A stretch of DNA of 64,000 nucleotides from Leptolyngbya iicbica LK (GTDB taxonomy: Bacteria; Cyanobacteriota; Cyanobacteriia; Phormidesmidales; Phormidesmidaceae), in the NCBI RefSeq assembly GCF_004212215.1, contig NZ_QVFV01000002.1:991528-1055527 (forward strand). The letters are read 5' to 3'. The first letter of the stretch is position 1. The number at the start of each line of letters is the position of its first letter. Below, in pieces: positions 1 through 64,000 of this stretch. Below the pieces are notes generated by a model that was not told the DNA's origin, searched no databases, and was given only the letters and a program-made list of their open reading frames with translations. The translations under genes and the position numbers were made by a program.

Positions 1-1080
1 GAAGCGATCGAAACCGCGCCGGGCTTTCTGAAAGCGTGTATGGGATTGCAGCCCCCCGAGGGCATCTGGTGTCACATCACGGGCACCGACTTGGTGAAAG
101 ATCGCGATGGCAGTTGGTACGTCCTAGAAGACAATCTGCGCTGCCCGTCCGGCGTTTCCTACGTGTTGGAAAATCGCCGCATCATGAAAAGCTCGTTTCC
201 CACCTTTTTTGATGCCCTCGATATTCAACCCGTGGATGATTACGCCAGTCAATTGCTGGAAGCCTTGCTCAACCTCGCGCCGTCAAATGTCTCCGATCCC
301 TGTGTGGTGTTGCTGACCCCCGGCATCTACAACTCCGCCTATTTTGAGCATTCCTTTCTCGCCCAGCAAATGGGCATCGAGCTGGTGGAAGGTCGCGATT
401 TAGTCGTGGCCGATGGCTATTTGCAAATGCGCACCACTAAAGGACTCCGCCGGGTGGATGTGATTTATCGACGCATTGACGACGATTTTCTTGATCCGCA
501 AGCGTTTCGCCCCGATTCGATGTTGGGGGTGTCGGGCTTGATGGAGGTCTATCGGCAAGGGCGGGTGGCGATCGCCAACGCCCCCGGCACCGGCGTGGCG
601 GACGACAAGATGATTTACGCCTACGTGCCGCAAATGATTCGCTATTACCTGGATGAAGACCAAATTTTGCACAACGTGCCGACCTACCTGTGCGAAGACC
701 CCAAACAGCGCGAACATGTGCTCACCCATTTAGATGAACTGGTGGTGAAGGCGACGAATGCGTCCGGCGGCTACGGCATGTTGATGGGGCCTCACGCTAC
801 GGATGAAGAACGGGCCGCGTTTGCTGAAAAAATCAAAGCCGATCCCCGCAATTACATCGCTCAGCCGACTCTGAGCCTGTCTCGCGTGCCGACGCTGATT
901 GATGGTCAGTTTGAGGGCTGCCACGTCGATCTACGACCGTTCATTTTGTATGGCAAAGATATCTATGTGAATCCGGGCGGGCTGACGCGGGTGGCCTTGC
1001 GGCGGGGCTCGCTGGTGGTGAATTCGTCCCAAGGGGGCGGCAGCAAAGATACCTGGGTGGTCAAGGAGGGCACATGCTAA
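1..1080 (+). CDS. Circularly permuted ATP-grasp family protein, 5' end outside window
   Basis: The reading frame is open from base 1 (it reads [13 protein letters not shown] before the first internal ATG at 40), so the true start lies upstream. The visible part carries features of the circularly permuted ATP-grasp family (former DUF404/DUF407): [20 protein letters not shown], then a nucleotide-binding stretch [17 protein letters not shown], and a C-terminal [19 protein letters not shown] ending in a short tail. Family members are thought to be ATP-dependent amide-bond ligases; the substrate is unknown. The stop codon overlaps the start of the alpha-E gene (ATGCTAA), and a transglutaminase-like gene follows directly. 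This trio recurs in bacteria as a predicted peptide-modifying or tagging operon. The family call is secure; the reaction is inferred. Confidence 0.88.
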
Positions 1081-2030
1081 GCCGAGTTGCAGATTCTATT
1101 TACTGGCTCAATCGTTATGTCGAGCGGGCGGAAAACGTCGCTCGCTTCGTTGAGGTCAATCTCAACCTGCTGCTGGATACGTCGGTTGCGGGCGTGTCTC
1201 AGCAGTGGCAGCCACTGGTCACGACGACGGGCGATCGCGACCTCTTTGAAGAACGCTATGGCGACGCCAGTGCCGAAAACGTCTTGAAGTTTTTGACCTT
1301 TGACAGCACCTATCCCAACTCGATCTTGTCTTGTGTGCAGTCCGCCCGTGAGAATGCCCGCGCAGTGCGCGAAATCATTTCTTCCGAAATGTGGGAACAG
1401 GTCAACGCTTTCTATTTGTGGATGAAGGAAGCGGCGGAGACCGATTACTCGCTGGAGCAGCTTTACAGCTTTTATCCCGAAGTGAAGATGTCGAGTCATC
1501 TCTTTGCTGGGGTGATGGAGGCGACTATGGCCCATAACGAAGGGTGGAATTTTGGCCGATTGGGACGGCTGCTGGAACGGGCCGACAAGACGGCGCGGAT
1601 TTTGGATGTGAAGTATTACATCCTGCTGCCCTCGGTAAAACATGTGGGCACCCCGCTGGATGAGTTGCAATGGATTGCCCTGCTGAAATCGGCCAGTGCT
1701 TATGAGATGTATCGCAAGCGGCAGCGGCGAGTATCCCCTGAGGGCATTACCAAGTTTTTGACGCTCAATGCGGAGTTTCCTCGCTCGATTCTCTTTTGTC
1801 TGTTGCAGGCGGAGCGATCACTGCACCAAATCACGGGCACAACGATGGGCAGTTGGTGCAACAGCAGCGAGCGCACCCTGGGCCGACTCCGGTCAGAACT
1901 GGAGTACATGACGTTAGAAGAGGTGTTTGACATCGGGCTACACGAGTTTCTTGATAAGCTGCAAACGCGGCTCAATACCGTGGGTGAGCATATCTACGAA
2001 GATTTCATGGCGGTGCCGCTGGCCTCTTAG
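1074..2030 (+). CDS. Alpha-E domain-containing protein
   Basis: A 318-residue, mostly helical protein opening with [20 protein letters not shown], the hallmark N-terminus of the alpha-E (former DUF403) family. The ATG overlaps the stop of the preceding ATP-grasp gene by 7 nt, and an AAGGAGG ribosome-binding site lies just upstream, so the start is well supported and the genes are translationally coupled. Alpha-E proteins accompany circularly permuted ATP-grasp ligases and transglutaminase-like proteins and are presumed to be partners in the same reaction. No catalytic function is established. No signal peptide or membrane helix is visible, so it should be cytoplasmic. Confidence 0.88.
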
Positions 2031-2906
2031 TTGAGCATTTTTGTGCGCTATCACATTTCTCACACGACTCACTATCTCTATCCCGAGCCGGTCAAGCTGG
2101 GGGCTCATACTGTGAGGTTGCGGCCCCGCAGTGATGGTAGTCAACACTTGCAGCAGTTTGCGATCGCCCTTTCTCCTGAACCCAGCAAGCGATCAGAACT
2201 GCTCGATATCGCCGGCAATACTTGCTTGCGCCTGTGGTTTGACAGCGAGGAAATTAAAGAATTGCGCATCTACACCCAAGCGGAGGTGGAGACGGTGCGC
2301 GATAACCCCTTTGACTATCTCAGTGAACCGTGGGCCATCAACGCTCCGTTTGACTATCCGCAGGCGATCGCCGCCCACCTAACCCCCTACTTACGCCCTG
2401 CGCTATCCGCCACCTTCAGTCCAGGGGTGGTGGACCTAGCCCAGTTGCTGCTGCATGAGGTGCGGGGCAATGTGGGATTGTTTCTGTCGCGGCTGACTCA
2501 GACCATTTACGAAGAGTTTCAATACTTCCATCGACCAGAGGGCGAGCCGCTGCCGGGTGGCATTACCCTGCAACAAAAGTCCGGTTCCTGTCGCGACTTT
2601 GCCGTGTTGTTTATGGAAGCTTGTCAGGCCGTGGGCCTGGCGGCCCGATTTGTCAGCGGCTACCAAGAAGGCGACGAAGAACAGCAAAGTCGAGAACTCC
2701 ACGCTTGGCCTGAGATTTACATTCCCGGTGGGGGGTGGCGGGGCTTTGATCCGACCCACGGTTTGGCGGTGAGCGATCGCCACATCGCCCTCGCCGCTGC
2801 GGCCCATCCCCAAAATGCGGCTCCCGTCGCGGGCATCCTGCAACCCGGCTATTTTGGGCAATCAACCCTCAAATATCAGATTCAGATGCAACGATCGTTC
2901 CGCTGA
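2031..2906 (+). CDS. Transglutaminase-like cysteine peptidase/amidase family protein
   Basis: A 291-residue protein starting at a TTG directly abutting the preceding TAG, consistent with translational coupling. Residues 1-90 resemble the bacterial transglutaminase N-terminal domain (RYHISHTTHYLYPEPV). The core domain shows the Cys-His-Asp triad of the transglutaminase/papain-like fold: Cys187 in SGSCRDFAVLF, His224 in LHAWPEIY, Asp240 in GFDPTHG. Family members act as peptidases or amidases rather than cross-linkers. With the ATP-grasp and alpha-E genes it forms a three-gene unit, suggesting that a bond made by the ligase is processed or reversed here. The next gene is convergent, so this is the operon end. 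Confidence 0.88.
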   Translation: MSIFVRYHISHTTHYLYPEPVKLGAHTVRLRPRSDGSQHLQQFAIALSPEPSKRSELLDIAGNTCLRLWFDSEEIKELRIYTQAEVETVRDNPFDYLSEPWAINAPFDYPQAIAAHLTPYLRPALSATFSPGVVDLAQLLLHEVRGNVGLFLSRLTQTIYEEFQYFHRPEGEPLPGGITLQQKSGSCRDFAVLFMEACQAVGLAARFVSGYQEGDEEQQSRELHAWPEIYIPGGGWRGFDPTHGLAVSDRHIALAAAAHPQNAAPVAGILQPGYFGQSTLKYQIQMQRSFR

Positions 2907-2955
2907 GGTGCCCCAGCGGCTGGACTGATCAATATGCCCCCATGAGAGTCGGAGC

Positions 2956-4068
2956 CTACGACTGGCCCAACTCCAGAATCGCGTGATTATCGATCGGTTG
3001 ATAATTTCCAGCCTCATCGATCGCACCAAACGCTTGCAACAGCGGCTGCATCTCAGCCGGAAAGTGGGGGTAATCGAAGCGGCTGTCACCATTGGAGATA
3101 TCCGCCCAAAAGTCTTGTAAATCAGGCGCATAAAACTTCGCCTTTTCCGGCGGCAAATTAAACGGCGGACTCATGAGAAAGCGCATCATGAACTGTTGGG
3201 AGCGATCGCGCATCCACTGCCGCGACGTGATCTGCAAATCGGGCCAGTCAGGGACTGCCTGCACGCGCTGACTCTCAACCGCCAACTGCCACTGTCCCAA
3301 GGGTTGCGGCGTCAGAGTCAACAGCCGATAGGGATGCGGATAGCTGACCAACGACCCCGTCGTCACTTCCCACAAGTTCCCCTCTTGCGCAATATCCTGC
3401 ACGTGCAGATGCCCGGTCAATAGGAGATTGACGTTGCCCTGCCGTAAACGTCGGATGAGCTCGTCACGATTTTGGGTAATGTAGCGCCGTCCCATGGGAT
3501 GCCGCGATTGGCCGGGCAAATGCTCCAGCACATTGTGATGAATGGTGACCATTACCCAGTCACCCCGCAACCGTTCTAACGTGGCCGACAGCCAATCTAG
3601 TTGTTCGGCATCGACAAACCCAGAAAACAGTTGCTGCCCAGTCTCATCAAAGGCGATCGAATTCAGACCGATGAGATGCATTCCCGGCAGCAACTCTTGG
3701 TGGTAATAAGGGCGATCGCGGACGTAACCCAAATCGCCATAAATCTGGGGAAAGTCTGTTAAGCCAATCCTGTGCTCATCGCCATCACGGGTAATGATGT
3801 CGTGATTGCCCGGCACCACAAAAGCTGGAAAGGGCAGCTGTTTGAGACGATGGACGAGCCATTCATGGTTTTCGCGCTCACCATGCTGGGTCAAATCTCC
3901 CGGCAGCAGCAAAAAGTCGAGGGGCTGAGTTTCGAGCGATCGCAAAATCTGCTCCATCGCCGGAATGCTAACTTCCACCAAATGGAAGCGATGGGGCGTG
4001 TGCACAATGGTGTGGGGTAACGCGATGTGCGGGTCGCTGATGATGGCAAAACGCAAAGAACGAACCAT
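2956..4068 (-). CDS. Calcineurin-like metallophosphoesterase
   Basis: A 370-residue protein with the full set of metallophosphoesterase motifs: DPH at Asp12/His14, PGDLTQHGERENH with Asp58, PGNHD with Asn88/His89, TIHHNV near 177, and GHLH at 220-222. These ligate the two metal ions. The arrangement resembles the cyclic-nucleotide phosphodiesterase/Icc-like branch, but the substrate cannot be read from sequence. About 100 C-terminal residues after the GHLH motif form an extension without a recognised domain. There is no signal peptide. It is convergent with the transglutaminase-like gene and divergent from the cyclotransferase-like gene. Confidence 0.85.
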   Translation of the reverse strand: MVRSLRFAIISDPHIALPHTIVHTPHRFHLVEVSIPAMEQILRSLETQPLDFLLLPGDLTQHGERENHEWLVHRLKQLPFPAFVVPGNHDIITRDGDEHRIGLTDFPQIYGDLGYVRDRPYYHQELLPGMHLIGLNSIAFDETGQQLFSGFVDAEQLDWLSATLERLRGDWVMVTIHHNVLEHLPGQSRHPMGRRYITQNRDELIRRLRQGNVNLLLTGHLHVQDIAQEGNLWEVTTGSLVSYPHPYRLLTLTPQPLGQWQLAVESQRVQAVPDWPDLQITSRQWMRDRSQQFMMRFLMSPPFNLPPEKAKFYAPDLQDFWADISNGDSRFDYPHFPAEMQPLLQAFGAIDEAGNYQPIDNHAILELGQS

Positions 4069-4188
4069 GATGTTGATATCTTGGCAGAACGCAAAAACTG
4101 GCTACAGCCTAGCCCAAAGCCAGCTGCAAACACCTCAACGCCAGGTGATTGTCGGTAAGTCACTGACCTGATTAGACGCTAATTTCCC

Positions 4189-4599
4189 ATGTGCAAAATT
4201 TTTGTGTACGGCACCCTCAAACCCGACGAATCGGCCTATGACAAATACTGCGCGCCCTACGTGACGCAGACCGAGGCAGCTTTCATGCAAGGCCAGCTAT
4301 TCCACTTGCCACAGGGCTATCCGGCGATGACGGCGGGCGATCGCTGGGTCACTGGAGCGTTGCTCACTTTTCACGACGAGTCAGCGATCACTCACATCGA
4401 CCAGTTCGAAGACTACGATCCCTACCGCCCTGCGGAGAACAATCTTTATCAACGGCTTCTATGCCCAGTTTTTTCCCATACTCAAGAGCCACTAGGCACC
4501 GCCTGGGCTTATCTGATGTCGCCACACAAAGTGCAAGCCTTTGGCGGCATCCCTGTAGCAACAGGACTTTGGTCACGCAAACGATTTCCCTCCATCTGA
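4189..4599 (+). CDS. Gamma-glutamylcyclotransferase-like (AIG2/GGCT family) protein
   Basis: A 136-residue protein opening with MCKIFVYGTLKPDES, the YGTL substrate-binding loop typical of the GGCT/AIG2 fold. A conserved acidic FEDYDPY motif sits where the family carries its structural and catalytic acidic residues. Members release 5-oxoproline from gamma-glutamyl amines or peptides, but many bacterial members are uncharacterised. Length matches the family. It stands alone, with a roughly 120-bp divergent promoter region shared with the phosphoesterase gene. Fold assignment is firm, substrate unknown. Confidence 0.8.
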   Translation: MCKIFVYGTLKPDESAYDKYCAPYVTQTEAAFMQGQLFHLPQGYPAMTAGDRWVTGALLTFHDESAITHIDQFEDYDPYRPAENNLYQRLLCPVFSHTQEPLGTAWAYLMSPHKVQAFGGIPVATGLWSRKRFPSI

Positions 4600-4733
4600 G
4601 CCAGGCACATGACACCGGGTATCTCTAAAGAAATAAACCCCATGCGCAAATAAGTCGCCAGATCTGATCGGTTTGAACATTGGCTAATTCCTGAACTCAT
4701 GTAAGGTGGGTAGGATGCGTTATTTCTAGCCGT

Positions 4734-6182
4734 ATGGTGGATGCACTTTCCTGCTTTAGTTTCTTCGGCAGTTTTTTGGGGGCACTCCCCTTGTCAATCA
4801 GTTGGCCTTCGTTTATGGCCGAAGTCAACGAAGCGGAAATTGAACCGTTGGTGTTAGCAGGCGTTCTGCTGAGCCTCATCACTGTTTATCTAGCCGCCAA
4901 GGTTGGTGGCGAACTCTGCGCCCGGGTCAACCTACCGCCAGTGTTGGGCGAATTGCTGGGGGGCGTCGTTGTTGGCGTTTCGGCGTTGCATCTCATCGTC
5001 TTTCCCGAAGGAGCAGGCGAATCCGGCTCAGTGCTGATGCAGTTGGTGCAAAGCACTAGTGACCTAGAGCCAGAAGGCATCCTGTCCGTCTTTCGTGGCG
5101 AGAGCGAGGTTGTCTCGGTGCTCGCTGAACTGGGCGTCATCATTCTGCTGTTTGAGATTGGTCTCGAGTCAGACTTAAAAGAGTTGATTCGGGTGGGGCC
5201 ACAAGCGGCGGTGGTCGCTGTCATCGGGGTCGTCGTTCCCTTCGCGTTGGGCACCACCGGACTCATTGCGCTATTCAACATTGCCACCGTGCCAGCCGTC
5301 TTTGCGGGAGCCGCCCTCACTGCCACCAGTATCGGTATTACCGCTAAAGTACTGGCCGAGATTCAAAAACTCAGCTCTAAAGAAGGTCAAATTATCATCG
5401 GTGCCGCCGTTCTGGACGACGTGCTCGGCATCATTGTGCTGGCGGTTGTGGCTAGCCTGGCGAAAACTGGCGAAATCGAAATCACCAACGTCGCTATTTT
5501 GATTGTTAGCGCTGCGGTGTTCTTGGTTGGCGCGATCTTTGTTGGTCGGCTGCTCAGCCCTCTATTTGTCGGGTTGGTAGACAAGATGGAAACTCGGGGT
5601 GAGCTCATTATTAGTTCCCTGATTTTCGCCTTTGTATTGTCCTACATTGCCGCCACCATCCAGTTAGAAGCGATTCTCGGCGCTTTTGCGGCAGGGTTAA
5701 TTTTGGCCGAAACACCGAAGCATAAGCAATTAGAGGAGCAAATTGTTCCCATTGCGGATATGCTCGTGCCCGTCTTTTTTGTCACCGTCGGGGCTCGTAC
5801 CGACGTAAGTGTGCTGAATCCCCTCGATCCGGCTAATCGCGAAGGTCTCATCATCGCGTCGTTCTTAGTCATCGTCGCAATCATCGGTAAGGTCGTGACT
5901 GGCTTTGCCGTCTTTGGTCAACCGGGCATTAATCGACTCGCGATCGGCGTGGGTATGGTGCCCCGAGGCGAGGTAGGTTTGGTTTTCGCTGGTGTCGGCT
6001 CTGCCAGTGGTGCGCTCTCGGAGTCGTTAGAGGCAGCCATCATCGTGATGGTGATTTTGACCACCTTTGTGGCACCGCCCCTATTGCGCATTGTCTTCAA
6101 AGATTCCGATAGTGTGCCGCCGGATGAAGAGGTCCAGGTAGCGACCAGCTCCTCGTCGGAGGAACAGCCGTCAGCCTCCTAA
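4734..6182 (+). CDS. Cation:proton antiporter, CPA2 family
   Basis: A 482-residue integral membrane protein with about a dozen hydrophobic segments and the Na+/H+ exchanger domain. Diagnostic stretches include NLPPVLGELLGGVVVG near residue 70, LFEIGLESDL, GAAVLDDVLGIIVLA (paired acidic residues of the transport site) and VGMVPRGEVGLVFAG near the C-terminus. It probably exchanges Na+ or K+ for H+ at the plasma or thylakoid membrane. The C-terminal tail is short and Ser/Glu-rich with no TrkA-N domain. A later ATG at 4815 (MAEVNEAE) is an alternative start, because the first 27 residues precede the usual first helix. The next feature downstream is the IS element. Confidence 0.86.
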   Translation: MVDALSCFSFFGSFLGALPLSISWPSFMAEVNEAEIEPLVLAGVLLSLITVYLAAKVGGELCARVNLPPVLGELLGGVVVGVSALHLIVFPEGAGESGSVLMQLVQSTSDLEPEGILSVFRGESEVVSVLAELGVIILLFEIGLESDLKELIRVGPQAAVVAVIGVVVPFALGTTGLIALFNIATVPAVFAGAALTATSIGITAKVLAEIQKLSSKEGQIIIGAAVLDDVLGIIVLAVVASLAKTGEIEITNVAILIVSAAVFLVGAIFVGRLLSPLFVGLVDKMETRGELIISSLIFAFVLSYIAATIQLEAILGAFAAGLILAETPKHKQLEEQIVPIADMLVPVFFVTVGARTDVSVLNPLDPANREGLIIASFLVIVAIIGKVVTGFAVFGQPGINRLAIGVGMVPRGEVGLVFAGVGSASGALSESLEAAIIVMVILTTFVAPPLLRIVFKDSDSVPPDEEVQVATSSSSEEQPSAS

Positions 6183-6269
6183 ATATAATCGGGTAATCGT
6201 CCCACCCCATGCCTCGCATTTCTTCGAAGAGGGTGCATTCCTTTGTTAGGGAGCCCTAGTGATTGCAAG

Positions 6270-7528
6270 CTAGTACTCAACGGCACAAATAAGCATAGCC
6301 ATTATGCGGTTAAGGGCTTGCCCGTATAGTTCCATTTGAAAGGCTTGGCCATGGTGTGGTTTGAAAGGCTTGGCCATGGTGCGGTTGAAGTAATCGATGA
6401 AGTCGAGAATCTTAGCCTTGAGATGAGCTTGACTGGTAAAACTGGAGCGTCGCAGCAGCTTCCGCATGAGAATGGAGAACCAGATTTCGATTTGATTGAG
6501 CCAGGAACAATGCTTCGGCGTGAAATGGACAACCAAACGGTGCTCTGGATTGGTCAAGAAAGCGTTGCGAGTGGCCATCGACTGAAGAATACCGAATTTG
6601 CCCTTTTCCCCTAATTGAATGGGCGCGGGTTCCAGGGCGGCGGTCAGCCGCACCAAAGCTTCTGATTGATGGGTATTGAGGCAGTCCATCACCAGATGAA
6701 TTTTGGGGGCCTCGGCCACTGGGGCGAGCAGGGCTTGGAGATGGGCCTCTAAATCTTTCTCCGTGCGGGTGTCGCCGACGGTCGCCTGGTCAATGCGCCC
6801 GGTAGCGACATTCAAGGTGGCAATCAAGGTTTGGGTGCCATGGCGACAGTATTCAAACTCGACTCGCACACAGCGCCCCGGTTTCATCTCAATATCCGGC
6901 ATCACGCGCTCTAAGGCCTGAATACCCGTCATTTCATCAAGACTATAGGTCACCTCTCCACGTCCAGAGCGCTCGGCGGCCTGTTCGTAGACCTGGCAGA
7001 TGTCTTCAACTTTCCTGGCAAAGTCTGGGTCCGGGGGGGATGAAGCCAGTAACGACTCTGGTGCGGTTTCAGTTCTGCTTCGGCGAGCAAGCGACCCACA
7101 TGGCGACCGCTGATACTCTCCACAATGCCTTGTTTGACCAGTTCATCGGCTAACTCTCGGGGTGTCCAATGACTCAGAGGACGTCCATATTGCTCGGGCG
7201 GTGCACAAGCTAACGCATACAACTGGGTGATCTGCTCCAAAGTAAACGTCGCGGGGGCACCCGCACGAGGGGCATCAGCCAACCGCTCTGCCACGGGCAG
7301 TTCAGATGCCTGTAGCGCCTGCCACCGTCGCCGCCAACAGCGACTCATTTGCTCCCCAATGGCCAACTCCCGCGCAATCTGACCTTGGCTTTCCCCTTCA
7401 CTGGCACGGAGAATAATTTTGCCGCGCAACGCCAGTTGCTGGGGCGTACTCGGTCGCTTCACCAACTGCTCGAGTTCATGGCGTTCGGTTTCGCTCACAA
7501 TGAGGGCGGGCAGGGCGCGACCAGGCAT
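6270..7528 (-). pseudogene. IS630-family transposase, two frame lesions
   Basis: Read from 7528 on the minus strand, the first 160 or so residues contain the helix-turn-helix region (IARELAIGEQMSRCWRRRWQ) and the winged segment ending RYWLHPP. Frame is lost at a run of seven Gs on the plus strand (7033-7039; Cs in the gene). Adding one C restores PPPDPDFARKVEDICQVYEQ, leading into the DDE domain (YSLDEMTG, LVMDCLNTHQSEAL, FTPKHCSWLNQIEIWFS). A second lesion, a 25-bp tandem duplication at 6335-6384, shifts the C-terminus. Without it the frame ends MAKPFKWNYTGKPLTA with a stop at 6302-6304, a family-typical ending. Two independent lesions argue for decay; slippage at the C run could in principle rescue only the first. 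Confidence 0.88.
6335..6384. repeat. 25-bp tandem duplication inside transposase 3' end
   Basis: Two adjacent 25-bp units (6335-6359 and 6360-6384) begin TTTGAAAGGCTTGGCCATGG and differ at one base (TGTGG versus TGCGG at the end). Because 25 is not a multiple of three, the duplication changes the reading frame of the last part of the transposase. Confidence 0.95.
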
Positions 7529-7597
7529 CAGACTCAGGCCTCTAAAACTGACTCCTTAAGGGTATCTGCATTTCCGCCATGCGGTACTAGGGCTCCC

Positions 7598-7930
7598 TAT
7601 CGTTTGGGTAAGCAACTCAATTCTGCATTCCTCATCAAACCAAAATCGTTTGAATATTCGTCGACTCTCGCCCAGTCTGGTATAGCGATTTGCCTCAGAT
7701 GGGAGAACAATCACATCGATTAGACAGCCATAATTCACTGTCTCGATTTGCTATGAATTATTTATTTAACACGCCATCCAGCTTTCAAAGAAGTCTGAGC
7801 AATTTGTAGAAATAAGTTCCAGTTAGCCTGACTAATCAGCAAGCAATTTAGCCACTAGCGAGGCTTATATTGAATTAAGATAACGGTCACTTAAGCAAGT
7901 CCACTGTCTTCGTATTTATACTTGCTTGTT
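7598..7930. other. Intergenic region right of IS element, nothing recognised
   Basis: About 330 bp between the IS right end and the start of the duplicated upstream block. It is AT-richer than its surroundings. I found no convincing coding frame with a ribosome-binding site, no tRNA and no clear terminator. Confidence 0.5.
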
Positions 7931-8519
7931 CAATATTTTCACGGAAGTCATCAGGCCCCAACATATGTGAAATTTATACGAAGAAAATGGCTGCGCTCAG
8001 GTCTTCATGACTGCTGAATTATACGGAAACCGCTTTGATTTCCTTCAGTAAAATGTCATGATTGCAACGCAGTATTTTCTGGACTCTGATGGTGCATATC
8101 TACCAACCAAAGGTGATGTCAGGGTCAGAAAAGACAATAGCCCGTAAATATCTACCCGTGAATGTCTGCAGGATATCTAGAATCGTTCAGCGTGACTTAA
8201 TCAGTGAATGACTTTCTAGAAAAGGACTCAGTAGTCGAAGTTCGGGACAAATCATTTGACCTCAGTATTATCTCAAATCTAGGCTTTACAGCTGCCTTAG
8301 TTTGAGGACATTGCTGACTCTTCTAGCTACGCTCTAGGAGAGTCAGCATGATTTGTTGATCGTTTAGTCAAGAGGCTATGCGAATTCTTCAGCGTGGGCT
8401 TTTGTCGCGCAAGCATTTTGCTGGCTATTGCTTCACAGCCGTCTTCGATTACTTTTTACTCGTCTTTTCTGCCCTGGTTTCACCGGTTCATCATCTGAAA
8501 ACACCTTCAGGGAAAAACC
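7931..8519 (+). repeat. Upstream block, copy A of the tandem duplication
   Basis: This non-coding stretch aligns with 10132-10718 from CAATATTTTCACGGAAGTCA up to the start codon of each paralogue, at an almost constant offset of about 2,200 bp. Similarity is patchy but clear, with strong blocks such as CTCTGATGGTGCAT and AAAGGTGATGTCAG. The last 45 bases before the ATG are nearly identical between copies, including a small hairpin, CTGAA (8495-8499) pairing with TTCAG (8506-8510), whose 3' arm runs into the AGGG ribosome-binding site. It presumably contains the promoter and leader of the gene at 8520. No recognised factor-binding motif was seen. Confidence 0.8.
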
Positions 8520-9977
8520 ATGAAACTAATCAGCTTAAATGACAACACGGTCAAATTTGGGCCAAGTACCTCAGAGGCAACTTTAAAGAACCTCGGTGCC
8601 GCTAGCATCACGTTTGGCAACACCACGATTTATATCGGCACTTTTCAAGAATCGAGTAACAATCAAGACCCTATTGTGACCAGTTTCACCAATGGCAGTC
8701 GTGATTGGACTCAGTATTACGACACTTCTGGCATTGACGGTCGGGGCGTGGGCTTGCTGTGGAACGGAATATCGCAAAATTTGTATGGGGTATTCACGGC
8801 TGATGGCGGCTCCCAGGGAGCCAATACGTTTGGCCAAGTGACCCAGGGGGGGTGGCTCTCGGGATATGGCTCTGGTGGGGGGGCAAAGGTGAGTGTATTG
8901 CTCAAGCTCAACCCCGCGACGGGGGCATCAGAGGCAGGTACGTTTATCCGCGCCCAACTTGCCAACGGTAATACCAACACCTTGATGCCTGTCGATCTAG
9001 ATTTTGTTGGTAATCAAGTCGTCTTTTTCGGTGATTCTTTCTTCACCCCCCTGGATGTCAATCGCCAGCGGTTCAACAATCAAAATCCAGCTTTCAACAG
9101 TCCATTTGACTATCGGGTGGTGTTGAGCCCTGATCTGTCGCGAGCGACCAGCGCTGAAGCCATTGGTTGGAATGGTGTCACTGCGTTTGGCGCGTCTGGG
9201 GGGCAGGGAGCAAATCGTTATGGTGGCGGTCTCTTTCTGGCTTTGAGCCTGTCTGCACAAATTGGTGTCGCCGGATTTGGCCACCCAGTTAGCACCTTTG
9301 GCACCGTAATAAATGGCATTAACATCGAGCACATTTTTGATGAGGGGTATTATTTAGCTACGAATCCTGATGTTGCCACAGCCGTCAAAGCGGGTCAGGT
9401 CGAGTCGGGCTATCAACATTTTCTCGTTGCCGGCTTGGCAGAAGGTCGCGGACCATTCCAGTTTTATGACGAAGCGTTTTACCTCGCCCAAAATGCCGAT
9501 ATTGCTTCGGCGGTATTATCTGGAGCCTTAACGAGTGGGTTACAGCATTTTCTCTCTTTCGGCCATGAAGAAGAGCGCGATCCTTCTGCAGCGTTTGATA
9601 GCAGTGACTATTTGCTGAGCAATCCAGATATCAAGAGCGCCGTTGATAATGGCGCGATCGCTAGCGCATTTGAACACTTCGCGAACTTTGGTTTAACCGA
9701 AGGCCGCTTTTCAGATGTCCTGCTATTTGACGAGAACTACTATCTGGCAAATAACGCTGATGTGGCACAAGTTGTGAATGCTGGCCTGGTCAACTCCGGG
9801 TGGGAACATTTCCTCACTTTTGGCCAAACCGAGAAACGTGACCCCAGTGCTAATTTCAGCCAAGAGACCTATTTGTCACTTCATCAAGATGTTGCTGGGG
9901 CGATCGCAAACGGAGGCATGCCGAGTGCGTTTTATCACTACGCAGCCTTTGGTATTGCCGAAGGTCGAGCGATATAA
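8520..9977 (+). CDS. Paralogue of adjacent PEP-CTERM protein, lacking signal peptide, with five C-terminal repeats
   Basis: A 485-residue protein of unknown function. Residues 5-225 align closely with residues 27-250 of the gene at 10719 (shared blocks NNQDPIVTSFTNG, YYDTSGIDGRGVGLLW, GVFTADGGSQG, GWLSGYGSGGG, VFFGDSFF). The paralogue's signal peptide is missing exactly after the first two residues, MK. Instead of the PEP-CTERM tail, residues 273-483 hold five units of 43-44 residues with the pattern FDxxYYLAxNxDVAxAVxxG...HFxxFGxxEGR. Such repeats occur in bacterial secreted and calcium-binding-type proteins. Export, if any, would need a C-terminal (type I-like) signal; that is inference. 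Start supported by the leader shared with the paralogue. Confidence 0.8.
   Translation: MKLISLNDNTVKFGPSTSEATLKNLGAASITFGNTTIYIGTFQESSNNQDPIVTSFTNGSRDWTQYYDTSGIDGRGVGLLWNGISQNLYGVFTADGGSQGANTFGQVTQGGWLSGYGSGGGAKVSVLLKLNPATGASEAGTFIRAQLANGNTNTLMPVDLDFVGNQVVFFGDSFFTPLDVNRQRFNNQNPAFNSPFDYRVVLSPDLSRATSAEAIGWNGVTAFGASGGQGANRYGGGLFLALSLSAQIGVAGFGHPVSTFGTVINGINIEHIFDEGYYLATNPDVATAVKAGQVESGYQHFLVAGLAEGRGPFQFYDEAFYLAQNADIASAVLSGALTSGLQHFLSFGHEEERDPSAAFDSSDYLLSNPDIKSAVDNGAIASAFEHFANFGLTEGRFSDVLLFDENYYLANNADVAQVVNAGLVNSGWEHFLTFGQTEKRDPSANFSQETYLSLHQDVAGAIANGGMPSAFYHYAAFGIAEGRAI
9336..9968 (+). repeat. Five tandem 43-44-residue protein repeats
   Basis: Units begin at residues 273, 316, 359, 403 and 447 of the protein at 8520. 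Shared positions are an initial aromatic-Asp, YLxxNxD(V/I), a small-residue helix, a central Gly, then (E/Q/Y)H(F/Y) and FG. The units diverge at DNA level, so they are not a recent expansion. Confidence 0.88.
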
Positions 9978-10131
9978 CGCTGAGGTTGAACACAAATCAT
10001 TGCCCGTGTGCACTGGTATTCCTGAATTCAGCAAAGTTTGAGGCCTGATTGAGGAACGCCCCTTCATGAAATCTTGAACAAAGTCTGGGGAATTGTGTAG
10101 AAAATACGGAGACACCGATACCGGCATCATT

Positions 10132-10718
10132 CAATATTTTCACGGAAGTCAGTAGTCCCCGGTATATGTGAAATTCTTACAAAGAAAACCACTGCGTTAC
10201 ATGATGATGCCTGGGAAATTATACGCAACCTGCTTTAATTTCCTTTAGGAGAATTTCATGATGACGTCACCGGATTTTCTGTGCTCTGATGGTGCATGTC
10301 TACCAGGAAAAGGTGATGTCAGAGTCGGAAAAGGCGAGACTGGCCCGCGAACGTTTACAGGATGTCTAGGATTGTTTGGCGCTGTTCTATGTACGCATAG
10401 TGACCGAGAGCCACCATTTTCTAGTGAAAGATGAGTTAGCGACCGTTCGGGTTCAATCAGTGGGTTTTAGTCTTCTTGATCATTTGAGCGGCCAAGCCTG
10501 ATGAACGACTTGGCACCAAATAGCTTGATTTTGTGTCTTTGGCGACGATCGCTCAGTCTGACTCACTGAGTGGGTTCGACGTTGCTGAGCCACAATGAAC
10601 TGACGAGTGGCGCTCCCCCGCTGCTGAACTCGTGCGTGCCTATCTTTGCGTCTCTTGCCAGTCTTTTCCGCTTTGGTTTCACTGATTCATCATCTGAAAA
10701 CACCTTCAGGGAAAAACC
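10132..10718 (+). repeat. Upstream block, copy B of the tandem duplication
   Basis: The second copy of the block at 7931-8519, ending at the start codon of the PEP-CTERM gene. The leader hairpin CTGAA/TTCAG (10694-10698 and 10705-10709) and the following GGGAAAAACCATG are preserved exactly. A 58-codon frame at 10258-10434 is present here but its counterpart in copy A stops early, so I do not call it a gene. The gap from 9978 to 10131 contains nothing recognised. Confidence 0.8.
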
Positions 10719-11771
10719 ATGAAATCAATCTTTGCGGCTGCGATCGCGGCGACCTTGGGCAGTTTAAGTGCTCTGCCAGCTGATGCTGCAGCATTTAGTA
10801 GTTTGAATAACGGGGTCGTCAAATTCACCCCGACTGTTTCAGAAAACGATTTAATCGCCCTCAACGCTGCCAGCATTTCGTTTGGCGATACTAGTATCTA
10901 CATCGGCACTTTTCAAAAAGGTGCAAACAATCAAGATCCGATCGTCACTAGTTTTACCAATGGCACCCGTGACTGGATTCAGTATTACGACACTTCTGGA
11001 ATTGATGGTCGCGGTGTCGGTCTGCTCTGGGATGAAGCGTCTCAAAATCTATACGGGGTATTTACTGCCGATGGTGGCTCTCAGGGAGATGAGACCTTTG
11101 GGCAGGCAACCCAAGACGGTTGGCTCTCGGGATATGGCTCTGGTGGCGGGGCAGCAGTGAGTGTATTACTCAAGCTCAACCCCACTACAGGGAGTTCGGA
11201 AGCAGGGACATTCATTCGGGCGTTACTGTCTGGAGGAGATACTAATACTTTGAGGCCCGCAGGCTTAGACTATGTTGACGATCAGGTGATCTTTTTCGGT
11301 GACTCTTTCTTCGCGCCGGTGGATGTCGACGGGCAACGATTTGATAATGCCGATCTCGCGCCGGGTTTTGACACGCCCTTTGAGTATCGGGTCGTCCTTC
11401 AGTCTGATCTATCCCAAGCTAACAGCGCAGAAGCGATCGGCTGGAATGGCGTGACTGAGTTTAGTCCACTAACGACCGCATCCGGTGGTGACACCGGTGG
11501 CTCTGATAGTGGCAACGATGGTGAAACCACAGGTGCTGGCGGCGGCGCTGGCACACCTGATAGTGGTGATGGCGCATCGACTGGCGACGAGACCACTCAG
11601 GAGGATGAGCCGGTCACAGGCGGTACTGGCGGCGAGATTGTTGACGACATCGAACCTGGTGAAGCCACCGAATCGGTGCCAGAACCGGGGGTTTTAGTCG
11701 GTTTGTTGGTGATTGTGGCAGTTGGCGTGTGGCAGCAGCGATCGCGCACCGTTGGCTCCGAGACCGCTTAA
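10719..11771 (+). CDS. PEP-CTERM sorting domain-containing secreted protein
   Basis: A 350-residue protein with a Sec signal peptide (MKSIFAAAIAATLGSLSALP, cleavage likely after ADAAA), a globular domain to about residue 250, a Gly/Ser/Asp/Thr/Glu-rich linker (about 255-315), and a C-terminal VPEPG motif followed by a hydrophobic helix and basic end (QQRSR). That last module is a PEP-CTERM signal, recognised by an exosortase that handles proteins bound for the cell surface or extracellular matrix. No exosortase gene is in the window. The globular domain is shared with the protein at 8520 and has no assigned function. A 10-bp-stem terminator follows. Confidence 0.86.
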   Translation: MKSIFAAAIAATLGSLSALPADAAAFSSLNNGVVKFTPTVSENDLIALNAASISFGDTSIYIGTFQKGANNQDPIVTSFTNGTRDWIQYYDTSGIDGRGVGLLWDEASQNLYGVFTADGGSQGDETFGQATQDGWLSGYGSGGGAAVSVLLKLNPTTGSSEAGTFIRALLSGGDTNTLRPAGLDYVDDQVIFFGDSFFAPVDVDGQRFDNADLAPGFDTPFEYRVVLQSDLSQANSAEAIGWNGVTEFSPLTTASGGDTGGSDSGNDGETTGAGGGAGTPDSGDGASTGDETTQEDEPVTGGTGGEIVDDIEPGEATESVPEPGVLVGLLVIVAVGVWQQRSRTVGSETA

Positions 11772-11792
11772 AGACCGGACCCAGTCAGGGAT

Positions 11793-11827
11793 GCGGGCTG
11801 CTATATCTGCAATAGCAAGCAGCCCGC
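11793..11827. terminator. Bidirectional hairpin between convergent genes
   Basis: GCGGGCTGCT (11793-11802) pairs perfectly with AGCAGCCCGC (11818-11827). It lies between the convergent PEP-CTERM and zinc-ribbon membrane protein genes. There is no long T tract, so the strength of termination is uncertain. Confidence 0.65.
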
Positions 11828-11874
11828 CCAATCTTCGGCAACCGTCACGGTGATATTGAGGCGCGAGCCCTGCG

Positions 11875-13101
11875 TCATGTCAACTTGGCGCCACAGGCTC
11901 GACAGTGCGGCAACAAGCGATAGGTCGAGGCATGGCAAGTAGGACATTCCCGCAACTGACCATACCCACAATGGGGACAATGGGTTTCAGCGTGATGGAG
12001 CTTTTTGGCACAGCGAATGCAACGGCCTTTTTGCACTCGCCCAGCAGCTTGCACCTTGGGGTTAAAAACAACTTTTTGAAAAAACTTGATCAGGCCAAAG
12101 CCCACCAGCGGAATGAGCAAGATGTAAAGATAGCTGACCAGGAATTGCAGGCCACCCAGCAACAGAATTGCCAGATCTGTCAGCACCGAAAAGAGCGCTC
12201 CGACCTGCAAAATTTGAAAGAGTTTCACAATCAGCGGCACGGTGAAAATCACCAACAGATGCCAACTCAGTAGGGCCACCAAGCCATAGTTGCGGCGCTG
12301 GGCAAGTTGATGCACCGCCCCAGCGATCGCCAGCAACGGCAACAGAAAAAGTCCCTGAAAGAAGATTTGGATCGTGGGGTGCCAAAACGTGGCTCGATCA
12401 TATTGTTGTTCTAGTTGCGTAAATTCGGCCTCATCCATCAGCAGCGAGAGGATGGGCTGACTGTCAGCATCATTCACCACTTCCGCCTTGAGGGCCTCAA
12501 TCTCGCTCCTCAAGGTGGCGATCTGAGCAGTGTTGCGATCGAGTTCCTGTTTCGCCTGCGACGCTTCGACTTCGTTAATAGACAACTCCTGAGGCTGTCC
12601 CGCTAACGATTCCAACAGAGTGGAGTCATATTGCTCACGAATCTGGCGATTGGCCGCTTCGAGGGTCGCGATTTCGCTCTCGCGCTGATTGATTGCGGTC
12701 AGTCGTTGCTGATTAGCCGCCGTATCTACTCGGTCATAATGCTCCGCATAGGTCGTACAACTTGCGGAAACTTGGCCTAAATGCTCCGCCGAGATGGTTC
12801 GGTAGCGTTCTTGGAGTGGCAGCTCAGTTTGCGATCGCATCAACGCCGATTGCAAAAACTCAAACGCCTTATCCTCGTTCGTTTGCTGACGATAAGCTAC
12901 CCATTCGCTGTAGCAAGGATGCTCTTGTTGAGGGCTGATCGGCCAACTACCGACATCCTGCAGTCCCCAAAACACATTCGTCAAAATAAACAGGTCTATC
13001 AAAATGATGACGACCAGACTCACTTTATTAATCGGTTCGTTGTTGACCTGATTGCTTTTGCGAAAGAAACGGCGCAGGCTGCGCTTGAGTGGATTAGCCA
13101 T
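11875..13101 (-). CDS. Membrane protein with coiled coil and C-terminal double zinc ribbon
   Basis: A 408-residue protein. A basic N-terminus precedes a first membrane helix at about 27-46, then a Gln/Glu-rich segment with predicted coiled coil (about 130-215). Three or more hydrophobic segments follow between about 245 and 345. The C-terminus has two Cys4 zinc ribbons: C361/C364/C375/C378 and C386/C389/C400/C403. The coiled coil is likely on the periplasmic or lumenal side and the ribbons in the cytoplasm, assuming four membrane passes. I recognise no functional family name. The zinc-ribbon and topology statements rest on visible residues; the role is unknown. Confidence 0.75.
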   Translation of the reverse strand: MANPLKRSLRRFFRKSNQVNNEPINKVSLVVIILIDLFILTNVFWGLQDVGSWPISPQQEHPCYSEWVAYRQQTNEDKAFEFLQSALMRSQTELPLQERYRTISAEHLGQVSASCTTYAEHYDRVDTAANQQRLTAINQRESEIATLEAANRQIREQYDSTLLESLAGQPQELSINEVEASQAKQELDRNTAQIATLRSEIEALKAEVVNDADSQPILSLLMDEAEFTQLEQQYDRATFWHPTIQIFFQGLFLLPLLAIAGAVHQLAQRRNYGLVALLSWHLLVIFTVPLIVKLFQILQVGALFSVLTDLAILLLGGLQFLVSYLYILLIPLVGFGLIKFFQKVVFNPKVQAAGRVQKGRCIRCAKKLHHAETHCPHCGYGQLRECPTCHASTYRLLPHCRACGAKLT

Positions 13102-13588
13102 TTTCCTACCTCGGCGGATCCCATCGCCTCCAATCCAGCTGGAGGCATTGCTTAGAGTATGGCGAGAGAATCGGAAATTACGGAGACTAGACTGACAGAT
13201 TATGATGCGGCAACGTCAGCTCAGAGGCTTCCCCTCGAAATAAGTTACCCCCCATCCCTAACGGGTGGGGGGTAAGTAACCATATTGATTTTGCATATGC
13301 GCCTAGATTAACCGCATCAAAGTTCGATTGGGTTAACTTTCCGTAAACTCACGGGCAACAAATATAAAGAATAGAAAAACCCCGTTAAATCCCTCTCGTT
13401 TAGAGCCAAAAGTCGTTTTTCGAAGATTAGTGAAAGACTCTCAATGCCTGCAAAACAGACGTTTCAGCATGATTTTTGAGACCCATAACTACTCGGTTTT
13501 GGCCTCCATAGTTGTACTGAAGCGGCCTTCACCTTCCCCGCATCCAATACTCGTCCCAGGCTTGAGACTCGCAAAATTCACGCTCTGT
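13102..13588. other. Intergenic region with a C/G-rich hairpin
   Basis: A 487-bp region between trm1 and the zinc-ribbon membrane protein, both on the minus strand. It holds a strong stem-loop: TTACCCCCCA (13245-13254) pairs with TGGGGGGTAA (13266-13275), with further C/G pairing in the loop. This could be the trm1 terminator or a dispersed palindromic element. The promoter of the membrane protein gene should lie between it and 13102. No coding frame is convincing. Confidence 0.6.
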
Positions 13589-14761
13589 TTACCCATTATG
13601 CTGACGATGGTGGATGCGGGTGGCCTGACAGGCTCGTGCGGCATCAATACAGTCTGAGATCGCCGCATCTGTTTTGATAGCTTGGGCGTCGAAGTGGGTG
13701 CGACTCACCTGGAAACCGCGATCGCGCAACTCCGCCATGAGTTCGTCCCGCTTGGGAATATCCATGCATCCCCGTCGCCCAATTTCCGGCAAGGTGAAGT
13801 AGTACGGCGGCAGGGTAGCCTCACTTCGCATAATCTCTAAAACAGTCGCTGCCTCTGACCAGTGCCAAGCATTTGCCAAAGCGATCATGCCGGTTAAGGA
13901 AGCGCCATCGTGTAAGTCACCGAGCCACATTGGTCCGCTAATCGTCAAGGGTTGAGGCGAGATATCTGGTGCGATCGCCCCATGGTCACAAACAGCGCGT
14001 CCCAATTGTCGCCAAGACAAGGTTTGATAATGCCCACACTGGTGGCAGTAACCGATAAAGCCATACTGCTGGGCAGGCCAAGGTACAGCGGTCATCAGGC
14101 GCAACATCACCCGATGCACGTGGCCGTTGTAATAGGCAAAGAGGGGACGAACAGCCAAGTTCCGAGCTGCCGCTTGTTGCATCGCACTACCAATCAGCAA
14201 GCGGGTTCCTTGCTCATGGCTGGCAGGATGCGGTCGGGCGTAGGCTCCATAAAGTTGGACGCTGCGGTCGGGGTTATGGCCCCCGGTTGTGCGGGTATCT
14301 GCACTGGTGATGTAAAGCAAACCACCGATTTTAGTGGCCCAAAGCCCAGTCGAGAGATACGGAGCCCCCCCGCCAAAGCTATCAATATCTACTAAGTCAT
14401 AAAAGTCGCGCTGCTGGTAGCAGTCAAAAAACACTTCGTTGGCATCCCGGTGAGTAATCTGAAAGCGATCGCCAGGCAGACCTTTTGCCAAGTTGTGGTG
14501 CAGCAGGTCGCTTAACTCAGGATTGCCTTCATTTGCCCAGACAAAGTCTGCCGCTGCTTCGAGGGCATAGCGCAGCGATCGCACGCCACTGCCCGACATC
14601 GCATCCAGAACTCGCAATGTGCCTCGAGTTTGCCGATCAACCGCCGCTGCCAAAATGGCTAAATCACGACCGAGGCGACTTTGGGCACGATAAAACGCCG
14701 AACCGACCTGAAACTGGGCTTTACCTTCGGTGATGATGGGGTGAGACTGAGATGGCGTCAT
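13589..14761 (-). CDS. trm1: tRNA (guanine-N2) dimethyltransferase, Trm1 family
   Basis: A 390-residue SAM-dependent methyltransferase of the Trm1 family, which makes N2-methyl or N2,N2-dimethylguanosine in tRNA (position 26, sometimes 27). Evidence: the N-terminal ITEGKAQFQV, the SAM-binding loop LDAMSGSGVRSLRYA near residue 50, and a catalytic-type DIDSFGGGAPYL segment near 125, corresponding to the DPFGSP motif of the family. A CHQCGH pair with later Cys residues suggests the C-terminal zinc site. Its ATG overlaps the stop of the DUF2103 gene (ATGA), so the two are co-translated. Trm1 is mainly archaeal and eukaryotic but known in cyanobacteria. Confidence 0.85.
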   Translation of the reverse strand: MTPSQSHPIITEGKAQFQVGSAFYRAQSRLGRDLAILAAAVDRQTRGTLRVLDAMSGSGVRSLRYALEAAADFVWANEGNPELSDLLHHNLAKGLPGDRFQITHRDANEVFFDCYQQRDFYDLVDIDSFGGGAPYLSTGLWATKIGGLLYITSADTRTTGGHNPDRSVQLYGAYARPHPASHEQGTRLLIGSAMQQAAARNLAVRPLFAYYNGHVHRVMLRLMTAVPWPAQQYGFIGYCHQCGHYQTLSWRQLGRAVCDHGAIAPDISPQPLTISGPMWLGDLHDGASLTGMIALANAWHWSEAATVLEIMRSEATLPPYYFTLPEIGRRGCMDIPKRDELMAELRDRGFQVSRTHFDAQAIKTDAAISDCIDAARACQATRIHHRQHNG

Positions 14762-15060
14762 GAGCGGGCGGCAATGGCCTGAGCGATCGCCTCATTCAGC
14801 GATGCTTGTGTCAGGTCAGTAATAATGAAAACTTCCTGCGCCGACTTGCCCTTACGGGCAATTAACTTGTAGCCACCGCGGACAGGCACCGAAATCTTGA
14901 GCCGGAGCTTTGGCGCATTGCTCCGCACAGTCGATAGCCGACCCGGCGTGATGGTCTGAATCTCATCGGCCAACTCCAAAAGCTTTTCCAACACCGGAAT
15001 CAAGCCTGGTACATGAGTCGAGTGATTCCAGACAAGTCGTCCTGGCGTTGGCTTGGGCAC
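14758..15060 (-). CDS. DUF2103-like small conserved protein
   Basis: A 100-residue basic protein starting MPKPTPGRLVWNHSTHVPGL, which I associate with DUF2103, described as a predicted metal-binding family in cyanobacteria and archaea. The paired His in the N-terminal NHSTHVPG motif could contribute to a metal site. It is linked by a 4-nt ATGA overlap to trm1 and lies 57 bp downstream of clpS, so it is probably co-transcribed with both. The pairing with trm1 hints at an RNA- or tRNA-related role, but this is inference from position only. Confidence 0.65.
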   Translation of the reverse strand: MPKPTPGRLVWNHSTHVPGLIPVLEKLLELADEIQTITPGRLSTVRSNAPKLRLKISVPVRGGYKLIARKGKSAQEVFIITDLTQASLNEAIAQAIAARS

Positions 15061-15117
15061 AATAGCTCCCGCATCAAGGTCATCAAGTGTTCGTAAATTT
15101 GCCCAGACTACCTTGGC

Positions 15118-15441
15118 CTAAGCTTTCTCCAAAGGTGCCATTGTGAGTCCTGCCCGGCTGAGCTGACTATGGTAGAGCTCCGCTTGCTCTAAGGGACCGA
15201 CCCAAACAACAGCCTGACCTTCATTGTGAATTTTGTTCGCCAAATCCCAAGCCTGATCGCTATTCATGCCGGGAATATATTTGGTCAGGCACTCAACAAC
15301 ATGCTGAAAGGTGTTGAAGTCATCATTCAGCACAATAATTTTGTAGTTGGGATACGGCTGACGGACGACCTGACGAGTCTTTTCTGGAGCTACAGTCGGA
15401 GACGAAGCCGCGCCGATGATCACTGAAGTAGAGACTGTCAT
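15118..15441 (-). CDS. clpS: ATP-dependent Clp protease adaptor ClpS
   Basis: A 107-residue protein with the ClpS core: YKIIVLNDDFNTFQHVVECL, where the NDD(F) acidic residues bind the N-degron amino group, and a later IHNEGQAVVWVGPLEQAE. About 25 variable residues precede the core, as usual. ClpS binds the N-domain of ClpC/ClpA and delivers N-end-rule substrates to the Clp protease. It lies about 300 bp downstream of the clpP/clpR cluster on the same strand and leads into DUF2103 and trm1. Confidence 0.92.
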   Translation of the reverse strand: MTVSTSVIIGAASSPTVAPEKTRQVVRQPYPNYKIIVLNDDFNTFQHVVECLTKYIPGMNSDQAWDLANKIHNEGQAVVWVGPLEQAELYHSQLSRAGLTMAPLEKA

Positions 15442-15739
15442 TGTAGTTTTGCTGTATCGAGCATCAAATCTTTAGCCTTAAGTGTATCGAATTCTTCCCG
15501 TGCCATTAAACGACCGCTCAAATTTGTGTGGCGAAATCTGAGACTGTTCGAATGCCGAGGAACCTTATGCAAAGTGTAACGACGCCATTGCATTCGCTCA
15601 ATCCAGTATCGCCGACCGATCAATCGCTAATGTGATCGGCGGCAAGGTGATGAAATCGCCGATTAACCATGGGTCGGAGCACAATTGCCCCAACCCTTAC
15701 CAACAACGACGCATGCTCTACTAGTGAGCCATACGAGAC
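15442..15739 (-). other. Clp-clpS intergenic region with terminator-like hairpin
   Basis: A 298-bp gap between clpP and clpS. CCGATCA (15616-15622) pairs with TGATCGG (15633-15639), a plausible clpP terminator without a clear T tract. A short frame upstream of clpS (15438-15623) overlaps its start by ATGA but has no ribosome-binding site or recognisable product. The clpS promoter probably lies here. Confidence 0.5.
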
Positions 15740-16360
15740 TTAAACAGTCGCCGCGGCGATCGCTTCCTGAGTCCGTTCTTCAATCACCCGGTCAATCAGG
15801 CCATATTCCATGGCTTCCTGTGCTGACATAAAGTAATCACGGTCAGTATCCCGCTCGATCTCTTCCAGGGTCTTGCCAGTATGCTTAGCCAGCATTTCAT
15901 TCAGCGTGTGCTTAATCCGCACCACTTCTTTCGCTTCGATTTCAATGTCGGTGGCCTGACCCCGCGCGCCGCCCAATGGCTGGTGAATCATAATCCGAGC
16001 ATGGGGCAAAGCCATTCGCTTACCGGGAGCCCCCGCCGCGAGCAGGAAAGCCCCCATCGAAGCCGCGAGGCCCACGCAAATCGTGATCACCTCTGACTTG
16101 ATGTGCTGCATGGTGTCATAGATTGCCATGCCCGCCGTCACCGAGCCACCGGGTGAGTTGATGTAAAGGTAAATTGGCTTGCTGTTGTCATCCGAGTCGA
16201 GATAAAGCAAATAAGCCACGATCGCATTCGCGATATTGTCATTCACTTCCTCCGACAAGAAAATAATCCGCTCCCGAAACAGTCGCTCATAAATATTGAT
16301 CCACTGTTCATAGGGACTTCCGGGCATACGGTAAGCCACGCTGGGGACACCAATAGGCAT
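15740..16360 (-). CDS. clpP: ATP-dependent Clp protease proteolytic subunit, ClpP3-like (active)
   Basis: A 206-residue serine peptidase subunit. The catalytic triad is intact: Ser101 in GLAASMGAF, His126 in ARIMIHQPL, Asp175 in DTDRDYF. The N-terminus [14 protein letters not shown] is typical of cyanobacterial ClpP3. I chose ATG 16360 over an upstream TTG because AGGAG lies 9 nt before it. It is the last of three clp genes on the minus strand; the two upstream are catalytically dead paralogues. In cyanobacteria ClpP3 and ClpR form a mixed core used with ClpC. The extra dead subunit here is discussed as a finding. Confidence 0.92.
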
Positions 16361-16425
16361 AATCAAATTCTCCTAAAACAGTTAACGCAGTGAGAAAAAT
16401 GGCTCAAAAAATAGCCCAGGCAAAA

Positions 16426-17061
16426 TCAAGCATCCCCGAGAACGCGATCGATAATGCCGTAGTCCTTCGCCGCTTGAGGCGTGAGATAAAACGTACGGTC
16501 CATATCTTTATTCAGTTTTTCAAGGGTTTGCCCAGTATTGCGTGACAAAATTTCCATCAATAACTGGCGCTTAGCAATCACCTCACTGGCATTAACCTGA
16601 ATATCGGTTGCTTGCCCTTGAGTCGCCACCTTGGGTTGGGCCAATGTGATCATCGCGTGAGGCAAACTGACCCGCTTGCCCGGTGTCCCGGCGGATAGCA
16701 ACACGGTCGCCACCCCAAAACATTGCCCCATGCAAATCGTCGTAATTTCCGACTTGATATGCTGCATGGTGTCGAGAATAGCGAGCGTCGCCGTCACCCC
16801 AGCCATGCCAGAAAACGCATCGGCCATGCCAGCCGTGACCGGGTCACCCATAGAATTGATGTACAGATTAATCGGCTTACTTTGATCCTCAGAGTCGAGG
16901 TATAGCAGCGCCGAAATCACTGAATTCGCCAGCCCCATAGAGATCGGCTGATTGAGAAAGATAATGCGCTCCTGACTCAGACGGGTATAGATATTAATCC
17001 ATTGCCAGTTTTGGCTTCCCGGCACCTGATAAGGAACGCGCAAAATTCCATCGACAGACAT
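16426..17061 (-). CDS. Catalytically inactive ClpP/ClpR-like subunit
   Basis: A 211-residue ClpP-fold protein whose whole catalytic triad is lost. Aligned with the active neighbour, Ser is Gly116 (MGQCFGVAT), His is Ala141 (AMITLAQPK) and Asp is Thr190 (MDRTFYL). It also has an insertion of about 14 residues after VTAGMA compared with the active subunit. The interface motifs (YINSMGDPVTAG, GQATDIQ) remain. It lies 8 bp downstream of clpR and 65 bp upstream of clpP. It differs from the adjacent ClpR in both length and insertion, so it is a second, distinct inactive subunit. Presumably it takes part in a heteromeric Clp ring. Confidence 0.85.
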   Translation of the reverse strand: MSVDGILRVPYQVPGSQNWQWINIYTRLSQERIIFLNQPISMGLANSVISALLYLDSEDQSKPINLYINSMGDPVTAGMADAFSGMAGVTATLAILDTMQHIKSEITTICMGQCFGVATVLLSAGTPGKRVSLPHAMITLAQPKVATQGQATDIQVNASEVIAKRQLLMEILSRNTGQTLEKLNKDMDRTFYLTPQAAKDYGIIDRVLGDA

Positions 17062-17069
17062 AGCGCATC

Positions 17070-17765
17070 CTAAGCCATTGCAGGCATCTGTTTGGGCAAG
17101 TCTTTGGTACTTTCAAGTACCCGGTCAATCAAACCGTACTCTTTGGCTTGCTCAGGGGTGAGATAAAAGGTGCGATCAGTGTCATGGGCAATCTTCTCAG
17201 CTGATTGCCCGGTATTGCGAGCGAGAATATCGAGCATGGCAGCTTTGTTGTCCAGCACTTCTTTGGCACGAATCTGGATGTCGGTTGCTTGTCCTCGCCC
17301 CATCCCAATGCGCGGCTGGTTCAGCACAATGGTGGCGTGGGGCAGACTGGCCCGATAGCCTTTGGTGCCAGCCGAGAGAATCATGGCTGCAGTGCCCATC
17401 GCCTGACCGATACAAATCGTATGCACAGGCGGCTTGACGTAGCCAATCGTGTCGCAAATCGCGAAAGCTTCCGTATCTTGTCCGATCGCATCACCGGTAT
17501 ACCAAGACGTACCCGTGGAATTGATGTAGAAGTAAATCGGCTTGTCAGGGTCGTCAAATTGCAAAAACAATAGCTGCGCAATGATCAACTTGGTGACGTC
17601 AACGCCCAGTTGCCGCTTATACTCATCCGCAGAAACCAAGGGCAGCCCCAAGTAAATGATGCGCTCTTTGAGTAGCAAAGAGGGTAAATCTGGTGGCGGG
17701 GTTCGATAGTAGGCACCACCGCCGCCGCCATAGGGGGCTTGTACAGCACGAATTGTTGAGCTCAT
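17070..17765 (-). CDS. clpR: ClpR, inactive Clp protease subunit
   Basis: A 231-residue ClpP homologue that matches cyanobacterial ClpR: the Gly-rich N-terminus (PYGGGGGAYYRTPPPDLPSL), the insertion STGTSWYTGDAIGQDTEAFA, and loss of all catalytic residues (Ser to Gly124 in GQAMGTAAM, His to Asn149 in ATIVLNQPR, Asp to Thr in DTDRTFYL). ClpR is a structural partner of ClpP3 and reduces the number of active sites in the ring. It is the first gene of the clp operon, and its promoter lies in the 120 bp shared with the divergent VWA gene. Confidence 0.92.
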   Translation of the reverse strand: MSSTIRAVQAPYGGGGGAYYRTPPPDLPSLLLKERIIYLGLPLVSADEYKRQLGVDVTKLIIAQLLFLQFDDPDKPIYFYINSTGTSWYTGDAIGQDTEAFAICDTIGYVKPPVHTICIGQAMGTAAMILSAGTKGYRASLPHATIVLNQPRIGMGRGQATDIQIRAKEVLDNKAAMLDILARNTGQSAEKIAHDTDRTFYLTPEQAKEYGLIDRVLESTKDLPKQMPAMA

Positions 17766-17885
17766 AAACGGAATGTAATAACTTAGGCTTCCCAGTTCTT
17801 AACATAGTAACGTGTGTGAGGATGCTGTCAGCGGGCGAGATATCCCTAATTCCGTCGGCAATTGGTTGTTTTGGAGAACTACTGT

Positions 17886-19124
17886 ATGAGTGTCGCTCTG
17901 CACTGTGCCTTGAGTGATCCGTTTCTCGATAGTCAACAAACGGCGAGCCAGCGTCAGCTAGCGATTTCAGTACAGGTTGCTGAAGGAGCGGGAGCAGGTC
18001 ATGCCCCGTTGAACTTAGGGCTGGTGCTGGACCATAGTGGCTCGATGAATGGCCCGCCATTGACGACAGTCAAAGAAGCCGCAGGCCGCTTGGTAGATCA
18101 GCTCTCGGAGCAAGACTCTCTCTCGATTGTGGTGTTTGATCACCGGGCCAAGGTCTTGCTGCCGCTGCAATCGGTGAGCGATCGCGACGCCATCAAGCGC
18201 AAAATCAATGCCCTGAAACCAAGCGGGGGAACGGCGATCGATGAAGGCATGAAGCTCGGCATTGAAGAAGCGGCTCCCGGCAGAGAGGGTAAAGTTTCGC
18301 AGATGTTGCTGCTGACGGATGGCGAAAATGAACACGGCTCAAACGAGCGCTGTCTCAAACTGGCCCAAGTCGCGGCTGACTATACGCTGACCATGAACGC
18401 GCTTGGGTTTGGCGACCACTGGAATCAGGATGTGCTGGAGCAGATTGCGGATGCTGGCGGTGGCACCCTGTCTTACATCGAAGCGCCAGATAAGGCGGTG
18501 GATGAATTCAGTCGGCTGCTGACCCGGGCGCAATCGGTATTTTTCACCAATGCTTTTCTACATTTAGAATTGCTGCCTGGAGTGCGCTTAGCCGAACTGA
18601 AACCGATCGCACAAGTGGCCCCCGAAACGGTGGAACTGCCGTTTGAGCTGTCCGGCAATGAAGTGGTGATGCGGCTGGGCGACTTGCTATCTGAAACGCC
18701 CCGAGTCGTGTTAACGAATCTCTACATCGGCGCACAGGGCGAAGGCGCTTGCCCGATCGCCAAAGCTTATCTCCGCTATGATGCCCCAGCGGCCAACCAA
18801 ACGGGCTTGCAGTCGGACACCATGACTGTCAGTGCCACGGTACAGGCGGCGTATCAAGCGGCTCCCGATCCTCAAGTCCAAAGGCATGTGCTGACCTTGG
18901 CAAAGTACCGCCAAACCCAAATCGCAGAGCAAAAGTTGGCTCAGGGCGATCGCCAGGGCGCGGCCACCCTCTTGCAGTCAGCAGCTAAAACCGCGTTACA
19001 AATGGGCGATCAAGGGGCCGCTACCGTGCTGCAAGCAAATGCCACCCAGTTGCAAGCGGGCAAAGATCTGTCAGAGCGCGATCGCAAACGTACCCGCATT
19101 GTGTCCAAAACTCGCTTACAGTAG
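17886..19124 (+). CDS. VWA domain-containing protein
   Basis: A 412-residue protein with a von Willebrand factor A domain. The MIDAS metal site is seen as DHSGS (Asp49, Ser51, Ser53), with the conserved Thr in GGTAIDEG and the later Asp in LTDGENEHG. I preferred ATG 17886 because GGAG precedes it at good spacing; a TTG at 17862 is the only earlier option. No signal peptide is seen. The C-terminal third is helical (RHVLTLAKYRQTQIAEQKL). Only 6 bp separate it from the epimerase gene, so the two should be one transcript. The ligand is unknown. Confidence 0.86.
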   Translation: MSVALHCALSDPFLDSQQTASQRQLAISVQVAEGAGAGHAPLNLGLVLDHSGSMNGPPLTTVKEAAGRLVDQLSEQDSLSIVVFDHRAKVLLPLQSVSDRDAIKRKINALKPSGGTAIDEGMKLGIEEAAPGREGKVSQMLLLTDGENEHGSNERCLKLAQVAADYTLTMNALGFGDHWNQDVLEQIADAGGGTLSYIEAPDKAVDEFSRLLTRAQSVFFTNAFLHLELLPGVRLAELKPIAQVAPETVELPFELSGNEVVMRLGDLLSETPRVVLTNLYIGAQGEGACPIAKAYLRYDAPAANQTGLQSDTMTVSATVQAAYQAAPDPQVQRHVLTLAKYRQTQIAEQKLAQGDRQGAATLLQSAAKTALQMGDQGAATVLQANATQLQAGKDLSERDRKRTRIVSKTRLQ

Positions 19125-19130
19125 GCGCTT

Positions 19131-20186
19131 ATGCAGATTTCGATCACGCCGTTTACCGTGCACAAACGAGTCGCCCTCACCATCAGTCGGGGCACTGCTG
19201 CTGAGTCAACCAATTTATGGGTGCGGGTACAGGCAGAAGGCATTGAAGGCTGGGGTGAAGCCACCGCATTCTCCCTTGGCACGTACCAGCAAACCACCGA
19301 GCAGTTAACCGCAGAGCTCACGGCGATTGCGGCAGAAGTTACCGACTTTCATCCTTTAGAGCGGCAACGCCTAGAGCCACTTTTGGCAAAACTCAGTTCA
19401 GCAGCACGGGCGGCCATCGATATGGCGCTGCATGACTGGGTCGGGCAATACGCCCAGCTCCCTCTCTGGCAACTCTGGGGCTTAGACCGGGGTGCCATTG
19501 GCCCGACTGCTGTTACGGTCGGCATTAATACGCCCGAAAAAGCGGTTCACCGCCTACAGCTATGGCAAACTCAAATCCCAGATTTACGATCCGTCAAAAT
19601 TAAACTGGGCAGTCCTGACGGGATGCAGGCCGACCAAGCCATGATGACGGCCTTGTTAGCAGACATCCCAGCTGGGACAAAAGTCAGTATTGATGCCAAT
19701 GGCGGTTGGGACTTAGAAACCGCGATCGTGATGGCCGATTGGCTGGCTGAACGGGGCATCACCTATCTAGAACAGCCCCTCCCCGTGACGCTGGATGGTC
19801 AGTTGGCAGAATTGTCGGAGCGATCGCCCCTGCCCATTTTTGTCGATGAAAGCTGTTTTAATGCCCAAGATGTGGCGCGTTTGGCGGGCCAAGTTCATGG
19901 CATCAACATCAAGCTGATGAAAGCAGGGGGACTAAGCGAAGCGCTCCGCATGATTCATACCGCCCGCGCCTGTGGCTTAGAGGTCATGTTTGGCTGCTAC
20001 TCGGATAGCGCGATTGCCAATACCGCCTTGGCTCACCTCGCGCCGCTGGCTGACCATCTCGATTTAGATAGTCATCTCAACCTGACAGACGATCCGTTTC
20101 AGGGCGCTACAATGCAAGCCGGTTGTTTGCTGCCCAATGATTCTCCCGGTTTAGGACTGACCCGCCATGAACTACCTGACCGCTGA
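19131..20186 (+). CDS. Dipeptide epimerase, enolase superfamily
   Basis: A 351-residue enolase-superfamily enzyme of the muconate-lactonising subgroup. Catalytic Lys158 is in VKIKLG (KxK) and Lys261 in INIKLMKAGG; the Mg2+ ligands are Asp188 (SIDANGGW), Glu214 (YLEQPL) and Asp239 (FVDES). A DLD pair at 311-313 matches the DxD motif that binds the substrate ammonium group in L-Ala-D/L-Glu epimerases, which favours dipeptide substrates and a role in murein peptide recycling. The related name DgcA is used where the enzyme sits beside a DgcN-like protein, as here. The next gene begins inside its 3' end (20-nt overlap). Confidence 0.87.
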   Translation: MQISITPFTVHKRVALTISRGTAAESTNLWVRVQAEGIEGWGEATAFSLGTYQQTTEQLTAELTAIAAEVTDFHPLERQRLEPLLAKLSSAARAAIDMALHDWVGQYAQLPLWQLWGLDRGAIGPTAVTVGINTPEKAVHRLQLWQTQIPDLRSVKIKLGSPDGMQADQAMMTALLADIPAGTKVSIDANGGWDLETAIVMADWLAERGITYLEQPLPVTLDGQLAELSERSPLPIFVDESCFNAQDVARLAGQVHGINIKLMKAGGLSEALRMIHTARACGLEVMFGCYSDSAIANTALAHLAPLADHLDLDSHLNLTDDPFQGATMQAGCLLPNDSPGLGLTRHELPDR

Positions 20187-21228
20187 CCACCGCATCGCTT
20201 TACTCATGCATGAGGGCACCGATAATCCTGGTGGCAAAACAGGGTTGTCTATTTTGCGCTACAGCCCTCTCAACATTGTCGCCGTTGTGGATGAACAGCA
20301 AGCTGGCAACAGTCTGAAAGCAGTCACGGGCATTGACCGCGACGTCCCCATCGTCGCTTCAGTACAAGCGGCTTTAGCGTTAGACCCCTCAGTATTGATG
20401 ATCGGGATTGCGCCCTCCGGTGGAGCATTGCCTCAGCCCTGGTACGAAGAAGTGAAAACAGCGGTCAAAGCTGGCTTAAGCGTGGTCAACGGTTTGCATA
20501 CACCGATGGCTTCTGATCCCCAACTCAACACTCACGTTCGTCCACCTCAGTGGATTTGGGATGTGCGTCAGGAACCCCAGGGTTTGGGTATTGCCAGTGC
20601 TGCAGCCAAATCTTTGAGCTGTCGTCGCGTGCTGCCAGTAGGCACTGACATGGCCATCGGCAAAATGTCGGCCAACCTGGAATTGCACAAACTGGCATTA
20701 AAGCGTGGGTTACGTTCTAAGGTGATCGCGACTGGACAAACTAATATCATGCTGGGCGATGACGGCATTCCCCTGGATACGATTCGCGTCGACTTTGCGG
20801 CAGGTGCCGTGGAGCAACAAGTGATGAAATATGGCTCAGATCACGACATTCTGTTTATTGAAGGGCAGGGTTCCTTATTTCACCCAGGTTCGACTGCTAC
20901 GCTGCCCCTCATGCGCGGCAGTCAGCCGACTCACCTAATTCTGGTGCATCGGTTAGGGCAAACCCATATCCGTAACCATCCCGCCATTCCCACGCCATCA
21001 CTGTCAGAAGCCATTCGCATTTACGAAGCGATCGCGGCAGCTGGCAACTGTTTCACCCCAGCAAAAACCGTAGGCATTGCGTTGAATACCTACGGTTTTG
21101 ATGAAGATGCTGCTAAAGATGCGATCGCTGCTGCTACGCAAGAAACGAGGCTACCCGCAACTGATGTCATTCGCTTTGGAGCTGAGCCGCTAATAGAAGC
21201 TATCTTGACGACCCCACTCCCAGCATAA
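20167..21228 (+). CDS. DUF1611 family protein, DgcN-like
   Basis: A 353-residue protein of the DUF1611 family. It has a nucleotide-binding-type loop VGTDMAIGKMSANLEL at about 158-173 and the FIEGQGSLFHPG segment near 240. In some marine bacteria a homologue, DgcN, acts in D-glutamate use together with the dipeptide-epimerase-like DgcA. The 20-nt overlap with the epimerase gene indicates tight co-expression. The family call is good; whether this cyanobacterial pair handles D-Glu, N-acetyl-Glu or a murein peptide is inferred. Its stop lies 13 bp from the convergent infA stop. Confidence 0.8.
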   Translation: MNYLTADHRIALLMHEGTDNPGGKTGLSILRYSPLNIVAVVDEQQAGNSLKAVTGIDRDVPIVASVQAALALDPSVLMIGIAPSGGALPQPWYEEVKTAVKAGLSVVNGLHTPMASDPQLNTHVRPPQWIWDVRQEPQGLGIASAAAKSLSCRRVLPVGTDMAIGKMSANLELHKLALKRGLRSKVIATGQTNIMLGDDGIPLDTIRVDFAAGAVEQQVMKYGSDHDILFIEGQGSLFHPGSTATLPLMRGSQPTHLILVHRLGQTHIRNHPAIPTPSLSEAIRIYEAIAAAGNCFTPAKTVGIALNTYGFDEDAAKDAIAAATQETRLPATDVIRFGAEPLIEAILTTPLPA

Positions 21229-21247
21229 AAGTAGGTAAAGCCTACTT
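21229..21247. terminator. Compact shared hairpin between dgcN-like gene and infA
   Basis: AAGTAGG (21229-21235) pairs with CCTACTT (21241-21247). The stem begins right after the DUF1611 stop and covers the infA stop codon, so one small hairpin serves both convergent genes. A run of T/A on each side makes bidirectional termination plausible. Confidence 0.6.
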
Positions 21248-21466
21248 CTTACGCAAACGATAGGTAATCCGCCCTTTGCTCAAGTCATAGGGGGTCAGCT
21301 CGACTTTCACGCGATCGCCCGGCAAGATCTTGATATAGTTACGACGAATTTTCCCAGAAATATGCGCCAGGACATTGAATCCATTGTCTAAATCAACACG
21401 GAACATCGCGTTGGGCAAAGACTCCGTCACGGTGCCTTCCATTTCAATCAAATCTTGCTTAGACAA
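21242..21466 (-). CDS. infA: Translation initiation factor IF-1
   Basis: A 74-residue OB-fold protein matching bacterial IF-1 along its length ([32 protein letters not shown], ending TYRLRKK). IF-1 binds the 30S A site during initiation. It starts with TTG, preceded by a strong AGGAGG; no ATG fits the family N-terminus. It is the last gene of the ribosomal operon. The usual rpmJ, rpsM, rpsK, rpoA and rplQ do not follow. Confidence 0.96.
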
Positions 21467-21576
21467 ACGCTTACCTCCTAAAACTTACAAAGATATTATG
21501 AACCAACGTCAGACTTGGTTCTCATCTCTGCATTACTAACGTAGCAAACTCAACCTAAAGGCTCGTTGCAAAGGCA

Positions 21577-22143
21577 TTAAACCTGAACAACCTTGACCAA
21601 GGACTCAGTTACATCTTCAACAGGTTGATTACCATCTACTGATACTAACTGCTGTCGACCACGATAAAAATCAATCAACGGTTCAGTTCTTTCACGATAG
21701 ACCTCTAACCGATGGCGGATAGTTGCCTCAGTATCATCAGAACGTCCCTCTTCTTTTCCTCGATTGACCAATCGCGAAATGATGACTTCATCAGGCACTT
21801 CAAGATTCACCACGCACTCAAATGGCTGGTTAATTTCCTTCAAAAGCTCATCCAGAAAAGTTGCCTGTTCCACATTACGAGGAAAACCATCAAGGATCCA
21901 TCCTGACAAGGCATCATCTGCTGCCAGTCGCTCTCGGATAAGGTTCAAAATCAGTTCATCCGGAACGAGTTCGCCCGCATCCATATAAAACTTAGCCTTC
22001 TTACCCAATTCAGTGGCATTAGCCACTGCCGAGCGCAAAATATCTCCTGTAGAGATATGAGGAACATTACAAGAACGAGATAAATTCTTGGCTTGGGTGC
22101 CTTTGCCAGCGCCCGGAGGACCTAGAAAAATTAATCGAGTCAC
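21577..22143 (-). CDS. adk: Adenylate kinase
   Basis: A 188-residue adenylate kinase, ATP + AMP to 2 ADP. The P-loop [10 protein letters not shown] is at 8-17, the AMP-binding region HISTGDILR follows, and the lid is of the short type ([20 protein letters not shown]) without zinc cysteines. The start is GTG, sharing one base with the secY stop (TAGTG), so the two genes are translationally coupled. Confidence 0.96.
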
Positions 22144-23456
22144 TACTGTTTCACCATTCCTTCGTAACGTTGAGAGATAACGTAGGTCTGTATTTGCTTA
22201 GCGGTATCAATAGCAACACCGACCAAGATCAACAAAGATGTTGCGCCTAAACCACGGAAAGTTTGCACCCGGGTAGCACTCTCAACAGCACTCGGAATAA
22301 CTGCAACTAACCCTAGAAAAATCGCTCCTAAAAATGTAAGTCGATTTAAAACACGCCCAAGATAATCCGTTGTCGCTTTACCAGGCCTAATACCAGGAAT
22401 ACTGGCACCCATTTTCTTTAGGTTTCGCGACATATCCTCCGGATTAACCACCAAAGAGGCATAGAAATAACTGAAAAAGAGGATCAGCATCAAGTACAGC
22501 GCGACATAAAGCAGCGAAGTCGGATTCAAGTAGTTACCGACAAAATTAACGAATGTTGGATTACTGATATATTGCGTCAAGGACAGCGGTAACACTAACA
22601 CCGCAGAGGCAAAAATAATGGGCATAACCCCGCCCTGATTCAGACGCAAAGGCAAGTAGTTGCTTTGTTCTAAATACAACTTACGACCGACTTGACGACG
22701 CGCCGAGATAATAGGAATGCGTCGTGTCCCCTCTTGAACAAAGACAATTCCTACAATCATTGCTAGAAAAACGAGTAGCAGGATAATGACCCCGCCGACT
22801 AAATTGCGATCGCCACTCTGAGCTAACTCCACGGTTTGATTTAGTGAGCGAGGCAACGTTGAAACAATATTCAAAAAGATCAGCAACGATGCCCCATTAC
22901 CCAATCCTCGTTCCGTGATTAACTCTCCCACCCACATGACAAACATGGAACCGGTAGTAAGAGCAACTACAGTCTGGAAGACAAACAAGAAACCAGGCTG
23001 CTCGGCAAATGGAGCCAATAAGAATAGGGATAGCAACGTGCTTTGCAAAATAGCCCAGCCCAGAGCCACGTAACGTGTAATCTGAGAAATGCGGCGCCGA
23101 CCGGCCTCGCCCTCATTCTTTTGCAAGTCCTCTAACTGCGGAATCGCCGCTGTCAGCAACTGCATGATGATCGAAGCATTAATGAAAGGCAAAATGCCCA
23201 ACGCAAAAATGCCCAGAGCCGATAAACCGCCCCCGACAAAGATGTCGATAAACCCAACAAAGCCCCCAAGGCTCCCCTGGTTAATGGCATCTCCAAACGC
23301 AGCTCGGTCAATCCCTGGAACCGGAATAAAAATGCCTAAACGCACTAGCACTAAAAGTCCTAGCGTTAACAACAGACGACTTCTCAAACCTGCGGCTTGA
23401 GCCATCTGCATAAAAGTTTCTTGGGCGCTAGGCGTTTTGCCGCGGCTAACAACCAT
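22143..23456 (-). CDS. secY: Preprotein translocase subunit SecY
   Basis: A 437-residue ten-helix channel protein of the Sec translocon. Motifs include [11 protein letters not shown] near the first periplasmic loop, the helix-2 plug region [20 protein letters not shown], and IPGIRPGK in the C5 cytoplasmic loop used for ribosome and SecA contact. In cyanobacteria one SecY serves both plasma and thylakoid membranes. It follows rplO by about 100 bp and overlaps adk by one base. Confidence 0.96.
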
Positions 23457-23554
23457 ATCTCAAACTACCTCTCCGGCGTCAGCAAATCTGTGTCAAAGGC
23501 GATCGCGTGAACACACTTAAGCCTTCATTGTGATCATAGCGACTAAGGCAACCG

Positions 23555-24001
23555 CTAGGAAAGCAATTCACATCTCCCACCAGCAGCTTCAATTTTCTGA
23601 CGTGCAGACTTGGTGAAAGCTGCGGCCTTGACAGTGAGCGCCTTATCCAGTTCGCCATTACCCAAGATCTTTAGCGGACCTTCGGCAGTAGTCAAAATAC
23701 CTGATTCGAGCAGTGATTCCAACGTCACTTCGGACTTTGCTGCCAAGGCGGCCAAATCTTCCACATTCACAATTGTGAAAACCTTGCGGTTAACAATAGG
23801 GAAATGCTTGAGCTTAGGCACACGTCGATAAAGAGGCAGTTGTCCACCTTCAAAACCAGGACGAGTTCCGCTACCAGAACGAGACTTCTGGCCTCTCATC
23901 CCAAATCCGCAACTCGCGCCTTGACCAGCAGAAATTCCCCGCCCAACGCGACGCTTGCGCTTTTTAGAGCCCGCTTTGGGCTGAGCGTCATTAATTCGCA
24001 T
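23555..24001 (-). CDS. rplO: 50S ribosomal protein L15
   Basis: A 148-residue protein with the basic Gly-rich N-terminus typical of L15 ([20 protein letters not shown], then GQKSRSG and [15 protein letters not shown]). It binds 23S rRNA late in large-subunit assembly. It precedes secY as in the standard spc operon. L30, usually between S5 and L15 in other bacteria, is absent, as is normal for cyanobacteria. Confidence 0.95.
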
Positions 24002-24042
24002 GATTGATTCCTGACAATTGAATTTCGATACGGTTATCTAGC

Positions 24043-24567
24043 TTAGGCATAAAGCTTCTCAACGGGAATGCCCCGCTCTTCAGCTACTTCCGCCAAAGTT
24101 CTGAGAGACGCTAATGCATCAGCAGCAGCGCGCGCGTTGTTTAACGGATTATTAGAGCCCAACTGCTTAGCTAAAACATTTCGAACACCAGCAAGTTCCA
24201 GAACTGTCCGCACAGCGCCACCTGCAATCACACCCGTACCAGGTGCAGCCGGACGCATGAAGACTTTTGCTCCTCCACCAAAACCAGTCGCCTGTTGAGG
24301 CAAAGAGTAAGAACGGGTCAAGGGAACATCAACGAGGTGCTTCTTACCATCAGCAACCCCTTTCTTGACGGCACCAATGACGTCACCGGCTTTACCAACG
24401 CCTACACCAACTTGGCCACGCTCATTGCCAACAACAACGATCGCCCGGAAGCTGAGCTTCTTACCGCCCTTCACAACCTTAGTAACACGACGAATCTGAA
24501 CTACTCGCTCTTGCCATTCAGACTCTTTTTCCTTACTACGCGTATTTTTGCGGCGATTACCTGCCAT
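24043..24567 (-). CDS. rpsE: 30S ribosomal protein S5
   Basis: A 174-residue protein with the S5 double-stranded RNA-binding region ([35 protein letters not shown]) and the C-terminal domain ([20 protein letters not shown]). S5 takes part in decoding accuracy and mRNA unwinding. It lies 44 bp after rplR. Confidence 0.96.
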
Positions 24568-24611
24568 AATTTTCTCCCTAATGCATCAACTCAGCGCTTA
24601 AAAGCATGCCC

Positions 24612-24971
24612 CTAGAATGACAGTCCGCCCTCACGAGCTGCATCTGCCAAGGCAGCAACTCGACCGTGGTAAAGATTGCCACCCCGATCAAACACGACCT
24701 GATCAATCCCTTTTTCTTTAGCCCGCTGGGCAATCAACTGGCCGACAGCCTGTGCACCTTCCTGATTAGCCGTAGCAACTTTAGATTTAATTTCAGGCTC
24801 TAAGGTGGATGCAGCGACCAATGTGTTGTGGGCAGTGTCATCGATGATCTGTGCATAGATATGCTGATTAGACCGGAAAACCGATAGCCGAGGCTTCTCG
24901 GGGGTTCCAGATAAGCGCCGTCGGATACGAGCATGACGACGACGGGTAAGTTCTTTCCGACTTGCCTTCAT
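24612..24971 (-). CDS. rplR: 50S ribosomal protein L18
   Basis: A 119-residue protein matching L18 ([54 protein letters not shown]). It binds 5S rRNA with L5. Only 2 bp separate it from rplF. Confidence 0.96.
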
Positions 24972-24973
24972 AA

Positions 24974-25513
24974 TTATTTCTTCCCTGCTTTACCAGCCTT
25001 ACGCCGAACATACTCGCCTGCATAACGCACCCCTTTTCCTTTATAAGGTTCGGGAGGACGAGCATCCCTAATTTTGGCGGCAATGTTGCCAACGACTTCT
25101 TTATCAATGCCGCTAACAATTACATTGGTGTTATTCTCAACGGCAAATTGAATGCCTTCGGGTGGCTCAAAAATAACAGGGTGGCTATACCCCAGACTCA
25201 TGTTGAGCTTCGTGCCCTGCACCTGAGCGCGGTAGCCGACACCTTGAATTTCCAGCCGCTTTTGGTAGCCGTTGGTGACGCCTTCAATCATATTTGCGAC
25301 CAAAGTCCGACAAAGACCGTGACGTTCTCGCGATCGCCGTGACTCACTAGCGGGTGACACGGTCACAGCTGAATCAGCTTGAGAGATCACAACCCCCTCT
25401 GGCAAAACCCGTGATAATTCTCCCTTTGGCCCTTTTACAGTGACTGCTTGTCCATCAATGGTGACAGTAACTTTAGCTGGCACTGGTATGGCTCTTTTCC
25501 CAATTCGGGACAT
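24974..25513 (-). CDS. rplF: 50S ribosomal protein L6
   Basis: A 179-residue protein with the two tandem L6 folds ([19 protein letters not shown] at the start, [19 protein letters not shown] near the end). It sits near the factor-binding centre of the large subunit. Family-standard length and place in the spc operon. Confidence 0.96.
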
Positions 25514-25571
25514 GGCTAAGCTTCCTCCCTAACATCCGCTAATTTTGGCAACAACGCTGATAATTCGTGAA

Positions 25572-25973
25572 CTACCAGACATAACAAAGCACTTCGCCAC
25601 CGATACCTTGTTGTCGAGCGTCACGATCAGTCATGATGCCGCTTGACGTAGAAATAATGGCAATACCGATACCACCCAGAACTCTAGGAAGCTCTTTGCG
25701 GTTGGAATAGACTCTCAACCCAGGGCGACTGACGCGCTTCAAATTTTTGATGATGGGATCCCGCGTCTTGCCACGGTATTTCAGCTTAATCACCAGATTC
25801 CGCCGCACGCCTTCATCAACGAGCTCAAAGCCCTCAATGAACCCCTCTTCTTGCAATACTTGGGCAATGCTGCGGGTCATCCGTGTAGAGGGGATATCCA
25901 CAGTTTGATGACGCGCCAGATTCGCATTTCGAATCCGCGTCAGCATATCTGCGATTGTGTCGTTAGCCGCCAT
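25572..25973 (-). CDS. rpsH: 30S ribosomal protein S8
   Basis: A 133-residue protein matching S8 ([18 protein letters not shown], and the C-terminal [20 protein letters not shown]). It organises the central domain of 16S rRNA; in enteric bacteria it represses this operon, which is not shown for cyanobacteria. S14, which lies between L5 and S8 in many bacteria, is absent here. Confidence 0.96.
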
Positions 25974-25994
25974 AGTCCTCTCCAGTGATTAAAC

Positions 25995-26540
25995 CTAATT
26001 CTCGCGGAAGGGCATGCCCAACTCCTTCAAGAGGGCGCGTCCTTCTTCATCTGTGTTCGCTGTTGTCACAATCGTGACGTCCATCCCCCGGATCTGGTCG
26101 ATACTGTCGTACTCAATCTCCGGGAAAATGAGCTGCTCTCGCAAACCGAGAGTGTAGTTACCGCGACCATCAAAACTTTTGCTACTCACGCCCCGGAAGT
26201 CACGGATCCGTGGCAAGGTCAGATTGATCAAACGATTCAGGAAGGCATACATGCGATCGGAACGCAGGGTCACCATGGTACCAACGGGCATTCCCTGGCG
26301 AATCTTAAACCCAGCGATCGCTTTCTTGGCACGAGTGACCACTGGCTTTTGCCCTGTGATCGTTGCCAATTCAGCTACCGAAGCTTCTAAAGCTTTAGCG
26401 TTCTGGGATGCTTCACCCAGTCCTCGATTGACCGTCACCTTAACCAGCTTGGGAACCTGGTGGATGTTGCCATACTCAAACTGTTCCATTAGCTTGGGCA
26501 CGACTTTGTCGATGTAAAACGTCTTTAGCTGTTCTGCCAT
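25995..26540 (-). CDS. rplE: 50S ribosomal protein L5
   Basis: A 181-residue protein with L5 signatures ([59 protein letters not shown]). It binds 5S rRNA and contacts P-site tRNA. It lies 93 bp after rplX. Confidence 0.96.
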
Positions 26541-26633
26541 TTTGAGTGTCCTCTCATGCTCTCTGGGCTTAGTCAGAAAGCGCTTTGAAACAATAAGGAA
26601 ATATGTCCAACTCGCAAAACTATTGAGCGAGAA

Positions 26634-26978
26634 CTAATCAATGATTTCACCAGTCTTTTTGAGAACGCGAACTTTTCTGCCGTCCTCAGTGAAGGTATAG
26701 CCCACTCGACTAGCTACTTTTTCCTTCTCGGAATAAAGCATGACATTAGAGCTATGAATAGGAGCCTCTTCAGTAATAATCTGCCCCGACTCGCCATCCT
26801 GTCTCGGCTTCATATGGCGAGTCCGAAAGTTAGCTCCTTTGACGATCACTTGACTCGCCTTCGGAATCACCTTCAGCACTTCGCCAACTTTGCCCTTGTC
26901 ACGACCAGCAATGACCTGCACGGTATCGCCTGACTTGACATGCATTTTGACTTTCTGTTTAACGCTGGCTTGAGGCAT
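26634..26978 (-). CDS. rplX: 50S ribosomal protein L24
   Basis: A 114-residue protein with the KOW motif ([20 protein letters not shown]), a large-subunit assembly initiator. Its ATG shares one base with the rplN stop (TAATG). The N-terminal [13 protein letters not shown] is slightly longer than in enteric L24, as in other cyanobacteria. Confidence 0.95.
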
Positions 26979-27343
26979 TACAGAACCTCCGGTGCTAATG
27001 AAACGATTTTCGTGAAACTCTTATCGCGCAACTCGCGGGCGACTGGGCCAAAGACACGAGTGCCGCGAGGATTGCCGTCTTGGTTGATAATTACCGCTGC
27101 GTTGTCATCAAAGCGAATACTCATGCCGCTGCTACGTCGCAAAGACTTTTTGGTGCGGACAATGACAGCTCTGACAACATCAGACTTTTTAACCGCCATG
27201 TTAGGAATAGCGTCTTTAACGACTGCAATCACCACATCACCGACACCGGCATAGGTGCGATTGCCACCGAGAACCCTGATGCACATTAATTTGCGGGCAC
27301 CGCTGTTATCGGCCACGTTCAGATAAGTTTCTTGCTGAATCAC
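26978..27343 (-). CDS. rplN: 50S ribosomal protein L14
   Basis: A 121-residue protein, nearly invariant in the family ([40 protein letters not shown]). It sits at the inter-subunit face. It follows rpsQ by 11 bp and overlaps rplX by one base. Confidence 0.97.
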
Positions 27344-27354
27344 CTTACGCCTCC

Positions 27355-27606
27355 TTAGACCTCAACGGTGCGATTAAGAATGTCGGCCACGGTCCATCGC
27401 TTAGTCTTGCTGAGAGGACGAGTCTCGCGAATCCGTACGCGATCGCCAACCTTGCAAGTATTCTCTTCGTCATGAACTTTGTAGCGTTTAGTACGAACCA
27501 TGATTTTGCCGTACTTGGGGTGAGGAACACGGTTTTCGACCGCTACCACAATGGTTTTTTGCATCTTGTCGCTGACGACAAAGCCCACTCGCTCTTTAAC
27601 TGCCAT
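27355..27606 (-). CDS. rpsQ: 30S ribosomal protein S17
   Basis: An 83-residue protein with the S17 OB fold ([20 protein letters not shown], then [20 protein letters not shown]). A primary 16S rRNA binder. Length and position are standard. Confidence 0.96.
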
Positions 27607-27620
27607 TTACTTTATTCTCC

Positions 27621-27908
27621 CTACTCTTCCTCTGCCGCACTCACCGCTGAACTGGCAGCTGCCGCTGCTGGGGGAGCATCCGATTTAGCCATCGTTGATG
27701 CTTCTTCAGCTAACTGTCGCTCTCTCAATACCGTCATGAGTTGCGCTAAGCGGTGCCGCTCGTGCTTAAACTGATGAAGCCCAGTCTGTAACTGGCGAGT
27801 TGCTTGTTGAAAGCGGAGGTCAAACAGCTTGCGCCGAGTATCTGCGATCGCTTGATCCAGAGCCTGGTTGTCCAAATCTCGCACGTCCTGAATTTTAGGC
27901 AATGCCAT
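27621..27908 (-). CDS. rpmC: 50S ribosomal protein L29 with long Ala-rich tail
   Basis: A 95-residue protein. Residues 1-70 match L29 (KIQDVRDLDNQALDQAIADT, LFDLRFQQATRQLQTGLHQF). The final 25 or so residues are a low-complexity Ala/Ser/Glu tail (DAPPAAAAASSAVSAAEEE) that makes the protein longer than the usual 60-75 residues. L29 lies at the polypeptide exit tunnel, so an extension there could touch targeting factors; this is speculative. Two bp separate it from rplP. Confidence 0.94.
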   Translation of the reverse strand: MALPKIQDVRDLDNQALDQAIADTRRKLFDLRFQQATRQLQTGLHQFKHERHRLAQLMTVLRERQLAEEASTMAKSDAPPAAAAASSAVSAAEEE

Positions 27909-27910
27909 GG

Positions 27911-28327
27911 TTAAGACTCCTCCTGTCGAGCAATGAACTTAGTCTTGAAAGGAAGCTTGAAGGACGCTAATCGCATCGCCTCACGCGCCACTTCCTCGGG
28001 GACCCCGGCAATTTCAAACACAACTCGACCGGGCTTCACAACTGCCACCCAAAACTCAGGGTTACCTTTACCCGAACCCATACGAGTTTCAGCTGGCCGC
28101 ATCGTAATCGGTTTGTCAGGGAAAACTCGAATCCAGATTTTGCCACCCCGGCGAACATAACGAGTCATTGCTCGCCGAGCCGCCTCAATCTGTCGAGAGG
28201 TCAACCAAGAAGGTTCTGTAGCTTGGAGAGCAAACTCGCCAAAGTTAATTTTGTTACCCCGCTGGGCCATGCCCCGCATACGGCCCCGGTGCTGCTTACG
28301 AAATTTAGTACGTCTAGGACTTAACAT
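27911..28327 (-). CDS. rplP: 50S ribosomal protein L16
   Basis: A 138-residue protein matching L16 ([56 protein letters not shown]). It helps position A-site tRNA. Standard location between rpsC and rpmC. Confidence 0.97.
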
Positions 28328-28402
28328 GGCTCAACTTTGCCTAAGATTCACATTCAAAAAAAAGGGACACGCGATAGAGTTCAGTTTCTGAACTTCAATG
28401 CA

Positions 28403-29137
28403 TTAAGAGTCGTTGGAACGGTCTTCAAATTGTTGCCGACGACGTGGTTGCCGACGACGTGGTTGAGCTGCTTCCGGTGCTGAACGCTGATCTTCCTGAC
28501 CAGGAATCACCTCACCACGGAAAATCCAAACCTTTACTCCCAGCACCCCATAGGTCGTCTGTGCAGTGCGATAGGCATAATCAACATCGGCTCGCAAAGT
28601 ATGCAGCGGTACGCGACCTTCACGAGTCCATTCAGTCCGAGCAATTTCTGCTCCGTTAAGACGGCCACTGACCTGAATTTTGATACCTTCGACACCAGCT
28701 CGCTGAGCTCGCTGAAGTGCTTGACGAACCACGCGGCGAAAAGCAACCCGTCGTTCCAATTGTTGAACAATGTATTCTGCAACTAATGGCGCATCTGCAT
28801 CGACTCGAGTGACCTCGACAACATTGATACGGATTTGCCGACTCGAATCTTTGAGAGCTTGCTGCAAGCCTAAGCGCAGCGATTCAATCCCGCTACCGCC
28901 GCGACCCACTACCACACCAGGGCGAGCAGTGCGGACTTCCAAATCAATTTGGTCAGCCTTACGCTCAATCCGAATGTCAGAGATACCCGCATTTGACAGG
29001 TTTTTCTCAATATATTCGCGAATGATGTGATCTTCCTGCAGCAGTTGGGGATAGCGATTATTATCCGCAAACCACCGTGAACGGTGCTCCTGCACGATCC
29101 CCAATCGAAAACCTGTTGGATGTATCTTCTGTCCCAC
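28403..29137 (-). CDS. rpsC: 30S ribosomal protein S3
   Basis: A 244-residue protein ([22 protein letters not shown] domain with [14 protein letters not shown]3 C-domain with [13 protein letters not shown]). The C-terminal end carries an Arg/Gln-rich extension ([10 protein letters not shown]) encoded by a short imperfect DNA repeat near 28430-28460. It lines the mRNA entry channel. Confidence 0.96.
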
Positions 29138-29188
29138 TCGTAGTCCCTCAGTTAAATGCTTTCAGTAATTGATCGATCAACTGCGGCG

Positions 29189-29545
29189 TTAAGGTTCTGC
29201 CGGAGCAACCGCGATTGTAATGTGACAAGTCGGCTTGCGAATTTGATAGGCTCGTCCTTGAGCCCGAGGTCGATAGCGCTTAAGTGTCGGCCCAGCATCC
29301 GCAAAAGCTTCACTAATAACTAACGAGGCAGGATCGATGCCATTGTTGTTCTCGGCATTCGCCACGGCTGAGCGCAGCACCTTAAGCACTGGGTCACAGG
29401 CACGATAAGGCATGAACTCAAGGATGATGAGTGCTTCGCGATATGAGCGACCACGGATTTGATCGAGCACTCGCCGGACCTTATGGGGGGACATGCGAAT
29501 GTAGCGTGCCACCGCTTTAACTTGTTCAGTAGTATCAACCGCCAT
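29189..29545 (-). CDS. rplV: 50S ribosomal protein L22
   Basis: A 118-residue protein ([40 protein letters not shown]). I placed the start at ATG 29545 rather than the TTG at 29563 because GGAG lies 6 nt before the ATG and the extra six residues are not family-typical. L22 lines the exit tunnel. Confidence 0.95.
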
Positions 29546-29566
29546 GGGATTCTCCGACTCCAAAAA

Positions 29567-29845
29567 TTATCGACGCGCTTTTTTATCGCTTTTGGCATGT
29601 CCCCGAAAGGTTCGAGTCGGGGCAAACTCACCAAGCTTGTGCCCAACCATCTGCTCAGTCACATAAACCGGCACATGCTGACGACCGTTATGAACGGCGA
29701 TCGTGTGGCCAATCATTTGAGGAATGATGGTAGAAGCCCGCGACCAAGTCTTAATCACCTGCTTGTCACCTTTGGTATTGAGCGCTTCTACCTTGCGCAT
29801 CAGGTGATCAGCTACAAATGGCCCTTTCTTTAAGGAACGCGACAT
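29567..29845 (-). CDS. rpsS: 30S ribosomal protein S19
   Basis: A 92-residue protein matching S19 ([40 protein letters not shown]). It contacts the A-site finger of the large subunit through the head of the 30S. Standard length and position. Confidence 0.97.
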
Positions 29846-29924
29846 AACCTTTACAACCTCGTACTTCTCTCGTATCCATCAAATCAGTGTTGCGACAGTA
29901 AGCTAATCCGGCATATAAGCCGAC

Positions 29925-30788
29925 TTAAGTATTGCGGCCGCCCCGTCCACGCTTAGAAGTGCGACGACGACGACGCACAATCAAACTATTGCTCGCTTTC
30001 TTCTTCTTACGAGTCTTTAGACCTAGAGCTGGCTTACCCCAAGGCGTCACCGGACCACTACGACCAATAGGAGCACGCCCTTCACCACCACCATGGGGGT
30101 GGTCAACCGGGTTCATCACACTTCCTCGAACTTCTGGTCGCCGACCCAACCAGCGCTTGCGCCCAGCTTTACCTAGAGTGATGTTGCGCGCATCAACGTG
30201 GCCGACTTGACCAATGGTGGCATAGCATTCGCGGCGCACCATGCGCACTTCGGTGGAAGGCAGCTTGAGTGTGACGTAGTTACCTTCTTTCGCCACAACT
30301 TGAGCCGAAGTTCCTGCCGCTCGAACGATTTGGCCACCCTTACCAGGTTGCAACTCGACATTATGCACTGATGTACCCAGCGGAATCTTATGCAGCGGCA
30401 ACGCATTACCGATTTCGATAGGCGCATCAGGGCCTGACAGCACAGTGGTGCCGACTGCCAAGGATGCAGGATGCAGAATATAGCGCTTTTCACCATCTTC
30501 ATACTGCAGCAAAGCAATACGAGCATTGCGGTTGGGATCATATTCAATCTCTGCAACCGTCGCCGGAATATTATGCTTGTTGCGATAGAAATCAATGATC
30601 CGATAAAGGCGCTTGTGACCACCACCCCGGTGACGGCAGGTAATAACACCGCGATTATTGCGACCTTTAGCACGATGCACCGAGACAGTCAGCGACTTCT
30701 CAGGCTCGGAACGAGTAATTTCAGAAAACTCTGAAACGGAACGTTCACGGGTACCAGGGGTCAAGGGACGGTAGGAACGGATGCCCAT
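29925..30788 (-). CDS. rplB: 50S ribosomal protein L2
   Basis: A 287-residue protein ([40 protein letters not shown], and [18 protein letters not shown], which holds the conserved His needed for peptidyl transfer). It follows rplW and precedes rpsS as expected. Confidence 0.97.
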
Positions 30789-30846
30789 AGCTCAACTCAC
30801 TCAATCAATAAACTGCATCAACTGCTAATACCGAAGCAGGGTGCTT

Positions 30847-31152
30847 CTAGACATCAGGAAAGAGGGTAATGCTGTCACCTTCAGCCAGGGTGACGATCGC
30901 CCGCTTGTAGCGAGCCCGGAAACCTTCGAAACGACCAACTCGACGCTTTTTGCGTGGTAGGTTGACTGTGCTAACACCAGTCACCTTGACATCAAATAGA
31001 GACTCGATCGCGGCCTTGATTTCAGGCTTCTTAGCTTTGGGCGCAACCTCAAAAACATACTGATTGTTTTCCAGCAGCAAAGTGGCTTTTTCAGTGATTA
31101 GGGGACGCCGGATCAGATCGGCAAGTTCGCCCTCATTCAGTACTCTAGTCAC
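30847..31152 (-). CDS. rplW: 50S ribosomal protein L23
   Basis: A 101-residue protein ([39 protein letters not shown]). It sits at the exit tunnel and is a docking site for trigger factor and SRP. The start is a GTG overlapping the end of rplD by 8 nt, which suggests translational coupling. Confidence 0.95.
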
Positions 31153-31780
31153 TGTAAACCTCCTGAATTTTCTCCATTGCTGCGGTCGTCACGACTAAGC
31201 GATCAGCATTCAACAAATCGAAAATGTTCAAGTTTGTCGCTGCAATCAGCTTCACGCGCTCAATGTTGCGCAGGGAAAGCACAACATTCTCTGGTTGCTC
31301 ATCCAGAATGAACAGCACCTTGTCATTAGCACCGATACCCCAGCGCTCCATTGCTGCTAGCATTTCACGGGTTTTAGGCCGCGCCAACTGATCGCCAAAG
31401 TCTTGCACAACGACAGTGTCTGAAGCCAATCGACTCTGAAAAGCCGTACGCAATGCCAAACGACGCTCTTTGCGATTCATCTTGACGCTGAAATCACGCG
31501 GCTTAGGCCCAAAAATGACACCCCCGCCTTTCCACAAGGGGGAGCGGCTAGAACCGGCCCGCGCACGACCTGTCCCCTTCTGACGCCAAGGCTTTTTACC
31601 GCCGCCTCTAACTTCAGCACGAGTCTTACTAGACAACGTACCCTGACGCGCATTGTGCATTTGTCGCACTAACGCACGATGCAGGATGTGGGCAGCACTT
31701 TCTGGCTTCGCAATTTTCAGCTCAACAGAAGCCGTACCTGCTTCCTGCCCCTGCCAATTTTGAACAACACACTCAACCAT
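31145..31780 (-). CDS. rplD: 50S ribosomal protein L4
   Basis: A 211-residue protein with the L4 globular domain and tunnel loop ([39 protein letters not shown]). In E. coli L4 also regulates this operon; the long leader before rplC does not obviously contain the matching structure. Confidence 0.96.
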
Positions 31781-31837
31781 GACTTTTGTCTCTTACTTAC
31801 GTTCCCCGACAGCTTTGCTGTTGCCGAAATCAACTAC

Positions 31838-32470
31838 CTAACCCACAACGTTTGTTGGCGCGATACTTAACAAACCTCCGGGCTTACCAGGAATTGCACC
31901 TTTGATGACCAACAGATTATTCTCTGCATCAATTTTCACGACCTGCAGCTTACGAGTCGTGACACGCTTGTTACCCAATTGCCCTGCCATCTTTTTGCCT
32001 GGATAAACCCGACCAGGGGTAGTACCAGGACCAATAGAACCAGGTAAGCGATGGTTTTTAGAGCCGTGAGACATCGGCCCGCGGCGAAAATTATGGCGCT
32101 TTTGATTGCCCGCAAAGCCTTTACCAATGCTTGTGCCAGTCACGTCAACCAGTTGCCCTGGCTCAAACTGCTCAGCAGTCAAATTTTGACCTAACTCAAA
32201 CTCGTCAACCTTGTCGACGCGATATTCTCGCAAATGCCGCACCGGGGTTGCACCTGCTTTCGCCAGGTGTCCGAGTTCAGGCTTTGTCAAAGCCTTTTCA
32301 GAAACATTGTCAAAACCAATCTGCACAGCCGTGTAGCCGTCAGTCTTTGCTGTCTTAACCTGAGTAACAACGCAGGGGCCAGCTTGAATGACAGTAACGG
32401 GAACGGCGTTCCCCTCTTCATCAAATATTTGGGTCATACCCAACTTGGTTCCAAGAATCCCAACTGACAC
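31838..32470 (-). CDS. rplC: 50S ribosomal protein L3
   Basis: A 210-residue protein ([60 protein letters not shown]). It starts at GTG. It is the first gene of the cluster: S10 (rpsJ), which heads the operon in many bacteria, is not upstream. Confidence 0.96.
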
Positions 32471-33043
32471 TTTTACCGATCTCCGTTGCTACACGTTGCT
32501 TATATAGAGACGAATTGATGATTCCAGACTCAATTGACTCTTAGAGCTAGAACACATCATTCGTACCTGCGAGCAATGCCCACAGTACTAAGTCACAAGC
32601 GTTGGAAGCGCTTGCTTTAGGTGACTCAGTGACGACGCTTTGAGAAAGCGCTTGCCAGTCAAAACATTGCCACCACCAAACCAAAGAGCTTGGTAGCGGC
32701 GTTTATAGACAAGAATTAAGCCAAAGCAATTTAGCAATCGTCGCTACAGACTTAGAACGCTAAACGTCCAGTTTCCGTTTCAGCGACAGTTATTCATAAT
32801 ACACAAGGTAAATGGAAATGTCTAGAAAAAGTTTCCGATTTAACGGTTTTGGGATTTGGGATATTTGTGGTGAAGTCTGCAATGTCTTTTCTGGAAGGGT
32901 TTCAGGTTCCCAGGGAGAGCTGGGAGGCTAGAAACGCTTTGCTACGTTGAGGTCACAATTAAATGCCGATTTTTTGGGCAGTGGAAGCTGAAAATTTCAG
33001 GAGTTAAAGCATGGACTAACTGAAATCAGAGGTGATGTCGTGG
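32471..33043. other. Leader/promoter region of the ribosomal operon, with repeated AAGCGCTTGC
   Basis: A 573-bp non-coding stretch between rplC and the histidine kinase, both on the minus strand. It must contain the operon's promoter and any leader control. The sequence AAGCGCTTGC occurs twice, at 32606-32615 and 32646-32655, 40 bp apart, and a GTGACTCAGTGAC near-palindrome sits between them. The rest, toward the kinase gene end, holds nothing recognised. Confidence 0.5.
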
Positions 33044-34474
33044 CTAGCTGTCCAGATTGTAAAGCGGTAGTTGGATTTCGAATTCGGTACCGATCGCGCG
33101 ACTGTCTGAGTCAGGATGAGAGGCTGGTGATCGCACCGCAAACTTGCCGCCATGTTTGGCCGTGATTAATCGATAGCAAGTGGCTAACTCCGTTTCTCGC
33201 TCTAACCGTTGGCGAATCGAAAAAGCCTCTTGAATTTCTTGCAAGGTTGCGGCAGACAACCCTGGCCCATTGTCAGCGATTGTCAGCATGACCCAGCGAT
33301 CGCTCATAGGAACGGCAGGATTAGCATCATATAGCTGGGTGGTAATGGTGATGCGAGGCGTTATGGCAAGCGACATGGAAGAAGAGCCTAAGGAACCCAT
33401 TGCAAAATCGGTTTCAGCGGACTGGCCCGCAGCCATACTCAACAACGCATCGATGCAATGGGTCAGCACATTCATCAACACTTGACTGAGTTGTCCGGCA
33501 AAGCAGGGCACTGGCGGCAATGCATCATACTGACAGTCAATCTGAATGTGGGTCGTGAGACAACTTTTGAGCAGCAGCACAATGCTATCGATGAGCCCAT
33601 GGAGGTCGGCTGGCTTGGGATAAACTTCGTCAATATGGCAAAAGTTTTGTAGGCTACTAGCCAATTGTTTTAGCCTAGCCGCCCCACCCTTGATGCTGTT
33701 GAGCGTCAGCGGCAAATCTTCGCGCAGGTAATCTAGTTCAATTTCATCTTGCAATTCTTGCAGTTCATCCAACGCCGATGGGTTTGTCCAGTCGGTACTA
33801 GCGGCTTCGTAAACAGCCAACAATTGCAGCAACTGCTGACAATACTGATCAACGTGGCTCAGGTTGCCCCAGATAAACCCGAGCGGATCCATGATTTCGT
33901 GGGCAATACCGTCTACCAATCGGCCCAGAGCTGCCATTTTTTGCGATTGCAGCATGGCTGCTTGGGCGCGTTCGTGGCGGACTTGGGTTTCAATGCCGCG
34001 AATTTGCCAGTGGGCCTGGTTGAGATCATGGGCACTAATTAAGCGATCGCCCTCGGCAGTGCTGACTAAGATGGGCTCTCCCTGCAGTTCACTAGGCTGT
34101 CGCAGGGCCGCACGGGCCGCCACCAAAATGGGCGTTTCGGCGGGAAACATCAGGGGGCGTCGCCGCGTATAGCGATAAATGACCGATAGCGGCTCTTGCA
34201 TAAAGAGTTCGCAAGCTTTGGGCCGCAGGAGAAATTCTAAAAATTGCTGACGTGAGAGGACGCCGACAAAAGCCTGCTGCTCTGTGAGTAACAAACCTGG
34301 CAGTTCGGGAAAGTGATTAAATTGCTCAGCCGCGACGCTGCCCGGTAATGCGAGATCGAGTTCCGCCGCGTGTAATGGTAAGGCATCCAAGGTGGCATCC
34401 ACCCCCAAAGACACTGGGGTGACGGGTGAGTGGTCAGGACTCGGACGAGTTGTGAACAATGACCAGTCGTGCAT
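33044..34474 (-). CDS. Sensor histidine kinase, soluble
   Basis: A 476-residue protein if read from ATG 34474 (MHDWSLFTTRPSPDH). The N-terminal half (about 20-155) resembles a pair of CBS-like segments (LPGLLLTEQQAFVGVLSRQQ, then TPILVAARAAL and GEPILVS). A dimerisation segment carries the phosphoacceptor His192 in GIAHEIMDPLG. The HATPase domain shows N-box LSQVLMNVLTHCIDALL, G1 IADNGPGLS and a C-terminal GTEFEIQLP. No membrane helix is visible. Earlier in-frame starts to 34720 give a Cys-rich N-terminus overlapping the divergent pyk start and are unlikely. No response regulator is adjacent, so the partner is unknown. Confidence 0.82.
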   Translation of the reverse strand: MHDWSLFTTRPSPDHSPVTPVSLGVDATLDALPLHAAELDLALPGSVAAEQFNHFPELPGLLLTEQQAFVGVLSRQQFLEFLLRPKACELFMQEPLSVIYRYTRRRPLMFPAETPILVAARAALRQPSELQGEPILVSTAEGDRLISAHDLNQAHWQIRGIETQVRHERAQAAMLQSQKMAALGRLVDGIAHEIMDPLGFIWGNLSHVDQYCQQLLQLLAVYEAASTDWTNPSALDELQELQDEIELDYLREDLPLTLNSIKGGAARLKQLASSLQNFCHIDEVYPKPADLHGLIDSIVLLLKSCLTTHIQIDCQYDALPPVPCFAGQLSQVLMNVLTHCIDALLSMAAGQSAETDFAMGSLGSSSMSLAITPRITITTQLYDANPAVPMSDRWVMLTIADNGPGLSAATLQEIQEAFSIRQRLERETELATCYRLITAKHGGKFAVRSPASHPDSDSRAIGTEFEIQLPLYNLDS

Positions 34475-34710
34475 TGGGGGCGATCGCTGAATTGGCCGAA
34501 CCAAAAAGATGCATGTTTCAGTATGCCCGAATTCCCCTAACAGGCTGCAAGGTCCCAAAAGGTGCGCAATCGCCATGCAGATGCACCCAAGTCTGACGCC
34601 AAAGGTATAAAACTTTCTGTAGTCTCGGTTGAATGTAGCACTGGATAACAGCCGAATCAGAAAACACTGCTTATGATTGGCACCAAACATCGCTGAAGGG
34701 GCTAGCCCTG

Positions 34711-36138
34711 ATGAAACCATTACTCCACCGCACCAAAATTGTGGCTACGATTGGCCCGGCGAGCAGTTCGCGAGACATGATCCTAGCGATGGTCAAAGCG
34801 GGGATGAACGTCGCCCGACTAAACTTTTCCCACGGTAGTTATGAAGACCACACCCGCATGATTCAGCTTTTGCGGAGTGTTTCCAAAGAATTAGACACCC
34901 CAATCACTCTGTTGCAAGACTTACAAGGCCCCAAAATTCGGGTGGGGCAAATTCCTGGTGGGGTAATAGAGCTGATTGAAGGAGAAACGCTACTGTTAGT
35001 CCCTGTGGGCCAGGAGAATGGACAGCCCAACTGCATTGGTATTGATTATCCCTACTTAGCAGATGACGCCAAGCCTGGTATGCAGGTGTTACTCGATGAC
35101 GGCATGCTGGAACTTCAAATTGAAGCCGTCGAAGCGCCTAAAGTCACCTGCCGGATTATGCAGGGAGGACCGCTCAAAAGTCGTAAAGGCGTGAACCTGC
35201 CGGAACTCAGTCTACGGCTACCATCAATGACCGAGAAAGATAAAGAGGATTTGCGCTTTGGGGTGTCGCAGGGGGTGGATTGGGTATCGCTCAGCTTTGT
35301 CCGCCGGGGTGAGGACATTCTCGCGCTGAAGGCATTGCTGAATGAGGCGGGCGCGCCCGAAACCCCCGTGATTGCCAAAATTGAAAAGCCGCAGGCGATC
35401 GCGAATCTCGATGAAATTCTCTCAGTGACAGATGGGGTGATGGTAGCCAGAGGGGATTTAGGGGTTGAGATGAAAGCTGAAAAAGTGCCTTTATTGCAAA
35501 AGCGCATCATCAAAGCCTGCAATTTTCATAGCATCCCAGTGATTACCGCAACTCAAATGCTAGAAAGCATGATTGAGCATGCCCGACCCACCCGCGCAGA
35601 GGCCAGTGATGTCGCCAATGCGATTATTGATGGCACCGATGCGGTCATGCTGTCAGGGGAGTCAGCGGTGGGCAAATTTCCCCTGCGGGCGGTGCAAATG
35701 TTAGCGCGCATCGCCATCGATGTAGAGCCCGAAATTTCGTTCGTCAACGACCCGCCGGACTATAACGATGTCACCCACGCTCTGAGCGAAGCCCTTAACG
35801 TCATCGATCGCGTGTTGGACTTGCAATGCATTGTCACTTACACCGAGTCGGGCTATTCGGCCATGATTGCGGCGGGCGAGCGGCCGCGGGTACCGGTGGT
35901 GGCTTTTACCCCTGATCGCGATGTGTACCACCGCCTCAACCTCGTTTGGGGGGTCAAGCCAGTATTGGTGAGCGAACCCGCCACGACATTTGAAGAAATG
36001 ATCACGTTGGCCGAGACTTACCTGACCCAAAAAGAGATGGCGAGTCCGGGCGATCAGGTCTTAGTGATGGGCGGTATCCCGTCTAACCAACCCCAGGGGA
36101 CAAATTTTCTGAAACTTCAAACTATTGGACAGGGCTGA
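34711..36138 (+). CDS. pyk: Pyruvate kinase
   Basis: A 475-residue glycolytic enzyme (phosphoenolpyruvate + ADP to pyruvate + ATP). Motifs: [17 protein letters not shown] at the start, [30 protein letters not shown] with the catalytic Lys, [12 protein letters not shown], and [20 protein letters not shown]. The regulatory C-domain follows. It lacks the extra PEP-utilising domain seen in some pyruvate kinases. It is divergent from the histidine kinase and about 80 bp upstream of the NDH-2 gene. Confidence 0.95.
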
Positions 36139-36217
36139 CAATCTGTAGATAATCTATAGAGATATTAAGCCTTGTAAAGGTGCGCTCCATTTGTCCTAAT
36201 TCAGTCAAGAAACATAC

Positions 36218-37570
36218 ATGGTTGATACTGCGCCAGTAAAATCAGAGACGTCAGCCCCAGCGACTCCGGGACAACCCCATCGGGTCGTAATTGTTGGGGG
36301 CGGTTTTGGCGGACTGTATGCCGCTCAGTCGTTGGGGCGAGCACCCGTCGAGGTGACGCTGATTGATCGCCGCAACTTCCATCTGTTTCAACCCTTGCTT
36401 TATCAGGTGGCCACCGGGGGGCTATCTCCAGGCGATATTGCCTCGCCGCTGCGCTCGGTCTTGAGCAGTCAAAAAAATACCCAGGTGTTGTTGGGCGAGG
36501 TGCGCGGCATTGACCCGGATGAGCAGATGCTAAAGCTCAAAGATGGTGAGACGGTGCCCTATGACAGCTTGATTTTGGCAACAGGAAGCGCTCATCATTA
36601 CTTTGGGAACGACCACTGGGAAGCGATCGCCCCCAGCATCAAAACGATTGAAGATGCGTTGGAAGTGCGACGGCGGATTTTCCTGGCCTTTGAAAAAGCG
36701 GAACTCGAACCCGATCCCGAAATTCGTAAAGCCCTGCAAACTTTTGTGGTGGTAGGGGCTGGCCCGACTGGTGTCGAAATGGCCGGGGCGATCGCTGACC
36801 TGGCCTATGAAACCCTCAAAGATGATTTCCGCAATGTCGATACCCACGACACCCGCATCATTCTGGTCGAGGGTATGGATCGGGTCTTGCCCCCGTTCGA
36901 CCCCTCGCTCTCTAAGCGGGCCGCTAAAGATTTAGAAAAACTCGGCGTTGAGATTCGAACTGGCACCTTCGTCACTGGGCTAGAAGGCGAAAAAGTCACC
37001 ATCAAAACCGGCGACCATGTGGAAACGATTAGTTCTCACAGCGTTTTTTGGGCCGCAGGTGTACGGGCTTCATCCTTGGGCAAAGTGCTGTCAGAAAAAA
37101 CCGGGGCTCCTTGCGATCGCGCTGGACGCATCATGGTTGAAGCCGACTTTAGCGTGCCGAACCATCCCAACATTTTCGTCATTGGCGACTTAGCTCACTA
37201 CGCCCACCAAGGCGACAAACCCTTGCCTGGGGTGGCACCTGTGGCCATGCAGGGGGGCAAATATGTGGCACGGACGATTTGCGATCGCCTAAAAAACAAA
37301 ACCACCCCACCCTTCGTCTACAGTGACAGCGGTAGCCTGGCAATTATTGGCCGCAACTCTGCTGTGGTGGATCTGAACTGGACAAAGCTCACCGGCTATC
37401 CGGCTTGGGTGATTTGGGCGCTGGTGCATGTCATGTTCCTGATCGAGTTCGACAACAAGGTGCTCGTCATGACGCAATGGATGTGGAACTTCTTTACTCG
37501 CAACCAAGGGGCCCGACTGATTACCGGACGTGACCAAATCAAGAGCGACCAAGCTTTTATGAAACAGTAG
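36218..37570 (+). CDS. Type II NAD(P)H dehydrogenase (NDH-2/Ndb-like)
   Basis: A 450-residue FAD-dependent oxidoreductase. The first dinucleotide fold is VVIVGGGFGGLYAAQSLG at about 23-40, with FHLFQPLLYQVATGGLSP typical of NDH-2. The second fold is FVVVGAGPTGVEMAGAIADL, and the FAD-binding IFVIGDLAH is near 320. The hydrophobic C-terminus (WALVHVMFLIEF) fits peripheral membrane binding. It probably passes electrons from NADH to plastoquinone without pumping protons. Bacterial homologues are also called ferredoxin- or quinone-dependent, so the donor and acceptor are inferred. Confidence 0.88.
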   Translation: MVDTAPVKSETSAPATPGQPHRVVIVGGGFGGLYAAQSLGRAPVEVTLIDRRNFHLFQPLLYQVATGGLSPGDIASPLRSVLSSQKNTQVLLGEVRGIDPDEQMLKLKDGETVPYDSLILATGSAHHYFGNDHWEAIAPSIKTIEDALEVRRRIFLAFEKAELEPDPEIRKALQTFVVVGAGPTGVEMAGAIADLAYETLKDDFRNVDTHDTRIILVEGMDRVLPPFDPSLSKRAAKDLEKLGVEIRTGTFVTGLEGEKVTIKTGDHVETISSHSVFWAAGVRASSLGKVLSEKTGAPCDRAGRIMVEADFSVPNHPNIFVIGDLAHYAHQGDKPLPGVAPVAMQGGKYVARTICDRLKNKTTPPFVYSDSGSLAIIGRNSAVVDLNWTKLTGYPAWVIWALVHVMFLIEFDNKVLVMTQWMWNFFTRNQGARLITGRDQIKSDQAFMKQ

Positions 37571-37633
37571 TCAGTTTACTAGGCGGCGCTTAATCAGCCA
37601 TCAAATCGCTTGGGGGAACGCTAACCTAGAGCT

Positions 37634-38350
37634 ATGCAACCACTGATTCAACTGCGCCACGTCAGCAAAGTCTACGGGATCGGCAATACTGAAGTCCGCG
37701 CCCTGTGGGACGTTGATTTGTCTGTCGAGGCGGGCGAGTATTGTTCCATCATGGGGCCGTCGGGTTCCGGCAAATCGACTGCGATGAATCTGATCGGTTG
37801 TCTTGATCGCCCCACTTCTGGCGAGTATTATCTCGATGGAGAGAATGTTGCAGGGCTTGATGATGATGCCCTCGCCCATATCCGCAATCGCAAAATTGGG
37901 TTTGTTTTTCAACAGTTTCACCTGCTACCGCAGTTGTCAGCGCTAGAGAACGTCATGCTACCGATGGTCTACGCTGGCGTGACGACCCGTGAACGGCGAG
38001 ATCGCGCCGCCGCCGCTTTGGAACGGGTTAAGCTGGGCGATCGCATTTACAACAAGCCGACGCAACTCTCCGGGGGACAACAACAACGGGTCGCGATCGC
38101 TCGGGCGATCGTCAACGAGCCGCTGCTGGTGCTGGCCGACGAACCCACCGGGGCGCTTGACTCCCACACGACCCAGGATGTGTTGGGGATTTTTTCCGAA
38201 CTGAACGCCACGGGCATCACCGTCGTAATGGTGACTCATGAGCCCGAGGTCGCCCGCCAAACGCGCCGCATCGTTTGGTTTCGTGACGGTGAAGTCGTTG
38301 ATGCCGACTTAACCCCGGACGACATTGGCTCACTAACAGCAACGGCTTAG
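37634..38350 (+). CDS. ABC transporter ATP-binding protein, MacB/LolD/DevA type
   Basis: A 238-residue ATPase with Walker [16 protein letters not shown], signature [15 protein letters not shown] and Walker [13 protein letters not shown]. The [19 protein letters not shown] stretch places it with the MacB/LolD/DevA subgroup, which drives lipoprotein, lipid or macrolide export. No FtsX-like permease or membrane-fusion gene is nearby, so it is an orphan ATPase in this window. A 62-bp gap separates it from the NDH-2 gene; co-transcription is possible. Confidence 0.88.
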
Positions 38351-38683
38351 GGAAAGCGTAGACAATGCATCCCAATTAAAAGCATGGGGATTTAACCAGT
38401 TGGGAAAGTCGTCTTGGCAGTAAACTGCCAGCCAACCCATTTGTTTATCTGGTGAGAACTGGAGTTTGCATATGCTGGAGACTGCGGACTGTGGATAGCG
38501 GCCCGAGGGAATCAGGGAGTTGCGCATCAGTAGTCGGGAAAACAGTACCAGAGCATTCCTGAATGGACGCTTGGCTTTTTGTCCAAATATCGTTCGCAAT
38601 TTCGAGAGATTTGATATAACTACAGGCGAGCTTTCGCATACCCACTGCGGAGACGCTATATCTAGGCTCTGGAGGAATGATTT
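38351..38683. other. Intergenic region before TPR gene
   Basis: 333 bp with no convincing gene. A GGAGGAAT ribosome-binding site just before 38684 belongs to the TPR gene. I saw no clear terminator for the ABC ATPase gene. Confidence 0.5.
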
Positions 38684-39598
38684 ATGGGCATCTGGCAGCA
38701 TCGCTGGCTACATCTTGTGGGCATCATTGGTCTTACCGCTGGCGGGGTAAGCCTTCACCCCAATCTGCCCTCCGTCTTGGCCCAGAACACGTCGCAAGTC
38801 TCCCAAGCACCTAATGCCGCCCTCTCTGAAGAAGCATTGAATCGAGGACTGGCCCTGATTCAGCAAGGCGCGATTGAGCCCGCGACAGCCGCCTTTCGCG
38901 AAGCCATTGAGCTCGACCCCAACTCAGCGGCTGCATACTATAACTTAGGTCTGATACAGCGCCAAACCGGGCAACTGCAAGAAGCCGCAACATCCTTTTG
39001 GCAAGCGCTGGAAGCCGACCCCTACTTTGCCATGGCCTACTCGAACCTGGGGGCAGCCCTTTGGGAAGGGGGGAATCTTGATCAAGCGCAAGAATATCTC
39101 GAACGCGCCATCCAGATTGAGCCTGACTTGGGCAATGCGTATTACAACTTGGGACTGGTGCAACTAGATCAGGAAAACTATGGGGCGGCGATCGCTTCCC
39201 TACAGCGGGCCGAAGCCTCAACCCCAAATGCGCCAGAGCCTCCTTTTCACCAAGGCCGCATCTATTTAAGACAGCAGAACTATGACGCCGCGATCGCTGC
39301 TTTCAATCGAGCGGTCGCCATTTTTCCCGAATATGTCGAAGCCTATTACAACCTGGGGGTGGCCCAATATGGTCAGGGCAATTACAACGCCTCGCTAGAT
39401 GCTTTTCGTAAAGCGACGGAATACAATCCGGGCTATGCCAACGCTTACTATAGTGCCGGCTTATCTTTTATTCGCTTGGGCAATTACGCCGAAGCTCGCG
39501 GGGTCTTGGAACATGCCAAGAGTCTCTACATTACCCAAAATAATCCGCAATGGGCGACGAATACCCAGGCGCAGCTGGACCGCATTGCCGGGCAATAA
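38684..39598 (+). CDS. Secreted tetratricopeptide-repeat protein
   Basis: A 304-residue protein with an N-terminal signal peptide (hydrophobic HLVGIIGLTAGGV, cleavage near SVLAQ) and about six TPR units from residue 48 to the end (for example AAYYNLGLIQRQTGQLQEAA, AYSNLGAALWEGGNLDQAQE, AYYNLGVAQYGQGNYNASLD). TPR arrays bind partner proteins; the partner is unknown. A strong GGAGG precedes the ATG. It is probably periplasmic or envelope-attached. Confidence 0.85.
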   Translation: MGIWQHRWLHLVGIIGLTAGGVSLHPNLPSVLAQNTSQVSQAPNAALSEEALNRGLALIQQGAIEPATAAFREAIELDPNSAAAYYNLGLIQRQTGQLQEAATSFWQALEADPYFAMAYSNLGAALWEGGNLDQAQEYLERAIQIEPDLGNAYYNLGLVQLDQENYGAAIASLQRAEASTPNAPEPPFHQGRIYLRQQNYDAAIAAFNRAVAIFPEYVEAYYNLGVAQYGQGNYNASLDAFRKATEYNPGYANAYYSAGLSFIRLGNYAEARGVLEHAKSLYITQNNPQWATNTQAQLDRIAGQ

Positions 39599-40220
39599 CG
39601 ACTGAGTGATCGCCAGCCACGCCTATCAATCCAGACTGACGGTTCGCCCTTGAACAGATGAACTGTCGCTGTATGAGGCTGTCCGTAAAACTTCGTAGCG
39701 CTGCAAAGACGGGGCCTCAGTATTAATACCGTCACCTCCAGATATCACAATGGCTGTCGCGCAGCACTAGATAAAGCTGTGATGAAGTGCTCGAGATCGC
39801 TGGCAAACATTTTGGCAACCATATCGTCACCCTAGCCCCATCATCCGGAGCGGCTCAAACAAGCGATCAAGCGATCAACAATCCCTTATCCTCATGTTGG
39901 AATTGTTGTCCATAAGCCGTGACTTGCCATACTTGGCGGCTACTTCCGTAACAGTCACTGAGGGCGAAAGACTAAATCAAATGCAAGGTTTGCTAAATAG
40001 AATCCGGCGCTAGATCGTGAACAGCCGAATGGCTATTACAACCTCTTCCATCTCAATTCCTTAGTGTCTCTGTGAATTTACTGTGAATTGCTGACGTTTC
40101 ACTGTACTCAGAGTATTTACTTAACTTACTCTGGCTAGGCAGAGGCACCTTTGAATTACAGCAACCTTTCATATCAGGGAATCTGCTGTTGTTGTTTATG
40201 CTTGTGATGCACTGCGGAAC
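39599..40220. other. 622-bp intergenic region, nothing recognised
   Basis: No reading frame with a plausible start site, no tRNA and no strong hairpin was found. The stretch AAGCGATCAAGCGATCAA at about 39861-39878 is a short direct repeat. A promoter for the gene at 40221 should lie near its end. Confidence 0.45.
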
Positions 40221-40949
40221 ATGCCCAAGTCTTGGTTCACCTTAGGTGGGTCGATTGTTTTCCTGGTCACTGTCGTTGCGCTCTATTTCAGTACAGAGCA
40301 ACAGCGTACCGGTGAAAGACTGGAGACTTCGTTGCAGTCGCTGTTGCCGGCGGTCATCGCGAGTACTTCTCCGGCTATGGATATTTCGGCCAATGGCGAT
40401 CGCTGGGCCATGCCCTCTTATCAAGAACAGATCGCTGCTTGGCAGAATCAGCAGGCAAACATCACTCTGGATGAGACTGATCTAGCCACTCCCCAAGGCT
40501 CCTCAACAACCGATGAATCACCATCGCTGCAGCTATCGGATGCTGACGTTGTGGTGCAAAATACACCTGACTTTATTGCTCATCTCAAGCAAGGACTGGC
40601 GAGCCTGAGCGATCGCCAAGACGGCCTACAAAGGTTACGACCCATGCTAGGAACTCGTTCGGCAGCAATAAGTTTTCAGCCGAGTGATCACATTTCCATA
40701 GAGCGCTACGCCAACCGCCAGCATTTATTGGAAGGCACGCCAGAGTTAAATTTTCTTGACGCTGGAGCGATTGAACTATTGCTTAGCTTCCGTCGCGTGT
40801 TAATTGAAGATATTGCTGATGTCGGGGAAAACACATTTTGTTACCCCGCGGAAGATGCTGCCACGGGTGAAGAGCAACCAATTTGCTTGGAAGTTGCACC
40901 TGGTGGTGGTCGTTACTGGCTTGAAGATCCCAACGCGGCTTGGTGGTGA
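40221..40949 (+). CDS. Hypothetical membrane-anchored protein
   Basis: A 242-residue protein I do not recognise. An N-terminal uncleaved-type helix (WFTLGGSIVFLVTVVALYF, about 5-23) precedes an extracytoplasmic region. That region has a Thr/Ser/Asp-rich section (about 95-112) and a C-terminal part with two Cys (ENTFCYPAEDA and EEQPICLEVA) that could form a disulfide. The C-terminus is WLEDPNAAWW. No catalytic motif was seen. It stands alone between two long intergenic regions, and a terminator-like hairpin follows at 41101. Confidence 0.6.
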   Translation: MPKSWFTLGGSIVFLVTVVALYFSTEQQRTGERLETSLQSLLPAVIASTSPAMDISANGDRWAMPSYQEQIAAWQNQQANITLDETDLATPQGSSTTDESPSLQLSDADVVVQNTPDFIAHLKQGLASLSDRQDGLQRLRPMLGTRSAAISFQPSDHISIERYANRQHLLEGTPELNFLDAGAIELLLSFRRVLIEDIADVGENTFCYPAEDAATGEEQPICLEVAPGGGRYWLEDPNAAWW

Positions 40950-41100
40950 CGCCTACGGTTTCTCATCCGCATTTCAAATTATCTAGCAAGCATCAAAAGC
41001 AATCCGCGAGTTACTCAGCCTTAACCCTTCACGCACTTGAGACTTGAGGCCGCGACCATCATCCCTGCCAGCGACTTAGCCCACATGGGCAATCTGTATC

Positions 41101-41130
41101 ACAAAGCACGATTCCCCTTTGGGGCTTTGT
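41101..41130 (+). terminator. Terminator-like hairpin downstream of 40221 gene
   Basis: ACAAAG (41101-41106) pairs with CTTTGT (41125-41130), enclosing CCCC-TTT-GGGG (41114-41124). It lies 150 bp after the gene, so it may instead belong to a leader. The rest of 40950-41309 shows no gene. Confidence 0.45.
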
Positions 41131-41221
41131 ATACAGTATGCACGGTCACTTGAGCCCACTAGTTCCCTGTTAGGCCTGAGTGCTGGAGGTGTGACTTGCG
41201 TGACTTCCGCGGCAAAAGCTG

Positions 41222-41236
41222 CTGTAAATGTTACAG
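41222..41236. promoter_or_regulatory. Perfect palindrome upstream of ABC operon
   Basis: CTGTAAATGTTACAG is a 6-bp inverted repeat around a 3-bp centre, 80-100 bp before the ATPase gene. Its spacing (GTA-N5-TAC) does not fit the NtcA consensus GTA-N8-TAC. It is a candidate operator for an unidentified regulator of the polyamine-type ABC operon. Confidence 0.35.
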
Positions 41237-41318
41237 ATTCATAGCTCTGGTCTGTGAGACGTTATGCAGTGGCTTTAATAGTCTTTGACTAGATTTCTTT
41301 CAACAGTGAGTGACGCCT

Positions 41319-42515
41319 ATGGCACTGGATGTTTCTGATATGACACCCGCTGAGGCCCAGCTAGCCCAACTCGAGACAGAGGAGGATATTCAACATGTGC
41401 TGGCCCGAGGTGCCGCAGGGGTATCTCTGCGCTCGGTGACGAAGCAGTATGGTCAGTTCACCGCAGTCGAAAACCTTTTCTTGGATATTCCGCCAGGTTC
41501 TTACTGCTGTCTACTCGGACCGAGCGGCTGCGGCAAGACAACCACCCTGCGCATGATTGCCGGACATGAAACTATCACGAGTGGCGAAATTCATATTGGC
41601 GATCGCCGGGTGAATGATTTGCCTCCGGCGAAGCGCAATACCGCCATGATGTTTCAGAACTATGCGCTGTTTCCCCACAAGACCATTTGGCAAAATGTCG
41701 AATTCGGTTTGCGGATGCGCAAAGTCTCTGCCGACGAGCGAAAACAGCGGGTGGGCGAAATCCTCGATTTGGTGGGACTGAGCCACACCAGCGATCGCAA
41801 ACCTGATCAGCTTAGTGGCGGTCAGCAACAGCGGATTGCCCTGGCCCGCGCCCTCGTCACTCGGCCCCAAGTCCTGATGCTGGATGAACCCCTCAGCGCC
41901 CTGGATGAAAACCTGCGAGTGCGGATGCGGAGTGAACTGCGGAACATTCAAAAACAGTTTGGGTTGACCTTTATTCAGGTGACCCACCACGTGGAAGAGG
42001 CGTTTTCTCTCTCTGACCAAATTGTGGTGATGGATCATGGCCACATTGACCAGGTGGCGACCCCGAGCGAGCTGTTTGACAAACCCGCTTCGCAGTTTGT
42101 CGCCAAATTTATCGGCGACAACAATATCTTTGTCGGCAAAGTGGTGAATGCCGTGGCGGAGTCTGACGGTTTAGAAACCATCGAGCTGGAGGTCGAAGGG
42201 TTTGGGCGGATCTTTAGCCGGGGCCATGCCGTCCCAGTGGGGCAGACGGCGGCTTGTTCAGTTCGGCCTGATTTACTGAATATTGTGTCTGAGGCAACGC
42301 CCCCAGACGCCATGCTAGTCAATCGCTTGACAGCGCGTATTGTCGATGTCGAGTTAACCGGCTACGTCACCCGAGTGTCAATGTTGGCCGAAGCCACGGG
42401 TCAAGAGCTGCTGTACAAGGTGCGTACAGTGGAATGGTCGCGCTCAGGGCTGAGCGAAGGCCAAGTCGTCACCCTAGGGTGGTCGGCAGCCGACTGCGTT
42501 TTCCTGCCCTACTAA
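41319..42515 (+). CDS. ABC transporter ATP-binding protein, PotA/polyamine type
   Basis: A 398-residue ATPase read from ATG 41319 (a GTG at 41310 would add three residues). Walker A is GPSGCGKTT, signature [15 protein letters not shown] and Walker B VLMLDEPLSALD; the Q-loop is MFQNYALFPH and the switch is THHVEEA. The C-terminal TOBE-like region (about 275-398) is typical of PotA/FbpC/UgpC importers. An N-terminal extension of some 30 residues (DMTPAEAQLAQLETEEDI) precedes the domain. It is the only ATPase in this seven-gene cluster. Confidence 0.9.
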   Translation: MALDVSDMTPAEAQLAQLETEEDIQHVLARGAAGVSLRSVTKQYGQFTAVENLFLDIPPGSYCCLLGPSGCGKTTTLRMIAGHETITSGEIHIGDRRVNDLPPAKRNTAMMFQNYALFPHKTIWQNVEFGLRMRKVSADERKQRVGEILDLVGLSHTSDRKPDQLSGGQQQRIALARALVTRPQVLMLDEPLSALDENLRVRMRSELRNIQKQFGLTFIQVTHHVEEAFSLSDQIVVMDHGHIDQVATPSELFDKPASQFVAKFIGDNNIFVGKVVNAVAESDGLETIELEVEGFGRIFSRGHAVPVGQTAACSVRPDLLNIVSEATPPDAMLVNRLTARIVDVELTGYVTRVSMLAEATGQELLYKVRTVEWSRSGLSEGQVVTLGWSAADCVFLPY

Positions 42516-42608
42516 GGTGCTTCGGCGTTTTTCAGTTCAATTGAGCAGATTTTGATGATTTTCCTTAATCTGCTCTTAAAATCAATAAAATTCTGATAGG
42601 AGAAAACC

Positions 42609-43916
42609 ATGCCAAATTTTTCAAGACGCTATGTGTTGCGCACGGGTCTAGCTGCTGGGGCAGCGATCGCGGCGGCTCGTTGTAGCGGCGCGCCTGAGGG
42701 CACCCCCGATAATCCGGCCACTGGCCCCGAAGTCAATACCAACGCCAGCAAGGACGTCACCCTGCGGCTGATTGGTACTGGCGTTTCTCAAATCAACGAA
42801 ATTCGCGATAAAGCGCAGGAAGACCTGGGCTTCAAGATTGAGATGCGCGCCCTCAGCACCGAAGAAAATAACCAGATTGCAATTACGCAGCCGGACCAAT
42901 ACGACATCTTTGACGGCGAATATTTCAGCCTGCCCTTGGTCGTGCCCTCCGGTAATTTGCGGCCACTGGAAATCAGCCGCATCACCAACTGGGATAAGAT
43001 CGTTTCCTTCTTTACCACGGGTGAGTTCAAGGGCATGCCCGTCGAAGGGTCTCAGGGCACCGCTCCCTATCGAGTGATGTATCTCACCGGGCCAGACTCG
43101 ACAGAATTTTCTAGTGAGCCCACCGAGTTTGCGACGCTGATTCCGTTCCAGTACAACGCTGACACCTTGGGCTATCGGCCTGACTTGGTCGGTCGCACTA
43201 TCGAAACCTGGGGCGAGCTGTTCAACGAAGAATTCCGGGGCAAGACTTCCATCCTCGATATTCCTCAAATCGGCATCATGGATGCCGCCATGGTGGCAGA
43301 GTCGCTGGGCCTGATGACCTTTGGCGACAAAGGCAACATGACCCAGGCTGAAATCGATCAAATCATCGAAATCCTGAAGGAGCAGAAAGCCGCTGGCCAA
43401 TTCCGCGCCTTCTGGAAGACCTTTGATGAGTCGGTGAACCTGATGTCTTCGGGTGAGGTCGTGCTGCAATCCATGTGGTCGCCTGCCGTAACGGCGGTTC
43501 AGGCCCAAGGCATTGAGTGCATCTACGCCCCGTTAAAAGAGGGCTATCGCGGCTGGGGCGGCGGTGTTGGCCTGTCGAAGAACTTGGAAGGGATGCAGCT
43601 GGATGCCGCTTATGAGTATCTCAACTGGATGCTCGACGGCTGGGTCGGGGCCTTCCTCGGTCGCCAAGGCTACTACAGCGCTGCGCCTGAAACTGCCAAG
43701 AAGTTCATGTCTGAAGCAGAATGGGCGTTCTGGTATGAAGGTCAGCCCGCCTCTGAAGACATGGTGGATCCGTTTGGCAAGACCCTAGCTAAAGCCGGGG
43801 TCACACGCGATGGCGGATCGTTTGATGAGCGCTTTGGCAATATCGTTTGTTGGAACTCCACCATGGAAGAGAACACCTATCTGGTGCAGAAGTGGAATGA
43901 GTTCATCGCGTCGTAA
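42609..43916 (+). CDS. Extracellular solute-binding protein, PotD-like
   Basis: A 435-residue periplasmic binding protein. The N-terminus SRRYVLRTGLAAGAAIAAA has a twin-arginine pair before a hydrophobic stretch, suggesting Tat export; Cys25 lies near the cleavage region but is preceded by Arg, so a lipobox is doubtful. The body (FDGEYFSLPLVVPSGNLRPL, YNADTLGYRPDLVGR, EYLNWMLDGWVGAFLGRQGY) resembles PotD-type polyamine or organic-substrate binders. It is 93 bp downstream of the ATPase gene with an AGGAG site. The substrate is not certain. Confidence 0.86.
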   Translation: MPNFSRRYVLRTGLAAGAAIAAARCSGAPEGTPDNPATGPEVNTNASKDVTLRLIGTGVSQINEIRDKAQEDLGFKIEMRALSTEENNQIAITQPDQYDIFDGEYFSLPLVVPSGNLRPLEISRITNWDKIVSFFTTGEFKGMPVEGSQGTAPYRVMYLTGPDSTEFSSEPTEFATLIPFQYNADTLGYRPDLVGRTIETWGELFNEEFRGKTSILDIPQIGIMDAAMVAESLGLMTFGDKGNMTQAEIDQIIEILKEQKAAGQFRAFWKTFDESVNLMSSGEVVLQSMWSPAVTAVQAQGIECIYAPLKEGYRGWGGGVGLSKNLEGMQLDAAYEYLNWMLDGWVGAFLGRQGYYSAAPETAKKFMSEAEWAFWYEGQPASEDMVDPFGKTLAKAGVTRDGGSFDERFGNIVCWNSTMEENTYLVQKWNEFIAS

Positions 43917-43972
43917 GCGGTAAGTCAGATGCGCATCGCGGCTTATTTAGTAGGTCGCGATCGCTCTCAGTG

Positions 43973-43994
43973 ACAAGGGGCTCAGGCCCCTTGT
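43973..43994 (+). terminator. Strong hairpin between PotD-like gene and amino-acid cassette
   Basis: ACAAGGGGC (43973-43981) pairs perfectly with GCCCCTTGT (43986-43994) around a TCAG loop, followed by TTGC. It lies 57 bp after the binding-protein gene. It may end or attenuate the first transcript, so that the binding protein is made in excess over the downstream permeases. Confidence 0.7.
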
Positions 43995-44106
43995 TTGCTA
44001 ATTGGCCTAAACACGCTCATGGGCCTCGATCATTTTTGTCAGAGGGCAAGCCCACTGTTTGTCAGCTCTGACTACGTGCCTGTTGATTCGGCTTGCCTCC
44101 TGATTA

Positions 44107-44778
44107 ATGAACTATCGGTTTCAGTTTCAAGTTATTTGGGATAATTGGCCGCTGCTGCTAGAAGGCGTGTGGTTGACCCTGCAACTTTCAGTGGGTGCCG
44201 TGGTGTTGGGCTTGCTTGTGGGCACGATCGCAGCCCTCTGTCGCCTGTCTGCTAATTCGGTATTGCGATCACTCGCCAGCATTTATGTCGAGGCAGTTCG
44301 CAACACACCGTTTTTGGTGCAGTTGCTGTTTATCTTTTTCGGCATCTCTAGCCTGGGGCCATCTCTGGGGAACGAGCAGGCCGCGTTATTAGCACTGACG
44401 ATTAACTTTGGCGCCTACGCCACTGAGATTATTCGCGCAGGCATCGAGTCGGTCAGCACCGGCCAAATTGAGGCCGGCAAATCGCTTGGGCTCAATCGCG
44501 TTCAAGTTTTTCGGCTAGTCGTGCTGCGACCCGCGATCGCCAACATTTATCCCGCCTTGACTGGGCAAATTGTGTTGCTGATGCTGCTCTCCAGCGTGGT
44601 GTCACAAATCTCAGCCGAAGAGTTGACCTTTATGGGTAACTTTTTGCGATCGCGCACCTTTCGCGATTTTGAGGTGTTTGCCGCGATCGCTGTCATCTAT
44701 ATCCTGCTGACGCTGCTGTTCAAACTCGCGGCGCAGTTGGTTCATCGGCGGTTGTTCAAGTTCACCCGCTATCTCTAA
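44107..44778 (+). CDS. Amino-acid ABC transporter permease, HisM family (first)
   Basis: A 223-residue permease with about five membrane helices and the polar-amino-acid permease signatures: YVEAVRNTPFLVQLLFIFFG and the EAA loop STGQIEAGKSLGLNRVQVFR, which docks on the ATPase. It belongs to the HisM/GlnP family, not the PotB family of the flanking genes. It forms a heterodimer pair with the following gene. No ATPase of the matching GlnQ/HisP type is in the window. Confidence 0.9.
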   Translation: MNYRFQFQVIWDNWPLLLEGVWLTLQLSVGAVVLGLLVGTIAALCRLSANSVLRSLASIYVEAVRNTPFLVQLLFIFFGISSLGPSLGNEQAALLALTINFGAYATEIIRAGIESVSTGQIEAGKSLGLNRVQVFRLVVLRPAIANIYPALTGQIVLLMLLSSVVSQISAEELTFMGNFLRSRTFRDFEVFAAIAVIYILLTLLFKLAAQLVHRRLFKFTRYL

Positions 44779-44808
44779 GTCCCCTTCTGGTCACCACGGC
44801 CTTGATTC

Positions 44809-45453
44809 ATGCGAGATTTTAGCTACATCGACATCATCATGGCGCTCATCTGGGCAGCTCGCTGGACACTGTTGTTGTCGGTGGTCGCGTTTGTCTGTGG
44901 CGGCATTGCCGGATTTCTCCTGATGCTGCTGCGCATTTCCCCGCTAACGCCTTTGCGTTACGTGAGCCGAGGCGTCGCAGAAATTATTCAAGGCACCCCG
45001 TTGCTGATTCAGTTTTTGTTGGCCTTTTTTGGGTTGAGCATTCTCGGCATTGAGCTGAGCCCGTGGACTTCCGCGACCCTCGCCCTCACGGCTTTTACCA
45101 GCGCTTTTCTCAGTGACATTTGGCGGGGAGCGGTGGAGTCGATTCCCGTCGGTCAATGGGAAGCGGCGCGGGCCATGAGCTTTAACTACTTTCAGCAGTT
45201 AGGGTTGGTGATTTTGCCGCAGGCGGTGCGATTGTCGATCGCCCCCACCGTCGGCTTCTTGGCGCAGGTGATTAAGGGCACGTCCCTGGCGTCAGCCATT
45301 GGCTTTGTGGAATTGGCGCGATCGGCCACCAACATCACCAACGTGACCTTTGAGCCATTTTTCGTGTATCTGGTCACGGCGGTCATTTATTTTGCGATCT
45401 GTTTTCCTATTTCGGTCTTTAGTCGGCGCTTAGAAAAATCGCTGGCCTATTAA
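44809..45453 (+). CDS. Amino-acid ABC transporter permease, HisM family (second)
   Basis: A 214-residue permease with the same family signatures (AEIIQGTPLLIQFLLAFFG, EAA loop PVGQWEAARAMSFNYFQQLG). Thirty bp separate it from the first permease gene. Together with the binding protein that follows, it makes a three-gene amino-acid-type cassette. Confidence 0.9.
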   Translation: MRDFSYIDIIMALIWAARWTLLLSVVAFVCGGIAGFLLMLLRISPLTPLRYVSRGVAEIIQGTPLLIQFLLAFFGLSILGIELSPWTSATLALTAFTSAFLSDIWRGAVESIPVGQWEAARAMSFNYFQQLGLVILPQAVRLSIAPTVGFLAQVIKGTSLASAIGFVELARSATNITNVTFEPFFVYLVTAVIYFAICFPISVFSRRLEKSLAY

Positions 45454-45518
45454 CGGGACTGGGGAGGGCGATCGCCACTCTTTTTGACGCAATGTATTGA
45501 ACGGTAAGGATGAACATT

Positions 45519-46379
45519 ATGCATCGAATCGCTTGGCCCCGCTGGAGCAAGAATTTCTTGATTGCTTGCTTCGCTTGTGTGTTTTCCCTCGTGGCGGTCG
45601 CCTGCGTCGGCAATGGCAACGACCCCAGCGTGACCGCACAAGATACCGCCGCGCCAGTTTCCAGCTTAGACAGCATTATCGAGGCAGGCACCATTCGCAT
45701 CGCCGTGCCCCAAGACTTTGCGCCGTTTGGCTCGGTGGACGCAGATGGCAATTTAGAAGGCTATGACATTGATGTGGCTAACTTGATTGGCGAAGATTTG
45801 GGGGTCGAAGTTGAACTCGTACCTGTTACCAGTGATAACCGTATTCCCTTTTTGCAAACGGATAAGGTTGACCTCGTAATTTCGAGCATGGGAGCTAATC
45901 CCGAACGCGCTAAATCAATCTTCTTCTCTAGCCCCTATGCGCCCTTTTTCTCGGGGCTTTACGGTTCGGCCGATATTACCGGAGTCGAGAGCTTTGAAGA
46001 TTTGAGTGGCTACCGGGTAGGCGTAACCCAGGGCACGTTAGAAGATCTCGAACTCAGTGACGCCGTTGGCGATGATGTGGAAATCGAGCGCTTTGCGGAC
46101 AATAGCTTGACGGCTTCTTCGCTCATTTCTGGGCAAGTGGATTTGATTGCGACAGGCAACGTCGTGGCCTCAGAGTTATCCAAGAACAATCCCGATCAAA
46201 ACATTGAAGGAAAATTCATCATTAAGGAGTCTCCGGCTCATATCGGTTTACGCCGGGGTGAATTGGATCTCTTGCAGTGGGTGAATACGTTTGTTTACCA
46301 CAAACGTTTAGGCGGCGAATTGGATGATTTGTCTCAAACTTGGTTAGGTGAACCCCTACCAGAGCTGCCGGCGTTCTAG
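45519..46379 (+). CDS. Amino-acid-type solute-binding lipoprotein (SBP_bac_3)
   Basis: A 286-residue lipoprotein. I chose ATG 45519 because AAGG is correctly spaced from it; the ATG at 45510 is too close. The signal peptide ends in a lipobox, LVAVAC, so the mature protein is acylated at that Cys. The binding fold shows IRIAVPQDFAPFG, LEGYDIDVANLIGEDLG, VDLVISSMGANPERAKSIFF and GYRVGVTQGTLEDL, characteristic of polar-amino-acid binding proteins. It is the partner of the two preceding permeases. Confidence 0.9.
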   Translation: MHRIAWPRWSKNFLIACFACVFSLVAVACVGNGNDPSVTAQDTAAPVSSLDSIIEAGTIRIAVPQDFAPFGSVDADGNLEGYDIDVANLIGEDLGVEVELVPVTSDNRIPFLQTDKVDLVISSMGANPERAKSIFFSSPYAPFFSGLYGSADITGVESFEDLSGYRVGVTQGTLEDLELSDAVGDDVEIERFADNSLTASSLISGQVDLIATGNVVASELSKNNPDQNIEGKFIIKESPAHIGLRRGELDLLQWVNTFVYHKRLGGELDDLSQTWLGEPLPELPAF

Positions 46380-46533
46380 CCGTCGACCGGGGCCGAAGCT
46401 GTCGGTCTACGAGGGTCGGAGCAAGAGCATTGACGGAGGCGAGAGGCGCTCGCCATCCACGCATAAATCGCTTACTCCGACATGGATGGCATGAAACCAA
46501 AGTCTGAATGATCGCGAAAGGTGACTGATTCCT

Positions 46534-47448
46534 ATGACTAGCACGACCCCAAACTCAGCGGCGGCCGATGTGACGGCCAAGCCTAAAGCGATCGCCAAAA
46601 ACTGGGATGGCTTGAAGCCTTATTTGTTAGCCGCGCCGCAAACCATTGCGCTGTGCGTCTTTTTGGTATTTCCAATTTTGCTGATTGGCGTCGTCAGCTT
46701 TTGGGAATTTAACGGCTATTCCATGACGCCAGCCTTCACGCTGGACAACTACATCAGCGTGTTTTCGTCCGATGTCACTCTCAGAACGTACGTCAACACG
46801 TTCAAATTTGTCGGTATGGTCTGGTTAGCAACACTGCTGATCGGCTACCCCGTCGCCTATTTCCTGTCCTTCCATGTGAAGAAACTGAAGTGGCAGGTAT
46901 TGCTCTTCCTCATTTGCACCATCCCGTTTTGGACCTCAAATATCATTCGCATGATCTCGTGGGTACCGCTGCTGGGCAAAGAAGGTCTGGTAAATCAGAT
47001 GCTCATGGGCATTGGCCTGATTGATGCGCCGCTAGAGTTTCTGCTCTATTCCGACTTTGCGGTGGTCTTGGGCATGGTGCACCTCTATATCATTTTTATG
47101 ATCGCGCCCATTTTTAACAGCCTGATGCGCATCGATCGCACCCTGATCACCGCCGCCGAGGATATGGGCGCGTCAGGATTCAACGTATTCAAAGAAATTG
47201 TGCTGCCCCTATCGGCTCCGGGTATTGCGATCGGCTCCATTTTCGTCGTCACGCTGGTGATGGGCGAATTCATCACCGTACGCCTGATGGGGGGTGGTCA
47301 AGCCGCTTCCATCGGCAAGCTGATTCAGACGCAAATTGGGAGTCTGCAATATCCCCTCGCAGCAGCCAATGCCATCATCTTGTTGTGTGTGACGCTGCTG
47401 TTGGTGTTTTCAATTCTGCGCGTGGTCAATATCCGCAAAGAACTTTAG
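46534..47448 (+). CDS. ABC transporter permease, PotB-like
   Basis: A 304-residue permease with about six membrane helices (AAPQTIALCVFLVFPILLIG for the first) and the EAA loop TAAEDMGASGFNVFKEIVLP. It belongs to the PotB/CysT family. About 30 hydrophilic residues precede the first helix. It pairs with the PotC-like gene 38 bp downstream, and presumably with the ATPase at 41319 and binding protein at 42609, which lie on the other side of the amino-acid cassette. Confidence 0.9.
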   Translation: MTSTTPNSAAADVTAKPKAIAKNWDGLKPYLLAAPQTIALCVFLVFPILLIGVVSFWEFNGYSMTPAFTLDNYISVFSSDVTLRTYVNTFKFVGMVWLATLLIGYPVAYFLSFHVKKLKWQVLLFLICTIPFWTSNIIRMISWVPLLGKEGLVNQMLMGIGLIDAPLEFLLYSDFAVVLGMVHLYIIFMIAPIFNSLMRIDRTLITAAEDMGASGFNVFKEIVLPLSAPGIAIGSIFVVTLVMGEFITVRLMGGGQAASIGKLIQTQIGSLQYPLAAANAIILLCVTLLLVFSILRVVNIRKEL

Positions 47449-47486
47449 AGCAAAACGTTTAGAGCAAATTATTCGGGCTTTCCACG

Positions 47487-48296
47487 ATGAAACCGCGATC
47501 GCTTTCCTTTTACTTACTGGCTGCTTTCTTTGGTCTGTTCGTGCTGTTCTTGTACGGGCCAATGATCACAATTTTCATTCTGTCCTTGCAGGGTCCAGAC
47601 GGCACCCTGACCTTCCCCATTCGCAGCTTTGGCTTTTATTGGCTGGGGCAAGTATTTCAAGAGCAGCGGGTCGGTAACTTTGTCGAGCCATTCCAGCGAT
47701 CGGTGGTGCTGGGAGCGATCGTCACCCTTCTTGTAGCGAGCATGGCCACCATGTCCGCCATGGCCTTTCGGCAAAAGTTTCGCGGCTCCACGGTGCTGTT
47801 CTATCTCACCATTTCGGCCCTGATTGTCCCCAGCATTTTGATCTCCCTCGGGCTGGGCGTCATGTTCCAGATCATGGGATGGTCAACTAATTGGATGACT
47901 TCTGGCTTGGGAGCCCACCTCACCTGGACGCTGCCCATTGCCTTTCTCATCATGCTGGGCATTTTCAACCGCTTTAATCCGTCCTATGAAGAAGCGGCCA
48001 AAGATTTGGGAGCCAACGACCCGAAGACCTTTTGGGAGATTGTTTTGCCACTCATCTTGCCCAGCTTGATCGGCGTGAGCTTGCTAACCTTTACCCTCTC
48101 CTACGACGAATTCACCCGCACCTCACTGGTGTCGGGGCAATACAACACGCTACCGCTCGAAATCTTCGGGATGACGACTAACGTCACTTCACCGGCCCTC
48201 TATGCTTTGGGCACTTTGACCACGCTGTTCTCATTCACCATGATCATCATTGCGTATGTCGCTGTCAGCCGCTTGAGCCGTCGGCAACAAGGATAG
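47487..48296 (+). CDS. ABC transporter permease, PotC-like
   Basis: A 269-residue permease of the PotC family with six hydrophobic segments and the EAA loop EEAAKDLGANDPKTFWEIVL. The SYDEFTRTSLVSG segment near the end is typical of PotC proteins. It closes the ABC cluster; a hairpin at 48317 follows. Confidence 0.9.
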   Translation: MKPRSLSFYLLAAFFGLFVLFLYGPMITIFILSLQGPDGTLTFPIRSFGFYWLGQVFQEQRVGNFVEPFQRSVVLGAIVTLLVASMATMSAMAFRQKFRGSTVLFYLTISALIVPSILISLGLGVMFQIMGWSTNWMTSGLGAHLTWTLPIAFLIMLGIFNRFNPSYEEAAKDLGANDPKTFWEIVLPLILPSLIGVSLLTFTLSYDEFTRTSLVSGQYNTLPLEIFGMTTNVTSPALYALGTLTTLFSFTMIIIAYVAVSRLSRRQQG

Positions 48297-48316
48297 CTGC
48301 GCAAACGTTGAGCAAA

Positions 48317-48337
48317 CCACTTCTTTATTGGAAGTGG
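48317..48337. terminator. Hairpin after the ABC cluster
   Basis: CCACTTC (48317-48323) pairs with GAAGTGG (48331-48337). There is no T tract, so it is a modest terminator candidate between convergent genes. Confidence 0.45.
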
Positions 48338-48421
48338 ATACATAATCGTGGCAGCCTTCGAAAATCAGACAAATCCGAGCTCTGAGATCTTGAGCACGGT
48401 TCCTGAGCGGGGGAGTGCGCT

Positions 48422-48910
48422 TTATTTCTGGGCAACGGCGTTACCCAGCGTTTTTTCTAAAATGTCGGTGGCGGGTTCCACGATCGCCCACGTGCCGTCA
48501 GGTTGGCGACGCATGGCCGCAAACTGCAAGATTTGACTGCGGGCCATCACCTGCCCTGCTTCGACCTCACCCAATCGCGGCTTCGTCACGCCACACAGCC
48601 GAAATAGATAGGCTGGAACTTCAGGGGTGGTAAACGCGACGCAAGTTTCATTGCCTGTCGGTTGCAGTTGACCATCAAAGGGAGCTCTGACTTTCCCCCC
48701 ACCCAGTTCAATAGAAACATCCCCCAAGCCACCCATCACCGGAAACCCACCGACTTCACTACCAGGTTGTAAGGTCCAGTTTTGCTGCACCGGGATGTGA
48801 CGCTGGGGCACTTGCGCTTGCGTCAGTCCGCAAGCACCCAACCCCAATAGTCCCAGCAGGGGCAATACTCGCCCAGGAGCAGGCCAACAGCGCAGAAAAT
48901 ACGTTCGCAT
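48422..48910 (-). CDS. Hypothetical lipoprotein
   Basis: A 162-residue protein with a signal peptide ending in a lipobox (LLGLGAC), so it should be lipid-anchored on the periplasmic side. The mature part has a Gly-rich beta-type section (GGFPVMGGLGDVSIELGGG, then VRAPFDGQLQ) faintly like a biotinyl/lipoyl or M23-associated barrel, but without metal ligands. Two Cys (ETCVAF and RLCGV) may form a disulfide. Function unknown. It lies 43 bp downstream of the gene at 48954 on the same strand. Confidence 0.65.
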   Translation of the reverse strand: MRTYFLRCWPAPGRVLPLLGLLGLGACGLTQAQVPQRHIPVQQNWTLQPGSEVGGFPVMGGLGDVSIELGGGKVRAPFDGQLQPTGNETCVAFTTPEVPAYLFRLCGVTKPRLGEVEAGQVMARSQILQFAAMRRQPDGTWAIVEPATDILEKTLGNAVAQK

Positions 48911-48953
48911 TAGGTCACCTCAGACAGCCTAGAACTCGTTGCATCAAGGACGG

Positions 48954-49580
48954 TTAATCGCGCGAAAAACTGAAGTCAAAACCAGCATATTCGTCGCCCT
49001 CATAAAGCACGATGAACCAGGTGTCAGGGTTGAACTCTAATGGATAGGCAACCCGTTCAGCGGTGACGCCCTCACGCACTTCCACCGACGGCAAGGTGCA
49101 ATAGGGTTCGGCAATGACCGCTTGGACATCAGCTTTCGGCGCTCGTTCAGCGATCGCCAACAGCTCTGACAACTCGGCGCGCGACAGCACGGATTCCGCC
49201 TGAATCGTTTCCTGACACACCGCTTTAGCAGTTGCTGGCTCAGAGCTTTCTTCCATCAAAGGCTTTGGCCCGACAACCAACGCGGCGAGAGCTAGCATGC
49301 TGCCTCCAGCGAGCAGATAGCTGCGGGGCGATCGCTGGGCCGACCGCCGCCGAGGCTTTCTGCGGATAGTGACGCCCTGGGGATACATGGTCGTGGGTGG
49401 TGCAGTGGCGACTGGCACCGTCGGCCTCACCTGATATTGCTGAGGATATGTCGCTTGAGGTGGTTGACTCGGGGGACGACGAGCCGCGAAATCACCGAAC
49501 TGGATCTGGGTTTGCTGCCCGCCTCGATAATAGGAACTGTACTGATCGCGAGCTCTGGACTGATAGGTGGAGTGGGTCAT
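48954..49580 (-). CDS. Hypothetical single-pass membrane protein
   Basis: A 208-residue protein read from ATG 49580, which follows GAGGAGG at good spacing; earlier starts lack this. Residues 1-85 are Gln/Pro/Tyr/Arg-rich (DQYSSYYRGGQQTQIQF) and likely cytoplasmic. A basic stretch (RRKPRRRSAQR) precedes one membrane helix (YLLAGGSMLALAALVVG), and about 90 residues lie outside. These include three Cys and the DTWFIVLYEGDEYAGFDFSF end. I do not recognise the family. Probably co-expressed with the lipoprotein downstream. Confidence 0.6.
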   Translation of the reverse strand: MTHSTYQSRARDQYSSYYRGGQQTQIQFGDFAARRPPSQPPQATYPQQYQVRPTVPVATAPPTTMYPQGVTIRRKPRRRSAQRSPRSYLLAGGSMLALAALVVGPKPLMEESSEPATAKAVCQETIQAESVLSRAELSELLAIAERAPKADVQAVIAEPYCTLPSVEVREGVTAERVAYPLEFNPDTWFIVLYEGDEYAGFDFSFSRD

Positions 49581-49780
49581 CTTTGCCCTCCTCGACAACG
49601 GCAAAAGGATTCCTGTGGGGGCTCTTGGCAGCGGCAAAAATCATCCAAACAGTGCCCTACCGATGAAGCCTGATACAAATATAGTACATTTGTCCTAAAT
49701 AGCAAGGCGATCGCCAAATTTGAAGATTTGCTAAGGTGATCACCAGGCTTTGACCTGCTTTTCTGCCCTCCCTCTATGCC

Positions 49781-51418
49781 ATGAATCGGACGCTCGTTTG
49801 GTTTCGCCGAGATTTACGCATCAGTGATCATGAACCGCTGTTTCGCGCGGCACGGCGGGGTGTGGTGATTCCCGTTTTTGTCTTTGATCGCGCCTTGCTC
49901 CAACATCCCGAAACGGGCAGTGCTCGGGTTGCTTTCATGCTGGCTTGTCTCGCCGCGCTGGATGCTGACTTACGGGCTAAAGGGGGGCGGCTGATTCTGC
50001 GATCGGGCGATCCGGTGCAGGTGTTACCCGACTTGATTCGGGAAACCGAGGCCGAAGGCATTTACGCCTACACTGACTGCGAACGCATTTATGGCCGAGT
50101 GCGGGATGCGAGGCTGAATGAGGCATTGAGCGCACAAGGGATGAAGATTCGCTGGTTCGAACCGCCGGCCAGCCTGGACGAGTTGATTCCCTACCCCCGT
50201 TATCGATCGCGGTGGTGGCGGGATATGGCCGCGCCGCTCGTTCCGACGCCTCCACAGGTAGAAGTCCCCCCCGACCTCCCCAGTGATCCGCTCCCGAGTT
50301 TGGCGGCCCTAGAGCACCTGGCAGATGGCAAACCCATTCCCCCGGGTGGCACTACAGCAGCGCGACAGTTATTAGCCGACTTTTTGAGCCACAAGAGCGA
50401 TCGCTATTATTGGCAACTGTCCTATCCCAGCGCCGAGGCCACTACCGGCCTGAGTCCGCACATTAAGTTCGGGGCAATTTCTGTGCGTGAATGTGTGCAG
50501 ACGATTCAGCAAACGCCGGACGAGGGCGACTTTCGCATTCGCCGCAGCCAGCAACAACTGATTGCTCGGCTCCGCTGGGGCAACGGCTTCACCCAACGGT
50601 TTCGCTACCTGCCGCAGTTAGAGTTGCGATCGCTGTACACCGTATTCGACGAAGATGGCTGGACCTTTGACGAAGACTTGTACCAAGCGTGGCAACAAGG
50701 GCAAACGGGCTTTCCCATTGTGGATGCTGCCGCCCGGTGTCTCCAAGCCACGGGGGGATGGCAGGCCCTGAACTTTCGCACCCGGGCAATCTACGCCAGC
50801 TTTTTGAGCAACTTACTGGGCATGGACTGGCGCTTTGGGGCACTGCATTTCATGCGGCATCTGATTGACGGCGACTGCCCCATCGACCATTACCAGTGGG
50901 CCATGCAGTCCGGCGTAACCCACTGCCTCGACAAAACCTGGACACGCATTTACAACCCCGGCCAAGTGGCCGTCGATCGCTGCGACCCAGACGGCGCTTT
51001 TATCAAACATTGGGTGCCCGAGCTCGCCCATCTCGACTCCGCGCAACTCGGCAGTCCGCCACCGATGAAGACCTATCCAACGCCGATTTTGGACTACAAG
51101 CAGGCGCGGCAAAAACGGGTAGAGCAGTTAGAAAAGCAGCGAGGTCGGTTTTTGCAGTGCGGCAATGTGGTGCCTTATCTGGCCGATTTACCCACGGACT
51201 TGACGCCTTTTGGCAGCGATCGCTTTGCTGGCGAAATCGACTGGGCACAATCCCCCACAGAAAGGCTCTTTCCCGCTGCCTTGGATTTAACCGCGCTGGA
51301 TGACCGACAGGCGATCGCTCTGCGCACCTGGTTTGTGGCCCACGTCAACATCACGCCACCCAAAGTGCGTAAGCGCCCGCCACCGTCGCCGGTCAATCAA
51401 CTCGCGCTCAACCTCTAG
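49781..51418 (+). CDS. Cryptochrome/photolyase family flavoprotein
   Basis: A 545-residue FAD-binding photolyase-superfamily protein. The antenna domain starts TLVWFRRDLRISDHEPL; the FAD domain has LSPHIKFGAISVRE, RWGNGFTQRFRYLP, FPIVDAAARCLQATG and MDWRFGALHFMRHLIDGDC, ending in DKTWTRIYNPGQVAVDRCDP. Members repair UV-induced pyrimidine dimers with blue light or act as photoreceptors. The conserved tryptophan-rich path (GGWQALNFRTRAIYASFL) is present, so photoreduction is plausible. Whether it is a CPD photolyase or a cryptochrome cannot be decided here. The C-terminal 60 residues are Pro/Arg-rich. Confidence 0.88.
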   Translation: MNRTLVWFRRDLRISDHEPLFRAARRGVVIPVFVFDRALLQHPETGSARVAFMLACLAALDADLRAKGGRLILRSGDPVQVLPDLIRETEAEGIYAYTDCERIYGRVRDARLNEALSAQGMKIRWFEPPASLDELIPYPRYRSRWWRDMAAPLVPTPPQVEVPPDLPSDPLPSLAALEHLADGKPIPPGGTTAARQLLADFLSHKSDRYYWQLSYPSAEATTGLSPHIKFGAISVRECVQTIQQTPDEGDFRIRRSQQQLIARLRWGNGFTQRFRYLPQLELRSLYTVFDEDGWTFDEDLYQAWQQGQTGFPIVDAAARCLQATGGWQALNFRTRAIYASFLSNLLGMDWRFGALHFMRHLIDGDCPIDHYQWAMQSGVTHCLDKTWTRIYNPGQVAVDRCDPDGAFIKHWVPELAHLDSAQLGSPPPMKTYPTPILDYKQARQKRVEQLEKQRGRFLQCGNVVPYLADLPTDLTPFGSDRFAGEIDWAQSPTERLFPAALDLTALDDRQAIALRTWFVAHVNITPPKVRKRPPPSPVNQLALNL

Positions 51419-51552
51419 CAGCGATCTCGACTTCAGAGATTCAACAACAAAAACAAATCCTACAGTTTGGCTGCCCAGCGACGAATCATGACCATAGAGG
51501 GATAAAATTCTCGCAAAAAGCGTCTGAAGTCTCACATTCGTTTCAAACAAAC

Positions 51553-52266
51553 ATGATGAAAAAATTCTGGATGATTGTCGTTGGGGTGGCGGCCTTAGTC
51601 GCCCTATCCGTGGGTGCGCTCTCGCCACATGCCGCTGTTGCCGAGACGCCTCAACTCCTAGCCGATGCCCATGAGGAGATGTCCGCCAGTAATGCAGAAG
51701 TCTGTGCAATTGTCACCTCAATGCCCGGTGCCGAAGATACTGACGAATTTTTAGCGCTGTTGGATACCTCGCGAGAAGCGGTCGTCGCTGACCTCGAAGC
51801 AATGCGATCGAACATGATGCAATATGAAGCCGAAGGATATGGCTGGCAAAACATTATTGATAGCCCCGATGGCCTGGCACCGCAGCCGGGAGCTTGGCTA
51901 CTGGGAGCGTTAAGAATGGCCTGCGAACCTCAACCGGCAGCAGTGGTCACAGGTACAGTCACTTATCGCCAACGCATCGCCCTCCCACCCGATGCCACCG
52001 TTGTCGTCACCCTGGAAGATGTGAGTCTCGCGGATGCCCCTTCAAAGGTGATGGGGGGAGACATGATTCGTACGGCGGGTCTACAAGTACCGATTCCTTT
52101 TTCGATCGCCTACGACCCCGCCGAAATCATTCCCCAACATCGCTACGTGGTACGGGCCAAAATTTTCTACGGCGAAGACCTGAGCTGGACCAGCACCACC
52201 GCCTATCCAGTGATCACGCAAGATAGCCCCACCACAGATGTGGAAATCATGGTGCAGCAAATCTAA
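51553..52266 (+). CDS. YbaY-like secreted protein
   Basis: A 237-residue protein with a signal peptide (MKKFWMIVVGVAALVALSVG, cleavage near AAVAE). The N-terminal mature region (about 35-120) is acidic and helical with no recognised domain. Residues 130-237 match the YbaY/YscW-type lipoprotein domain: TGTVTYRQRIALPPDATVVV, LEDVSLADAP, PFSIAYDPAEIIPQHRYVVR. There is no lipobox Cys, so it should be soluble in the periplasm. Function of the domain is not established. A strong terminator follows. Confidence 0.8.
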   Translation: MMKKFWMIVVGVAALVALSVGALSPHAAVAETPQLLADAHEEMSASNAEVCAIVTSMPGAEDTDEFLALLDTSREAVVADLEAMRSNMMQYEAEGYGWQNIIDSPDGLAPQPGAWLLGALRMACEPQPAAVVTGTVTYRQRIALPPDATVVVTLEDVSLADAPSKVMGGDMIRTAGLQVPIPFSIAYDPAEIIPQHRYVVRAKIFYGEDLSWTSTTAYPVITQDSPTTDVEIMVQQI

Positions 52267-52335
52267 GTGTGGGTGATTTTTGGAGGATGCTTTTGACCTT
52301 AGGTCGATCGCAAAAACGGATTCTCCCCACAAGAA

Positions 52336-52370
52336 AAAGGCGCGATCACGCTTACTGTGATCGCACCTTT
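52336..52370. terminator. Strong bidirectional terminator
   Basis: AAAGGCGCGATCAC (52336-52349) pairs with GTGATCGCACCTTT (52357-52370), 13 of 14 pairs, with A and T flanks on both sides. It ends the YbaY-like gene on the plus strand and the small ORFs on the minus strand. Confidence 0.85.
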
Positions 52371-52393
52371 CTATTCTCTCTCTCCAGAATTGT

Positions 52394-52537
52394 TTAATGG
52401 ATGAAATACTGACGGCAGTATTCCCGTTCTTGCTGTTGGGTCTGTTCGGGACTGCCATAAGGCCGCGCGTACACCACAAAAAACGCCGTCAAGCCTAAGC
52501 AGCACCAAACACCCAGCCCTTGCATAGATGACATCAT
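52394..52537 (-). CDS. Small single-helix membrane protein (47 aa), unannotated type
   Basis: Reading from 52537 on the minus strand gives a 47-residue protein: a short N-terminus (MMSSMQGLGV), one hydrophobic helix (WCCLGLTAFFVVYA) and a polar Gln/Glu/Arg-rich tail (PYGSPEQTQQQEREYCRQYF). I do not recognise it. Support: a membrane-helix-plus-polar-tail design, a second small membrane ORF 26 bp upstream in the same direction, and a strong terminator right after the stop. Against: no clear ribosome-binding site. Confidence 0.45.
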   Translation of the reverse strand: MMSSMQGLGVWCCLGLTAFFVVYARPYGSPEQTQQQEREYCRQYFIH

Positions 52538-52563
52538 GACTGTGAAATGCGATCGCGATAACG

Positions 52564-52725
52564 CTATTTCACAAGTGAGTTAGATGCCTTGCTGAAAGGG
52601 ATAGAAACCAATTTGCCCGAGGATGCTTTTTGACTGAGCACCCAACACAAAATCGGACAAAATGCGATGCAGTAAAGAGAAATGACTGCAATCAATTCAG
52701 TTGTTGTGAAGACACTAGATGACAT
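52564..52725 (-). CDS. Small single-helix membrane protein (53 aa), unannotated type
   Basis: Reading from ATG 52725 on the minus strand gives a 53-residue protein with one hydrophobic helix (LIAVISLYCIAFCPILCWVL, residues 11-30), then a basic/Ser-rich tail (SQKASSGKLVSIPFSKASNS). An AGAGG ribosome-binding site lies at suitable spacing and is the 3' arm of an inverted repeat. It resembles photosynthesis- or stress-related small membrane proteins in design only; I do not recognise a family. Confidence 0.5.
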   Translation of the reverse strand: MSSSVFTTTELIAVISLYCIAFCPILCWVLSQKASSGKLVSIPFSKASNSLVK

Positions 52726-52731
52726 GAGAAT

Positions 52732-52764
52732 CGCCTCTAAGAAGTTTGCATCGAACCAGAGGCG
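52732..52764 (-). promoter_or_regulatory. Inverted repeat that could mask the ribosome-binding site of the 53-aa ORF
   Basis: On the minus strand CGCCTCT (52764-52758) is followed by a 19-nt loop and AGAGGCG (52738-52732), which contains the ribosome-binding site of the ORF starting at 52725. Pairing is perfect over 7 bp. Folded, it would hide the AGAGG; opened, it would expose it. This is the layout of a translational switch, unproven. Confidence 0.45.
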
Positions 52765-53139
52765 CGTTCCTTCGGGACTTTAACCCTACTTCCGTCCTTG
52801 TATAACTAGCGATTAGCGCTAGGAAAGGATGAACGTTATTTGCTTTATGTAGCTAATACTACTCTTTTGATTCAAATCGTCAAGCCATTGTTCAGATGAC
52901 GATTGCCCGCATTCATAGCAACAAATAGTCCTAAAAAAGGCTGTCATCAAAGCCTTGTAGGCATTCTCCAGCCGTGATTTAAGAGCAATTTGATGGACTT
53001 CAATATTAGATATTCATGACAGAGTCAACCCGTCATGACAAAGTTTATTCATAGCTGAGGCGATCGCGAGCTAAGTCTTTTGTGGTGCGGCTATCAATCG
53101 TGATGCCCCCTTAACCGCACATATCACTAGGGACAATAT
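52765..53139. other. Intergenic region upstream of small ORFs
   Basis: About 375 bp, AT-rich in the middle, without a gene. On the minus strand TATACA near 52800-52806 could be the -10 box for the small ORFs; no good -35 accompanies it. Confidence 0.4.
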
Positions 53140-53967
53140 TTAGGTTTCATATCCGAGAACCACGCCCCAAAAGGCATCTTCAAAGACCCCTTCGTCGGCT
53201 TCAATCGTGACTCGCTTGGCCCACGTAAAGACGTCGAAGCTCACGTGGCCGCTGTCATGTTGCCAAAACGTACCCTTTTGAATATCGACATTACCGACCA
53301 AGGCGATCCAGTGATTGGGTACGGTGATGCGCGACTTTTCTTGACCTAAAAGGTTCTCTGCCGTCACCAGCCCTAGCGCGACGCCCCCTTGGTCAAGAAT
53401 TTGCTGTGATTTTTTCAGCGCCGCTAAATCACGCAACACATAGGTGTGAAAATATTCCACTCGGGAATATCCCAAAATTTCTCGCACCCAGCCCTTCATC
53501 TCCCAGAACTTAGTCATGCCCGCCAGATTCCGCACCAGTTCTGGCGCATTCGGTTCCACCGGGAATAAGAAATTCTCCGATTCGCGCAGGGTTGCTAGCA
53601 CCATCCAGTCGGCTGGTCCCATGCGCAGTTCTCCCTGGCTGGCCTGGCGTAGTGCCCCAGATGCCTGGATTTGACGAGTTTGAGCCTGAAAACCACCCGT
53701 TTCATAAAGCGATTGACACAGCTCAACGTACCGCAGCGGAAATTTCCGAATCAGCTCAAACAAAATCGATGCGGGTCCACAAAATGGCTGCTGGCCCTGG
53801 TTAACCCGAAAGGGACTATGCAACCGCGATCGCATTTCGCTGATGATTTCGGCTTTATCCAGATGCGGCCAAACTCCGCCGCTGTCAGAATCCCGGAAGG
53901 CATTGAGGGCCGCGATCGCAGCTCGCTTCTCGGCATCACTTGCAACAATTTTGGGCGCTTCAGTCAT
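53140..53967 (-). CDS. Hypothetical protein, C39/papain-like cysteine-peptidase features
   Basis: A 275-residue protein read from ATG 53967 (GGAG 9 nt upstream; earlier in-frame starts lack a site). NQGQQPFCGPASILFEL places Cys63 at the start of a helix after Gln/Gly, as in C39, NlpC and papain-like enzymes. VPNHWIALVG supplies His219, and QHDSGHVSFD offers an Asp (238) as the third residue. The middle (about 75-180) is helical without known motifs. No signal peptide or membrane segment is seen. It could be a cysteine peptidase, amidase or toxin-type effector; the fold is my inference from motif order. Neighbours give no hint. Confidence 0.6.
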   Translation of the reverse strand: MTEAPKIVASDAEKRAAIAALNAFRDSDSGGVWPHLDKAEIISEMRSRLHSPFRVNQGQQPFCGPASILFELIRKFPLRYVELCQSLYETGGFQAQTRQIQASGALRQASQGELRMGPADWMVLATLRESENFLFPVEPNAPELVRNLAGMTKFWEMKGWVREILGYSRVEYFHTYVLRDLAALKKSQQILDQGGVALGLVTAENLLGQEKSRITVPNHWIALVGNVDIQKGTFWQHDSGHVSFDVFTWAKRVTIEADEGVFEDAFWGVVLGYET

Positions 53968-54124
53968 GGCAGTTCTCCAGTGCACGGACGAAACAAACAT
54001 TCCCTGCGGACACATCTCCACCAGCAAATGCTGCCACGAACTTCAACGTCACACCAGAAAATTGCGCAAATCTCAGCAAGGTCACTCACCAGTTAGAGAC
54101 GGAGCCTTCACCGATGACGTTTGC

Positions 54125-55414
54125 TTAAATGACCATACCGTCAGGAATTACCGCATTTTTGAGAATAACGACGATACCACCGCGAATATAGAATCCTAAA
54201 TCCTCACGTTCGGCTTCTTCGATCCCTTCTTTATTCACAATCTGCACGTTGCGGCCAATGCGGGCATTTTTATCGACAATAGCCTTACGCACGACAGAGC
54301 CTTCACCAATACCCATGGGAATTTTGCCCCGAGTCAAATGCCGACTGCTTTCTGACATTGGCTCGTAATAGTCAGCCCCCATCAACAACGCATCTTCAAT
54401 GACACAGTCTTGATGTACCCGCTGGCGCAGCCCAATCACCGAGTGGCTCACTCGACACTTTTTGAGAATACAGCCGTCACCGATAATCGATTGCGTGACA
54501 TGAGCGTCAAGCAGCTTGCTCGGGGGCAGGTAGCGCGATCGTGTATAGATGGGCGCATCTTCGTGGTAAAAACTGAACGCGGGCTGAGGCTGCTGCGTCA
54601 ACGCCAAGTTCGCCTCGTAAAACGCCTCGATGGTACCGATATCTTCCCAGTAACCGTCGAAGAGATAAGCTTGAACGTTGTAATCTTGGGCGGAATTCGG
54701 AATGATCTCCTTACCAAAATCCGTTTGGTCAAGATTTTTTCGCAGTAAATCAATCAAGACCTGCTTCTTAAAGACATAAATGCCCATGGAAGCAATGTAG
54801 GGCTTTTCCTTCGCTTGTTCCGGAGTCAGGCCCAGAGTCGAAGTGTCGACCTGCATTTGCTTCAAAGCATCTCCTTTCGGCTTCTCATAGAAATCGATGA
54901 CGCGCCCTGTCGCATCAATCTTCATCAAGCCAAAACTAGAAGCAACCTTATCGGTAACGGGCACCACTGATAAAGTCACGTCTGCGTCGGTAGCCCGGTG
55001 CCGCTCCACAAAGAGGGAATAATCCATCCGATAGAGATGATCCCCGGATAAGATCAGAAACTCATCAACATCCCAAGCTTCCAACATCCAAAGATACTTG
55101 CGCACGGCATCCGCTGTTCCCTGGAACCAACTCGGACTTTCTGGCGTTTGCTGTGCTGCCAGCACTTCTACAAATCCCTCAGAAAACTGAGAAAACTGAT
55201 ACGTCCTTGATAAGTGACGGTTCAACGAAGCCGAGTTGAACTGGGTTAAAACGTAAATTTTATGAATTTCAGAGTTGATGCAATTACTGACCGGAATATC
55301 AATCAGACGATATTTACCCGCTAGCGAAACCGCTGGCTTGGCTCGGAACTTAGTCAGTGGATAAAGGCGAGTACCGGCACCCCCACCAAGAATGATTGAT
55401 AAAACTCTTTTCAC
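54125..55414 (-). CDS. glgC: Glucose-1-phosphate adenylyltransferase (ADP-glucose pyrophosphorylase)
   Basis: A 429-residue enzyme making ADP-glucose from glucose-1-phosphate and ATP, the committed step of glycogen synthesis. Evidence: [20 protein letters not shown] at the start, [28 protein letters not shown], and the C-terminal beta-helix region ([20 protein letters not shown]). I placed the start at GTG 55414 ([12 protein letters not shown]) because GAGG lies just upstream and the resulting length and N-terminus fit cyanobacterial GlgC; an ATG 14 codons earlier does not. Cyanobacterial GlgC is activated by 3-phosphoglycerate and inhibited by phosphate. Confidence 0.95.
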
Positions 55415-55672
55415 CAGGAACCTCGTAATTGCGCTCAGTTGCCCTTGGATTAACACCTTTCAGTGTGAGGTGGGAAGTCCCTATTTGCAAGGGGGGATCG
55501 CTACTTTTTTGCGGCGTTGTGTTGTGGAACACGAGATCTGGGAAAGTTGTGATTTGGCTAGCCCACTGCTAACGTAGCCGCAAAAATAAGCCGAGATTGT
55601 TAGCCCACTCAACTTGATGGGGCCAACCTTTCCGATAACGGTGAGGTATTGGGCTATTAGAGATTAATGAAG

Positions 55673-56248
55673 CTAATTGGCGACTTCAGCCATTTCAATC
55701 ACTTCACCCTGGTAGTCTTTCACCAAAAAGTTCAATGGGGCGTCCCGCCGAATCTTATGGCGCACGCCACGGGTTTGCACCCGCATGAGAATTTGCTCCA
55801 GGCAGTCGTGGTCAAAGCATACATGGCGCTGGCGATCGCGGTGTCCTCGGCTCGCGCCACTGATGACGTGTAATTGGGTGTTTTTCTTGAGCTGGTACCA
55901 CAGCCCATCGGGCTGATTATAGGATTGGGCTGCCGTCGTCATAGTCGACGTCAGCATCGGGTCAATGGCACCGGCCCCAAGGGTTTGCTCGTAGTTGTAG
56001 TAATAGTGCAGCGGCACATCGGCCGTTTGAAGCTGCAACATACCCTCATAAAATCGCCGCGCCATCTCTAGATCGGACACCATGATGGTGTAGACCTTGG
56101 GGGCGCTGCTCAGAAACATCCACATGGCTCCGGCATAGCCGACCAGCAGCAGCACCATGATGCCCTGCGTCGATAGGATATCGACGGGCAGGCCCAAGCC
56201 TAGGGGTAATGTGAACCAACTTTGCCCAACCACGTTAACAGTACTCAT
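55673..56248 (-). CDS. Membrane-anchored VOC/glyoxalase-like protein
   Basis: A 191-residue protein with one membrane helix near residues 27-48 (TQGIMVLLLVGYAGAMWMFL), then a vicinal-oxygen-chelate fold (YTIMVSDLEMARRFYEGMLQ near 55, HVCFDHDCLEQILMRVQTRG and FLVKDYQGEVIEMAEVAN at the end). VOC proteins include glyoxalases, dioxygenases and resistance proteins. The metal ligands cannot be assigned with confidence. The helix tethers it to a membrane, which is unusual for the fold. Confidence 0.78.
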   Translation of the reverse strand: MSTVNVVGQSWFTLPLGLGLPVDILSTQGIMVLLLVGYAGAMWMFLSSAPKVYTIMVSDLEMARRFYEGMLQLQTADVPLHYYYNYEQTLGAGAIDPMLTSTMTTAAQSYNQPDGLWYQLKKNTQLHVISGASRGHRDRQRHVCFDHDCLEQILMRVQTRGVRHKIRRDAPLNFLVKDYQGEVIEMAEVAN

Positions 56249-56707
56249 TTCAAATATCAGTCACTAATATAGCGAGGTCTTTTGCTCCGGTACATCCCAA
56301 GTCTTCCTCGCAGTGGGACTCAGTTGCACGGCCATCTGGTTAGCTTTGCCAGAACTTCATTGAGTCTATCAAGACATTCAGACTGCTTGCCTTAGGCTAG
56401 GCGAGGTGGGTGAAGTCAGTCGACTGCTGATTCTTCACCCTTAGCCTGTTCATAGGCGACAATGCTGATGCTCTACTTCACGAGACGAATGAACTTGCCC
56501 CAACAAGCTAACCATCTCTACCAGATTAGGGCCAATTAATTTAGAGACGCCTAGTCAGCAATCATCTCAGCGGGGAAGGGCGTCTATACGACTTCTATCG
56601 CCCCACTGCCCGAGGTCTATTTTCTTAAAAAAGGGTTATCAGTCGAAAAAACCTAGTTATAGTAAGAGCAATTTGTTGACAGCCCTGTTTTCGGTGACTC
56701 ACAAATC
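56249..56707. other. Intergenic region with nested inverted repeat
   Basis: 459 bp between the VOC gene and the sigma-like gene, which are divergent. AGGCTA (56394-56399) and GGGTGAAG (56408-56415) pair with CTTCACCC (56433-56440) and TAGCCT (56442-56447), a nested stem around a CAGTCGACTG palindrome. No gene was found. Confidence 0.55.
56636..56663 (+). promoter_or_regulatory. Candidate promoter of sigma-like gene
   Basis: TTATCA (56636-56641) and TATAGT (56658-56663) with a 16-bp spacer resemble a vegetative -35/-10 pair, about 45 bp before the GTG start at 56708. Confidence 0.35.
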
Positions 56708-57418
56708 GTGCAAATTCCCAGCTTTCCTGAATGTAATCACGCCGTCATCCAACAACTTGGGCATCTGAGCGATCGCGAGTTGCTGCAGCGGTTTAAGGCC
56801 GAGCCAGAGGCGGGTCGATACTTTACGGCGATTTTTTGTCGCTACAGTCCCGTCGTTTTTAGCTTGATTACCCATTCAGCGCGATCGCCCGTACAGGCTG
56901 AGTATTTGTTTGCCTTAACCTGGCGGCACATTTTGAATGAGCTGAGCGGTCTGGATTTGGAAGCCGCCGAGGTCACTGTTGCGGGGGAAACTGGACAAGG
57001 GCGATCGCTCTCTCTACAAAGCTGGCTGATTAACGTCACGGCGCTGTGCATCAATCAAGCCGCACTGCCAGAAGTAGAAGATATTCACTATTCCCTTAAT
57101 CAAGCGTCGCCGCCGCTCTGGTGCTATGTCGAACGGTCTTTAGATCGGCTCGATCCATTGGAACGGCTCATCCTAGTGATGGCACAAACCTTTCGCTGGA
57201 GCGACACTCGCATCGCCGCCTATTTACAAGCTGAGGGCGAACGGATCGCGCCTACCGAAGTTGCTGTGCGTCTGAAGCAAGCTGGGCATAATTTGGAAGC
57301 GGCCCTACCAGAAGATATTCGCACTATTTATCTGGGAGCATTGTCGGCTGAAGCCACGGATGCTTTGCTGCCTGACATGGTGGCGTCGGTCCCGATGCCA
57401 GAAAAGCCCATTAGTTAA
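56708..57418 (+). CDS. Sigma-70/ECF-like factor
   Basis: A 236-residue protein starting at GTG. The N-terminal segment (LSDRELLQRFKAEPEAGRYF, then FCRYSPVVFSLI) resembles sigma region 2. The later segment (LDRLDPLERLILVMAQTFRW, then SDTRIAAYLQAEG) resembles region 4 with a helix-turn-helix-like part. Regions 2 and 4 are joined by about 70 residues, longer than in most ECF factors. It may be a cyanobacterium-specific sigma-like regulator. Twenty-five bp separate its stop from the secreted TPR gene, so the two are likely one operon. Confidence 0.68.
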   Translation: MQIPSFPECNHAVIQQLGHLSDRELLQRFKAEPEAGRYFTAIFCRYSPVVFSLITHSARSPVQAEYLFALTWRHILNELSGLDLEAAEVTVAGETGQGRSLSLQSWLINVTALCINQAALPEVEDIHYSLNQASPPLWCYVERSLDRLDPLERLILVMAQTFRWSDTRIAAYLQAEGERIAPTEVAVRLKQAGHNLEAALPEDIRTIYLGALSAEATDALLPDMVASVPMPEKPIS

Positions 57419-57443
57419 TCTCGTTCCTGAGGTGGAGGTGTTC

Positions 57444-58502
57444 ATGACCTCTTTTGCGTCTCGTGTACTCGGCATCAGCCTGTTGTGGGGAAGCGGAGCA
57501 ATCGCTGTTCCGTTAATTGCCACACCAGCCCTGGCCCAAACGGCCCCCCTTGAGCAACAGCTCAATATGCGGCGGCATGAGTTTGAGCGAAACCGTGAAC
57601 GCCAAAAAGCCGAACGGTTCTTAGAGGTCGCTGATCGCGAGCTAGCGTGGAGTCGAATGGATGGAGCGATCGCGGCCTGGCAAGCAGCCCTTGACATCTA
57701 CAGCAGCCTTGGCGACCAGGCAGCCATGCACCAAGTGATGGAATTGCTCACAAAAACTCTGCTGGCAGAAAACCGCTTTGCCGAAGCTGAAACCGTAATC
57801 CAACAGCAGCTGACCTTGGCGCGGGAACAAGCTAACGATACGGTGCAAATGAATGCGCTCAATAACCTGGGTGTGGTGTACTTACAACTGGGACAATTCG
57901 AGCGAGGCACAACCGCTATCACCGCTGCCCTCGACATCGCCGAAGCGCTGGATGATCCAGCAGGATTGGGGCGATCGCGCAGTAATTTGGGCCTGGCAGC
58001 CCGACTTTCTGGCGATTTAGAAGCCGCTCGCGATCAGTATGAAACGGCCTTGCTCTATCGCACGCAAACCAGCGATCAGGTTGGGTTGGCTAACTCATAC
58101 AACAGCTTGGGCGCAGTGTATCGGGAGTTGGGCAACGATGCGCGCGCCCTGGTGATGTACCAGCGGGCTCGGGAAACGGCCCTTGAAGAAACCCATCTGC
58201 CGACACTGTTGCCAGCACTCGATGGCCTGATCGGCATTTACGCCGACCGCGAAGACATTGGCATGCTGCAAACCTATGTCGCCGAACGCAACGTGATAAC
58301 GCCCAAGCTTGCCCCACCGGAACAACAGTTGGGTCTTTATATTGGTCTCGGTCGCTATTACGCCTTGCTCGAAGACTATCCTCGGGCGCAAACAGCCTAT
58401 GAAGAGGCGCTAGTGCTTGCCGAAGTGATCGGCGCGGCGAGCAAGCGGACCTTTGTGCTGAATCAATTGCAAGACTTGGCCCTGCTCAACCCAACAGAAT
58501 GA
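57444..58502 (+). CDS. Secreted tetratricopeptide-repeat protein
   Basis: A 352-residue protein. ATG 57444 follows GGAGG directly and opens a signal peptide (VLGISLLWGSGAIAVPLIA, cleavage near PALAQ); an earlier in-frame start would overlap the sigma-like gene. A short Arg/Glu-rich linker precedes seven or so TPR-like units (ALNNLGVVYLQLGQFERGTT, LGRSRSNLGLAARLSGDLEA, LANSYNSLGAVYRELGNDAR). It probably acts in the periplasm as a scaffold. Sharing an operon with a sigma-like protein suggests an envelope-sensing or output role, which is inference. Confidence 0.84.
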   Translation: MTSFASRVLGISLLWGSGAIAVPLIATPALAQTAPLEQQLNMRRHEFERNRERQKAERFLEVADRELAWSRMDGAIAAWQAALDIYSSLGDQAAMHQVMELLTKTLLAENRFAEAETVIQQQLTLAREQANDTVQMNALNNLGVVYLQLGQFERGTTAITAALDIAEALDDPAGLGRSRSNLGLAARLSGDLEAARDQYETALLYRTQTSDQVGLANSYNSLGAVYRELGNDARALVMYQRARETALEETHLPTLLPALDGLIGIYADREDIGMLQTYVAERNVITPKLAPPEQQLGLYIGLGRYYALLEDYPRAQTAYEEALVLAEVIGAASKRTFVLNQLQDLALLNPTE

Positions 58503-58613
58503 AGCCAAGCCATCCGGAAAAAGTCCCGGCCAGCGGCCGCTAGATGCAACAGTGAGAATTGGGTGTCATGGACTGGACTCGCCGCCCTGAATAGTTGAGC
58601 CATCAAGGCAATC

Positions 58614-58645
58614 AAAAAGCGCCCGTCTGCAGACGGGCGCTTTTT
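58614..58645. terminator. Perfect 16-bp-stem bidirectional terminator
   Basis: AAAAAGCGCCCGTCTG (58614-58629) is followed directly by its complement CAGACGGGCGCTTTTT (58630-58645). A tracts on one side and T tracts on the other let it end both the TPR gene (plus) and psbM (minus). Confidence 0.92.
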
Positions 58646-58689
58646 TGCAACAGAGTTTTTTCTGGTCGCACGGCGTTAGCGCAGCTCAA

Positions 58690-58800
58690 CTAAGCGCCAG
58701 TCTGCTTGCTGGATGTCTGAATATAGAGAATCAGCAAAAAGACAGTGGGAACCAGAACGAATAGAATGCTTGCAACAAAGCCGAGGTTGTTGACTTCCAT
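58690..58800 (-). CDS. psbM: Photosystem II protein PsbM
   Basis: A 36-residue single-helix protein, [19 protein letters not shown] followed by [17 protein letters not shown], an almost exact match to PsbM, which lies at the dimer interface of photosystem II. It lies 105 bp downstream of the ferredoxin gene on the same strand, and close to psbB and psbT. Confidence 0.95.
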
Positions 58801-58905
58801 AATTTAAGGCCTACATTCTCCAGCACAACAATGACACTTCGTATAGTCTACGGCATCTTGATTCCGGCTTGGGCGTAATTCTTGAAATCATCGCCGACGA
58901 TTGGA

Positions 58906-59211
58906 TCACTTTTTCTTGGGCTTAGTTTTAACCGTAATATCGCCATTAACTAGGGTCTGGCAGGCCAAGCGACAGTTTTCCGGTCGCTTACGGAGCTTGC
59001 GTTCTTCTACCTGCGTCCGAGGCGACAGGTTTTCACTGCCCTCGGTAATTTCCACGACGCAGGTACCGCATTGGCCGTATCCGCCGCAGTTCATCATTTT
59101 GCCGACGAGGGTGTAGATATCAATATCGTTTTCCATCGCTTTGTAGCGCAGGTTGGCACCATCAGCGGCGATCACCTCTTTGTCTTCGTTAAGAAACTTA
59201 ATAACTGCCAT
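58906..59211 (-). CDS. 2Fe-2S ferredoxin
   Basis: A 101-residue plant-type ferredoxin-like protein read from ATG 59211, which follows AGGAG; a longer frame to 59322 lacks a site. The cluster cysteines are in [16 protein letters not shown] and CRLACQTL. The loop spacing (CxxxxxCxxC...C) differs from photosynthetic ferredoxin I, and the C-terminus is Lys-rich (VKTKPKKK). This type commonly sits next to psbB in cyanobacteria. Redox partner unknown. Confidence 0.9.
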
Positions 59212-59585
59212 CAACTTTCTCCTGACTACCCTATTCTGTCTCGCCGAGTGGCTCCAGTTGCGATGTGAGTGCCTCCTGCCTGGGTTGGCGATCGCAGCTC
59301 GTCCGGCTCCCCTGTTGAACAAATCAATATTTTGATTGCGTCCACCTGTGACACTGGTTACACTTCTTTATATCTTGTCTACAGACTTATCATCCCAGGG
59401 GAACTCTGACCAGTCTGCGGAAGTCTCTTTTCGCCCTGTCGCAGCTCTTGGCAAAACGGTGAACATGCCTCCTGCACCAAATTTTGGGCGCTGTGAAGGT
59501 GTGCAAGTCTGATAGTCTGTGTATAACTGTGACTCTTAATAAGCTCGCAAGGGATTTGTTGAAACTAAGAGGAGGAGAGTAGTCG
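59212..59585. promoter_or_regulatory. Divergent promoter region of ferredoxin and psbB
   Basis: 374 bp between the two divergent genes. TATAAC at 59522-59527 is a candidate -10 box for psbB, but the -35 is weak. AGGAGGAGAG just before 59586 is the psbB ribosome-binding site. Confidence 0.45.
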
Positions 59586-61118
59586 ATGGGACTACCCTGG
59601 TACCGAGTACATACGGTCGTACTGAACGACCCGGGCCGCCTGATCTCCGTTCACCTGATGCACACCGCATTGGTGGCTGGTTGGGCTGGCTCAATGGCTT
59701 TATTTGAGTTGGCAACCTTTGATCCCAGTGATCCTGTCTTAAACCCCATGTGGCGTCAGGGCATGTTTGTGCTTCCCTTTATGGCGCGTTTGGGTGTCAC
59801 CCAATCCTGGGGCGGCTGGAGCGTTACTGGTGAAGCCGCTGTCGACCCTGGCTTCTGGAGTTTTGAAGGCGTTGCTGCCGCTCACATCGTCTTGTCTGGT
59901 CTGCTATTCTTAGCGGCCTGCTGGCACTGGGTTTATTGGGACTTGGATTTATTCCGGGATCCGCGTACGGGCGAGCCCGCTCTAGACCTGCCCAAGATGT
60001 TTGGCATTCATTTATTTTTGTCGGGTTTACTGTGCTTCGGGTTTGGAGCTTTTCACCTGACGGGTCTTTGGGGGCCTGGCATGTGGATTTCTGACCCCTA
60101 TGGCATTACGGGCCACGTGCAAGGGGTCGCCCCAGAGTGGGGACCAGCTGGGTTTAACCCGTTTAATCCAGGCGGGATTGTGGCGCACCACATCGCAGCT
60201 GGCATCGTTGGCATTATTGCTGGCTTGTTCCACCTGACCGTGCGACCGCCCCAGCGGCTCTACAAAGCCCTGCGGATGGGTAACATCGAGACGGTATTGT
60301 CTAGCAGTATTGCCGCGGTGTTTTTCGCAGCTTTTGTGGTGGCTGGCACCATGTGGTATGGCAACGCAGCCACGCCAATTGAGCTGTTTGGCCCAACTCG
60401 TTATCAGTGGGATAGCAGCTATTTCCAAGAGGAAATTCAGCGTCGCACTCAGGCCGAGATTGCGAATGGCGCTTCGCCTGAAGAAGCTTACGCGACCATT
60501 CCAGAGAAGCTGGCTTTCTATGACTATGTCGGCAACAGCCCCTCTAAGGGTGGCTTGTTCCGGGTTGGTCCGATGAACGAAGGCGACGGCATTGCTCGGG
60601 GGTGGCTCGGCCACCCAGTCTTCAAAGATGGTGAAGGTCGCGTACTTTCAGTGCGTCGTCTGCCAAACTTCTTTGAAACCTTCCCAGTGGTGCTGACTGA
60701 CAAAGATGGTGTCGTGCGGGCAGATATTCCTTTCCGTCGGGCCGAATCGCGTTACAGCTTTGAGCAGACTGGCGTGACCGTTTCCTTCTTTGGGGGTGAG
60801 TTAGCCGGTCAAACGATCACTGACCCAGCGGAAGTTAAGCGGATTGCTCGTAAAGCTCAGTTAGGTGAGCCGTTTGAATTCGACCGGGAGACTTTAGAGT
60901 CTGACGGCGTCTTCCGCACCAGTCCTCGGGGTTGGTTCACCTATGCTCACGCGGTGTTTGCGCTACTCTTCTTCTTTGGTCATATCTGGCATGGTTCTCG
61001 GACGCTGTACCGAGACGTATTTGCGGGTATCGACCCCGACCTCTCGCCGCAACAGGTGGAGTGGGGTTTCTTCCAGAAGGTGGGTGACCGCACCACGAAG
61101 AACAAAGAGACTGTCTAA
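59586..61118 (+). CDS. psbB: Photosystem II chlorophyll-binding protein CP47
   Basis: A 510-residue inner antenna protein of photosystem II with six membrane helices and a large lumenal loop. It is nearly invariant in cyanobacteria ([79 protein letters not shown]). The paired His residues in these helices ligate chlorophyll a. An AGGAGG site precedes it. psbT follows after 139 bp that include a hairpin. Confidence 0.98.
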
Positions 61119-61148
61119 TGCTTAGGCTGCTAGCTCTTTGACTTTAGC

Positions 61149-61200
61149 AAGCGCTTGATGAGGTTCTTACTGATGAATTCGGTTGAACTATCAAGCGCTT
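61149..61200 (+). terminator. Inverted repeat between psbB and psbT
   Basis: AAGCGCTTGAT (61149-61159) pairs perfectly with ATCAAGCGCTT (61190-61200) across a 30-nt loop. It may attenuate transcription or protect the psbB mRNA 3' end. Confidence 0.55.
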
Positions 61201-61257
61201 TCTCATCCCAATCCTTTAGACTAACAATAGACTAGGTACAGTAGGAGGCTCTGACAA

Positions 61258-61356
61258 ATGGAAGCCGTTGCTTACATTTTCATTTTTGCTTGTGTGATCG
61301 GCACGCTGTTTTTCGCGATCGCGTTCCGTGAACCCCCTCGGATTACAAAAGACTAA
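61258..61356 (+). CDS. psbT: Photosystem II protein PsbT
   Basis: A 32-residue single-helix protein, [20 protein letters not shown] followed by [12 protein letters not shown], which matches PsbT. It stabilises the photosystem II dimer near the QB site. AGGAGG lies upstream. It is the usual partner downstream of psbB. Confidence 0.96.
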
Positions 61357-61410
61357 GTACCGACTGATGAATAAAGCGTGTTTAGATCACGTTTTGTGAC
61401 TCTTAACAAA

Positions 61411-61439
61411 GCGGCAACCTGTTTTTAGCAGGTTGTCGC
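61411..61439 (+). terminator. Terminator after psbT
   Basis: GCGGCAACCTG (61411-61421) pairs with CAGGTTGTCGC (61429-61439), 10 of 11 pairs, followed by TTCATTTTTC. A good rho-independent terminator for the psbB-psbT transcript. Confidence 0.82.
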
Positions 61440-61574
61440 TTCATTTTTCGAAGGTTAGATACCATGTATGCAGATGTATCCCCCAAGGCTGCGGTTGTAG
61501 GACAATCGTTCCACCATCGCTAGTGTCTAGGGGGAGCTTCTGTACGTTGAGTTCTACCGGAGACATGGAGCGGC

Positions 61575-62087
61575 ATGCAGTGTCCCTTCTGCCAGCATCC
61601 CAATAATCGCGTGTTAGAGTCGCGCTCTGCGGAGAGCGGCAGAAGCATTCGCCGCCGCCGGGAATGTTTGGAATGCCAACGACGGTTTACGACTTATGAG
61701 CGCATTGAGTATGTGCCGATTACTGTCATTAAGCAGAGTGGCGATCGCGAATCGTTCGACCGGACTAAGGTGTTGCGCGGGTTGGTGCGGGCCTGTGAGA
61801 AAACCGGGACGCTGCCCAATACCCTCGACTCTTTGGTGGATGATCTCGAAGCGGAATTGCAGCAGCGCGCCCGACGCGAGGTTTCTAGCACCGAGATTGG
61901 TGAATTGGTGCTCAAACGGCTGAAGACGGTGAGCGAAGTGGCTTACATCCGCTTTGCCTCAGTGTACCGACAGTTCCAGGGCATTCAGGATTTTACGGAC
62001 ACCCTCAAGCATTTGAACGCGGAAACCAAGGTCGAATCATCTCCCGATACAACGGTTGATTCGCGCCTGAACGTGATGATCTCTTAG
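61575..62087 (+). CDS. nrdR: Transcriptional repressor NrdR
   Basis: A 170-residue regulator of ribonucleotide reductase genes. The zinc ribbon is [17 protein letters not shown] with the second pair in [16 protein letters not shown]; the ATP-cone domain ([20 protein letters not shown]) senses ATP/dATP. Length is slightly above the usual 150-160 because of a Ser/Thr-rich tail. No nrd gene is nearby; nrdR after psbT is common in cyanobacteria. Confidence 0.94.
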
Positions 62088-62506
62088 TAGCCCAACAGCC
62101 TTAAGTCAGCGCTGACTAATGAAGCAAAGCGGCTGGCTAGAGGCGTCAGGGTGGGCTGTTGTTGCTGCTCCATGGCATTTGAGCGAGAGCAGCTTGATCA
62201 TCTTTCGCTATGAAGATGTCAGCGTGAAACTTTGCAGATTCTGGCTTGTCAGGGGGCTCTGCTCGGTTTCTTGTGATTGTGGCAAAGGGATTTGTCGGGG
62301 GCAACCGCGCCGGGGCCTTGGTCAGGTTTAGGGGACGCTTCTCTCGAAGCGAACCGTCCCCTAGATGCCCACTATATTTTTGAGACAGTAGTGCCCGCTC
62401 TTAGGCTAATGGCGCGGCGGTGCCGATAGCGTTGCAGGGGGACATCGGGGCATCAATGGGCTGGGATATACTGCGGCTGTTCTGTCGTGCCATAGGGGCA
62501 AAGTCC
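62088..62506. other. Intergenic region with palindromic repeat
   Basis: 419 bp without a convincing gene. The strongest feature is the palindrome at 62329-62363. Confidence 0.45.
62329..62363. repeat. Palindromic repeat-like element
   Basis: TAGGGGACG (62329-62337) pairs with CGTCCCCTA (62355-62363), with an inner CTTC/GAAG pairing. It may be a dispersed palindromic repeat or the nrdR terminator. Confidence 0.55.
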
Positions 62507-63151
62507 ATGGATCAAAGCCTGTCGCAATTTATCATCACGGCCTTCGTCATGCTGATCGTGGTGGTAAACCCCGTCGCGGTGGCCCCGGTATTCGTCTCCC
62601 TCACCACTGGTATGAGGCTCACCGAGCGGCGACGCCTGTTGAACCGATCGCTGATCATCGCGTTTTCCGTCACCCTCTTCTTTCTGTTTGCCGGACGGCT
62701 ACTGCTCTCTTATCTAGGCGTGACGACCCATGCCTTTGCTGTGAGTGGCGGCATGCTGCTATTTTTGCTGGCGCTGCCGACGCTGTTTGGTGAGCGATCG
62801 TCCATTCAATCGCCGGAAAAGGGCGACGCCAGCAATACGGGGGAAGATGTCGCAGTGTTTCCGCTGGCGCTGCCGCTGCTGGCTGGCCCCGGCACCCTGG
62901 CGACGGTGCTGGTGTTGGCGACCCAGGCAGGCAGTGACATGGTGCGGATTGGCTTGCTGGCGATCGTGCTGGGGGTGACATATCTCGCTTCGTGGCCGAT
63001 TTTATACGCCAGCGATCGCCTCATTACCCTCTTGGGCGAAAGCAAGGTCAGCATTCTCACCCGCGTGTTGGGCATCATCTTGGCGGCGCTAGCCGTGCAA
63101 TACGTGTTCAACGGCATCACCGGCTATTACGACGCGCTGGTCAGCCGTTGA
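62507..63151 (+). CDS. MarC family integral membrane protein
   Basis: A 214-residue protein with about six hydrophobic helices (FIITAFVMLIVVVNPVAVAP at the start, LPLLAGPGTLATVLVLATQ in the middle), which fits the MarC/UPF0056 family. The function of the family is unresolved; it was once linked to multiple antibiotic resistance. I chose ATG 62507 because the product then begins with the family-typical MDQSLSQF, whereas the 29-codon extension is not hydrophobic. Confidence 0.86.
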   Translation: MDQSLSQFIITAFVMLIVVVNPVAVAPVFVSLTTGMRLTERRRLLNRSLIIAFSVTLFFLFAGRLLLSYLGVTTHAFAVSGGMLLFLLALPTLFGERSSIQSPEKGDASNTGEDVAVFPLALPLLAGPGTLATVLVLATQAGSDMVRIGLLAIVLGVTYLASWPILYASDRLITLLGESKVSILTRVLGIILAALAVQYVFNGITGYYDALVSR

Positions 63152-63184
63152 GCCTCTGCGGTGTCGCCGTTCTGAGCATCACGC

Positions 63185-64000
63185 TTAAGCGCTCAAGGCG
63201 GCGCGGGCTTGTTCGCGATCGTCGAAGTGGATTTTTTCAGTCCCCAGGATTTGGTAGTCTTCGTGACCTTTGCCCGCGATAAGGACGCAGTCGCCCGGTT
63301 GGGCTTGGGCGATCGCGGACTGAATAGCCGCCGCGCGATCGCCCACCACCTGCTCTTCCGGCAACTGGGCGGGAATACCAGCGAGAATATCGTCGAGGAT
63401 GCGCTGCGGATCTTCCGTGCGGGGATTGTCGGAGGTAACGATCGCCACATCGGCCAGGTCGTAGGCGATTTTGCCCATTTGGGGACGCTTGGTGCGATCG
63501 CGATCGCCACCACAGCCAAACACGCAAATTAGCCGACCCGCAACAAAGGGACGGGCGGCGGTCAGGGCATTTTGCAAACTGTCAGGGGTGTGGGCATAAT
63601 CCACAATCACGCTCACGGGCTGGTCGGGATTCACCACGACCCGCTCCATGCGGCCGGGCACGCCGCCAAACTGGGGCAAACAAGCGCCCACCTGCTCTAG
63701 GGTGATGCCTAGATGCAGCGCCGCACCGACCGCCGCCAGCATATTGGACAGGTTGAACTGGCCCACCAGTGGCAGGCTGAAGGGCAGGGTGCCCTCGGGA
63801 GTGTGCAATTGGCCCTGCACGCCGTTGGCTCCGTAGGTCAGATCCGAGGTATATAAATCCGCCTGGGAATTGGCGACGCTGTAGCTCCAGGCGCGATCGC
63901 CCAACCGTTCCACCAGTTTTTGACCGTAGGGATCATCCAGATTCACAATCGCCCGCCCCTTTAAATAATCCTCACTAAACAGCAGGGCTTTCGCCTCAAA
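63185..64000 (-). CDS. murE: UDP-N-acetylmuramoyl-tripeptide synthetase MurE, N-terminal part outside window
   Basis: The last 271 or so residues of MurE; the frame runs off the window (FEAKALLFSEDYLKGRAIVN). MurE adds meso-diaminopimelate to UDP-MurNAc-L-Ala-D-Glu in peptidoglycan synthesis. Evidence: VIVDYAHTPDSLQNALTAAR, VFGCGGDRDRTKRPQMGKIA, and DNPRTEDP, the DNPR motif that specifies meso-DAP over lysine. The end GKGHEDYQI is also typical. It is convergent with the MarC gene. Confidence 0.93.
   Translation of the reverse strand, partial: FEAKALLFSEDYLKGRAIVNLDDPYGQKLVERLGDRAWSYSVANSQADLYTSDLTYGANGVQGQLHTPEGTLPFSLPLVGQFNLSNMLAAVGAALHLGITLEQVGACLPQFGGVPGRMERVVVNPDQPVSVIVDYAHTPDSLQNALTAARPFVAGRLICVFGCGGDRDRTKRPQMGKIAYDLADVAIVTSDNPRTEDPQRILDDILAGIPAQLPEEQVVGDRAAAIQSAIAQAQPGDCVLIAGKGHEDYQILGTEKIHFDDREQARAALSA

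Follow-up and report, generated by a model that had tools for sequence, protein, structure and literature searches.

Proteins of the PEP-CTERM/exosortase systems (EpsH, cyanoexosortase) combine a signal peptide and an extracellular-type body with a C-terminal tail made up of a VPEP motif, a hydrophobic stretch and a basic end. How such proteins pass the outer membrane of cyanobacteria is called unclear in one account of the system (PMC12188702). Type I substrates such as RTX proteins and large adhesins form a different class of exported proteins and have no signal peptide. To our knowledge, many large cyanobacterial surface proteins that lack a signal peptide have no assigned export route. The locus reported here also touches on two other groups of proteins, with which it shares a helical repeat of about 40 residues: certain bacterial and giant-virus glycosyltransferases, enzymes that normally act inside the cell, and phage DNA ejection proteins (phrog_598), which are virion proteins in which one or two such repeats occur. 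In a 64,000-nucleotide stretch of the Leptolyngbya iicbica LK genome (the window), two paralogous genes lie side by side, one of PEP-CTERM-like architecture and one with neither the signal peptide nor the PEP-CTERM tail. With one head domain, related upstream blocks and both sorting signals changed at once, the pair is a natural test of how bacteria switch the export route and destination of a protein, in which the effect of each signal in a cyanobacterium can be asked directly.

Both genes are on the forward strand, copy 1 at 8520-9977 (485 aa) and copy 2 at 10719-11771 (350 aa). The sequence-only reading of this DNA had described them as head-to-tail paralogues sharing about 220 residues and derived by local duplication, and both statements were borne out: the shared domain (8520-9194 in copy 1, 10791-11477 in copy 2) is 74% identical over 221 aligned codons, with a dN/dS of 0.11 and a dS of 1.7. 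The two copies group in a single clade and have an upstream block in common, which leaves an independent origin of the two architectures unsupported. The two blocks, at 7918-8519 and 10118-10718, gave a local alignment score of 309 over ∼590 bp against a best score of 38 in 20 shuffles, and the copy 1 block is best conserved at its distal end and over the ∼60 bp directly preceding the ATG; their relatedness had been correctly recognised, but the copy 1 block begins 13 bp further out than had been proposed. When the copy 2 block was used as a query for a DNA search of its own genome, the two blocks alone fell below E 0.4. The block is also present 5′ of both genes in genomes G001 and G028, where it lacks the first ∼118 bp at the G028 copy 2. 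A search of the blocks for structured RNA in Rfam returned one chance-level match (22.4 bits against 62). IS-like ORFs are found just upstream of the pair, at 6270-7528.

The two proteins differ at both ends. Copy 1 begins MKLISLNDN and copy 2 begins MKSIFAAAIAATLGSLSALPADAAA, a comparison that shows an in-frame loss of about 22 codons from copy 1, whose shared domain follows directly after Met-Lys. The N-terminus of copy 1 scores 0.29 and the signal peptide of copy 2 (10719-10790) scores 2.14 by a hydropathy rule with a cut of 1.9, a rule that in controls also fires on membrane proteins. The open frame of copy 1 extends to only 492 codons before it is closed on the 5′ side by an in-frame TGA at 8496-8498, which rules out an upstream in-frame signal peptide. 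The claims that copy 1 is cut off after Met-Lys and that copy 2 has a signal peptide thus both stand. At the other end of copy 2 a PEP-CTERM-like tail (11673-11768) with VPEP, a hydrophobic stretch and a basic end is visible by eye, as had been claimed, but it scores below both curated cut-offs (PF07589 of Pfam, 13.2 against 20.7 bits; TIGR02595 of NCBIfam, 13.8 against 16 bits). The copy 2 homologue in G028 departs from the described system in having VSEP as its motif. The genome itself encodes two exosortases (PF09721; 186.8 and 168.3 bits, cut-off 25.7).

In place of this tail, copy 1 carries a C-terminal module of ∼248 residues (9231-9974) that consists of a ∼35-residue linker and five repeats (9336-9464, 9465-9593, 9594-9725, 9726-9854 and 9855-9974), which start at residues 273, 316, 359, 403 and 446 and are thus spaced by 43, 43, 44 and 43 residues. 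The five repeats of 43-44 residues had been noted from the sequence, but the boundary assigned to the replacement has to be moved: since the module also takes in the ∼35 residues that precede repeat 1, the segment that took the place of the tail begins at about residue 238 (9231). The boundary is marked by DNA homology to another module gene (C10:12242-13711; L012 7243-8712, minus strand), which is 71% identical to copy 1 over a stretch that runs from near 9230 to slightly beyond the stop codon. In the AlphaFold model (mean pLDDT 77.5 for the module) each repeat forms three short helices. Neither a name for the module in Pfam, NCBIfam, PDB or the literature nor, among the papers listed, any work on this repeat was found. 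Foldseek returned no match in the PDB at E 10 or better, which is not proof of a new fold, and VIA-align returned nothing among 3 chains. The two best predicted-structure matches are giant-virus glycosyltransferases (E 2.5e-5 and 1.4e-4), with low TM-scores of 0.23 and 0.16 by query length and with unrelated heads.

The chimeric copy 1 occurs in three genomes, namely this one, Halomicronema sp. CCY15110, where the pair is also in tandem, and G028, where the genes are unlinked. In all three its reading frame is open, with unchanged start and end, and between genomes dN/dS is 0.10-0.16 for the head and 0.11-0.17 for the module, that is, 0.10-0.17 across both. For copy 2 some dS values have reached saturation (2.3, 2.9, infinite) and those dN/dS ratios are therefore rough. 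Signal-peptide-bearing forms from five other genomes (G007, G010, G019, G011 and G018) fall outside the six-gene clade of the two copies (support 83/95), and the three of them with complete ends have PEP-CTERM tails. With these forms of other genera placed outside the pair, the architecture that lacks the signal is the derived one, in keeping with the earlier proposal of one duplication followed by a change of architecture in copy 1; no branching order within the six-gene clade is settled by the tree. In a sister clade, long proteins bearing the domain seem to have no signal peptide, most of their N-termini being at the limit of the sequence retrieved. The history of the tails conflicts with that of the heads: tails of copy 1 and of the C10 type form one clade (100/100), and a tree holding the C10-type tails with their G008 homologue is rejected (AU p 6.3e-7). 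C10 is at most a candidate donor of the copy 1 tail, because the copy 1 tail of G028 branches outside the C10-type tails (80/84 in one tree, a second tree giving no placement). Judged from these comparisons, the exchange of architecture is old, directional and under purifying selection.

We read the pair as follows. In an ancestor of the genus, the gene of a surface protein exported by Sec and sorted by exosortase underwent duplication along with the control block in front of it. An in-frame deletion of about 22 codons then removed the signal peptide of one copy, whose PEP-CTERM tail gave way to a mobile C-terminal module that moves between unrelated proteins of the genus without signal peptides. 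The duplication, this loss and gain, the mobility of the module, and its conservation under purifying selection are shown by the data. Copy 1 would still be exported, independently of Sec and most probably by an HlyB/HlyD type I system, and the module would anchor it to the surface or sheath of the cell, perhaps through glycan binding; a single head would then reach two destinations by separate routes, with related control regions in front of both genes. On this reading, copy 1 abandoned Sec/exosortase sorting and took up a Sec-independent route, its module serving as a surface or glycan tether; we consider the chances of the reading being right or wrong evenly balanced.

A type I-like route, as suggested from the sequence alone, is plausible from gene content and protein architecture. 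The module occurs on heads typical of extracellular proteins that have no signal peptide. The genome encodes an HlyB-type transporter (TIGR01846, 787.1 against a cut-off of 725.55) with an adjoining HlyD (204.4, just under the cut-off of 208.65), copy 1 lacks a signal peptide as type I substrates do, and RTX proteins are among the carriers of the repeat (6 of 63 scanned); in Rhodospirillum rubrum, a repeat-bearing RTX gene is one gene away from HlyD and permease genes. Copy 1 differs from known substrates in having no RTX repeats (no PF00353 match at E up to 1), no secretion genes linked to the pair within the window and a C-terminal signal that is putative. HlyD is about 567 kb from the pair in its own genome and 4.9 kb in G001, and in the other genomes compared it is mostly on other contigs or far from module genes. 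Among the matches listed, compared by eye, only G001 and G104 (about 16 kb) have module genes near HlyB/HlyD, and when the R. rubrum HlyD was compared by blastp with the ORFs beside 60 surveyed module loci, no HlyD turned up there. With so few loci close, linkage was rejected as a general proof of the route. HlyB is present in 23 of 25 module-bearing genomes, and one of the two without it, G069, holds the sole repeat protein with a signal peptide. Within the class, co-occurrence is modest (23/23 against 77/94, p 0.023), with genome size and kinship as confounding factors. The presence of the repeats in glycosyltransferases and at the N-termini of proteins also speaks against a type I route.

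The five-repeat module might itself serve as the export signal, acting at the C-terminus as a tag that sorts any head independently of Sec. It ends 2-5 residues from the C-terminus in all seven module proteins of this genome, 2-9 residues from it in 30/30 loci examined in five relatives, and is at the extreme C-terminus in 24/24 ORFs of relatives in the genus; it mostly has five repeats, with sequence specific to repeat position. The heads are many and unrelated (cadherin/Ig giants, DUF4347, CBM6/35 and CAP, with FG-GAP-like and subtilase-like heads by eye), signal peptides are nearly absent (signal-peptide-like N-termini in 1/79 repeat proteins against 54/283 neighbouring ORFs), and the AU test demonstrates tail exchange. 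However, in the wider survey of 79 proteins the repeats are at the C-terminal end in 22, at the N-terminal end in 40 and in the middle in 17; the repeat itself is therefore no universal C-terminal signal, and in the 57 with N-terminal or middle repeats a type I signal would have to lie elsewhere. Type I signals are moreover described, in one account, as ∼60 C-terminal residues, which is shorter than the module (PMC3034196). Repeats also occur in glycosyltransferases (Glycos_transf_1 in 3/63 scanned proteins, and an enzyme encoded on a Paracoccus yeei plasmid) and in a phage DNA ejection protein with two repeats (L221) and no five-repeat module. Given these and the N-terminal repeats, the repeat is no dedicated export signal in general, and we regard the module as export signal as doubtful.

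That copy 1 is cytoplasmic, its repeats serving an internal purpose such as partner binding or a glycan-synthesis complex, would fit the missing signal peptide, the repeat-bearing glycosyltransferases, themselves likely intracellular, and the giant-virus structural matches. We consider this a less likely, though not negligible, alternative to export, since in this genome and its relatives the heads with the same module are mostly of extracellular type and the closest relatives outside the pair have signal peptides. Far less probable is that copy 1 has no function and is decaying, having arisen merely as a side effect of duplication and recombination. Both of its sorting signals are gone and IS-like ORFs lie just upstream, but the open frames with constant ends and the low dN/dS of head and module in three genomes run against decay and rule out a pseudogene. 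Taking export and tethering of copy 1 further, the all-helical five-repeat module may be a cyanobacterial delivery and tether tag that exports unrelated heads independently of Sec and holds them on surface glycan, the pair having caught a family changing from exosortase sorting to the tag. We offer this only tentatively and think it rather unlikely; if true, such a portable tag would give many unnamed cyanobacterial proteins a place and might find use in display or secretion.

The head domain had no relatives found in viral contigs. Its AlphaFold model is poor (pLDDT about 25-45, from an alignment with four relevant rows) and therefore gives no functional clue, fold searches on such a model carrying no meaning for the head. 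By sequence, the head has a weak phmmer match to alginate lyases (E 0.06).

Here we show, for two neighbouring genes on the forward strand of the window, that the gene was duplicated, that one copy lost its signal peptide in frame and had its tail exchanged, that the product is conserved and that the new tail is mobile. Copy 1 (8520-9977) and copy 2 (10719-11771) share a head domain that is 74% identical over 221 aligned codons and occurs in the Leptolyngbya iicbica LK genome at these two places only. The sequence-only reading had also claimed related upstream blocks, which is borne out: they can be aligned from 7918 and 10118 to the respective start codons with a score of 309 (best of 20 shuffles, 38), and a DNA search of the same genome found the block below E 0.4 only before these two genes. 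Directly upstream of the pair, two overlapping ORFs on the reverse strand (6270-7528) resemble a transposase split over two frames, presumably of the IS630 type.

The signal peptide proposed for copy 2 was recognised on inspection and also passes a hydropathy rule, and its tail is PEP-CTERM-like as claimed, but scores under both curated cut-offs. Copy 1 passes from Met-Lys directly into the shared domain, and a search for an overlooked in-frame signal peptide found the frame closed by a TGA at 8496-8498, in agreement with the earlier claim that it has none. Its five repeats of 43-44 residues, finishing two residues short of the C-terminus, are likewise as described, although the exchanged segment is longer than the repeats alone: the part held in common with other proteins begins ∼35 residues before repeat 1. 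Nucleotide similarity between copy 1 and a gene on contig C10 extends from ∼9230 to just past the stop codon (71% identity), but the two proteins have unrelated heads. An AlphaFold model of this module alone (mean pLDDT 77.5) has three short helices per repeat, and a Foldseek search of the PDB gave no match with an E value of 10 or lower. Nothing in Pfam or NCBIfam exceeded its cut-off for the module, the nearest profile for copy 1 being DUF5338 (18.8 bits vs a cut-off of 25.9).

Halomicronema sp. CCY15110 has the same chimera, arranged in tandem with the partner gene; genome G028 has it too, with the two copies 2.8 Mb apart. In copy 1, dN/dS is 0.10-0.17 for the head and for the module alike. 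A tree of 26 head sequences places all six genes from the three genomes in a single group (support 83/95). The next branches outside it are forms from five further genomes (G018, G007, G010, G019 and G011), all of them judged on inspection to begin with a signal peptide; VPEP tails are carried by the three whose ends are complete, the other two being broken by contig ends. The simplest account of these sequences would be that the copy-1 line lost both signals once and gained the module once. The far part of the upstream blocks (7925-8215 and 10125-10400) contains a highly conserved run in all six genes (CTCTGATGGTGCA, TCTACCA, GAAAAG), for which Rfam offered no explanation. The G028 copy-2 gene (L233 8662-9675, reverse strand) lacks the far ∼118 bp of this block, has VSEP in its tail in place of VPEP, and lies near an ORF that we take to be transposase-like.

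The module itself is mobile. Seven proteins of the L. iicbica genome end in the repeats, 2-5 residues from the C-terminus, and in five genus relatives the module lies 2-9 residues from the end at 30/30 loci retrieved from a longer table of matches, and 1-9 residues from the end in 24/24 ORFs recovered at greater length. The heads to which it is joined are unrelated: Pfam identifies cadherin and Ig repeats, DUF4347, CAP and the carbohydrate-binding CBM6/35 among them, and inspection adds FG-GAP-like and subtilase-like ones. The five family members of the signal-peptide form outside the genus gave no module match at E 1e-10. In the module tree, the three copy-1 tails and two tails of the C10 type (unrelated head, similar module) form one group (100/100). 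A G008 protein with a head 56% identical to that of the C10 type likewise has a five-repeat tail, but this tail falls elsewhere in the tree; forcing the three C10-type tails together was rejected (AU p 6.3e-7). Heads and tails have therefore been exchanged. A 1265-residue protein ending in the module (L304, G015:C62, 1214-5011, forward strand) has a ubiquitin-like N-terminal stretch by eye.

Our survey found the module in 25 of 244 cyanobacterial genomes. From stretches around 60 of the places found, together with the L. iicbica genome, the window, CCY15110 and six named-plasmid stretches, 88 repeat ORFs were collected, of which 79 were kept after dropping seven from plasmid records and two duplicates. 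The repeats lie at the C-terminal end in 22, at the N-terminal end in 40 and in between in 17; six ORFs run off their stretch. By the hydropathy rule, only 1/79 has a signal-peptide-like start compared with 54/283 neighbouring ORFs (Fisher p 1.1e-5), and the single one of the 24 genus ORFs to exceed the cut was scored from a TTG codon that lies well before a likely Met. Pfam domains on 63 of the repeat proteins included PPC (8), RTX (6), DUF4347 (4), CAP (4), PhoD (3), GDSL lipase (3) and glycosyltransferase group 1 (3).

With respect to export, the L. iicbica genome encodes two exosortases, an HlyB-type transporter over the cut-off and an HlyD just under it. HlyB is present in 113/244 genomes and in 23/25 with the module; within the class (total of 117, taken from list order) the figures are 23/23 module genomes vs 77/94 (p 0.023), a comparison that still contains kinship and genome size. 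As for the two module genomes lacking HlyB, G069 has the sole repeat protein with a signal peptide, and in G172 a 203-residue ORF that abuts a contig end contains two repeats. A module gene lies 4.9 kb from a type I gene in the CCY15110 contig and about 16 kb in G104; general linkage was rejected, as in the other genomes compared the genes are far apart or on different contigs. The export of RTX proteins relies on a C-terminal signal that is not cleaved off (PMC3034196). Copy 1 lacks RTX repeats, and would therefore work like a type I substrate without being an RTX protein. We suggest a Sec-independent export of copy 1, a type I route being the most likely, and that the helical module may retain it at the surface, perhaps on a glycan because the module recurs in glycan enzymes and surface proteins. 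Copy 2 should follow the exosortase route by analogy with the PEP-CTERM proteins of Nostoc, which need exosortase for placement in the exoproteome (PMC12188702). Judged from sequence, the pair may offer a clean natural test of how proteins are sorted, together with a mobile module that has no name.

The repeats also occur in 59 plasmid records; annotations in the 40 records listed include RTX, M10 metallopeptidase and glycosyltransferase. They are found too in Rhodospirillum rubrum, where a repeat-bearing RTX gene is one gene away from HlyD and permease genes. The best two predicted-structure matches of the module, both with low TM-scores, are glycosyltransferases of giant viruses. In viral contigs the repeats number one or a few; phage DNA ejection proteins and further large phage proteins, on L221 and other viral contigs, have the same repeat. 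At L108 (G149:C1:2961020-2970627), at least six adjoining genes each begin with the module in a four-repeat form.
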